Below, in pieces: positions 1 to 64,000 of a stretch of DNA of 64,000 bases. The notes under the pieces were generated by a model. It was not told the DNA's origin and searched no databases. It was given only the letters and a program-made list of their open reading frames with translations. Position numbers and translations under genes: made by a program. Each line of letters opens with the position of its first letter. The stretch's first letter is position 1. The stretch spans positions 19,566,812 through 19,630,811 of the forward strand of contig NC_037593.1 in NCBI RefSeq assembly GCF_003073045.1, in the 5' to 3' direction. The stretch comes from Pomacea canaliculata (taxonomy: Eukaryota > Mollusca > Gastropoda > Architaenioglossa > Ampullariidae).

Positions 1-1653
1 GGCAGCGAGGACAAGAATCTGAATTGCACTTCTCTCCCTCTCGAAGTAGAGTCCACAGCTCAGCTCCTCCTGTCTGAAGAAATAAAATAAACATTGAAAA
101 CCTGCCAGCCTATCGCGTTCTCGCCTCCCCCGCAATTCTTTGTCCTCAGTTCTGGCTAGTAATATTGCCATAAGAAAGTAAATTAAAGTTTAAGAACTTC
201 CCAACCCCTCTCTGGACTCAGACACTCCATTCCTAACAGTTGGGTCGACTCGGTGAAGCGCCACACGGACATCGAATAGCTGAGAAGCCATTGCTCTAAC
301 CACTCAACTGTTGGCTTCTCTTATTTCTATAAAGACAGGACACAAATCAAAAGAAGTATTTTTACCGTTTTATTCGCAACAACCAAGACGTTTTCAAAAC
401 CTTGGACTGTAGCTTCAAATGGACGGACATCTTCTTTCGCCAAAATGGTGATCCATCTTGTTGTGAACTGAAAGTGCCTCAACTGTTCAAGGAATTGTAA
501 AGCAAGCACTAAAAGACAGGAATGTCGTCTATCATGCAAAAACTTTGCACACACCTAGGCACACACGTTTATATAAACATACGAATGCACAAGTAAACGT
601 ATGTACACACATTCAAGCACGCAAAGATGATATCTCGAGGTTACTATGTCGTTGTTCTTGGGGCAGTAATCAATTTTTTATATGATGATTAGCATTTAAT
701 TGTTCTTCATATCATCTATTATCGAGTCCAAAATGCTTTTTCAAGAATGAGTACAAGTTTGCAAAGGAATACAATTTCATTTACGTTAGAGTAAAATAAG
801 TTTATCAAGTTTAAACAAAACAATTTAGAACCAAGAACAAAACAAATAATTCTCTACGTACTCCATGAAACACTCCTGTCACAAAGTCGGTGGAGCCAAC
901 AACGACAACATTGTGGGTTGGCAGTGTGGCCAAGTCCAGCTGAGCGATTTGTGACAAACCCACGTCCACCTCCAGCACAGCCAGGCTCGCCGCAGTCAGG
1001 TCATCGGTCAAGTCCTTCATATCGGCATCTGCATCATGTTGGGAAACGCCTGACAAAAGTCAACAGGTTCAGGTTTCTTTGTCCTAGAAGTCAGTAGAAA
1101 GCGGCTTTGTCTCTGTTGCTGTGTGTGTATGTGTGTGTGTTCGTGCGCGAGCTTGAATGAGAACAAGATGGCTACTCACTCGCATTGCCGATGTGACTGT
1201 TACTGATGACTGTCACCTCCAACCACCCAAGCAGTCCGATAACTTCCCTGAGAGCTTGGTTCGCTATGAAAAAAAAGCATGATAAAACCCGTATAAGACA
1301 ATTCGCAATACCAAAGCAATTTTTTAAATCAGGAAACATTAAGGAATAATTGTTTAAAACACTGCTGTTCGTCATCTGCTATTTGCAAATAGGCTACTCG
1401 AGCATCTATATTAAAATACTTGCAAATATATACTAGATGAACATTTGTGTATAGTAGAACACTTACGAGGCATTGAAAAAAAACAGTGTGTAAGGCAGAA
1501 AAAAAAAGAAAAACACTAAAAATCAAACCCCCAAAACTCACCGGATATTCTGTCCCTGGACACACCGGACTGACACACTCGGTGTGGCTGTGTCAGTACC
1601 AAAGTCCACAGCACACAACTAACAGCCAGCATCTCTCTTTGTGGCAGCAACAT
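1..1653 (-). CDS. Putative ionotropic-receptor-like protein, N-terminal part (3' end outside window)
   Basis: Five minus-strand exons join in consistent phase: 1542-1653 (start ATG at 1653), 1180-1263, 858-1049, 366-508 and 1-73, the last continuing beyond the window. The first exon encodes a signal peptide (MLAVSCVLWTLVLTQP; an internal Met at 1632 may be the real start). The rest reads as a folded ectodomain: a GLLGWLEVTVISNSHIG strand/helix, then THNVVVVGSTDFVTGVF and FTTRWITILAKEDVRPFEA. This alternation is typical of the periplasmic-binding-like (ANF-receptor/LIVBP) amino-terminal domain of ionotropic glutamate receptors and ionotropic receptors. No channel or S1/S2 segment lies in the window, so the family call is inferred from general resemblance only. 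The exon-3 donor was placed at 858 (GTAGAG) rather than 862 (GTACGT) because only that choice keeps phase with the next exon. Another class of secreted receptor is possible. Confidence 0.5.
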
Positions 1654-2772
1654 GTCGGCATCACGAGGGGACGAGTACTGAGATAAAGCTCGCTAGAACA
1701 ACCCTGGTCCTGGTGACGGGTCTGGGTTATATCCACTCTCCACACCATTGTTTGCACAAGACCACTCACTCAAGACTTTTTTCTTCTTCACTGGTGTGCA
1801 AATGTCCAGAGGAGTTAGATACACAATGGCCAGGTACCAGATTCAAACAAACAAGGTTTATTGACATCTGTGTAATATTAGGAGCTGGGATGCTGGATCT
1901 TCGCTATACAAGAAATTATTACACTGCTCAATAGGAAAATTAAAGAGGTGAGAATCTGTGAAGGTTTGGATGTCATTGTAAACATGTAGATATGTCATAC
2001 ACACCTTCAACTCCTTTAGACAGAATCGCGTGGATGGGTGCGTGCACGCCCTGCACCTGCTCTGATCAAAATATCTCATCTTGTGAATGTCTCTAAACAC
2101 GAAATGACAATAAATTTCCTTGATCGTTTTGAAAACGGCTTTTCCAATTTGTTTATCTTTTTGACATTCGTGAAGCAGGTCGGTGTTTGTATAAGAGAAG
2201 GTACACTTCTTATTTGTACACAACTGCACGACACTTTCGCACAGTGATTATCCCATTTCCTCCATTCGAACCTTCCTTTTCTCCAATTCGTAGACAAACA
2301 TCTTTGTGTATGTCGTCTTATTAGTCTCAGTCTTCTGGAGAAAGTAAGTTGCTGGGGGAGGGAATCCATCGACAGCGAGAAGTGATTTTAGCACGTGATC
2401 AAATATTGGCGAGGTGAAAGTGAGCGATAATTGAATGAGAAAAATGAAAAGAAGGGAAGGGTTGGGGTTGGAGTTGGTAGAGGACGAGATGATATTGTTT
2501 GTACAGCCCTGCGTACAATTCCATCGCAAACAAGACTGTCCGCAAGGTCCTGCCGTGAACCTTGCCAGGACCTTGCCTACTTGTTCGTGAGAGTTCTGGC
2601 AGGTGACCGTCTGCTGAGATTGTCAGCAAATCTCGATCAAATAGCGGCCAGTCGGGGTATCCAAAGAAGAAGCTCGCATTACCAGAGACCTTGATCATTA
2701 CCAGACAACAAGACGTTGCCATGGATACACGACACAGACGTGAATGGAGAGGATATTTCACAAGAGACTCAC

Positions 2773-2908
2773 CACAGTATTTGAAGCTCGTGCTGATCTC
2801 GAACATTAAAATTAACATTAACATGAAAATCTGGTGTTTTTTGCTTGCATGTCCAAAGCGATTGAATATTGCTGATGTCTCCCAGGTGTTTGTATGTCGT
2901 GCTGTCAT
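2773..2908 (-). CDS. Candidate signal-peptide exon, possible alternative first exon
   Basis: An ATG at 2908 opens a short reading frame ending in a hydrophobic run (HQIFMLMLILMFEISTSF). It stops at a strong donor (TGTG then GTGAGT) at 2773, in phase 1. That phase matches the acceptor of the second exon of the receptor-like gene at 1263, so this could be an alternative first exon supplying a signal peptide. It could equally be the first exon of an unrelated small gene, or chance. Downstream on the same strand (about 2515-2615) a Cys-rich reading (GPCGQSCLRWNC) follows an acceptor-like site, but its phase does not fit this exon. No homologue recognised. Confidence 0.22.
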
Positions 2909-4354
2909 TTTCGCGGATTGTCTCTAAAATTCCAGGCAAAGACAGCTCGCTCTACCAGCGCCAAGAAACCAGCCCCACCCCACATGGCAGGCCTGATCAG
3001 AGAGCAAATGTCTGAAAGCTGATTCACAAGATGCATTCTTATAGAATTTCATGCAACCCCATTGGATCAGATTATCACAAACTTGTCTGGGAGCAGAAAA
3101 GAGCTTTGAGGTTATCCAGGACTGTCGACTACCTACAAGTCCATCTCAATGAAGTTTAACAAGATGTTCTCGAGACTGACAGTGAAACAGCTGATGACTT
3201 ATCATGAAGGGCTCCTCGCACTCTCTGCGCTGACCAGTAATGATAAACGGAAGGAGGGGCACTATGACAGTTTTCTACATTCTTTTTTTTCTTTGTTTTA
3301 ATTCCTTTTTCTTACAGTTGTATCAAGGGTCTTAATTATATCTGAAGCCTCACCTGCTACTGCAATCCTAAAAATCCTAATGAACTCTTATTTTTGCATT
3401 AGAGTTGGATGTTTGTGCTACCTTTTACATATTTATTTATCGGCCCAGTGCACTGCACTCAGATAAAATCGTTGACGACTTTCCGTAAACACATGTATAA
3501 ACAAATGTCGGGATTCGACATGAAACCATTTTTCAGACTGCGAATGCAGACTCTAAGGGCCGACATGATTTACACCTGTCTCGTGTTTCTTGCTGACCTC
3601 ACCTGAACTTCAGTTGGAAACTCATCACACACACACACACATTATCCAATAAAATTATTTTAGAATATCATAATCCCATTTTATCACAAGGCGAGAAATC
3701 GTTTTCAGTTAAAGCTCAAGCAGACATGAGATGTTGACAGGCTCAGTTTCAAGGCAAACACACCGACAATTTGAACGCATCTCAAGTTATAGTTTTACTG
3801 ACATCTAAAGCACAGCAAACAAACAAACCTCACCAAAGTCATTGAAATGCAGCTGTGCTTTACTGTGACTTGAACTTTTGACCTGCCAGAACAACATAAA
3901 CACAGGTGAGCGGGTCAACAAGCAGCGGGTTGCAGGGTCGCCATGTGCCGGACCGTTGAGAATGGCTACAGGAGTCGCTTGGTCGCTGTTATTGCCATCA
4001 ATCCTACTTCGGTCTTATTATCATCCTATGTTTTACTCCATTCCTCTTTTATGAAAAAACGAATATGAGGGATGTATTTCACCACTTCGGTTTTTTTCTT
4101 CGCGTAGAAATAGTCCCTGATGCAATTTAAATTTGTGTGTTTTAGCAGTTCGATCTCTCAAAGCGATTAATGAGTTTTTTTTTAATGGATTGGCAAACTC
4201 GATCTTTATAACAGACTTCATACTAATTTTTAAAAAGCTTGTTTTGCTGTTACGTTGGTAGTCACTCGTTCCTGTATTTTTCTTTTCCTTTGCTGAAACA
4301 CAGGTCTCTAGGCCTCCGGAGCTGACTGCCGTCAGAAAATTGGTAGAGACTGGT

Positions 4355-4442
4355 CAAAAAAACCAAAAAACAAAAACCAAAAAACACACACACATACACA
4401 CAAAAACCAACAACAACAAAAAACAAAAAAAAAACAACAACA
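4355..4442. repeat. A/C-rich low-complexity tract
   Basis: Runs of A broken by single or paired C, with a short (CA)n and (CAA)n core. It creates a spurious Cys/Phe-rich frame on the minus strand. Confidence 0.8.
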
Positions 4443-5488
4443 ACCGAGGTAGCGTTTTAAACTATGTAGAGCGTGTTTCTCTGTAAGAATGTCTAAAGAT
4501 GTGCTTGTATACGGAATAGCTACAGAAAACACGCACGCACTCACGGCAGAGAAAGTATATATATATCATACCTAAAATCATTGTCATATTTACGGCGGCA
4601 TTTTGATACCAAACATCAAGCAAAACAGAACACGAATCCTATTGATAGTTCCTTTAACTCACGAAAAAACTTCTCTCTAAGACTTTCGCCTGCGATGATC
4701 AACTTTATTTGCAGAGGCTTTTTAAATTCTGTTTGTTCGGTCATCTGCAGGAGGATTTTCATGGATTGTGCATGGTTACTAAAGGTCAACCCACCTGTGC
4801 CCTGGCTGTCACGAGACCTCTTCAAGTGCTCACGATGCATGATGCAAATTTGCCGGTCGGTTATCAGGCTGGAGCTTTCTCCACCCGTCACTCACTGAAG
4901 ACAGTCGCATGGCAGCAGGCAAAAGGTGTCCATTAAAGAGTTTGTGCCACCTTGGGATGCTGCCTGGTTACTAAATGCACCACTCTTGTTCAGTGTGAGT
5001 GACAATCATGCAGCTAATACCGGGACATTAGAAGATGTGGACTCCTGTTAGGAGCAGCCGGACTTTTGTCCAGGTGTTTGTGTAATACTGTGTAACCAGC
5101 AGACAGGAGTTACTCTTCAAGATGCTCAAATACTTCGGAGATGTATAAGACATACTAGCAGACCAAGGCCCCATCGAAAAGAGGTGGACACCATCTGGAA
5201 AATATTAGCTTGTCTGACAGGATAATCATGAAGATGTTGACAGCCTCATCATCACTCTTTGTGTGAAGGGCAGTGTCAAGCCCTCTGTATGCTTCTACTT
5301 AGTATTAACAGATGTATTCTCCGAAACACTAAATCATTCTAAAAGCAATTTTTTTAAAAATGATGTTTATTTCTTGAACGGAGACGATGAAAAGAAAAAA
5401 GTATAAACTGTGTGTTTGTGCATCAAATGGGCACCTTATCACATTTCATATGAGAGTATGCATGCAATGAAAACTCGAGATTTATAAT

Positions 5489-5491
<3 letters not shown>

Positions 5492-5555
<64 letters not shown>
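5492..5555. repeat. Compound (CT)n(CA)n microsatellite
   Basis: About 25 CT units directly followed by about 7 CA units, uninterrupted. It lies in intergenic DNA. Confidence 0.95.
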
Positions 5556-5557
<2 letters not shown>

Positions 5558-6355
5558 GACAGACACACACATATAAATACACATAGACGTACATACAAAC
5601 ATATGCACGCATAAAAACATTCGATATGCACGAGATTCCACGCTAATTAACTTCCCTCACACCCATAATCCATTTCTTTGGTGTCGCGCTTTAATTCCAT
5701 TTGAAAATATTTCTAACCGCAACCTTCTCAGCACATGACAAGGGGAAGGTAATGTCTACAACTCATCTCCCCTGATTTAAAAGACCCCCACACTGAAGCG
5801 GGTGGCTTAATTGTACATATGCAAATATTGCATCAGTAACACATGCTGCTGTCACTTGCAACCTTAGGTTGAGATTTTTTCTCTTGAAAGTCTGTTCCTG
5901 CCAGTCTGTGAGCATTAAATTACAAAACTAAAAGCAGTCCCGTCACTTACCCATAGTTACTTGCTCTATTATTAGTGCAAGTGCTTGGCTTCTAGTTTCT
6001 TACCATTTTCCTTTCGCTTAATAGGTTGACTAGTTTGTTTTCAAGACGAACAGTTTCCACCGTGCGTTAATTTTGTGCTATATGGAATCGAGAAAGTGGC
6101 TCAACGTGCAAATATCAGTAAAAGTCGGCAATAAAACATCTCTAACACGCGCCTTTCGCGGTCGTCCTCCCCTTCCGCTTTCCCCAACTGCTGCTGACGA
6201 CGATGTATCTGCTGCTGGTCGCATTTCTCTCAACAAAGGACGGATCTTTAAAAAAAAAAGTCTTTCCTTTCATCGACAAAGCCTCGATAGAGTCACAAAA
6301 TGATAATGAGTAACATTTATCATTGAAGTCATAAATAGTAACGTGGACAGGATCA

Positions 6356-9300
6356 TCACAGTTGCTTGGGAACGTTGGAACCTGCGGCTACTGCCCCGCT
6401 AGTCTGTGAGGAGTCTTCCCCCAGCCCCCCGTGGAAACCTTTACCCTCGCATTGTTTGCATGTCACGTGGTGAGACTTCCGGCCCCGCAGTTTGTAGCGC
6501 ACCCACCAGAAGACGGGGACGAGGGAGCCCGTCTGTTTCTGCGGACCCACCAGCGCCATGATGACGCTGAAGCCGAGCAGAGCGAAGAAGAGCGAGAAGC
6601 CGATGGTGGCGAACATGAAAATTCCGAACTGCATGAAGAAAAGAATGACAGCGCCGCACATGAAGACGGCGGCGCCCAGCGTCGTGATGGCCCCCGACAA
6701 GATGGAGATGCCCACGTGATCCAGCATGTCACGTGTCCGGTCCAGGCGGTTCGTCGCAGTGGATGAGTGGTATCCTTCCGCCAGGTGCACGACGTAGTCC
6801 ACAGACAGGCCGACCACGAGGGAGAGGTTCAGGGATTCCAGTACCTGCAAATTGCAGACGGTAAACCAATAATAATAACAAATTAATGTATTTTATAACT
6901 ATATTTGTGTATTATTTAAGTGTATTTTATTTATATATTTTGTACTTGATTCCCCAACCCACTCTCCCAACATCGGTTGTGGGCACGAGCCTACCGAATA
7001 AAAGAAATTGTCACTGTCATTGTTTTTGTATTCCTTTCCCTTTTAGTTATTTTGTTTTTGTCTTGTAAACCAAAATCTTACTATTTAAGGATTTTTGTGA
7101 TCTTTCAAATATCAAACAAACGTTTGATATTTACTCTGACAATAAATAAGCCGAGTCCACAAAGTCCTTTCACTAACTACAGTATGCAAATCTTGCTTGA
7201 TGTGACTCTCAGATTAAACGGGTCAATCTGAAGATTGAACTCACCCCTAGTTTCCAACCAGCCATAGGAATAAGACCCACGACCATTAGGGTAACAAATC
7301 CGATGTCCAAGGTTGCTAGGAAACCAGTGATTACATTGGTGGTTGCCAGGGTGATGACAACAAACGCCAGAGAAAGCCCAAGAGCAATTCCTTGCACTGC
7401 CGTGTCTGTGAGTTTCTGGTGGTGAAGACAAGAGACTGGCGATAAGAGATTTGTTTTTAACAAAAATAGTTGTTAGACAAACAATCGGCTCACTAATCTG
7501 AGAAATGGCGATGTTAGCTGGTCAAGCTGGGAGGTTCCGGATTCACATCGTGCCTCCACTGACATTTCCCATGAGATGGAACTACATGTAAATTAGTTTT
7601 AGCCACTGATGTTTTACAAATATTCAGTTTTCGCTCCACGTCCAAGGATTTGCGTTGCACAAGATTTTTGTGGAGTCGCACACACACCAGGAACAGAAGA
7701 CATTCACTGCCGCTTGTGTCATAAAATATCAATACACTGAAAGCATTTGATGAATGTAAATATATTGTCTATAATGTTGGAAACTGAGACTGAGGGATGT
7801 TAATCTGATTAATCTAGTCAACATTACCTTTTGTACATAGAAACCGTGCCACGGGTTGCCGGATTCCGGTGTGCACTGAAACCCTCCAGCTAACGAGCTT
7901 GGCATCACAGATACCTGAAGAGGCAGGTGGCAAGATTTTAAGAAAAATACTCAGAAACGCATCAATGAAAAAAGAAAAAGAACAAAAACCTAACAGACAA
8001 ATAACGAGCTCTTGACCACGCAGACAGATGCAACAGAAACCAGTATCCAGCACGAGTTCGTATTTTATCCGTTAAATACGTCATGTTGAAAACATTGCTA
8101 AACATCGGCTCACAAAATACTCGGCATCGAGAGCAAGAAGGCATCATCGACATCGTTGTTTGTTATTGTCTTACCTGGTTCTTGAAGAAGTCATCCCAGG
8201 CCTCGACAATGGGGATGCCGGTGCTGTAGCCGAGGGTGCCCACCTTCAGGGTGGTGTTGACGACGATGGCGGCGTACACTAGACGGGTACCCCAGTCCGT
8301 GGCTACCCGCACACAATATGAACATGAGTAGCTTTAGTTAACAAGGGGTAGGTAACATTTTAAAGCTTAAATCCTTGTTTGTTTGACTTTTTGTTGTGTT
8401 TGCTTGTTTGTTTTTTGTTTGTTTGTTTCTTGTTTGTTTTTTGTTTGGTTTTGTTTTTGTTTTGTTTTTTGTTTTGTTTTGTTTTATACTGCGCTTCGAA
8501 ATCATTCATCTTACTCCGAACCTCACGTTTGGATAAGTTGTTTTATCTTTGAAGATCAGAATGGTGAGCTAAGTCTGACAATTTTACCAAACACAATGAG
8601 GTTTTAGGATACTTTGGAGGAGTTTGGTCTAGTTTAAGTATGTCATGAGTTGTTTTATGACAACAGATGGTGTAGCATAAATAAACTGTAGACTCCTGGA
8701 ACCTCCATCGCGCGGGACTTCTGGTGTCCCCTCCATTCGTTGGAGCATAGAACGAAAATAACCAAGGATGTCACATTTGCATAAAGCACAGAAATGTTAT
8801 TCATGTAGGAGGTGACCCTTGTCGACCCCAGAGCCACGTGTAACAAGTGAAAACTTACTTGGATCTATGGCGGTAGGTCGGGTGTCGAATTCATCCTTCC
8901 CCTCACCCAGCAAGGGGGAGTAGATGCTGTAGTCGTAGTTGGTCGGACCGCGACGGTAGGTGTCGTGCAGCCAGTATCCCATCATCGTCTGCATCGACAA
9001 TTGAGTAATCATCATCGCTGTCATCACCGCTGATATCACTACCTTAGTCGTTATCGTCAACACTCTCATCATTGCTTTTATCCTCATTATCATCTTTATC
9101 ATCGTCTCTATCATCACTGTCGCCGCTGCTGTTACCACTGTCTTCATCGATGTCATTGTCGTTGTCATCAATGTTGTCGTCATCGCTGTCACTATTCCTT
9201 TCATCGTTACTGTCATCCCGATCATCGTCGGAATGCGAAAGGGTGGATGGGGTGGGAGGAACTTAAAGTGACTAAACCTCAACTGACCTCGAACTGGCGG

Positions 9301-12300
9301 TACAGGAGAGGGTTGACTGACGTCACGTTGTACACAGCCGAGTTGTTGAGGATCAGATGCTCCACTTTACTTTCTGACGTTGGCAGAGTCAACTCGGGTG
9401 TGTTAGCCGGGTACTGCGTCTTATTTCTTTCGCTCTGGAAAATAGGCAGCCATTGCATTAAATCATATTTTTAAACATAAACCATCACTACTTTAATACA
9501 ACTAGGGCTTTGTGCGGTTCTTGTTTTGTTGTGTGCATGCACAAAAAAATATGACAAACAAACAAAAACAACACAGAGACACACACAGAGAACGGTCGCA
9601 TGACAATGTCTACCTTCATGAAGGTATTTATGTGCTCTAGAAAGCACTGAACTTCGATGCTGCCGGTGACCGGGTTCCGACGCAGGTGAAGCTTTTCGTT
9701 CTGAGTGGCCGACAGATTCTTCAGTTTCTCGCAGAAATCCTGGTCATGGGCAGAAAGGCAGATTGATGTACTGCAACTGACTTTCATCATTACTCACATC
9801 CTATGAACAACGTGCTTAAAAAGTTAGAGAAAAAAAACAACAAGTGGCGGGCATTTCTCCTAAAAATTCGGAAGAGTATAGGTCAAGATAATATTTACCT
9901 AAAGCTAAGGGTATACCTGCCTCTCAGTTCACTAGATACCTACAGACATCCTTAAAAGGTAAATGTCCGTGTGTGTGTGTGTGTGCGCGCGTGCGCGGGC
10001 GTGGCTATGCAAACTAGATTAATCAACCGAAATAATTACATATTTGAGTTTTTATTTTACTATTTATAATTCTTATAACTGGCGTTAGACTGCCGAGAAG
10101 GAGACACAGGGTCGTTCCTTGCGTCATCTGTGTACAGGGCACACCCAGACCACCAGCCTGGAGACGACAACATATCACAACACACCGAGAGAAACAGTTG
10201 CACTGAGTGGGAACCCTTGCACAAGAACCCGGGTACTGACTGGGACCCGTGCACCCGACCTGGACATTGGCCTCGCAATGAATGGATTTTCTGTCGCACC
10301 ATGACACGCACGTCGAGAGATAACAGAAAACAGGAAGCAGATAACAGTCACATCATGCAGAAGGAATGTACGAGAAATGACTTGTGAAGACAAGAAAAAA
10401 AGTGCAAGAGGACTGAAACTCTTTTTAAGTTTGTTGGTTAGGAGCATAGGGGGTGGGGAGAACAAGACTGAGAGTCGCATACCAGCAAGGCGGACTGAGC
10501 GCGTTTGGGGTTGAGGTCGAAGCCCTTGTCCCACACTGTGACCCCTTTACAGTTGATGTCAGTCTTGGCGCAGGTGGACAGGTCCTGCTCCCTGAGACCC
10601 CACACCATGTAAACTTTGATCACCTTGTCCTCTGTGCTGGGCTTGAAGCCATCGCGTATCAGCAAAGCAGCCTTGCCAAAGTGATGTTCATTTTTGTAAT
10701 ACTTTATCTGGTGAAAAAAAAAACAGAAATATTGTCTTTGAGTTAGTGGGACCAGCGCAAACTAAATTTTATTTTTAAGATTTCGACCAATTCACTCTAG
10801 AACCACTTTACTGGAGGAAAGATGTGTGTGGTGGTGGATACATGTCACGTGACAAAGCGTTCACATCCACCAGCACAACAAACCTTGTCAGAACTGTTAC
10901 AGTTTGACAGTTTGACCAAAGACAAAAATTAACTAGGTAAAGATTTGTAAAAAAAAATTTGCGGAATTTTTAGAACCCATTTTTGAATTTTGATCATTAA
11001 CGTTTAAGCATTTCATAGGTGAAATCTTAAACATAAAACTGTGTTCTTACCGATTCTTCGTCAGGTTTCAGTTTGGCAGCGAAAACGGAAAAAACAATGA
11101 TAATTCCAAGACACAGAGCAAGTAGTACCCAGCGCAGCACTCTGTGGCTGACAAGGTTGTAAAAAGGTCCGCGGAAGAACCTGACGATAGGATGGCGACG
11201 TTCACCATCAGCAGATGCTGCGTCCTTGATCGGTTTTTTACACCTGTGGAAAGTGAAGAACAGTGTGGATGTGACTGCATACCTGTCATATTCTTTTCAT
11301 TTAAAAAAAATGGCAATTAGAAGTCGGAAGTTTTTGAAAGTCATTAAGCTAGAGTAAGTCGTTGCCCTGGGGCAACGAGAGAATTTAAGGACAAGCATCT
11401 TCTGTCCCAAGTGATGGGACCCCGCAGGTATGGTTGCACCTCTAGGGCATATCGTAGTTATAAATATAGTTATATACCGTAGCTATAAATCGGTGACAAG
11501 GATGCTCTTCGGTAAAGAAACACAAAGCAGAGTCCGCGGGGTCAGGTAATCAAGACATTTTTCCTCGAGTTCCTTATTTCACCCTGGAAAACTTCATAAC
11601 TAGGGTCTCTGATTAGTTTACTTCAATGTTTTATCACAACGGAAAAAACTCAGCAAGAACAGATGATAAGCTACAACACAGATTTAGCACATAAATCCAA
11701 CTGTGACTGACCCCCACTTTTACCCTACCTCTTGAATAAATGAAAGCGAAGTTCAAATCTTTATATACAAAACAAAATCTTCCATTGGTGCAGTGGGATG
11801 ACTAACCTGAAACAGGGCCAGGACCACGTGTCCCAGTAGTAGTGGTACATGATCAGGACGGCTGGGAAGAAGATGATGACGGACATGTAGTTGACGAAGA
11901 CCAGGATGCCAGAGAAGAGGCCGAAGGACTGCACGGCGAGCAGAGGAGACAGCGCATTGCTGAAGAAGGCCACCATGGTGGTGAGGGAGGTGCAGAAGGT
12001 GGCGATGGCCGCCCGTTTGTAGCAGGCTGACAGTCGAGCCTCCAGCGAGGTGTACTCCAGGTGGGCGGTCGCGCGCCAGTTATCCACGAAGACGAAGATG
12101 TTGTCAGCGCCGATGCCGAGGATGATGAAGATTGAGAGGACGTGGAAGATCCCGAAGTACTTGTACTGGAAGATAAAGCTGTAGACGAGCGTGGCGATGA
12201 CGAAGCTGGAGATAATGCTGAAGATACCAAAGCTCGTTAGGAAGAGCGATTTGGTCATGAAAAGGACGAAGAGGAAAATGAAGAGGAGAGAACCAACAGC

Positions 12301-15300
12301 CAGCAGCAGGTCCCAGATCACCTGCAACATTTTATAGCATGATTTTCTATAATTATTTCCCTTCTTTCTGGACAGTAGAGATATCGTAACTGATTTACAA
12401 CCAAAGGAGTCAAGGCACCGACAAAAATTGTGAAAGGTAGGAAATAGAAAAGTGTTTGCTTGAGTAGAGAGTCGTACATAAGCAACAAACATGGACAGCA
12501 AAGACTACGCTACAGTCAAATTATTGCAAGATGATCATAGCATGATAGCGAGCTGAAGATGCCTGTTACCTGCTGCAATAAATTGTAGGTGACAATCTGG
12601 GTGCCGAAGTACAGAAAGTCCATGTCCCCGACTCCGGAGTCCAGCGCTTCGTTCAGAATACCCGAAAAGAAATCCGCTTGAAACCGACGTATTTTCAGAA
12701 GCTGCTCCGTCTTGTTGTCTTCTTTGAGGTTGTAGCCGTCCAGCGGAAGCCCAAACTGAAAGATGGTGCGTGTGATAGAGGATTTGGCCTCGGTCTGGGT
12801 GACACTTCCGTCGACTCCCAGGTGGAGCTGTAGTAACTGAGCTAGCAGGGGTACCTGGGATGCCCCAAACAGTGTCGCTGGTATGTTGCTGAACGTGGTG
12901 TCGTTCAACCCTGGACCGTAAGTTCCGTCGAAGAATCGAAGAATGGAAATGGGCTTGGCGCACTCTCTCGTCCCGCTGCCACCTGTCAGTCGGCAAAATT
13001 TCTTGTACTCCTCCACTCGGAGGAGTCTATCCTCCAGCTGCTTCATCGCCAGAAGGCGCTCCTTGGTGAAGACTGTGGAGTCTCCTGTCAGGTACATCAG
13101 CACCAGGGAGTCGGCGACTTGCGATCGTTCCCCGATGGTGGTGACGTCTGTGTCTTTGCCCACCACCGTCCCGTCCTCGTCTCGATACTTCCAGGCCAGA
13201 GAGCGCAGGAAGGTCGGGTCATCTTGCAGGTCAAGGGGCACGACGTCAAATTTGAAATTAACTATTTTTTTGCTGTCCCACATCGCTAAGGCCAAGGTCA
13301 CAATTAAAATGGCGACGTGGATTCCCAGTGTGATTCCTGGAATAGATTATCGGATGTAGTAGTGAATGATGATGGTGGCGGTGGTGGTTTCGTCAATTCT
13401 TACCTTAGACAGAATTAAAAGTTGGCAATAGCCAATACATTCATTTTTCAGTATTTTAGCTGGTATGTAATCATGATAGGTAAGGTATAATCTCCTTCGC
13501 CCATTCCCTACCCCACCCCCGCCTCCTCAAAAAATAAACAACACGCCAACCGAAAATTTTCAAGGACTTCTTAGATACCATCCATACCGAGATTTCGCAT
13601 TTCATTGCCGTTTTACAAATCTTCTTAACCATGAAAATGTCAAACGTTTGATCAAAGTCGGCAAAGTTGTGCGTGAAGGTGGGAAGAAACCAGTGGTTTG
13701 GGGTGAACAATCAGACTTTGTAATCTTTGGTCAACACACTCAGCTCACTTTAATCTTGCTTGTCAATAGAGTTGCCAACACAATGGGACTCTGGGGCACT
13801 TCGAGGGTTTGACTCTTCAGCACTTTGCCTGGTTAAGAACCGAGGGAGAGCACTTAGGGTCCCACGTGCCTTGCGAGTCTTTTAAATGTCAGCAGACATG
13901 TGATTGTCATGGAGAGAAGGAAGGCTGCACGTGTTGTATCAGTTTGGCACGTGATGCACGTGAGGTTTCTAAGGGACGAATGCTGTGGTGTGCAGACTTT
14001 AAAATGCCGCACGCAGCTCTTTCCGGAAAATCAAAAGGCAGGCCGACCTGACAGACGCTTGGGAACGATTATAGGACAGCAGGAAAGAAAGTGTTATCAG
14101 CTGTTGTGACGTCACAGCTTGAGGTAACATGAGGTTGGTGACCATGGTTTCGTGGACCCATGGCAACAGAACGCGATCTTGTGTATGTGTGTTTGTGTTT
14201 GTGTATGCCTGTGTGCGTGCATCTCTGTATCAGATACACTGTATGAGTGTGTGAGTGCGAGAACGATTGAGTGTGTGTTTTAGAACTATACTCCTTCTCT
14301 CAATCAATCTTTCCTCCCCTTTCCCTCCCCTTCCACCCACAGTCTGAGCACATTTCAGTTGTTGACTAACTGGACGGGGATCCTATTAAAACTGTCAAAC
14401 AGAGATCGAGTCTCCCATGACTACCACCGAAGCAGACTACCTGTACCTTCAGTCAGATTCTACCTGAGCGATGGAAGGAAAACGTGGTGGTCATGGAGAA
14501 TTTCTCGCAAGTTGAACACTACAGGTAAAAGAATAATCGCGCATATATATATAGACGTCAGTTGTCGATCAGGGAGGCCTGTCATCTTAGAGGAGCAGCA
14601 GCGATGTGACTGTTGCACGGTGCCTAACTTGTGAGAACTGTCAGTGACAACAAAGGAGGATTTCGAAACGGCGCAACGCCTTAATCCACCCACCTTAATC
14701 CACCCACCTTAATCCACCCACCTTAATCCACATGTTACAGACCAGACTGTCGAGCACAAGTCTCCGTGCACCCAGCCCCCGGAGTCCGCACGTGACACCG
14801 AGATAATGACTGCTATATCCGGAAGGGCGGCATAAAAGCATCACGATTTTAAATGAATAATAAAACTTAGCTGGTCTCTCATGCAATACCCAAAGCCATC
14901 CGGTTGCTGGTTGTCGTTCCAGACACGGACAGATAAGATTTATAGACATCCACAAGAGACTCGCCCTAAAATATTATCAAATTCCAGGGTGTCGCCGCCT
15001 TCTAGGGGGGCGCCAAGGCAATAATTCAGTCCCTCCACCAGTCTGTGACTGGCTACCGAGTAAGGCCAGACCCACAAAAAATTATCCCTCCTATCAGGCA
15101 CAGTAAAAACAGCATTCAGTTTTACACGAGAACTAAAAAAAAAGTTGTTTGATTACAGAAATTGCAAACAAAACACATCTGTTCATTTTAATGCTGTTTG
15201 TATTTGCAGATAATAAAATTCTGTGTGTGGGTGTGGTCACGATGACCGAGTAGTGTAAGGTCCGGACGTTCGGACTTAAACTTTGCACGAAATGAGGAAC

Positions 15301-16782
15301 ATTTTTACCACGCCTTCAGACTCGTGAAGTCGAATAGAAAAAAATTTCAAATGGAACCAAAATAAAATCAAGGACTGTCAAAGTCCCACACGATTTTCAC
15401 CAGGATCATCCGGGTCTTTGCTATTTCCTAACATCAGGATAATTATATAAGTTCTTTATTTCCTAACGTGGGTTTCATTCGTTGCCAAGTTCGTGAGGTT
15501 TTGATGGGTCAACCACCAAGGAATTGCAAAATGAGATCTCCTCTCCCTCCCCCACACACATATTCCCTTTACAAAAAAATCAGTCCTCAGTCATTACTGT
15601 CCGATAACCCGTTGATAGACTGTCAGCCACAAGCAAAAATAAATAAATACAACGGAACATTAATTAAGCCATTAAGCCTTTTTGCGACTGCGGCGTGATG
15701 TTTCTAGAGAAACAACACGTTGCCAAGAGGTATTGCCTAGTAACATGGGTCTTCCGTTCAACAGATTTTTGTTTTAGGAATGGACGCTGCGATGTCCTGA
15801 TGGCCACCGGGTCTGCAGTGTTAGGGGAGTTAACCACTACCTCCTTTCTTCCTATGTTATTTCCCCCTGTCTTTCGTTTTCTTTCTCTTCGTTTTGCTAT
15901 CTTTGTAACTGCCGTCGTCTCTGACCTCCCCACCCACTTTTCTTTCTCTTCACTGCCTTGCTGTCTCTCTCTATCCACTGGTCATGCGAGTGACCTATGA
16001 CCTTGCAACGTCATAGACAGTGTCACTCGCTACTATCAGAACGGCGTCTCAGCAACTACTGGCAAAACAATTTGGACTTCAAACTTTGGACTTCAAACCG
16101 TTTTCTGAGTTATAAGGTTCTTCTTAATGTCGAATGTTTTGTCAAGATCACCAAAGCTGTGCTTGTAGCTCTCAGAAAACCAATAGTTCGGGGAAGAAAT
16201 CTCAGGACATTTGTTGATGTCCAAAGTCCAGAATTGTTTTCCGGTATCAAATACAATGGGTATTTCAACCACTTCGGACATTTGACGGTTGGATTCTTTG
16301 CCTAGTCAAAAATCGGTCTTAAAACTAATGAAAAGCTGTGAAGATTTGTCCCTCGGCTTCGGCGGTATGGCTGACTGGGTAAACTATGTTTTGTATTTTA
16401 TTTGATATTGTTTAAATACATTTTCTTGCGCTTGGCTGTGTGCTGTTTTATATCTTTTCATTACTAACGACGTTTTGGCTATACTAGTATTAGTGTATCT
16501 ACTGAACACTGAACTGTCTGCAATTACCGAATGCTGTCTTTGGTTTTTGGACGAGAAATCGACAGAAGCCAGAGATGACTCCTCTTCTTTTTTGGTTTCC
16601 TCCACTTCACCGTCTTTGGTGTTGCCAGACGCTGGAGACACGGAGGAGCTGCCGTTACACAGTAAGCTTCTGGCAGGTGATGTGGGGGCCACTTTCCCGT
16701 TACTCACACCATCATGAACTGGGTCCGAGCTAGGGCTGGTGGTGTTTGCCAAGTTGTCCATATTGAGTGAAACGCTCGCCAT
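6356..16782 (-). CDS. DISP: Dispatched-family RND transporter (sterol-sensing domain protein)
   Basis: Twelve exons, 5' to 3': 16485-16782, 12570-13336, 11807-12321, 11051-11243, 10483-10707, 9614-9739, 9288-9434, 8859-8988, 8175-8302, 7828-7914, 7245-7415 and 6356-6844. Together they give 3,276 nt (1,091 residues) with every junction in phase. Dispatched proteins are plasma-membrane RND permeases that release cholesterol-modified Hedgehog. The model shows a first membrane helix (IHVAILIVTLALAMW) and a large extracellular loop of about 210 residues. A five-helix sterol-sensing block follows, with the RND charge motif GIGADNIFVFVDNW (Asp near residue 428). After a second loop with several Cys comes a second helix bundle carrying GLSVDYVVHLAEGY (Asp near 945). 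These paired GxxxD motifs are the RND proton-relay signature. The start exon has an acceptor-like site at 16827, so 5' UTR exons lie further upstream; its donor (A then GTATAG, 16485) is the weakest junction. The cytosolic tail has a CKQCEGKG motif. Which Dispatched paralogue (1, 2 or 3 type) is not decided here. Confidence 0.85.
8372..8486. repeat. (TTTG)n / T-rich tract
   Basis: Imperfect GTTT repeats in a Dispatched intron, grading into GTTTT and GTTTTT units. Confidence 0.85.
9002..9236. repeat. Imperfect ATC/GTC trinucleotide tract
   Basis: About 230 bp of degenerate CAT/CGT/CATCAC triplets in a Dispatched intron between exons 9288-9434 and 8859-8988. It keeps three-base periodicity, so it gives long Ser/Leu-rich and Met/Thr-rich shadow frames on opposite strands. 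It is not coding: the flanking acceptor at 8989 and donor at 9288 exclude it. Confidence 0.8.
9967..10002. repeat. (TG)n(CG)n microsatellite
   Basis: About nine TG units grading into GC-alternating sequence, within a Dispatched intron. Confidence 0.85.
13540..13710 (-). repeat. Dispersed repeat, copy 1 (possible transposon fossil)
   Basis: The minus-strand reading contains PNHWF...FADFDQTFDI and matches copy 2 (PNYWF...FGDLDKTFDI) over about 30 residues. The DNA is also alignable, with shared stretches such as CTTCTTAA and an AGAAA-CCA core. Both lie in the same intron in the same orientation. The family was not recognised. Confidence 0.45.
14680..14732. repeat. 14-bp minisatellite, about 3.7 copies
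   Basis: Perfect tandem repeats of CTTAATCCACCCAC, the last copy truncated. Confidence 0.95.
16095..16285 (-). repeat. Dispersed repeat, copy 2 (possible transposon fossil)
   Basis: Partner of the copy at 13540-13710. The minus-strand reading has CPEISSPNYWFSES and DLDKTFDIKKN. It is preceded by a short direct duplication of TTGGACTTCAAAC (16070-16099). No transposase was recognised. Confidence 0.45.
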
Positions 16783-16826
16783 TTCCTCACCGATCCACAA
16801 CTGGGTCAAGAGATAAATGCGTTTCC

Positions 16827-19800
16827 CTGAAACACAGCCACAGGCGTGGTATGGTCAGTGTACTCCAACCACAAGTAAGCCCTCGACTTTCATGGCTTTG
16901 ATTATTCGCGGGCTTACCTCCAATAATTAAATTAAAAAATCGCAGACTAAACTTGTAAGAAAAATGTAAGAAAACAAAAAGGAAAAATTAAGTAAACTAT
17001 AAATGCAGAAAGTACATGTATTATTAATCTATTTTATCATTTACGAACACACATACACAAAATTAATATTAAACATAAAATTGTGTGAAAAAAGCTTCAG
17101 AGCGCTAATGAACTCCAAACTGTTTTTGTGTACACTCAAAAATTAATTCGTTTTTAAATTTATTAAACACACTGTTGCATCACAGTATATACAAAGTCTT
17201 TTGTTTTATTTTTGTGCGTTGAGCATGATCAACGATATTCAAAATTCAGGAGGACTAGAGTTATTCACCGATTTTTGACAATCAAGGAGAGAGGGGTCTG
17301 CACGTGAATACTGAGGGCCGACTGTATTTATCATTCACTTCTCTTCTCTTCTCTTCACACTGCAGTAAACACTACAAAAAGGTACTGCAGACTGCGGAGT
17401 AATTACACAGACTAAAGCTCGAGGCAAAATAAAACTGATGATAACCAGTAAGATAATACAGATAAAAAGGTCCAGACCAAACTAGCGCAGTAAGCAAAAC
17501 AGACAAAATAGCGGGAAAAAAAGATTATATATAATTAAGAGAATAAAACAAAAAGTTTCGAAAATTCGGTGGGACTGGTCTTGGACGCACCATAACGAGC
17601 GCGTTTCAGGAGACAGCTGTCAGTTTGCTGGTGTGTTTGGAACTGAAGGCTAGACAATAACTTAGACACAAGATGAGAAAGCCAGGCTGCATGACATTAT
17701 TCAAACTTACTGATTATTCCTTTCGATTGTCCGTCTTCACCCAGATGTTCTTGTCCAGTTTCGCGAGGCGATCCGTTGGAAGGACAGGTCAAGCCTTAGA
17801 TGCACGTAAGTTGTAAGTACTTTGTTATCCTGAAGCGACAGTCGGCGATAATTTTGAAAGAATGTCCCAGACAGTTGTTGTAGTCTCGAAGAAGTCCAGC
17901 AGTAGGTACTGCGGCTCACGAGGGCTGACAACCGACTATACCCTGGGTGGCTGTTAAGAACGCACCCAGTTTAGCGATCACGTGCAACGGGACTTGACGA
18001 GCCGGAGGGGGTTTCACCCACCCTTCCTCTCTCGATATTTTGGCGATCCAGCTAATGGTGGGCGTTAGTGGAAGCCAAGCAACGACCATAATTTACCCGT
18101 GATGGCTGGCCCTCCCTCCTCCCTTCCCCACTCTCTCTGTCGCCTGCTTGTTTCACCAGCTCTCTCTCTCTCGCCTGCTTAATTGTTCTCACCAACTCTC
18201 TCTCTCTCCCATACTAACCTTTTCTCTTTAATTCATTCTTTTCTTTTATTTTCCTCCTTCACTCTCGTGTCTAGTCAGAGCCTGAATTGGCGATAAGTAC
18301 ACACGTCACACGTACAAGCGAGTGAGCCACAGTCACGCGGAACTATGGACTTTCCAAGGAGATAATTTTTTTTGCAAGGGGGTCGTTTTGGATTTTTTTT
18401 CAACTCATGAAGTTATGTCGAAATCCGCTGCATTTAAGGCAGTTTTTTCTGTTTTCTATTAAGAATATATTATTTTTAAAGTCATCTGCATTGTTTTGAG
18501 AACTGTACAGTTACGGACATTTTATATATATATAGTTGTTGCGTGGTCACTCATTTGCTTAAATTAAGAGAGAAAGTTAATTTTAAATCCTTAAAAAAAC
18601 TTTAGCTGATCGACTGACGCCGATTATACTCTCTTCCGCTTTTTAATTCAAGGAGAGATCCGACAGAGAGATGTGTAAACCTTTCGGAAAGGTTTAACAT
18701 CCGACGCCAAGCAAAATATACCGAAAACTTCGCAAATTCTTTTCTTTTTCACAGTAGTCCATTGTAAGTAATGAGATCGCAGAACGGAAAACAGTTTGGA
18801 AAAATATGGCAATGACGTTCACAAATTTATTTATATTAAAATCTTCCTTAAGCCATCTTGCCCCTATCCTGATGAGATGGACATTGTGACAAGAGGCATC
18901 CATGAGTCTACAGGTGCAGGGAGTCGGGACACTGTACTTGTGTAGTGTTGTGAAAGTGCACCTCGTCGGCCGTTAAGTGCAGGTGTGCTGATATAGGTTT
19001 CGCAACAGGTGGCATAACAATCACAACCTTCCGACACTATACGTCATAGCCACGTCGTTGACGTGGAATTCGATAAACAATTATTGTAGCACTCCTCTCG
19101 TGCCTGAGAAATTTTGAAAAATTACCTTCCTTCTGAAACAATGAGCGGTTACTATAGCAATCATCTCGTGCTTTCGCCCCTTGGGAAATCACTGCCCATT
19201 CCAAAAACAACAAAAAAAAAAAAAAACAAAAACAAAAACAAACCTCGTCGTGTTTACGCATCACCGTCATGACAGCTACTACAAAGAATAATTAATATTA
19301 TTGTTTCCATTACTATTGCTCAAGATTCCGTTCTCTCTCTCTCACACACACACATATACGCACGATAAGGGCCCTCCTACGCCTATCGACCCACCCCGGG
19401 TGTGATCTTGCCACTGGCCGGTCGGGTCTCATTACTTCGTTGCCCGGTGGACTTGAACTAATGCAGCTCTGCAAAGGTATGTGGACACGTGGCACTGTCA
19501 GGTTACAGAAGCTCCATCAGGGACCTTAAGGTTTATGTTTATGACCAAGTCTCAGCTGTCAAGGGCTCCATTCAGCTTCACGTGCTAGGGGTACTTCAGG
19601 GGCTATATCTGGCGCGTGATCTCATTCTCATTTCGATGATAATGGCGAACTTGAGGTAACGTGTATAGGGCAGACCTGCAGGCGCGCGTCACACCGCTGT
19701 GTGCACGTCACTAGGTTTGGCTGAAGGACAGATGGGGGTGGGGTTAAGGCGAGTGCAAGGCAATTGACGGCTGGTGTAACTGGTTCTACAAGACACCACC

Positions 19801-22020
19801 ATCATCAATCAATATTAATAATCAAAGAACTTACGAAGCACTGTTCCCCAAGCAGAGTTAGGCTCCCTACGCTTTACAAATTCAGTTAAAGTTTTTTAAA
19901 ACTGTAAATGTCCCATCCACTAAGTCCCTCTCTTCCAGATAAACACGCACCACACCACGGACACACGTCCTCCGTCTGATTAACTCAGCTTGGTGTGAAG
20001 TGCGGGAGACGGGGAAACTGATTGTCTCAACCAAAACCCACGATGTTCTCAGTGCCAAGAAATAAAGGGGATTAAAAATGAACAAAATTGTTTCTTTTAA
20101 AACTTTGTTTTTATTTTATATTTTCTCGTTATTTTCTTTCTTTAATTTGTGTGACCCTCAGTTTTGTGTGTTAATGCACGTCACTACTTTGTACATTCAG
20201 TTTCTGAGATGTAAAGGCGAGTGCTTTACAAATTTTGTATTATAAAACAACGAAAAACACAATTAGAAACTTGCTTAACTAAACTGATTCAAATTTATGC
20301 GCATGTTAAAGAAAGATTTAAACTTGTCAAAGTGCAAGATTTAAAAAGACGCCAAAACAAGTTTTTTTGCAGTCAATAAACCAGGGGTGTCCAACCTATG
20401 GTCATAATTCTGGCATAACCGCCATGTTCTGGACCGCGAGATTTTACACCATGTCCAGTGCGGCCCTCGGAGGAAAAAAAGGTAGGGCACAACTGCAAAA
20501 AACTTTATTCTTTCATCAGTGAGCGACAGAGACATTGAGAGGAAAAGCACGGCAGAAAATGAGACGAGTACTAATGAACTTGCTGAAGGCCTTTATGGAC
20601 ATTCTCTGCGGGCTTTCTAATTAAAGAATGCGATTGTACCCAACGCCCTAGCATTAAGCGAGATCATATTAATCCTGAGGTTACAGGAGCCTCATTATTG
20701 CCTCGCAGAACTGCAGATTGCCTTGCATACATTAAATGAAATATGCAGGACTTATTTGTATTACAAAACAAAATAATGCCCACATTAGATAATCTCCACA
20801 ACTAGAGCTATGTTCTAGTCACAGCAAATTCGTGAGGTCTAGATCTACTACTCTTGTCCAGCACTAAACCACTGTTTTCTTCTATGTCTCATTCTTTTCA
20901 TTTACGGTCGTAGTACAACTGTATTAATAGTTTAGTTTGTACAAGAACAACACGTTGCTATTATTTCATTTACAGTAAGAAAAAAGCACCCCACTGTTAG
21001 TGGGATTTTACCTACCCACCACCAACCTCCTCTCCTTTTCAATAAGGGTGTCGTTGGTCAGAAAACTTGTAAAGACATTAAGAAGCTATGACTTTAAAGG
21101 ATTCTAAGTATACAAATTGATAATTCAATTCACAGATGCACCCAGAGATGGTAATAATAATAAATGCAAAATTTGCAAAGCGCATACTCACACTCCTAAG
21201 GACCATGCTCTTAGCTTAAGAAGAATGAAACATGGACAGCATACGAGGGACAGGGAAACAAACAAATAACATACGAACTATAAAAGAATAAACAACCGTA
21301 CTAAACAAAGAAAAAATCAAATACAGAAAAAGAGGAACCAAATAACAAGAACAAGAGCTGAGAGTAACATGATATTGTAAAAGGGTGTGAGAAAGGACTA
21401 GCATTATGGGAATTATGTTGTTAGGAGTAATATTTATGGAAGAGGTGTGTTTTTCAGATGACAAAGCTTTGCATCAGGATTTGCATCACTTTTCAAGTTC
21501 AGGCTACAAACTAGCTGATTATTACCCCAGTTATCACAAAGATATTCATAAACATAAGATAATGTCATTAGTCCCTGCATGTTTAAAAGTTACAGTAGCA
21601 TGAACATTCTTTAACATCTTTCACTTTTTTCCTACATCACTTCCCACAACAGAACACCAAAATACACATAAAACAGAGCTATAGTAAAGAAAAAAAGAAA
21701 ATTTATTAAAAACCGATTTAAAAAAAATTAATTTTCTCTGTCAAATTAAATACCATGCTTGGCTACAAGCACATAAATAAAAGGGGACATAAATCATGCT
21801 TGACAACTTTTAAGAAAAACAGTGGCGAACTGGCATTTCCTCTGCAAATTTTAACTTTGAGTATTTCAGATGGATCTTCGCCCTCCAACATAAAAGTTCC
21901 ATCGTGCATGCCTATGCCCTTTCTTATGACTATGAGATTCACTACCATGTTATGTATGTGAAGCTGATGTCAAAATAAAAGATAACCAATAGTCATGGTG
22001 CAATGGTTTAATAGATTTCA
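16827..22020. other. Gene-poor region between Dispatched and ZNRD2
   Basis: Contains CT-rich low-complexity sequence (18118-18250), an A-rich run (19206-19245), a short (CT)n(CA)n stretch (19333-19355) and a 114-bp hAT-type MITE (20382-20495). The 5' UTR exon or exons of the Dispatched gene probably lie here, perhaps near 17700-17950, but I cannot place them. No other gene is supported. Confidence 0.5.
20382..20495. mobile_element. hAT-type MITE, 114 bp, with 8-bp target duplication
   Basis: The left end is CAGGGGTGTCCAACCTATGG. The right end, reverse-complemented, is CAGTTGTGCCCTACCTTTTT. These are imperfect inverted termini of the CAGNGGTGNCCAACC type common to hAT elements. The flanks are CAATAAAC (20374-20381) and CAAAAAAC (20496-20503), 7 of 8 identical, fitting the 8-bp duplication hAT transposases make. 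There is no coding capacity, so it is non-autonomous. Confidence 0.75.
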
Positions 22021-22027
22021 GCCTTCA

Positions 22028-22033
22028 TTTATT
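22028..22033 (-). terminator. Poly(A) signal of ZNRD2
   Basis: AATAAA on the minus strand, about 90 bp beyond the ZNRD2 stop codon. Confidence 0.6.
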
Positions 22034-22120
22034 CTGATATGATGGTAGCTCATTTCAAAGCGCTTACACCTTAGTCTTTAGACCAAAGGCCCAAACTAGC
22101 CAAGTATGTGCACTCAAGAC

Positions 22121-24550
22121 TCAAAACGCTGCTTTCAGGCTTGTTACTGCCTCTGCACAGCTCCTGATTAGATGACACAGTTGTATGCTTTGTTCAACAT
22201 TATGGGAGTGCTTGAGCTCATGTACTGACCAGTCCAACTTTTCAATCACTTCAGTGATATACTTCTGGCCGCCAGCATCCACTGCTTTCAATTCTCTGGA
22301 TACAAAGCTTGCTTGAGGCAAAATTGATGTGGCGTTGGTACAAACATTAACAGTTTCTAAGCAAGGAACAGCAACTCTTGAAGATGGAATCGTGGTGGAT
22401 GTGACAGATGCCATTTGATGTTCTCTAGCTTGTGCCATGGCTGCTGCTTCATTTGTTACTGCACAGAATCAGATGTTTGAGATTAGCATCTTGGTTTTCA
22501 CTGTCTCAGATTGTGTTTCAGTTAATACAACATCTGAAGAATTATAGGAATCTTACGGTGCATAAATGCTTATTCCCCAAACTGCATTGTAAACAAATGT
22601 ATTATCACTTCATAGAAGAAAAGTATCAATTGATAGAAGAGAAATGCCTAAAAACCTGGATCATCTTTGTCAGCATCGCTGTCCAGCTCAGAGCAAGCAA
22701 CACAATACAGTGTACCTTCTCTGGACTGCAGCAAAATTGTCTGCATAAACACAAAATAAAAAATGTATAAAGAGTGTTAAAAGGACAAACAAGGCAAAAG
22801 GAAACTGTTTAGAATGTCATAAAGAGTTTGATCATTTTGAATCTCATTCATTTTCATGTCTGTTTATATGCAAAAAGGTACAAGGTTATGTAGAGTATTG
22901 AATTTAATAAGGCTCTTTTTGAGACATTTCGTCTGCTGCAAAGAAATCTTGTTCTGCATCATGAGACCTTATGATGTCTGTGGGTGGCTGCTTACTAAAC
23001 GAAATAGAGACCTATGCCAAGAAAGTGCGCTGCACCCGATTGCTGAATAAAGGGTGGAGGGGACTCATAGTTTTCATATGACAGAAACTTGAGCATACTT
23101 TTGAAAAACATACTTCTTACATAATGAACATATTAACAAGTACCTATACAAATTATATTAAATCTTCTGTGCAGTTAGAATCATAACAGCTATAATATTT
23201 TGACTGGAAAAGTTGAATTTGAAGAACATTTATTCGAGATGACTTCAGGTGTTTGTGAAGCTACTTTGTGTTGTTGGACAAGAAAAAGCATGGTTTTTAA
23301 AAGTAAGCATCATGAATCTATACCCTCTTGCTTCTTCAGGTTATATGTTACCAGATAAAAAATTCAAGAGTAAATAAAAATGGCGTTCCCATACAACAGA
23401 GTACAGTGCTTGTGCAGTGAAGTCAGCTGATCCACTGTCTTCTCAATGATAAATCATTTTGGAATGTTTGCACACTTATTCCATAACTATGTTTTCCTGT
23501 GCATTTAACATCACAATGGTTTCCATATCTGCACATGGGCTTTCAAAATTTGATATTTTTGGGGGCAACATGCATAAGCCATGATGCCACCAGCAATGAC
23601 ATCACACACAACTTCAGGCTCTAATGGAGATTTTAACAAAAGAAGAATTTATTTTTATTTAATTTCTTGAGATTCGTGTTTCTCTTTGCAATTTCTTGTT
23701 TAGGACATTAATAAATATATAAAAGAATTCTTCTGAATGGGATAGGTATTAACAATCAGGTAGGTACTAAGTGTACTAAGCTTTTCTAATTCTAACTTAT
23801 AAAGTCAAATGCAACCACTAGATTAAGGAGCAGAATGATCTTGTGAAGAAATTCAAGAAACTACTGAAAAAATACAATTATCAAAGTTTAGCTACATACA
23901 CCACATTCTTGGCAGCTGTTTGCCAGCATTTTATATCCTTTGAGAAGATAGTCTCCCATCAGCTTGGAGATCTTATCTGACCGATCACGTCTAGCTTGCA
24001 GTAGCTTCCTCTCTGCATCTGATGGTGGTTCCCATTCATGGTCTGAATCTGTACATTCAAAAATTTATGTGCAGAGAAAGATTCTATGGTGTGAAAGCAG
24101 ATAGGACTGATAACGTGTTGTTTTGTAATAGTAAATATGGCATATCTACACGATTTTTGTAAATCTGATCAGATCATTTCTCCATATCAAAATATATGTT
24201 ACATCTACTCTACGTTTTTTATCAATTTGCACATATCTATCTTGCATTTAAAGTACAACACAACGTCCCATGTCTCCTAACTCGAACCATTTGTGGAGTA
24301 GGGTGGTGGCTAATAATAGTAATGAGTACATTTGTATAGCATGTTTCTCCAGCATCTGCCAGACTCAAGGCGATTTACAATCCATTTAAGAAAAGCCTGT
24401 AAAATGACAGGAGTGTACAGTTAGATTAGGATATTTCATTAAATGACCGAAACTGAACGACAACCATTTGGTTCTACTTATTTAGAAATAAGCTCCTCAG
24501 TTACCATCGACATCATACACCAAAATGTTATATGCATCATACATACCCAT
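22121..24550 (-). CDS. ZNRD2: ZNRD2 / SSSCA1 (Sjogren syndrome/scleroderma autoantigen 1 homologue)
   Basis: Four coding exons: 24547-24550 (ATG plus one base), 23900-24048, 22656-22740 and 22121-22458. They total 576 nt, giving 191 residues against 199 in human. The protein is a small zinc-ribbon adaptor (also called p27), reported as an autoantigen and linked to mitosis and to tankyrase. Recognisable blocks are MGDYLLKGYKMLANSCQECG, then TILLQSREGTLYCVACSELD. These supply the four cysteines of the ribbon as paired CxxC (CQEC and CVAC, near residues 48-51 and 63-66). Next are QAREHQMASV and a C-terminal helix with SIQLCHLIRSCAEAVTSL, as in vertebrate ZNRD2. The exon-2 donor was set after GGT at 23900 (GTATGT) because this preserves the family's Cys-Gly-Thr junction. 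The minimal first coding exon (ATG G) is unusual but phase-perfect. It is head-to-head with NUP133. Confidence 0.93.
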
Positions 24551-25032
24551 GACGTTCGCGTCGTGTAGTGGTTTGCCCACTGACCAAGTGAGGTAATTTT
24601 CAGCCTGAGGAAATGTAAATGAAGTTTTCCATCTTTATATTAGAAATATGTGTATACAAACCAAAATATAATCTGAAATATAATTGTAGTTTTAAAATAA
24701 AAATATTCACTTCGCAAAAACAGAAATTTTACCAAATTGTGCTGTAAAGAATATCCTAACACTCGTTTTGTCTGCAACTGAGGGAGTAAGCATTAGCTTA
24801 TATTGAGTGATAAAACAGTCCAATTTTTTAAAACTTTAACTAATTTTAGGTTTGAATTAAAGTCCTAATCTTTAAAATTACATATCTTAATAGTATACAT
24901 GTAATAAGTTGTCATCTTGAGTAATTTATAATGGAAACAATTGTATAATTAGTTGGGGAGACAAACCGGAAGCATGCTCGGCTTATTGGCGCGAGTAAAG
25001 GAACTTGGATAGTTCGAAGAGTTTGTGTTAAA
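24551..25032. promoter_or_regulatory. Bidirectional promoter region ZNRD2/NUP133
   Basis: Only 482 bp separate the two divergent start codons. This includes the ZNRD2 5' UTR (an open first exon near 24551-24600) and the NUP133 5' UTR. No TATA box is convincing at either side. The arrangement implies a shared promoter for two housekeeping genes; the exact start sites cannot be read from sequence. Confidence 0.5.
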
Positions 25033-28000
25033 ATGTTTTCTCCAGCCCCAAAAGGATCTTCTTCTCGACTAAAAGCATCACCATTTACACCATCATTTAA
25101 AGGAACACCTAATAAGAGGGCATCTTCCATTTTCAGTCCTCGTCGAGTGAAGGATCGAAGGTCGATATTTTGCAGTCTTATTTTATTTAATAAGTCCACC
25201 TTTCGCTTGCCCAGTTTCATTTTCAGGCTCTGACATCATGTTTCCTAAATTTCAACATAACTCATCAAATATCCACATTCAGTTTGACAGCTGTCATTAA
25301 CACATACCATTTAATGGCAAAGATGGTTGTTTATGGGAACAAAGATCGTTAAGAACGATGTAACATAAATCGTGAAACCGACAAAATTAAAAACAAGCTA
25401 AATCTTACCTTACCCGTTCTCCTAACCCTATTTCGATCAGTTTTGTAAGAGTTATGGTGTCTTCTGTGTTTTATTACATTTTCCAGATTACAAGCTGGCA
25501 ATCGATCCCTTCAGTTATCTCAGATTCTCGATGACACATCACATCACAAGGTGGAAAGCTTTGGCCTTCCTTTACCAGTTCTGATCACGGAGGCATTGAC
25601 ATTAACAGATCGTAAGGTTTTTTTGTTTGTTTTTATTGTAATTAAACGAAGGCATTTCCCCTTTAAGCATTTTTTTAAAAAAAAGTCTTAGTCTGGTTTT
25701 AGAAAGTGGAAAATGTAGATCTTTAAGTGTCACTTGCTGTGCAATGTACCTTTTCTTCAGTTTATTCAGTTAAAACTATGAACCATTGAAACCCAGCCTT
25801 TTTCAGAGCATACATACATCAGTCACATCTCATTATTCACAATAGCAGTGTGTGTTTTGCTTGCCTAATGTATTTTTTATTTACTCTTACTGATAAATAT
25901 CACACAACATTTTCAGTTGTTGGGTATTGTAATAACTGCTGTGAACTCTATGTCATTCTGGATGATGCTGTACCATTCACATGCAGATAATTTTTCATTT
26001 GCTTGTAGGTTCTACACAGGTGACAGTGAATATAGATCCAAGTGGATGGGCCTGGCTGGTGGGTGGACGTAAATTGTTTGTGTGGCGGTACAAAACCACT
26101 GGCAGGGTAAGAGCAACTTTTTTCCTGCAAAAACATCAGAACTGATGTGCCTAACGTAGTTTGATTATATGTTGATATTAGCTTTAAAAGAAATTAAGAC
26201 TAAAATTATTTTGTAAGGACAGAAAAAAGGATACGATGTTTTCTTTTATTTGAAATTATAAATGGTAATTTTGTTTTATGAAAGTAGGTGTTGAAGCATA
26301 TTGGCAAGTAAAACAAGGATGAGAAATGAAATGTGTTATGCTTTATGGCTTTCTTGTTCTTTGTTTACTGTAGGGCTTCCAGTGCAAAGAACTGACTCTG
26401 CCTCCCAGTGACCTTGCTCACAGCGCAGCACGTGTGTGTGTGCTGGCTGGGAAAAGTGACAGTAACCCTACAGCATGTATAGCTGTCTCACCAGAAGGTG
26501 TGGTTCGTTATTGGCCTAATATAGCTTATGAGGCTTCAACAGCAGAAATCAGCGCTGAGCTTAAGGGAGAAGAGTGTGCCAGCGTTGTCAACTTTCAGGT
26601 TACGTTGCCTGTTTATTTATTTATTTTTGTTTTGTTTTTATGTTAGTTTTGTTGAACACATAATACTTGGCTAGTGGCTAGATGTTTAGTCTTTTTTTTT
26701 TATAAACAGATCTATATTTTCTGTGGCACATGTTCATATTTGCTGAGTTTATATTTTCAGTTCACTCATTTTTCTGTTGCATAAAATGCTTAAAATATTT
26801 TACAACAGTTGGTTCTTCCCCTTCCTCACTCTTTATCTCACCAAGCTGCTGCATATGTGTTTCACTGTCTGAACTTCTCTTTTGTAGCCCTTTGGTTGCC
26901 TCCTGGCCACAACTACAAGTTCTTTGTTGCTGCTCATGCCATCCTTTGGTCAGGTTAGCAAGTACTTTCAAAAATAAATCTAGTTTGTGTAATTGTTAGC
27001 TATTTAGATTTGAAGCCACTCACCTAAAATAAAAGCAACAAAATTTCCAGTAGTACCCATCTTTTTCGTATTTGCTGTACAGAATGCCATCACATGCAGT
27101 GCATTAAAAACATCACAAGGCATGTTTTCTGGCATTGGACGCCGTATGTCTTCATTCATCTTTGGTGCATCCCCTGCTCAGACATCAGGCGCAGTGAGTG
27201 ATGACACTTTGCTGATTGCACGTTTTAATTTGTTCGGCATTTCTCTTTTACGAGTTTGTTTGTTGGTTTTTTTTAAAGTTTTTCTTGCTTGTTTGGTTTC
27301 CTTTTCAGGCACTTTAAGGGTTTTTTTTTTTAATGTCAGTGCCCCCAATAATGATCACATTGTGCTTTTGCTTATTTTGGGGTCCTGATGTAATTTTTTT
27401 GTTCTTTGCATGTATTTAAATTTTCCTGTCTTATTTTTTCTCCTTGTTACACCAGTAATTGCAGAAAATAAAATGTGATTGTTTGTAGTATTTTCTAATA
27501 ATAAATGCATTTTTAAAATCTTTTGAAGCCTAACAGATTCTACACTGAAAGCATTGAAGAGAAGAGAGGACAAGACTATTTTTATTTAGTATTTATTAAT
27601 TTAGATTTAAATGCAGATATCCTCTGTCTTCCTCTAGCCCTTGCAGGCCATTGTCGCTGGTGAATATGATGAAGAAGACGGAGCACGACCATTCTATGTG
27701 CTGTCAGATGCACACTTGCAAAAGTGGCGCATGTCTTTGCAGTACCCAGAGAAGGTGAGACTACAAAACAGTAATGGAGGCATGTTGCACAAAAAAAAAA
27801 CCTTTTCATGTGAAGTAAGATTAGTATGCTGAATCAGTTCTTACCAGACATTTTAGAGATACAACATTTGCATCACATTATAAATAATGCATTAAATTCC
27901 ATTAAAAGTTTTAAAAAAATCTTACAAATTTACTTAAAAATGTGAAAGTTTTGTTTCCCGTGAGTTTATTGTTTTAAAGTTAAATATAAAAAAGGTTATT

Positions 28001-31000
28001 CATGAGATGGTATTTACTAAAACTATTCTTAGTACCAGCTAATTATATTATGTTGTAGTCTGTTCCAAAAGACTATGAACTAGCTTTGTGTCTTGCTCAC
28101 TCCCAATAACTTATCATATTTTCAGATTCTGTACCAAGCTGATATTGTCCGTTTGTTTAGAGATGCTTTGGCCCGAAAAGTGTGGGTGAGTATAATAGTA
28201 TAAATGGAAAATGTCTGTTGAATGCTGTAATTGTTATTCTCTTACCTTACCCCTTTTCTTGAATCTTTGATGATTTTTTTCCTTGTTATCAACAGGACCA
28301 GGATTCAGTTCAACTTCCCCAATTAAATGTCTGGTTATTGGACATGCAACTTGTAAAGTGAGTTGTATTTGTGCTTCTTTATCAGATATAACAGTCTTGC
28401 TTAGAAATGAAAATATATCTCAATGGTGTTTTATTGCAAATTGGTTCTCTCCAAAGATTTTAAATGACCGTGAAATACACTTTTTGTAAAATACATTTGA
28501 AAAGTCAAGATAAAGCCTAGAAGTAAACTTAATGAGTTGCAAGAATAGTTTTTTTTTTTTCCTCACAGAAGATGTATTATGTGTAAACTTTTGTTGGCAG
28601 TGATGGAGTAATGGTTCTTGGTGCTGGTGTCAACTTGGAAGCCAGTTTAGTCTTGTACTATGCTTTGGGTATGAATAAACAATCAATAGTGTAGTTAAAT
28701 AACCTCTTTTCTGTCTCGTTGTATGGTAAATGTATATCTTGATATCTTAGAAATGCTAGGGGTTTTTTTTTCTTCTTCCTGTCTTCATATGTGTTGTTCA
28801 AAAGCAGCCCCTGCCCCAAAACTTAGTATTGAAATGTAAAAAAGTTGAAAATTGTCAGTTTATGTTGGTAATCAAAATGCAGCAATTCCATAATTCTGGG
28901 TTTAGTATCTTATTTTGAATCTGTGTTTGAAATGGAGTTTCTGTATACAGGTAAACATGTGTGCATGGTTTTTACTTAATATACATGGAACTAATTTTTT
29001 TCTGTTTTAGTATTAGCAAAAGATTGGTTAAAATTACTTCAGAGATCTGTCTCTTATTGTAACTAATGCAAGAAATGTCTTCTTGAAGCTTGAGGAATCT
29101 AAGGCATTTAAATTTTCACTTCTGTCTTTTAGCAACTTTACAGACAGCTGGTGACCAACAACCAGTTCAACTTGAGAAGTTAATCATGCTGGGTCATACA
29201 GAAAAATATGAGGTATTTATTGTGACATAGATTTTAAGTTATTTGATCCACATGATACTTATGTAATGAGGAGATAAGAGTCAATGTTTTTTTTTTTATG
29301 GCTGAAGTTCCTAGTTAAATTAAGGCAGCGAAAAAAAAATGGATAGGAAGATACTTGTCCGGCCAGATAGCAGCAATTAGACAAACACAATCAGTAGGAT
29401 AGCCTACACTGCCTGTGCTTTTCACCTTCCTCCTCTGGGTTGAACTTTTTTTTTTTCTGCCATAGGCAAAAGTCTGGTCTTCAACACATGTTGCAATGAT
29501 TGCTGGTCCTTTTGAATGCATGCTTAATTTTTTTTTCTGCTGCACCGTGTGTAACAGGAGCAGAGAGAAGAGGAGTTACTGAAGTATGGTTTACTAGTCC
29601 CTAGCACATTCTCTTCAGAAGCTTTTGTCTATGGATCTCGAGTTATCTTCATGGTTTCCAGTAAGAAATGACATACTTATAAATCATTTACTGCAGATAT
29701 TTTTTAAAGATGGCCTTTTCCCTTTTAAACTCTGAATCTGTGATGAAATTGTGTCATGGTGACCCATTTGCAAATTTGATATGTAAAGTAACTAAACTTA
29801 AGGTTTTGTAACTGCATATATGCACAGTGAATCTTTTGATCTTCTTTCAGATGATTGCGCATGATTTTTTCCTATTGCTAAATGTGCCTATTTTAAATTT
29901 AACCCTAACCCTGATCTCATTTAGTTAATGACAGCCAGCTATCGGACAGAATGGATCTGCAGTCTCCATCAGACCAACTTATAGGAGCAGGTATGTCCAC
30001 AAATTATCAGACAAATTTACTGTGGAAAACTTCAGCACATGCTGAGAAGTGAAAAGAGCAACTACAGTCTGCGATAGTGCATCTTTGTATTTTAAGTATG
30101 TAGTGTCAAATTGCCTAATTTTCTTTAAAACCATTGACAAATTTTTGGTGAAGAAAACTGACATGCTCAAATAAAAAAAAAACGTTTTTCCCAATGTTTT
30201 GTGACTTTAAAAGCTCTGTTTAGCTGTAGTGTGGGATTGATTCTATTGGGATTAGTTGAAATATTTCTTTGGTTTTGATTATTGGCTTTTGTCCTTATCT
30301 AAAGAAAGATTTTGGTGTTTAATGGCTAGCTGATGGTTTGTCTTTCACCATATCTTCTGTTTCCAGGCACTTGTGATGGCCATGCTTTGTTTTTCTCCAA
30401 CAATTATGGCATGTTGTGCATCACACCACAGCAAGCAGTAGAAACTAGGTATATGCATTACAGTTCACCCTCCTACCATCCATGCTGTTATACCCATTTA
30501 TTCTTCATTTTCCCATCTTTGCCTTTTCTTCCACCTCATGTCATTCCTAATTACACCTCACCCTTTAAGAAGTACAGGCAACTTGATTTCTATTTTTAAT
30601 TGTGACTGTTCTTCTTGTTCCTATTCGCCCCCAGTGGAGCATAGGGCCGCAAATTGTGACTGTACTGTTATTAAAATAAAAGTGAGCACTCCTAAACGTT
30701 AGTAAAAACCTTTAGATTTGAAGGAACATTTGTATACCATGCCTTTTTGTCTTCAGTTGCTAGACATTGCTTCTGATATTTTAAAAATAGCAGAATGTAT
30801 TGAAATTTCTTGTCTTTTTCTACTAATGTTTTGCATGTTAAAAAAAAAAGTATTTGTTTCTGGTCCTCACAGTATCCTGGAAGAAATAGGTCAAGACAGT
30901 TTGCTGAGATCTGGAACAGTAAGTCAGTGGCACATTTTGTCATGGGCTTAATTTATATTTTTCTTTCATATTGTTTAGTTCCATCTTTCCAACATGGAGT

Positions 31001-34000
31001 GACACTGTTATTCTAAGCGTTAGTTAATTTTTGAGAACTAGCAATCTCTGTATCTGCTTATATTGATTTTAAAAACAAATGTTTCTATATCAGATGAGAT
31101 GATCACAGCAAGATATGTTGATGTGGATTATTTTGTGAATTGAGCATAACAGATACACTCACCTTGCTGGAAAATCAGTGAAAAGAATTAAAACATTATC
31201 TCTGCCTTTCTATATATATATATCCATACAAACACACATATATAAAAATATACAATTTGTCCAATTTTTCAGTCTTTTATGGGCTTCAGCAAATCCCAAG
31301 CTCTTGAACTCAGTCAGTGTGAAGACAAGCTGTCCCGTCTAAAGGCCTGCTTTATTACATCATTGTCTGGAAATCAGGTATTGATCAGATTAATGCAGTC
31401 TTAAACTTGATTTGGAACACTCCCTTAACCAATTCTAGGTACTTCTGGTCCTTCAATATCTTTGCAGTGGGCACATTTGTTAAAACTTCAAACCCCTCAT
31501 TTATGTTCTTTCACTTAAGAAGGGGAAATATGCATAAGAGAGATTCCTGTATATTGGTGTTGCTTTTAGCTTGGTGACTAAGTGTTAAAGTGTTTTGATG
31601 TCTGGCTAGGGAGAGGTTGAGAAGTTGCTGGGGGACTTGTTACCCCCTGCAGTGATGGAGTTATCAGTGAGTGAAACGGGCAGGGAAATCGACAAGCTGG
31701 TTGCTGCTCTTAGTTGTGATATCATCGATGATTATCCCACAGCTGACCCACGCTGGGCAGAAAGTATTAGGCAAGGTGAGTCAGCAGATTTGTCCAACAA
31801 TTTCTTTTTTTGTAAGTGGCAACATGATGTACACTTAACTGGTTTTATTCTGTATTGCTGTTTGGAATAGACCACATTTCAGTGTTTTCTTTGCTTCATT
31901 TTGTGCAGAGGGAGGAACAACAAACTCTCTGATCATTGCCCAACAGCTACGGGACAAAGTGAAGGCGCATGACTACTTCCGGGCTTTTCTGAAAAAATAT
32001 GGCCTCTGGAGTCAGGTAAACACGCAGAAATGTGCTCCAGCTTTCTTGTAATTTATTAATAATAAATTAAATTATAATTGATATACTGTCTGTTGTCTGT
32101 TGAGAACTGTGTATATCAGCTACTTATGGATGTTAATCTAAGTTACCGTGCACCCTCAGGATATGTCTTGTATCAGTTTGAGTTGTACGGCACCTGCCAT
32201 CAGGTCTAGCAACAGTGTGGCAACAACATTAAACAGCAGTTGGGCAATAAAATCAAAGATGGTGCATAATTGGTAATCATTACAATTCAGTTGAATTATT
32301 TCATCAGCTTCTCTTTTGAGAAGCAGTTGATGACAAGCTCTGTGGCTGAATCAGAAGCCACACTTGGTCAAACAATTGCTGCGACTGTATGTAACAGATG
32401 CTGTCTCTGAGTAATCTGTATGCTGTTTTAGCAGTATGAAAATGCTGTTAACACTGGTCATATTTTAGCATGTGCCTTTTGTGAGACTAAAGGGCTTTTT
32501 AATTGTTAATTGTGCCAGTTGTCAGTAACACCTGTGAGAGATGGGTTGATGTCAACCTGTCTCCTGCTTTGCGAGCATGTAGAAAAGTTGGAAGCTGCTA
32601 TCAACCTGCGGGAACAACGGCCTGAGTGAGTCTGAAATATGTTTAGAAACCTTGCAGATTGCTTACGAGAGAGTGTGAGGGAGAGTGAGACAGAACAATT
32701 AATTGTACATGTAATTGAGAAGGGTGCAGCACTGGGTGTGTACATTTAAGAGAAACACTGTGCTTGTGAGAGAGCTAGAGGGAGATGTAGTATGTATGAA
32801 CTCTGAATATAACTCCATAAGGGCAAGATGATATTTGTTTTGCTTCAGCATTTTAATTTTTGGTTAAATGTTTTACAGGTACACCAAGATTGTTGATGTG
32901 TGCATCAGACAAGTGCTGAAACAAAGAGAAGGCCCTCATCCTTCTGGCCTAACACCACAAGATATCTTCTACAGAGAGGTGAGTTAATGCCCATAATTAT
33001 CATGATTTTTCCTCAAACGTTTTGCTTGTACTTGCAAATGCCTAAAAACAGTGAGTTATTGTCAATATTTACAATTGTTTTTGCTGAAAAAGAATAAGCC
33101 TGAGAGTTTTTCCGAAAGAGAAAAGTTAGGTCTCTGGAAGATAAAAAGGAAAGTAGGAGGCTGGCATTAGGTGATGCAGCCTTTAAAAACTGAAAAGCTG
33201 AACTTCCCTGGTGCAGGTCTCCAAGGTGCAGGATATAGCAGTGGCGCTTCTACAGCATGAGATGGATGCCCTGGCATCAGGGTTGACCGCCAGGCAGAGC
33301 TCTCAGCTTGTGGTCAGCATCAACAGCATTCTGCAGGTGAGAAGAGTCTTGATTCCAAATACTCATGCTTGCCAACCTCTACCTGATCTTTATCTGTTTA
33401 CTGTCATTTTTCTTTTTCATTTAAGCTCCCACAATGTATTCCACTTCCCAGTGCATTTCTTGATACATCCATGGCTCTTGCAGCCTCTTAATTCCTAGCA
33501 TATGTGATGCTTATTATTTATTTATATTGCAGGGTATGGTGACTGCTGCCCTTGTGTATCGTCAGTCACATGCTGAGGTCTATCAAGGTCCAGAAGACGA
33601 GAACAGAATAATGCCAGAGTATGTGCCGTGGACATCAACGTCAGGAAGCAATGGTTTGCGTACCATCCTGTCCAAGCAGGTGTATATGCTAAATTTTTTT
33701 TATGGATTAAGTTTATAAGTCTACATTCAAAATTCATGACATGCATGGATCCAAGTTTTCCTTCTTGCAACAGAAATCCATTAGGGTTTTTTTTTCCCAT
33801 CTTTTTTTATTGATGTAAGATATATTTACATAGATTCATGTTTGATCCTAATTTGAAAGTATGTGCATTTTTGTTTCCAGATATTTAGTTTGATCAAGAA
33901 TGTATGAACATTACTGGTCATGATGTTGTTTATAAGGTTTTCATACTTGAGCTTTAACAGAAATTGTTTTTTCATTAGCAGCAATTCCTACAATAAATGA

Positions 34001-37000
34001 AACTAGAGTAGTTGGCCACCTTCCATGCCTTGCATTTCCACTTTTCACACTTTTTAGTTTTCAAGCATTGCACCAACCTATGTGCCACAAAAATCTGCTG
34101 TTAAATATATATGTATTTCCTTTTTCGTTTATTTATTTTGTTAAGACCTTTTAAAGTCTCCTTCTGCCCTTTTAGTGTAGAAATGTGGATCTTGTTTCAG
34201 GTCTCTGTTACTGTGGAAAGAGCCATTCCAGAGACCCAGGATGTAGAAACACGGGGCACTTTGTTCCAGCAGCTGCTGGATCTGGCTGATCTTCTCCTGG
34301 ACGGCTACAGCAGTCAGCTGCAATCACTTCGCTGAGCCAGCAACAGTCAGAGCGTTATACACAACTTCTGCGAAAGTATGAAGATGAGCGGCGGAAGCTG
34401 GCTGAACCTCTGTGTAAGCGTTTCACCCTCTCCTCCATTCTTTTCCCTCCTCGGCCATTATAAGTAGTTGGTTTGCCACTGCAGAATTTACTTTTATAAG
34501 GTTCTGTTGAATTTGGATTGATGCTTAAAACCTGATATATGAAATGTTGGTCACCTTAGTTATGTTCGCTTGATTTAGACCCATGTTTACACATTATCAG
34601 ATCGTATTCAGGGGATGATGGTGATGGATAATGATTAATGATGATGTCCATCAAAAGAACACATCAAAGTGGATTTTTTTTTCTTTTTTTTTTTTTTATT
34701 GATTGGGGTGGGAAGTGGGGAGAAATGTACACTTTACTGCAGAGCACCAATAACATAACAGCAAGAAGTAACTGCACCAAAACACTCTGAATACTAACAT
34801 TATCAGTATTATCTATATATACATATAACAGAAATGTTTTTGAACATTCACATATATTAGTGCTTATATACATTATTTTGCGCAGTCCTCAAGATTAAAA
34901 AAAAATTGAAATAAGACAGCTGATCACTTTACAGATGAAGTGTGGATGGTATGGACAGTATTAAACAGTTCCATACTATTTTTCAGTTGTTTTATATCTA
35001 GCACTTCAGTCTTGGCGTATTTTCATTATTGGCTATTATCAAAATATGAGATGTTACTTTTGTAAACATTGCAGTGGAACATGAGCAGTATGACAGAGCA
35101 GCTTCCCTTGCAGAGAAGTACTTTGACTTTGATGTTCTCATCAGCGTGTGTGAAGCCACAGAAAACCAGGACAGACTACAGAGATACATCACACAGTTTG
35201 CTGACAGGGTGAGGGGAAGGGTGCACTGACAGGGTGATGAGTGTAAATGGGTGTGTGTGCAAGAGCCAGACTTGTCATATTGCTAGATTCAAGACATTTA
35301 TATATGCTTTGGCATATCTGTTGATTTTTTGTTCAAATGTACCGTTTTATTTATTCATCTTTGTTAAACCAGTTTGTAAGCTTTTATGATTGCAGGGTTT
35401 CTCACAACACCTGTTCAACTGGTATCTGAAGGAAGGTAGGATAGACAGTTTTTTCCCAAACCATTAATTGCTAAAGAGAAAATCAGTGATCTGAAGCATT
35501 TAGTTGGGGCAGTGAAGAGGGCTTAAGTTGTATGTGGAAAAATAATAATTTTGGCTTAAAGTTTGTGCATATTTTATGTCATAGAGTGAAAGGGATTCAT
35601 TAAATACAAGAACATCAATTATCACTTAATTTCATTTAAATAGAAGTTTACTAATGTCGTTGCTATCTCAAATTCATACTATAGCCTTTCTTCAGTCTTT
35701 AAAATTTCTGGGATTTTACTTAGAATAACTTTCATTTAATGTTTGCAGAGGAAAAAGTAAAATTACTGTTTAGGCAAGATCAAAGAGATTTGAGTGGTGG
35801 GAATAGAGGGGGAAGTAACTGGGACAGGATGTGCAGGGGAAGATAAACAGACCAGCAGGGCGTGGATTAGGGAAAATGACACCATCGATTTCCTTCCAAT
35901 TTTTATTGTCATCTCCACAGTTCACCTTTATTCATTATTCTCTATTTTTCCTATATTCACAGGTAAGCGAAGCCAACTTCTTTCCCACCAGTTTGCTCAT
36001 AATCCTGAGCTCAAGAGTTTTTTGGCTGCAGAAAACACGCGCTACCTCAGCTGGTTACATGAGATCAACACTGGAGACTTTCTAGCAGTGAGTTAATAGA
36101 TAACTTGAAAGATTGTGCCAGGCTAGACAGACAAGTCAATTTTCAGAGTACTACCTAAAGCTTTAATCCAAGTATTTGTTTGTCATGTCTCTTGGAGATC
36201 TTGTGGGCACAGCATTAATCATGGGCAGTTATGGAAAAATAAAAGTTATGGAAACAACAAAATTGTGTTCCAAATCATTAAGACCTGTAGACTAGGAGTG
36301 GGGGGTGCTATTAGCCAATTCACCTTGAAGGAAATAAAAAACAATTGTACCATTCATTTGTTTCAGGCACATGAGACACTTGTGGATTTAGCAAGGAGTG
36401 AAAAAGTATTTCTAGCCAAGAAAAAGGTCAGTAGTTCTGCCATCATGCTATATTTTTGCTTGAGCATTCATGAGTATGTGCGTGTGTATGTACTTGAATA
36501 AGTATTGGAAACTCGTGTACCGTTAAGCACGTCATGCTTAGTGCACTGTGTGTAAAGTGTTAACTCAAGTGACCGGATTTTCTTTGTCATTTGCAGACTT
36601 TGCTGAGTTTGAGCAAACTGGCTGCTTTAGCAAGTGATCAGCAGGAGACTTTGGAGACTAATATTGAAGGTGTGCTAGTGATTTTCTTACAATTTTGGCA
36701 AAGCTAAGAGGTAGAATAGCACTTGCAAGGTTTTTTTTAGGTTTTTTTTTCCCAACCCCCTTAAACTTTATCAGCAGTTGTTGCCAATCTTTCATATAAA
36801 AGAGCTGTAGGATATATTCCATCAGCCCTAGATTCCATAAACCAGTTTCTTGTGGAGTATAGATTGTTAAATCCCATTCAGAACACCATTCACTTAAACC
36901 CTTATCAACATTATTCAGCCAGTCCTTATGTAGTCTGTATGAACCATTAGTATTCTTGACTGACACAAGGTTTATTGTAATGAAGTTTGCCATTAATTTC

Positions 37001-39423
37001 TTTCTAGCAATCAATGAGGAACTAAATTTAGTTCAGCTGCAGGAGACCCTGCCTTCTGAAGCTCTTGAGGTAAAAAGCATGATTGAAATGTGACACATGT
37101 TCTATGATATTTGAGATTTAAAAAAAAACCCACCATCCTTATACAAAATGTTATGGTTGAATGTCTTCAAAACAAATTCCAATGAACAGTTCAATTATCA
37201 GTTTCATGTTAAGTCTGGATTTTTATATTAAAAAACCTCTTCTCTTTAAAGAACAGAATGACTTTATTTTTAATTTTATTTTGCTTATTGTGTGTTTGTT
37301 GTTATATTTTATACTCTGTATTCTAATCAACATCTCTTCCAGAGTATTAGCATGGATCCTAAGAATATGAGAGTAATGACCCCTTCTGAACTGATAAGAG
37401 TGAGTTTCTTTTAGCTTATTTATTTTTTTTTTTAATGGTGTGTTTGTGGAATTGTGATGTAATTGTACCAACTAGATTACAATTTTGACATTTTCATGGA
37501 GTTCTTGATGTTTTAAGATACCGGTGTTTATCTATAAGGTAGATAATTGGCATAAATGACGACTTTTCAACATTTTGTCTTGTTTAGATGTATGCTGGGG
37601 ACCTCAACATTTTTGCAACAGAAGTTGACTTCAAGAAAGCATTGGATCTTTTGCAGTATGTTGATAAGGTATGATACTTGAGGGCTGCATTACTGTTTTG
37701 TTGTTCACCCACCGTCTACCACCGCCAGTTCTGCTAACACTCAAAGTTGTTTAGGAATATGTGAAAGCTTATCTACCAAGCCCCTGTGTAGAAGAGCCTT
37801 AGTTGTTAACTTTAATTAAATATATTTGTACATCATAATGTAATAAAATGCTGTTAAATCTAATAATTCAGTATAGTGTGTGCAAACAAATTACTTTTTC
37901 TGAGTTTCTTTGTTTAAAAGATATATGAAACTTGTTGGAGAGGTTGCCTAGCTAAACCAAAAAAAAAAAGGTCAACAAATAAACTTACATTGTTCTATGT
38001 TAGAATGATTCTGCAGAGGACTTTGATGAACTGAAGTTATTCATCTGGTGTCAAGCGATATTGCGGGACAAAGACCGGTAAGACTTTCTTTGATAGTTTA
38101 TATAGTATTTAAAGTAACGCTGTGAGATAGGCAATAAAAGGACTTTAATATCTCGAAAGGACATTAATTGAAGTCATATATAATAGTCAGGAACAGACAA
38201 ATAAATTTGCATGCTAGCTGTTAAGCATCTCCTGTAATTTAAATAAATGCTAACTGAGAATGCAGATGACAGAGCATTGTAAACATGATCCTGATGATAT
38301 AGTGGAAAAAGCACATTGAAACAATCCAACATTTTAGTTTTATTTAATGTTTGCTTATTAATTTCGTTTATTTCTTTTTAGGTGGACAGATGACACAGAA
38401 ACAGATCCAGTCAAACTGCGGGATGACACAGTTTTTTTCAAGACTGTGGATCTTGCTTATACTGAAGGTATAGATTTCTGTGTGGGAAGTATTTTAAAAC
38501 ATTCACTTATCATGTATGCTATTCCAGTTCTTAAACATAACATCAGTATCAATGGCAAGTCTACAAGAGCTAGACATTATAGAGTTTTATGGATGGAAAA
38601 GTTTGAAATGATAAACAGTTATTGCGTGAACAACAGCAGAAGTGATAGAGAAAATGAGATTTTCCCTCTCTCATTGATTATATCAAATTAATTTGCACTG
38701 AGCTAGTTCCGGTGTTTGATGCTTAGTTGTATGCAGTTTATGATCTCTTCGGCCTCTGTAACATTTAGGTTCATTTCTGCAAATGTTGTTAATTAAGCAC
38801 TTAACATTTTATACAATTCTATACACACAGTGTGTTCTTTGAAGCTAAATCAATAAATAAAACATTATCTTACATCTAGACCCTAAGTTCAAAGAATATT
38901 ATGAAATATTTATATTTGTATCCACTGGCAAAATGTGTTGTACAGTACATAGTTAACATGGAGCAAATAATAGGTGATCTGTTTATCCTTCATGGAGAAT
39001 TGAAAGTGTTCTCATCTCTGTAAGCAGACTCTAGACATCAGTATCAAAGGCTTGCCTCCTTTTTATGTCTTTAAAAAATGTTGATAACCCACCTACCCAC
39101 AGAGATGCCCTTTAGTATTCTACTCCTTGTGAACTAATGTATAAATTTTGTCTTGGAATTTAAGTAAACAACGTAGTGATGTGTGCACAGATTGCTATTT
39201 GCGTCTTCTTATTAACTTGAATGCCAACGTTTGCAACAGATTCCTTCTTCAGTCATATGCTAATAATTATCTGACCAACAGGTGACGATCTGACTCAGCT
39301 TTTGCCACCAGTTGAGCAGATCCTGGAGCAGAGGAGCTGGGCAACCTACGACATGACACACATTTCCAGTTCTTGTTGAAAAGCAGCTATGAGCTCATAC
39401 GAAATGTGCTACTTTCCAGCTGA
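25033..39423 (+). CDS. NUP133: NUP133, nuclear pore Y-complex scaffold nucleoporin
   Basis: Thirty-four exons: 25033-25160, 25487-25611, 26009-26106, 26374-26598, 26888-26953, 27083-27193, 27638-27754, 28126-28185, 28296-28357, 28601-28668, 29133-29212, 29558-29660, 29925-29990, 30367-30448, 30873-30918, 31273-31377, 31610-31775, 31909-32015, 32519-32625, 32879-32978, 33217-33336, 33533-33679, 34201-34413, 35075-35208, 35396-35435, 35963-36087, 36367-36426, 36597-36669, 37008-37069, 37343-37399, 37588-37668, 38004-38077, 38382-38467, 39282-39423. This gives about 1,145 residues (human 1,156). Nup133 is an outer-ring member of the Nup107-160 complex: N-terminal beta-propeller, C-terminal alpha-solenoid. 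Family landmarks include [12 protein letters not shown] in the propeller, then [46 protein letters not shown] and [19 protein letters not shown]. Two one-base gaps break the frame as given: near 34330 (exon 23, early stop at 34333) and near 39331 (last exon, raw stop at 39378-39380). Homology resumes one frame over on both sides, and splice phase at 34413 requires the shift. The first donor (25160, GTCGAT) is weak. Confidence 0.95.
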
Positions 39424-39769
39424 ACGGAATTGAATCATCTGCCAGAACTTAAGCAGACTGACATGCATTATTCCCAACCCCAGCCCTTAAAAAGAGAAAG
39501 CAAGTGGTTGTGAAAAAGCTAGTCTGTCCGTGGCTCAAACCATTATCTTTATGACAATGTTATATTTAAGACGTTGGATTGATACTACAAAAATTAATGC
39601 AAATTGCTAGAATGAAACTTATGTTGTTAAAACTGAATACTAAGTATGCTTGATATTTCATTGCAACTGACTGAATGAACTAATTAAGCTCGTATGTTGG
39701 GGAACATGATGAGTAAATGAGTTCGATGCACAGAACATATGGATTTCAATATTCCTGGAGAGTGACACA

Positions 39770-39775
39770 AATAAA
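39770..39775 (+). terminator. Poly(A) signal of NUP133
   Basis: AATAAA about 350 bp past the homologous stop codon, followed by T-rich sequence. Confidence 0.55.
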
Positions 39776-40530
39776 GTTTGCTTGTCTGAAGTGACTTTAA
39801 AATTGTTTAAGTTTTTTTTTTTGTCAGATTGAAATGCTAAACCAAATATTGTAAACCAAGTGTGTGATGTTCCTAGCAAACTGGTCAGCTGCTAAGTGAT
39901 TTCTGCTTCCAGCAGTTCACCTCATACAGATATTTGCTTCAGGCAGCACCTTAGATCCTCTAATGCGTGAAAGAACTTTTTTTTTTAAAAGATGTATTGC
40001 AGATTCAGAATGCCTGTACCTCACAATCATCTGCTTATAGCCACATAAGTGGTGCATGCAACAGTGACAGGTTGTACGTCAGCTGCAGCAGTACATAAGT
40101 CACATGTGCAGGTGATACATATTTGGATAGCTACCTACAGTCGTCGCCTGTTCTCAGGTGGAATACAGACCATTGTCGTGGCTCAAAGTCTGAAAGAATG
40201 TCTTTTTCACCAAAGGTAGGAATTCAAAGACAGTCAAAAGTTCACAGCCATCACATGGATGTTCTGGTGACTGTGTAGTGTACAAATTTGAACTTATGAA
40301 GAGCAGCCAGAAAGACTGGTATAGATGCCAGTGCTAATTTGGAGTCTCACATTGTCAGTGGGGCAGAGTGAACACTTGACGTTGCTTGTCAATGTGTACG
40401 CAAGTTATCTCGGCATATCTCATTTTCAGTTCATTGTGCTGACTAGCTTGCCATTTGTAGTACAGAGTGTCTTAGCTTTGGTACGTAGTGCTAGCGAGAG
40501 CATCTCAATTTTAGTACATAGTGGGAGCGT
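39776..40530. other. Intergenic / GPCR 3' flank
   Basis: About 750 bp between the NUP133 poly(A) signal and the GPCR stop codon. It probably includes the GPCR 3' UTR. I see no further gene or repeat. Confidence 0.4.
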
Positions 40531-42674
40531 TTAGCTTCTAAACCACAAATCCTCGCTGATAGCTTTCAAAGCAACCCCCGTGTCGTCATCACCAGTCTGA
40601 CCAATTTTCCAGCGCATCCCCTTTCGGCACGACATCTTTGTCTTGGCGGCGTGGGCCCAGCGTCTCACGAGCTTGCGCACTGCAAAACGGAAAGCACCTC
40701 CCTTGATGAAGAAGACGAAGAAGTTCATGGAGGAGCTGATGATGTCCAGGAGGTAGGTGATCTTGCAGTACAGCAGCACAAAGTAGTGCTCGCGCTGAAA
40801 GACAGCGAAGGAGGGGCAAAGCCGCTGCAGCAGAGGACCCAGTGCAAGTGGCAGCGCCAAGACCAGAAACAGGAATGAGTAGGTGATGACCGTCACGGAC
40901 ATCCTCTTCTCCAGCTGGAAAAAGGAGCGTGGCCTGGCAGGGGGAGGGACTCGTCGCCCCGCTTCTGCCGGGTCCCACCCGCTCTCTCAGAAGCCGATGA
41001 TGGCTCGTTATTTGTCGTCGCTGAACTCGATTCAACCACAAAAGGCGAACAGGCGGCGCTGACGCTTTTTGAGTACCTGTGCAAGGAGACCACCAGGGCG
41101 ACATTGGCCACTGTCATAGCGACGAGCGGAATGTGCTGGAAGAGGCACGTGCTGGCGATGGAGAGAGAGTCGACCAGAAGCCGATTGTCGAGGTACGACT
41201 GTGTGGGCAATGTATGACACCGTCTGGTTGGTACCTGCAACTGCAACCACTCCCACGTACACCTGGCGCTTGAGTAAGATATGGCCGTTGCTGAGGACGA
41301 TGACTATCAGGACAATTGTTATAAGGGCACGCGGCCGCCGAAGGAAGCGGAACTGGAGTGTCCGGAAGGGCGAGGCGACCCGGAAGTATCTGTCGAGGTT
41401 CATGAAGGCCGTGGAGCTGACAATGGCCTGGCGCAAACAAAAGGCTATGAACTTGCCCGCGAGATAGAGATACATCAAAAATGTGGAATGTACGTGGGCG
41501 CAAAGGGCCTCGGAGATGACACAGTGGGTCACCAAGCATGTGAGGTAGGCCAGGTCGAAGCGGATGAGGTACGTCACGTAGGTGTTGGTGACGTTCGTTG
41601 GAAGGCCGCAAACACTTTTAGGGCGATGACGTTGGTGACGAAGCCGATGACCATGATGGGAAAGGAGATGCTGTAGATGATCTTGGAGAACGTCGTGTAC
41701 GCTCTTTTTCCGACTAGGCCACCATCCGTGATGTTGATCCGCAGCTGTCGGCGGTAGGAAGTCTTGATCATCCACAGGCGACCACTGGCCAGGAATTTGT
41801 CGATGTCCGTGTCATCGAGAACGTCACCATTCGTCAGGACGTAGTCGGTGTCCGTAGTGGTGTCTGTGCTTGTGTCAACGCCGACGTCATCGTCGAGCCA
41901 GGTCAAGTCGTGGTCGCTGTTACTGCTGTTGTTGTTAGAGTTACTGTCTCTTTTCGAACAAAGACAGGTCTTTGGGTGGCAGCTATTGCCCAGAAGCCTA
42001 ACGTCACCGGAAGTTACGGATTTCGAAGACTGCAAGCCTTCAGATGAGGTGCTGGTGACGCTGGGCGTCGTGTCAGAGGTAGAAGTGCCATCCCAAGAAT
42101 CATTGCAGCTTCCCACCGAGGATGGTGTTTCTGCGCGGTGTCTGCTTTAAAATAAAACAAAAGAAAGCAATTTCCTGTAGACTGTAGAGACAGTGGTTGG
42201 TAATGTAAACAAAAACGTCTGAAAGGGGTCAGGGTTCATTAGCCACGAAAACAAGAAGTAATCTGCGTTGACGTCACTGTAGGTAAATGTCCAGTCCTCA
42301 GTGATCATCGTCCGTCTCTCCTGAGTGATAAATAAGTTTTCTTTTTACCTGCTATTCTCTGTGTGCGGCGACTCGTGTCCTCTAACTCCCTCTGTGGGAG
42401 TTGTCGCTGTTGTTTGTTGCTCGCTGGTATTTCTGGCCAACGACTGACCCGAGCTCCTCCCTGACTTGCTGACCGATCTCCTGGTCGTCCATGTGCCTTC
42501 TGTCGACTTTGGTCTTGGAAGTTTTTCGGATGAAAAAGCGTGTTCTGTATTGGCTATGCCTTGCCCAGGCAAGGTGCTATCTTGTACGGACATAGCCTTC
42601 ACCATAGCAACCACCAAAAGAAAGAGCGCCGGCGTATAAGATTGTTTTGATAGTCGTAGGAGCTTAGTCATCAT
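40531..42674 (-). CDS. Rhodopsin-type GPCR with long Ser/Thr/Asp-rich N-terminus (frame-broken as given)
   Basis: Two exons: 42349-42674 and 40531-42144, joined in phase 2. Exon 1 starts with a signal peptide (ALFLLVVAMVKAMS). It and the start of exon 2 make an extracellular N-terminus of about 260 residues, rich in Ser, Thr, Asp and Asn. Seven helices follow. TM1 is FSKIIYSISFPIMVIGFVTN. The helix after the NVTNTYVTYLIRF block is TM2. TM3 ends in the G-protein-coupling motif LDRYFRV. TM5 contains LVAMTVANVALVVSL, TM6 follows FFQLEKRMSVTVITYSF, and TM7 has SSSMNFFVFFIKG in place of NPxxY. The reading frame changes three times, near 41598, 41206 and 40921 (the last could lie anywhere in 40920-40990). 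Each can be closed by one base in a short homopolymer (AA, CCC, TTTTT on the coding strand); the sum is then exactly 647 codons. The ligand is unknown; peptide-receptor-like orphan is my best description. A real pseudogene remains possible. Confidence 0.75.
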
Positions 42675-43196
42675 GGGAATCTCCTAGTTGGTCAACAGCG
42701 ATGTCTTTTGTCAGAGTCTGTAAAAAGTAGTGTGAGAAGCTACAAATTATTGCCATCTGTCATCGGCTCCTTATATCTAGAAATCTAAGTCCATGTAAGT
42801 GTTATTCAGCAATGTTAAAAGGGGGAAAACTTTGAAATCTGTGTGCACGTCGTGGATAGAAAACATTTTATACCCGCTCTTAAACACAGAAAGCTTAGTA
42901 TTCGTCAATCTTGCCGGACTATGCACATTTATCTGTCAATATTTTCGCGCCATGTCAACGGCTCTGGTGGCAAGTGAGGTCTAAGGATGTGTCAGGCAGC
43001 GAATCTGAAAACATATGAAAAAAATAAAGATTTTACCTCGTTCAGGAAGGGATGGCTAGGAATTTTGCTGGCTTATCAAAAACTGAGCAGTCATACAAAA
43101 AGACAAGACTAAAGTTATAGGACTAGTCTGCTCATTACAGTGTACAGCTATCTTTCCCAAAAATAAAATCACGTTAACAAACTATATCGTCCAAAC

Positions 43197-43839
43197 CAGG
43201 GATGCCCAACCTACAGCCCGCGGGCCATATCCGGCCCGCGACGCGGTGCCGTCCGGCCCGCGAAGCTTCTGCCCACAGTATAGGAAATCGGCATGTTAGT
43301 AATAAAAATTTAAAAAAAAACGAAAAAAAGGGGAAGAAGAAGTATATATCCCTACGTAGGGGCGTCTCTCAATCTTTCGATGGATTTCATTCTTGATTTT
43401 CGTCTTGGGCGGAAACCAGTGTTTGAGAACGAGGGACGCCGCATTCCACAGGGGATTAGTGATCTTTTCATTATTTAATATTTGAATCAGTCGTTAAAGA
43501 GATTGAAAATACAGACTCTGGGCTTTCTAGCAAGGTATAATACAATGGTGTTCTTACAGAGAGGAGTCAACCGACCCATCCGACACCGCTCAACTCTTGG
43601 TATTTATTCGCGGTACAAACCGATTTTGAAATTACAGAAGAGTTAGCGGCCATGACGGAAAAACAACTTCAAATATCCCACTAATTACTACATAATTAAT
43701 GGTAAGTACAACTTGTTTCTAATAAAAATGGTATCTGTTCTATATTTTTTCTTTTAAGTATTTTTGCGGTGAAGTGGCCCGTGACACGCGTGTCCGAAAT
43801 GGATATGGCCCGCAGGCCGAAAAAGGTTGGGCATCACTG
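43197..43839. mobile_element. hAT-type non-autonomous element, 643 bp, long inverted termini
   Basis: The left end begins CAGGGATGCCCAACCTACAG and continues into a GC-rich block with GCGGGCCATATCC. The right end, read in reverse complement, begins CAGTGATGCCCAACC and ends in the same GCGGGCCATATCC block. That gives inverted termini of about 37-40 bp. The interior is non-coding and includes an A-rich stretch (43309-43340). The putative 8-bp flanks (GTCCAAAC and ATTTAACC) match at only four positions, so the insertion is old or the target site decayed. It sits directly before the first BESS-like exon copy. Confidence 0.75.
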
Positions 43840-43858
43840 ATTTAACCCAACTTAACTT

Positions 43859-43912
43859 CGAAATTCATGAACTCATCAAGAAGTTTCTTGATGGAAAAAA
43901 GGATGCATAGAC
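43859..43912 (+). pseudogene. Truncated duplicate of BESS-like exon end
   Basis: Encodes NFEIHELIKKFLDGKKDA and a stop, matching the end of the intact exon at 44208-44383 (KFQIHELIKEFLDGRKSS). The DNA similarity continues past the stop (TAGACATGGAACGT) to about 44025. It is separated from its upstream sequence by the MITE. Confidence 0.5.
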
Positions 43913-44207
43913 ATGGAACGTAAGTTCCAATTGTGTATAATCTTTGGCAAAGATTATGGTTGTCTGCGGTTGTTACATGGTCTGTGGGTTGGTTATGTAG
44001 ATGAATGACTACTCAGATAATTTGTTATGGGTTATTTAAATGGTTCATAAAACAAGTAGAATATAGCAGCCTAGAAGTAGCAGTGCGCACTTCCTTTTTA
44101 GTTTTTATGTGTAGGGTCCGCGGTCTGAACCACTGAAGTTCTCAGTCAAGGGAGGTAACCTATGAATGACGTAAATTATCAAGTCTTTTTGCATCTTTTA
44201 TTTTTAG

Positions 44208-44383
44208 CATATCCTGTGCCAAAAAGAGGCAAAGCAACGCCTAACAAGATGTACAGGAGTGAACCTATATATCATTATTTTCAAGCCATTACAGCTAAAC
44301 TATCAGATGATGACTTACAACTATTGAAGTTTCAAATTCATGAACTCATCAAGGAGTTTCTTGATGGAAGAAAGTCTTCATAG
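44208..44383 (+). CDS. Possible terminal exon with BESS-like motif
   Basis: The polypyrimidine tract and acceptor (TTTTTAG at 44201-44207) precede an open frame reading YPVPKRGKATPNKMYRS and then YFQAITAKLSDDDLQLLKFQ, ending in a stop at 44383. The last 35 residues resemble a BESS motif, a short dimerising helix pair at the C-terminus of MADF-BESS regulators and of some Harbinger-derived proteins. No upstream MADF exon is visible, so this may be the remnant of a transposon-derived or retired gene. Its end is duplicated at 43859-43912. Confidence 0.35.
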
Positions 44384-45689
44384 ACATGGAACGTCATTTC
44401 TCATTATGCATAGTCATATATGAATGACTACTCAGATAAAATTTTTATGGGTGACGTCACACAGGGAAATTACCTCCTGGCCCCTTGGGACCCCCTGGAG
44501 CCGTTGCTGGAGGCTACTGAAAATAATAACACTAGAAAAATCACATGTTGTGTTCACAAGGCTACTGTAGACGTAGTTTCAAAACAAAAGTAGAATTAAT
44601 GCACAAAGTCTAATGCCGTGTAATTATTACAGAGGAATAAAAATCAGCGATAGATTAAAAGTTATTGTTCATGTAAGCATTTTACACATTTTAAAGAGAA
44701 AAGACTCAGAGGCTGCAAAGCTTATAAAAAAATTGTACTTGCAGGTGAATCTCTTGTCCAATTGGAAGCTAGAGGTTTGACAGTTTGAGTGACTGATTTA
44801 GCTTTAAGCATAGCTTCGTATCTTCCACACTATTTGTTTTCTTATGAAATACGAGGGAATTAACTTGTCCTTCAACTTTATGCTAATTGTCCTAATCAGA
44901 TACCATGTAATGCTGAGAAATTTAGACAGCCATTACCCACAGAAAAAAGATTGTTAATTGTAATTTCAGCAGGAGAACATTAAATAGGTGTGTGTAAAAA
45001 CATTGTAAGTGACAGTAAATAGGTATGTGTAGAACACCAAACACTGTGTGACAATATTGCATAGATGCAAACCCATGCAGAGAAAACACTAATATGTATG
45101 GATGATTGTATACTTAAAATGTTTGTTAAATGTTTTTCTCCCCTAACAACCTGTTGCTTAAAGCCTGGATTTTGCCTGTGTGAGGAAGCGACAACAGCTG
45201 GGTCAAAAGTTCGGAATCATAGTGTCGTTTAGCGTCATTCACTAAAATGCAGGCTTGTAATTTCAGCCTCCTATCTGTATGTTCTGCCGGGCTCCAGGAT
45301 CTGTGATTCTGTTGCACCTTTCAGAAAGGTGTCTTAAATATTTCTTATACTCTACACCATCAAGAAAGATGTGGACAATTCATGGCGATCAGGTTTCATT
45401 AGCAGCGAAGAGACTGCGCAAGGATTAAATGAGCTTTAACGAGACGAGACGCAAACAGGTTAATAAAATCAAGGTAATAAACGTTTGTCCTTATGCGCAT
45501 GCGCAGACCATGTCAAGACGATCGTTCCGTACTGGACATCGGACATCGACCCTGGTGACCCGTCTTCTTGTATTGCTGTGACTCAGAGGACACTCGGTGC
45601 CAGACAGTCTAGGAGTGTAAGAGTTAAGACTGTGGCGAAACTACGGCTTGACCAATATTCTAGTCTTATTTTATAGTTGATAATTTTGT

Positions 45690-45757
45690 ATGTCGCGTGA
45701 ATGGTGTTAAAAATATTCTAATGGCCCTTGGAAGAAAAAAAATGTTCCCCACCCCTG
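45690..45757. mobile_element. hAT terminus, partner end not found
   Basis: Read on the minus strand, the end is CAGGGGTGGGGAACA followed by a T-run and CCAAGGGCCAT. This is a classic hAT terminal pattern. I could not find a convincing opposite end in the preceding 1.3 kb. Confidence 0.45.
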
Positions 45758-47382
45758 TGTTAGATAAAACAGAACTTGTGTTGTGACTCAATTACAAATA
45801 GAAATTTCTGTTCAGTTATCTTATTATATAGCCTATTTGGTAACATTACATCATATACTGTTCTAAACTTTTAAAAGGCAAATTATTATTCTTCTAAAGA
45901 TCTGATCAATGCTCAAATTCAAATCAAGTGATAACAATGAACTACAAAACACGTTTATTGCACCTACCTTTGATATCCCGGCATGACCCATCGCAGTCGA
46001 CAGGACTCTTACAAACCCAAAGCCATCAGCACACTCCAGAGGAACCTAGCCACGGATGCTGTGTGAACCAACTGAGGACATGAGGAGGGCGCTGTCGTCT
46101 GCACGTGCAGTATATCACAAGTGACGCAGGTAAAACATAAACAGGCCAAACCCAAGGCCTGAGGGGGAACAGACAACCAATCAGCATTGTGGTTATCTGT
46201 CACCCTACCCCTCAACCCCCCACTAATGGGGGTTGTTTGCACTGACAGTGATCGCAAGTTAGATATGACCCACCTGCCCCCAACCCCAACTCAAAGAATT
46301 GACAGTTACAAATTGAAATCCCGTTAGCACAAAAGTCGATTGCTGATTTCTGTTATCGTAATGACAAATCGAGGAGTGGGTTGAAGATGGATTCCCAGGC
46401 GAATCATCGCTGATTGGATAACAGGTCCTACAAGAGGCTGAAGAGTGATGCAACAAATAATGCAGCAGGCCCCCGTCTCGATGTCATCCCAGACTGTCGG
46501 TTGCCAGGCAGCTGTCTGGATCCCTGTGCAGTATTCGCGCTTGGTGGACATAAAACACTTGCTGGCCACGGCAGCCAGAGTGTCCGTGTGAGGATCGGTG
46601 ACACGTTCAAAGCATTTGGTTGCTTTCATTACTGGGCCGGCGCTTCTGGCAAGAGATTCCACTGAGCAAACTTGCAACACGCTGTACTGCAGACTTGCAA
46701 CAGTTTAGGGCCGAGCGGAGACACAAACCACGCGCCTCTTATTTTTGCAAATTATTGAATGTTTCCATTTTATCTGAAAACTGCATAATGTGTATATAAA
46801 ACATAGTGTTCCTCTGTGTACGTGCGCGCGCGTGCTATGCTAATCCACATCATTTGCCAGGAAAAATTTCAGGAACACTTCTTTCGTCTACGGAAAGGTT
46901 GCTTTAGTTTTATCCGGATCATCCTTATTATAACGGTAATTTTAATGGTAATGGTAATGTTCATGTCACTCATTACGTGTTAAAGGCCAATGAAAATCAA
47001 CAGAGAACAAACATTGTCAGAGAATTTCACGCCAATTCATGCATTTTACGTCACTGACATTGCGTGTGTTTTATTACGTGCTAATTGCGTCATGGAAACA
47101 TGCGTTCCACGTCATTGTTTGAGCACAGTCACAGTCTTACTTCGACGCAGAGCAAATACATTGTTTGCTGTGTATCAGAAATTCATGCCATCACACGCTC
47201 TCGATACAGATCATTACATATTATCTTATTGAAAATATTATTTTATTGAGTATAACTGATTTCATTCATGAAAAAAATCTTATTTTTAAGGAGTAAAATC
47301 AAGTCAAAAATTAAAGGCTTTTGCCTGCTTACAGGCTGGTTCTAGGCTATTTTCCGCAAAAGACACACTGCACCCTTCTACT

Positions 47383-47407
47383 CCACCACCACCACCACCA
47401 CCACCAC
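47383..47407. repeat. (CCA)n microsatellite
   Basis: Eight uninterrupted CCA units, intergenic. Confidence 0.95.
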
Positions 47408-48245
47408 AAATTGACCAGTCATAACACACACACACAAAACAATTATTCAACAGCAAGTGTGGTAATTTTGAAAGCTAACAAATGGACTCCTATTGCACTT
47501 TCTTTTGCAAAGAGAGCTTTTACATAAAACTGGCCAGTAATTGAGGCAGTAAAAACGCTGATTTACAAACAAGAAGTTCCATCGATAATTCTTTTCGTAA
47601 CATAAAACCACAAGCAAGACAGACAAGGGACACTCGAATGATCCTTCTTTTAGTACTTCTTTTAGTAAAAGAAAGATAAACACAAGCAGAAGACACGCGC
47701 ACACACACACTGACACACGTATCTTCGACCTGTGAATGGTCTTGGGGTGGGATTTGAACAAGAACGACGTGCGAAGGACCACTCGTCAGGATTTACGTAG
47801 ACAAAAAAAAACTGAACTGTCTTTTCTTTTCTGTCTCAGAGTCTATTCCTATGTCGAGAGTCGAGTCCTGTCTGACACCGGTTCCTGTGCTGCAAGGCAG
47901 TTGGCTGTGACATGGACCGGCATTCTTAGAGACTTTTTTGGTGTCGGTAATGAGAGAAAAAAAAGTACTTCCACAGAAAGGCGATTTCAAGATCGATCTC
48001 GCCATAAATAAGTCGTATCCAGATGACACATGGCGCTGTGCTGTAAGTCCTCTCACCCAGAGGACGTTCAACGTGTCAGGCACAAGATGGTTGAAAATAA
48101 AAGATGTATTCCTGGTATTAGCACACAGGTCTTGATATGCGACAACCAGTTCATTTGATGGTGAACAAAATCTTCTTCACCCAAAATGACCATAGTATTA
48201 TGTAAGTCTTCACATCCTTAGTTTGGTCAACATTAAATACTTCGT

Positions 48246-48250
48246 CATAC
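48246..48250. repeat. Left target-site duplication (CATAC)
   Basis: Five-base direct repeat immediately outside the solo LTR, identical to 49365-49369. Confidence 0.85.
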
Positions 48251-49364
48251 TGTCGCGTACCACCCCCAAGCGTTAACGGAGCACGCTCAAGGCCACTCAC
48301 ACAGCAGGCCACACACGCTCAGTCACTCAGCCGGAGGAAGGATGCGACTTACTTCTCAAACCCGTGCCCAAGCGAAGACCATGACAAAGACGAAAGAACG
48401 ACACAAATACGAAGTTTAATCAAAAAAAAAAAAAATAATAATATATATACCAGACCCAAATACCTACTACAACCAAGAAAAAAGAAAATACCGATGCGAG
48501 TATTCACAAAAAAAAAAACAACAAAAAACCGCGCACCGCGGCCCAGTACAGTCAGTTAAACGTATAGTTTCCCCTGAGTCTTTAATTCTCAACAAAGAAC
48601 AGGGGCTTGAGGCGCTTAGTACACAGTCTCAGGAGCTGGTTCACAGTACAGTTCCCTTTGTGAATGAAGGCGTAGAACCCGTAGACGTAGACGTCACAAA
48701 TGAAGAAGTGCAGAATGATTATATCTCAGACGAATGCTCGTCGAACAAAAAGGCGTGGAGCCAGGACACAAGCACGCACGCATAGCTCGTATACACAGTA
48801 CACACCAAGGACGTGCACCCCGGACATACACAAAAAGCCCACACGGATTATGTTAATGACCGACGGTCACCCCGAGAAGAAACGGAAGCACACTCCCGTA
48901 GACACTGGATGTCACAGCCGAATGCTGTCATTCCGACACCCTCCGCACTTTCCACAAGTCCCGGTGGTCACTGCTGGCATCAACTCGCTAGTACAACCAG
49001 CCTCTCAGTGTCCACAAGCTTGGGTCAGTCGTGGCAGAGCATACAACCGGCACCTTGCCTCACAGCACAGCCTCCAGCCGTCTTCTCGAAAAAAAACACT
49101 CTCCGCTCTACTCAGCGCCTTGGTAAGAAATCTCTCCCCAGCAGCGACCCGCCCTCAAGCAGACCTCACGTGACGTAGCAAGACTGTGACGTCAGGTGCT
49201 GATACAGACAATGGGCGAAGGCCTTGACCTTTTCCCGCGAACCGGACAAAAATAGCCTGAAAACACACGTTAACTGTCGTCTGCTGTGAGCTACCTCTCC
49301 AATACAGGAGCGTCCCCTCGCGCTGAGAGAAATGCAGACCTAGACGAAATCATGACACGCGACA
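48251..49364. mobile_element. Solo LTR of an LTR retrotransposon, 1,114 bp
   Basis: The element starts TGTCGCGT and ends ACGCGACA, an 8-bp perfect inverted terminus of the canonical TG...CA form. It is flanked by identical 5-bp direct repeats, CATAC at 48246-48250 and CATAC at 49365-49369. A 5-bp duplication is usual for Gypsy and BEL/Pao integrases. There is no internal gag-pol sequence, so this is a solo LTR left by recombination between the two LTRs. It includes an A-run with a TA-rich stretch (48421-48448). The open frame at 48700-49173 inside it is compositional, not a gene. Confidence 0.9.
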
Positions 49365-49369
49365 CATAC
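49365..49369. repeat. Right target-site duplication (CATAC)
   Basis: Five-base direct repeat immediately outside the solo LTR, identical to 48246-48250. Confidence 0.85.
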
Positions 49370-49431
49370 AACCAAATAAACATTTACCTACCCTTTGCTA
49401 CCGTGTATAAATACAAAGAGAAAGGTTTGAA

Positions 49432-49511
49432 AATTAAAAAAAAAAAACAAAAAAACAAAAACCCAACCAAACAAACAAACAAACAAAAACAACAACAACA
49501 ACAACAACATA
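49432..49511. repeat. (AAAC)n/(CAA)n low-complexity tract
   Basis: An A-rich run passes into AAAC units and then about eight CAA units. It produces a spurious Lys/Gln-rich frame. Confidence 0.85.
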
Positions 49512-49718
49512 ATTTCACATTAGTAAACCAAGAATACTTAAATAAGAAAGCAGAATTTCAGTGACCATGAACCATGACAGCAAACGCAAAATCCCATTTT
49601 CTCAAGTGGCAAAATATGCAAATCACCCATTTCCTGCTGTGCACAGATAAAAAAAGTGGGGAAGTAATAATTTAAAATTATGGTTTCAAGTAAAGAAAAC
49701 AAAGTGGATTATGTAACT

Positions 49719-50045
49719 TTAAATTAATCTCGTTTTCTTGCTTGTTTCTTTGACCTGATGTTTTGAAATGGGAATCATAAACGCCTTAACGACAATTGAT
49801 GACGCGTTCGGGAAGACAGGTGTCCTGCTGTTCAAAGTATAAAACAAACAAAATTTTCCTTTAGCATGGCCGAGGAGCTTGAATGACAAAATTGCTTCAA
49901 TATTCCGGACCTGAAATGGACTCCAGTTTTCCAGTGCCTCACTTCGGATGAGTGTTTGCCGAACGTGTTCTGACGTAAGATAAGAGGAGACAAATGTGAC
50001 GCCCTCGTTTGATGTCGTCTGCACTTTAACGGTCAACGAAGGTCA
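49719..50045 (-). other. Unassigned protein-like open frame
   Basis: An uninterrupted minus-strand frame of about 107 codons without an ATG at its head. It has normal-looking composition (for example SYLTSEHVRQTLIRSEALEN, then HAKGKFCLFYTLNSRTPVF). No acceptor is convincing at its 5' side and I recognise no domain. It could be an exon, a transposon fossil or chance. Confidence 0.18.
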
Positions 50046-51515
50046 GTGTTGTCAGGAGTAGCATTAGTCACTGCGTCATTTGGAACTGAGCGTCCCGGTG
50101 GTGCTTGAAAATGCCATTAAATTGTTGTTCCTCTTTCCTTAAATACCGAGAAGTTCACTTCATTTCCCGGCAAATGCGTGGTACCTGCTTTTAGGGCCAG
50201 GATCCTGGCCTCGACATAGTATTAGCTGATGACTCGGCGTGAAACACAATGAATCCATCCCACCCCACTTCACACATGTTCAGCAGAGCGAGTCCACTTA
50301 ACATGTTTCCATCCGCACATTAATGTCTGGCCCTAAAGCGACTTGCATCAAGTTTGTCTTCTTTGAATGACTATTTACGCATATAAATGACATTTGCTTT
50401 AATTAAGCTTAGTCTAACTGACCAATCAAGAAGACAGTCTGTTGGGGATGCTCAGTGCTAAAGAAACTATGCTGCATGGTCGCGCACATACGAACACTAC
50501 TCATCCTCCCGTGTGCTGCACGTGCAATCAGTTCTCTGTAGTCGCACGTGGTGACACCTGTTGACAAAGCTGTTCAGTCCTGGCACATGCCATCGATTGG
50601 TTGTTGTAGCAGACGACAGCTCTCCACACCGACACGGCTTCTCGATGCCCGTCACATGTACTTCATTACATGTTAACAGTTGTTTGAGAATCATGTTCAA
50701 CTGTTGCTACATGTGTCATGTGTGTAATAATTGTCCTTTCGATCAGCTTGCGTGTGGATTCGACTAGTTTGATGTTTGTCCAATGCATAGTGCCATCACT
50801 TAGGAGAGAATTTCTCACTTCCTGTGTGAGGGTTGGCTGTCCTGGGTTCAGCTCTAGTCTCTGGCACGCTGTTCTTTCTCTCCATGTGGCATCTATTTAC
50901 AGGGCTGGCTGCCTGACCATGATATAGCCTTAGTTTCCAAACACTTAAAATATTTTATTGAAAATAACTAAATTAAACAAAAAAATCCCACACAATCACC
51001 ATAACAATAATTTATAGGCATTATATATGCCTCACACAGATCGAGTACTGCATGTGGATCTCATGTGGTTTTTTCCAGTTGGATGAGCATCTAAAAGCAA
51101 ATTTACACATAAAGCACTGGTGGGCTAACATTACTGTGGATCTCCAAGTGTCTTTTCAATGTAGATCAGAGCTTACATTGATGAACTTTGTACATACTTT
51201 ACATGGAAGGTTTCTCGTCACTGTGGACGCTTATGTGCGCCTATTGCATGGTATTCTATAATTGTGTCTACCTACATTCATGATACCATGTGCTCCCTGT
51301 ATGCTTCACGCAGCATATTTAATGCAGTTTTGTGAATCGGTGATCGATTCGCTTTTTAGTTGTGGAACCTTGAAAAAATAAGGGTTAGTATTAAAAAGCT
51401 GTTAGCAACCGTGAATGTCCAAATTTCCCAAATCACTCGAGTTCCCAAAAGTTTCTAGTTTGTAGCTTTTGTTTGTAGTCTTGAAAAGGAAGTGACGTAC
51501 AAATCGTGAATCGCC

Positions 51516-56409
<4,894 letters not shown>

Positions 56410-56573
56410 TGAGATTGTGATTGTGTGCATGGTTGGGACGTATGACAGAAAGATAAAATTGTTGTTATTTGAGAATTCTGATATGTAAGACATTCTTTAT
56501 TGTGTTGATCTGTGCTTTATTTAGAAGAATACACATTTCCCTCAATCTATTTTATTTGCTGCAGCATGGCATC

Positions 56574-56579
56574 AATAAA
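56574..56579 (+). terminator. Poly(A) signal of PSMC4
   Basis: AATAAA 165 bp beyond the homologous stop codon. Confidence 0.65.
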
Positions 56580-57789
56580 ACTATGTGAAGACCATCTGAA
56601 GATTTGTTTTTGGGCCCTTCTATTATTGAGCATTCAAGTAATCTATCATTTTGTAAAGAATTATCAATGAAATCTCAGAAAAATAACACCTATGAACATT
56701 TTATATAAGCGGCCATAATGTAATGACCTTTTTATATAAAGTAAGTGTCAAAGAATAACGGACTAAAAGGTAAATCCTTAACTTTTGCTACACAGTTTGC
56801 ACCCACAAATGGAAAAGTCTTCATAGCTAAAGCTCAATTGCATTGATACGCTCGTATTGAATGAGTTGACCTTCCAGTTGCTAGGGATTAAGGCATTGAA
56901 GACCACACATTTTTGGGGGCCAGCAGCCTTTTATGAAGCTAATGCCTATATTTCACTCCTTTACCTCCCTCAAGACTACTACAAAGCAACTATTCATGCC
57001 ACAATTACATCAATCAGGGAAAGTTCACTGTGCCACAGAAGGATTGAACAGGTTGTGCATACTTCCAGACTTGGACCCCAGGGCAAATTCTTTATGTTTG
57101 AGGTATGATTAGTCAGCTAAGTAACATGCCAACTGCTTGCTGTACCGGTTTCTGGTTTTCAGCTCTGGGAACAAGAAGGGTTCACAAGCCACTGAGATAA
57201 GTTGTTATGGATGCCATGACACCCTGAAACAAAAAAACTCCCTACACCTAACCCAAACCCTCACCGTAACTCTAACCCTTTTATCTGGCTTGTAAAATGT
57301 CATTGCTCATCTTGTACCCAGCTCTGTACAGTCCTGGATTTGGTGGACAAGTATCAGACATCAGTATTGTGAGTGACTTGAGTGGTCTGATGCTGAATTT
57401 TACTTAACATTTGAACAGACAGGCTTATGCTGAAAGTGTTGTAAAGGAATCTTTATACCACATGGTCAGAGTGCAAGGAAATCAAGACAGAAGTCTCTCA
57501 TCTCTCTGCGAAACACTTGTCAGTGCACAAGTAGCTGCCAACACCACTAATACTCAAGCATTATTGCTCTCACACATAGTTGTCATGGCGATTGATTGTA
57601 GCTTATTCAAGAATCAGGATACTGGGGTTTCCCCACTTGCAAAAAGCAGGTCTGTGCTGTCCACATTTTTGCATCTCCTTTTGATATAAGGCTGGCTGCT
57701 TTGCCATATGATGGTGGCTAAGTTTCTGAGTTGGCAAAAGTGTGAAAAGCTTATCCATTACAAAAATACAGATAAAGAAGCCAGGTGAG
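56580..57789. other. Convergent intergenic region PSMC4 / TIR gene
   Basis: About 1.2 kb. It includes the 3' flank of the TIR gene on the minus strand and a short telomere-like degenerate stretch (57245-57281, CTAACCC-type units). Two open frames on the plus strand (56857-57108, 57411-57689) start at TTG and match nothing I recognise. No gene is supported. Confidence 0.4.
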
Positions 57790-60700
57790 TCAGGATGATA
57801 ATATAGATGGGAAGATCTCCAGAAGAGACCTGTTTCTTAAATAGTTTGCACAAGCATTCTTTAAAGCACAGCACATGTCGACGACCTTCTTCGCCTTTTT
57901 TTCCTTGTGTGTAGCTGAGCTAGTGGTAGAAATATTTTCATTTTCAGAAGACTGCTTGACACTTGCCCTTGATATGTCATTTGCCAGGGCCTTATCTGGT
58001 GTTGCCGAAGGACTTGGCTCCTTTATACCATCATGAAATGTTTCACTGATGACTCCCAAAGGAATAAGACACTGTACAAAAAATGGCAGTTTATGACAGA
58101 ACAAAGACGACAAGATTTTTAATCTGTTACATTTAAGTTTAGAATTAAATGAGATTCTGGAAAAAATGAAGTTATCATGATGATGACAAAGGTGTGCTAA
58201 AGATTTAAAATAGTAAACTTGATAAAAATGAATTTAAGTATTTGCCATAACAATGTACACTTAGCGACATGCAGATTGTACTAAGGTAAGACATTTAAAA
58301 AATCTCCAGCAGACTATTTCCCAATATTCTGCTATGTGATGCAATTATAACTAGATATTTCATAATGATAAATGTAACAAATGGACTAGCTAATCTCTCT
58401 AGCAAAGACATTTTATACTGCTGTGTCTCCACATGAACATAATTTGAACATCATTTCACCTGTTCTAGAGAAACACATCTAGCCTCTGCATGATGCCTCA
58501 GCTGCAGTAAGTTTACAATGTTGGTGGGCCATTCCACTGCCTGTGGCTTTAGACCTGCAATATTAGTAGCAAGTGACTGCATTTATACTTTTACAGAATA
58601 TCCAACATTTAGATCAAATTTTACTTTGAGAATATCATCAACAACATTCAAAGTTCAACAATAACTGTGAAAATGGTAAACAGACAGCCTTTTTCATGTT
58701 GTTTCTTTGCATTGTTTCAAAGATGCACTCGCAGGTCTTATTGTCCAGTTTCCTACACTATCTGACCTGTAGACTCATTTACACAATGTCGTGTAGATTA
58801 TGAAATGGTTTTAGTTGCTGCAAAGACTTGCAACTATAATTATGGGAATTAGTAGACATACACATCCCTCACCTTATCAACATATTTATACATGAACACA
58901 GACACAGGACCAAATCATATCAAACTATACTCCTCACCCTTCTGAGAGTTTTTCCATTATGTCCAGAGCTGCTGTTGAAAGGGCTAGTTTTTCATGCCCC
59001 TTACAGGAAAATGTGCTTCGACCTTCAAAGAGGTCAACAAGAATCTTTTCAGATGCCTCTGGCATTTTTTTACTCATGCGCATCCAGATGTTGTCCCCAA
59101 TGTTGATGCTGTGAGGGAGGATATGAGCATATGTTGGCAGGTGTTTGGTGTGGTTGGCTTGGATGAGGTATAGCACTCTTCTATCCTTCGTCTAGAGATT
59201 GAGCCCCATCAACATCATCAAGAAATAATTTTATTCATTTTAGCCAATGGATATTACATAATAATGACAAAAACAATATTCAATATTTTTCACAGTAATA
59301 TTGAAATATAAAACTATACAGGTGTAAAAAATGCAACAATTTAAAAACAATTTCACATGGTAAGAAACATACTTCCATTAGCAATCTTCAATAATAGAAT
59401 GCCTGATATAAATGTAAGCATGCCATTATGTGCATGCACACAAAAACATAAAGAAATCATACAGAATAAAACTCAGAATCTAATCCATGGAATGTTAAGG
59501 CAAACTCAAGGATTACCATTTTTCATAATTTTGAAAAATTTGTTTTCTTGAATACTCACCATCCGTTGTCGACACAAAGCAGTATGAAGCTCATGGCGAT
59601 GCTGCACAGAGGCCATGTAGTCGTCTGACACAAATGTCACCACTATGTCTGCCGAGTCCACTGCTTGTATTTTTGGCATTTTAGAAGTTTGTTTGAGAAG
59701 AAAGGAAGTCACATGAGACATCAGATGCAAGCAGTTTAGACAAAATGGCTGCATGCTTAAAACAGTCTTGTGCATAATTCAGTACCACTCTTTTCAATGG
59801 CTGTTCAGGATCTCGTATTTGAACATCAGCTGGTTTTGATTTTGGCATTTTCAGTTGGATTTCACCTCATTGAAGATGAAGCGGTTGTTGAAGTCTTTCA
59901 TACGCCATGCCTCCAAGACATTTTGAAATGGTAATGGATGTGAGGGCTGGAAAAAAAAAGACTGAAATTATTTAGGCTTGAACTGTAACAAAATTCTATA
60001 TTGAAATGCTACTTAATTATAACAGAAATTACAGTCTGTCCCAAACTAAAAGGGTTAACTACAAAACATAAACAAAAAATTAACAAGTTTTTTTTTAAAC
60101 ATCCTGTCATTTTTCAAGTCATGTTTTCTCCCGTCAGTAGCACTCTGGCATTTTCCCCCTAAAATATTCACACAAAGAGTCAATACAAAATTCAACTGCG
60201 TGTGACTGATGATAAAATTCACTGACTCGTGAAAACCTGAGGTCTGGCTTTTTATAACAAAGCCATTTGTCAATGATTCTGGCCAAGGTGATTTGATCTG
60301 CACGTCTGGAACTCCTCATGTCTAGGATAGGGACAACAGAGAATGAAGCTGGAATTTCCTCAACATCTTCTTCTGCAAGCACTGGGATCAGAATGATTCC
60401 ATCCTGAAACATGGGATCTGATGTTGGCAAGTGTCAATCAGATAATCATTGTTTAAACTTTTACAATGTGTTGCCAAGTATTATATTACCTCTTGTGATC
60501 TTTTGACTAGACCTACACTATAGGTTTAATAGATAGCACTCATGGTCTTTTGTCCAGGTCTAGCAGTGATGAGAGTTGTGTGTAGTTTGCTCTTGAAAGT
60601 GTTAAGGCACAGAGCATTTACAAATGTGAGGAGTATGTTCCACCTTTCCACTGCTATTTGAGTAAAGAAATTTTTGCATAGCAGTTTTATGTTTCTGGTT

Positions 60701-63700
60701 TGTAACTCTTTCTCATGTAATGTCGAACAATAATATCCAGTATTACCAGAGTAATGAATCACAGAAGAAGATACCATAAAAGTGATATAGCAATTTGGGG
60801 ATTTAGAATACTGAGAAGCTAGTAAGAAAGCCAAACCTGCGACAAGAAGCGTGCCAGTGCAATGTTATACTCTTCCTGGCATACTGTAGAGTTGAAATAT
60901 GCTGAACTCAACATGGCTATAACACATTTTGCCTGATCCACTGCTTCATACAGTGCTTCTTGCCAAATTTTACCTGTGAGAATACAAACTTATCATTTTT
61001 TTTTTTAGTGACTGTCACAAAGAATGTATGAAAATTTCACTTGAAATTGACCAAGTACTTAAGCAGTCTCGACAAAGATCTGTTCCAGCTTGTACATGTG
61101 GTTTGTAAATTATTTTGTGTCACCACAGATTTTTATATTTAAGATGGCATTAACATTATCAAATAGAGCAGCTTAAAACAACAATGCATCCTCAGCTTGA
61201 AGTAACGAGTAAACCCCTTTTTGTCTCAACCAACACTGAGATGAGATGGTAAGCTTTATTAAGTCTTCCTTTAGTTAAAAAAATAATACTAAACAACAGT
61301 CACCTGCCCTTAATTCGCTCGTGTCAAAAAAAATCTTCATATCAGGATCAGCATCCTGTAGAGCTCTGTGCAAGTGATGAGGTAGCTCAGGATTCTTGTG
61401 AGCATAAGAGATGAACACATCATAGTTGCTGTTCATTTCGTCTTGATTGTGATGGCTTGTCTTACTAGTGGGTTCAGTCTGCATGTCAGCATCCAAATGC
61501 TTGATCAACAAGGAACAGGCTGTAATAATCTTCCCCTCTGCAGTCTCTCCATCATGTCTTACCCTGATGAGCGGTTAAAACAAAATCTTTGTAACAGCTC
61601 TCATGGATGAAGTGCTTTTACATTTGTAAATGTTTACAAGATGGTTAAAAGCCCTATATTGTATAATCTGTTTCTGATTTTTAAAGGGTGTAAATTTTAA
61701 CTACACTATATGCCAAAAGTAAAATCCTTAATTTCTTTAATCAAGAAAAGTTGATGACAAAATAGTTTTCAGATAAAAACTTTAAGTGATTTACAATAAA
61801 AGAATATATTGCTTTATGTACAGATTGCAATTTTAGTTTTCAATATTATGGGATTTTATTGCAGTGGATTGAGTTCTTACCTGCATTCTGTGTATTGTAC
61901 AAGGGTCATATATGATGGAAGCATGTCAACTGTTTTCATATAAAATGGGGTTAATATGTCTCGGCTAGTCAGACGGTTGCAGCAAAGTGCAATGTTGTAC
62001 TGTTCCAAGCATTCTGACTGTGCAATGTAGTCAGGGGTTAAAACTGCTACAACTCTATAAAAGAGAAATGAAAATAGTTTAATAATATATTTAAAATACT
62101 TCCATAAAAAAACCTTTTAACTAAAAGTCTGTACACTGAAGATAAACCTTCGAAGGGATGGCATGGGAAAACAAACCAAAGAAATTGAAAATATTATGTT
62201 TAGAATATGTAATGTAGATACAACTGATGCTGCACTACTTTAATGACGTTTGCCAAAATATAATCTGAATGAAAGCAGCTGGTAGACTTGGTCAGGATTC
62301 AAAGACATTATATCTGTACCTGCGTGAGTGAATCATTATGTCAAAGATTTCCTCTTGCCAGACTTGCCCATAGTCATGAACAAGGTCTTCTGAATAGACA
62401 ACAATGCTACTGTCAAATTTCTGTAGTCCTTTTCTGATTTGCTCAGCTAAGGTGTTGTCTTCCTTGCAAAATGAAATGCAGACATCATACTTCTTTTCTT
62501 CTTGACTTGGCTTCAGAATGAAACAGAAGATGACCGTCAAAACAATTATCTAGCATGGCTTCATATAAATGTTTTGAATTTCATCAACTATCTAAACCCA
62601 TCTCCCCCCAAAACAAATTATTATGACAAATATTTATATCATTCTTTGTTTACTGCTGTGTTTACTACAAAACAAACAAATAGTACACATCATAATCATT
62701 TCCATGAAAGGACCAACCAGCTTTTACTAAGGGCATTTATGAATATTTAATCAACCTCCATTTACAAAAGAAACAGAGAAAATGCATAGCACATCAAAAG
62801 GAAGTATTCAAACATTATTTCTTGTATAAGTACAGTTAACATTGACTTGCTCACAAAAATAGATCAGTATGAATCCTTACCCACATTCACCCCCTAGAAA
62901 ATCATGCACACCCAAACTCTGTGTGTGTGTATAAAATTAACGTTCTTATGAAAGAATTTGAATCGGTAAACTATAAAGTAATAATTACTTTTTGTTTGTT
63001 CAATATCCTTCCATTTCTTCTGGAGCTTGGAAAATATTTCAAGAAGATCATTTTGGGCAGGAGATAAAGAAGCAGGATTGTTTGTGTACACCACTATCTT
63101 CAGACACTTCAGAGGTAGGCCTGCCCTGATCCAGTTACAGGAGGCAGTAACTATTGACCTTAGAGCTAGGTCCTCAGCATGTCCCTGAAAAAAAAAATCA
63201 TAAATACTGTTATGTTTTGCTTCAACAACAGAAAACTGCAACAGTATCATCCTAAACAAAATACTCCATTTTCTTCTCATCAAAAAAGTGAAAATTACCA
63301 GTTTGGGAATAACTTTACCTTTGTTTCGGATAAATAAACATCTCTGAGACTGTTTCATCAGATGTGTATCATCTGCTGTCACAGAACACACACACTATAC
63401 TGACATTTGCTTACCTGGTTTCCTGCAGCTAATAGAGGTGTTATGACTGTCATTTCTTTGTCATTAAAAATTGGCATCATTGCTCGAAATATGGAACTAA
63501 TCTGAGCAGGCAGTTTTTCATCCTCTTCATCCTGAAAGACACAAGTTATTATTAGCAGCTGTTTACAGGTTGTGAGCTATCTTTCTGCTACTAATTTCAA
63601 GCTTTCCTGTTCACTACCATGTTTGCTTGAAAAGCGCTTTATCCTGTCCATTGGACAAGCTCAAGGAGATTCACAAATGACAAAAGATGGTGTGACAACA

Positions 63701-63958
63701 AAATAAGGTGATGACAAAATAAAACAGTATACTAGATGGTACTATTGCTACTAATATTGTTTTCAAAACTGTTATAGAAAGATAAGTGAAATATAAATAC
63801 ATGTACCTTATTTTCTTGACACTGAAAAGTATGCTATCATCATTAGGAAATGTTTAACAAGACTTTTCGAAGAAGCACGCAACTTCAATAACTACCATCA
63901 GGAATATTTATAGAATTACTAGTTCCATCTGGCCTCCTGTGATTGTTTTTCCATCAAA
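57790..63958 (-). CDS. Multi-TIR protein with macrodomain-like N-terminal segment (5' end outside window)
   Basis: Minus-strand exons, 5' to 3': 63920-63958 (tentative), 63415-63531, 62989-63184, 62320-62510, 61881-62054, 61304-61563, 60837-60973, 60227-60403, 59560-59946, 58938-59191, 58460-58554 and 57790-58071, about 768 residues so far. Residues 1-105 resemble a macrodomain-like fold (VITPLLAAGNQ, RAGLPLKCLKIVVY). TIR1 (about 125-235) opens with KKYDVCISFCKED and has VVAVLTPDYIAQSECLEQYN. TIR2 (268-430) has NYDVFISYAHKNPE, IFFDTSELRAGKIWQ and FNSTVCQEEYNIAL. A third, degenerate TIR (470-620) has ADIVVTFVSDDYMASVQHRH. A Ser- and Lys-rich tail follows, ending LLEIFPSILSS. TIR domains act as immune adaptors or as NAD+-cleaving enzymes; which applies here is unknown. 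Four one-base homopolymer changes (near 62991, 59865, 59689 and 58938) are needed to keep phase; with them the total is a whole number of codons. The segment resembles bacterial-style TIR (TIR_2) more than Toll-receptor TIR. Confidence 0.75.
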
Positions 63959-64000
63959 CTGATGTCAAAATCAGGCACATCAGTCCAGGTAATTATATAA

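Follow-up and report, generated by a model that had tools for sequence, protein, structure and literature searches.

A gene of Pomacea canaliculata that seems to join TIR domains to a macrodomain raises the question as to whether a single animal protein could both make and sense an NAD-derived signal. TIR domains often cut NAD, and macrodomains usually bind NAD breakdown products. The gene lies near the right-hand end of the window, i.e. the whole stretch of 64,000 nucleotides that was analysed (C4:19566812-19630811), and an original prediction made from the letters alone had placed three tandem TIR modules, one of them degenerate, together with a macrodomain-like segment within 57790..63958.

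Gene layout and reading frames

Exons E1 to E7 were set from splice sites and reading frames on the minus strand. Extension of the locus to the right, which had been proposed as the way to recover the 5' exons, proved productive: scanning 30 kb rightward from 62001 for upstream exons gave exons A and B, which lie beyond the window and complete the macrodomain. In the following list, as throughout, extended coordinates are used, i.e. the C4 position minus 19566811.

Exon A, 65022-65157, minus strand: beyond the window; macrodomain, with GDIT and VDFIFVSAFP
Exon B, 64323-64497, minus strand: beyond the window; macrodomain, with GDYSAVPGTLIGAL ... RLVCFE
Exon E1, 63415-63531, minus strand: macrodomain helix and VITPLLAAGNQ strand
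Exon E2, 62989-63184, minus strand: macrodomain loop 2, last helices and last strand
Exon E3, 62320-62510, minus strand: first part of TIR1; acceptor position approximate
Exon E4, 61881-62054, minus strand: first part of TIR1
Exon E5, 61304-61563, minus strand: end of TIR1 and start of TIR2
Exon E6, 60837-60973, minus strand: TIR2
Exon E7, 60237-60403, minus strand: TIR2
Putative E7 read-through, 60134-60236, minus strand: runs to a stop; the protein would end after TIR2
E8 region, 59560-59946, minus strand: TIR3-like, with two frame changes
Exon E9, 58938-59191, minus strand: TIR3-like module (58938-59946 overall)
Open stretch, 57790-58090, minus strand: possible 3' exon; no Pfam family match

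Exon A opens at the first ATG past an in-frame stop and has a donor of the GC-AG type; it joins exon B in phase, and exons A, B and E1 to E7 are each open internally. The order on one strand is A-B-E1-E2, then E3-E5, with a phase mismatch at the B-E1 junction, where B leaves over 2 bases and E1 begins at phase 0. The mismatch could come from a small exon that escaped detection, from an indel in the assembly or from decay. No exon was recognised in 63532-64000, so that the predicted span needs correction at its 5' end, which lies with exons A and B, and its other end falls on the open stretch without a family match.

The 3' part of the locus is less regular. The TIR3-like module scores 26.1 bits, just under the Pfam cut-off of 28. 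It does not share the frame of TIR2, and E8, with which it begins, shifts frame twice; the acceptor of E8 is strong, as is its donor at 59560, and the frame is unreachable from E7. As sequenced, TIR2 continues either to a stop at 60134-60136 or by splicing into a frame that ends after 16 codons, so that the proposal of one gene with three TIRs is not supported in the form given. By eye, several of the breaks are at or near short A-runs, and indels can survive near such runs in polished long-read assemblies. The Pomacea canaliculata assembly is described as built from long reads polished with short reads (PMC6129957), and the frame breaks could be either long-read indel errors or true decay. 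With B-E1 out of phase and TIR3 broken, the locus could be decaying.

Two other features were seen in the window. A sterol-sensing/Patched domain exon at 11764-12504 (minus strand) belongs to a gene resembling Patched or Dispatched, and AAA ATPase exons at 55851-56488 (plus strand), PSMC4-like (a proteasome subunit) by eye, are the 3' neighbour of the macro-TIR gene.

A divergent macrodomain

Among the profiles named in the original prediction, TIR and TIR_2 matched in E3-E7, and Macro gave no match to the snail domain, for which the Pfam scan returned no family at E up to 10. The full domain matched no solved structure at E up to 10. For the E1-E2 segment, matches in Pfam, NCBIfam and PADLOC were at chance level or absent, and ankyrin matches among solved structures were rejected as chance. 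Its identity comes from bacteria. Nine bacterial loci were found with a probe alignment, two rows of which served as bait and carry no evidential weight, and a tblastn search with the snail sequence as query confirmed them. In blastp, the joined exons A-B-E1-E2 align to one of these proteins (L036) over 203 residues at 38% identity (2.5e-43), and it is this alignment, obtained after joining to the upstream exons, which argues that E1-E2 is real coding sequence. Two further relatives match at 8.4e-41 (L037) and 3.5e-34 (L038).

The predicted structure of one bacterial relative has macro and TIR folds. In hhalign, the family profile matched six canonical macrodomains, which had been chosen because profile A3 matched them, at 92.5% (E 4.9e-7), while the snail row alone gave no signal against canonical macrodomains (0.15%). 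The putative link of the snail domain to canonical macrodomains thus runs through the bacterial relatives. The canonical NAAN..GGGG loop is absent from all eight aligned family rows and is replaced in each by SAFPxDY..P (SSFP in L042). Seven polar residues are invariant in the same eight rows: D47, Y48, K74, D77, R79, C101 and E103 in snail numbering. The macrodomain-like segment, which had been proposed from two short stretches, is thus borne out by homologues, by the fold predicted for one homologue and by the profile comparison, and on these models we conclude that the snail gene encodes a real macrodomain in front of its two TIR domains. Pfam misses this branch, so that animal proteins of this kind may be annotated simply as TIR proteins.

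A search of the whole snail genome (440,159,624 bases, 24 contigs) with the macrodomain gave four matches, all of them exons of this same gene. Searched alone against the genome and viral collections, the snail macrodomain matched 44 and 6 stretches, none of which was confirmed, and two further scans of viral contigs gave no match. Phage searches gave no match. Plasmid searches returned nothing credible (best E 0.5 for E1-E2 and 0.7 for the full macrodomain), and none of the plasmids matched L036 at 1e-10.

Bacterial relatives

In seven of the nine loci (L036-L042), from Alphaproteobacteria, Nitrosomonas, Anaerolineae and Chitinophagaceae, a macrodomain is followed by a TIR in one open frame. 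The eighth (L043, 690-1724) has DUF4145 in place of the TIR, and L044 is a fragment. Identity between bacterial and snail macrodomains is 32-38% over the best blastp segment, which is shorter in L042 (139 columns), and the protein starts of the snail and of most bacterial relatives align. As with the snail domain, Pfam Macro matched none of the seven bacterial macro-TIR proteins at E up to 1; L043 gave a weak match (E 0.028, 14.8 bits against a gathering threshold of 22). The bacterial proteins have the domain order of the snail gene and similar TIRs, but they carry one TIR and no introns, whereas the snail gene has two or three TIRs and introns. In L041 (4986-6563), long hydrophobic stretches lie by eye between macrodomain and TIR; this is perhaps a membrane-bound member, recalling the TM-macro ThsA.

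The family is rare in bacteria. Macro profile A3 was run at E up to 0.001 on 995 genomes from three phyla, in samples of 398, 301 and 296. It matched the seed genome alone in the first sample, the seed and four weak matches in the second (5 in total), and the seed, one strong new match (L064) and four weak ones in the third (6 in total), so that apart from the three seeds L064 is the single strong match. Its 361-aa ORF has DUF4145 and neither a TIR match nor a Macro match at 0.01. The canonical NAAN..GGG sequence is present in seven of the eight weak matches (for L068, none of the five ORFs listed has it), and in L059, L060 and L066, which are among the weak matches, Pfam calls Macro in each case.

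The neighbourhoods of the bacterial genes are varied. In L039 (489-2895), a gene for a patatin-like phospholipase (Pfam Patatin 9.9e-29) lies about 55 nt downstream of the macro-TIR gene, a pair like a signal maker and its effector. The macro-TIR gene of L042 (4965-8479) is near genes for NrtR-NUDIX, an ADP-ribosylglycohydrolase and a DSP-type phosphatase, and a NADAR domain gene in L038 (8367-8816) is 2.3 kb from the macro-TIR gene. By eye, no ADP-ribose or defence gene was seen in four of the seven loci (L036, L037, L040 and L041). Overall, the neighbours hint at ADP-ribose biology and do not prove a defence system.

TIR1 and TIR2

Exons E3-E5 and E5-E7 (62510 to 60237, minus strand) encode two TIR domains, as had been predicted: on the joined E3-E7 translation, Pfam TIR_2 gave 4.4e-35 (121.3 bits against a cut-off of 28) with two stretches passing, and Pfam TIR gave 4.3e-20. 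No LRR family was found in Pfam scans of the translations of exons A to E7, in line with the earlier view that the protein has no LRR part. The two domains differ in what they retain. Twelve TIR positions are invariant in the seven bacterial macro-TIR proteins; 11 of them are kept in TIR2, and six each in TIR1 and TIR3. One of the invariant residues is the Glu between strands C and D, present in all seven bacterial proteins; TIR2 and TIR3 have E and TIR1 has Q. According to PMC7075850, this Glu is required for NADase activity in the TIRs studied, and more than 70% of all TIR domains have it, so that its presence is no proof of activity. Judging from the residues, the suggested link to NAD cleavage is plausible for TIR2, where the Glu is retained, but not for TIR1.

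A PADLOC scan that took in seven of the eight longer bacterial proteins (all but L041) placed the best match, the defence candidate PDC-S66, on the TIR part (1.1e-10 for snail TIR2, 4e-12 for L036). The ThsB models gave weak to moderate matches to the TIR parts (1.3e-4 for snail TIR2, 9.7e-7 for L037), and no PADLOC model matched the macrodomain of snail or bacteria.

The snail genome has 95 TIR_2 matches, on contigs C1, C3, C9, C10, C13 and C14, many of them in tandem clusters (e.g. C9:4.46-4.53 Mb, C1:36.3 Mb and C3:7.5 Mb).

Origin of the gene

The common macro-then-TIR order argues for common descent of the unit. In a TIR tree of 51 rows, from which 8 short rows (5 snail, 3 bacterial) had been dropped and TIR3 left out, snail TIR1 and TIR2 group with the bacterial macro-TIRs (support 85/52) and 25 other snail TIRs form a group of their own (100/99). 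Those 25 rows were drawn from the best 30 of the 95 TIR_2 matches, so that closer snail TIRs may have been missed, and 15 of the 20 other bacterial TIRs fetched come from one genome (G003). The AU test did not reject a single snail clade (p 0.183), and TIR1 and TIR2 as sisters were not rejected (p 0.463), so the tree settles horizontal transfer neither way. A tentative scenario, to which we would give well under even chances, is that a snail ancestor acquired an entire bacterial macro-TIR defence protein and retained it as an NAD alarm in a single molecule. Copying of the TIR would then have given a dead regulator and an enzyme, under a type of macrodomain that has a ligand pocket of its own and is missed by every family model scanned.

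Proposed function and alternatives

Our reading, which we hold to be evenly poised between right and wrong, is that the gene encodes a cytosolic protein with an N-terminal macrodomain, a catalytically dead TIR1, an active-looking TIR2 and a third TIR that is decaying or mis-assembled, the animal counterpart of the rare bacterial family, in which TIR2 would be the enzyme and the macrodomain the sensor. The protein would assemble via its TIR domains upon infection or stress, TIR2 would then cleave NAD+ into an ADP-ribose-type product, and the macrodomain, on binding such a product, would control how active the protein is, either by positive feedback or by acting as a brake. Much of this is inferred: that the gene is expressed and yields a single full transcript, that the snail protein has NADase activity, binds a ligand and serves immunity, and that it makes and senses an NAD-derived signal. 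An NAD alarm carried by one protein, as in bacteria, may thus exist in animals.

The same domains could instead form an enzyme-free signalling scaffold, adaptor-like, in which the TIRs assemble with other TIR proteins and the macrodomain binds a protein or an ADP-ribosyl group. The missing Glu and the low count of family-invariant residues in TIR1 would fit this, as would the many potential partners in the snail (the 95 TIR_2 matches, which are stretches and not genes) and the proposal that invertebrate ecTIR-DC proteins are adaptors or regulators (PMC6321704). However, a TIR2 with 11 of the 12 family-invariant residues, the Glu among them, would be unexpected in a pure scaffold, and we consider this alternative unlikely. 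A role for the macrodomain as an eraser, which would limit the signal rather than sense it by hydrolysing or sequestering either the TIR product or ADP-ribosyl marks, seems more doubtful still. The invariant polar set peculiar to the family is what an active site might have, and two of the seven bacterial loci have ADP-ribose-related genes nearby, but the domain lacks the loop-1 Asn motif that is characteristic of canonical hydrolytic macrodomains.

Finally, the locus could be a pseudogene or decaying copy, in which case our reading would describe a former function. This would account for the B-E1 phase mismatch and for a TIR3 that is out of frame with two more frame changes, and the lack of a second macrodomain copy in the genome means that there is no intact twin. 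On the other hand, all nine exons from A to E7 are open internally and conserved residues are retained, and the breaks lie by eye at or near short A-runs in an assembly of the polished long-read type (PMC6129957), so that we regard decay as improbable, to the same degree as the eraser role. Returning to the protein with an enzyme and a sensor in one chain, its interest is that both parts would occur together in an animal and in bacteria, which would make it a compact system for directly testing NAD-derived signalling by an animal TIR.

Comparison with known systems

SARM1, a cytosolic animal TIR enzyme with NAD-linked control, is similar to the snail protein in these respects; its architecture, however, is ARM-SAM-TIR and not macro-TIR. 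We found no report of a macrodomain-TIR fusion in the open-access literature. In the excerpts of PMC8195603 and PMC7159879 that were consulted, TIR and macro domains are listed among the components of conflict systems, with no such fusion, and those of PMC9334734 contain no macro domain. Uncharacterised TIR clades occur in animals including molluscs, according to PMC13142454. The ecTIR-DC families (Gerdol et al. 2017), known here through citing papers, comprise TIR proteins of invertebrates that are distinct from Toll receptors, and some members have two TIRs (PMC6836662). Adaptor roles have been hypothesised for them (PMC6321704, PMC5549309, PMC6836662). Members of family 6 carry ARM-like repeats together with a Death domain, and the snail gene may already be counted among these families as a TIR protein.

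The pairing of a TIR enzyme with a macrodomain reader has so far been known from two partners in bacterial Thoeris, where, according to PMC11204291, ADPR and IAD are ligands of the ThsA macrodomains; a preprint which that paper cites has His-ADPR made by a TIR partner. Regulation of TIR systems by their macrodomains is predicted in a review (PMC9503650). Like the arrangement proposed for the snail, Thoeris, with its TM-macro ThsA and TIR ThsB, combines a TIR enzyme with a macrodomain that reads ADP-ribose-type nucleotides; Thoeris is made of two separate proteins with a transmembrane effector (PMC11204291), whereas the snail domains are encoded in consecutive exons on one strand. If the reading is true, the snail gene would add one more immune part common to animals and bacteria.
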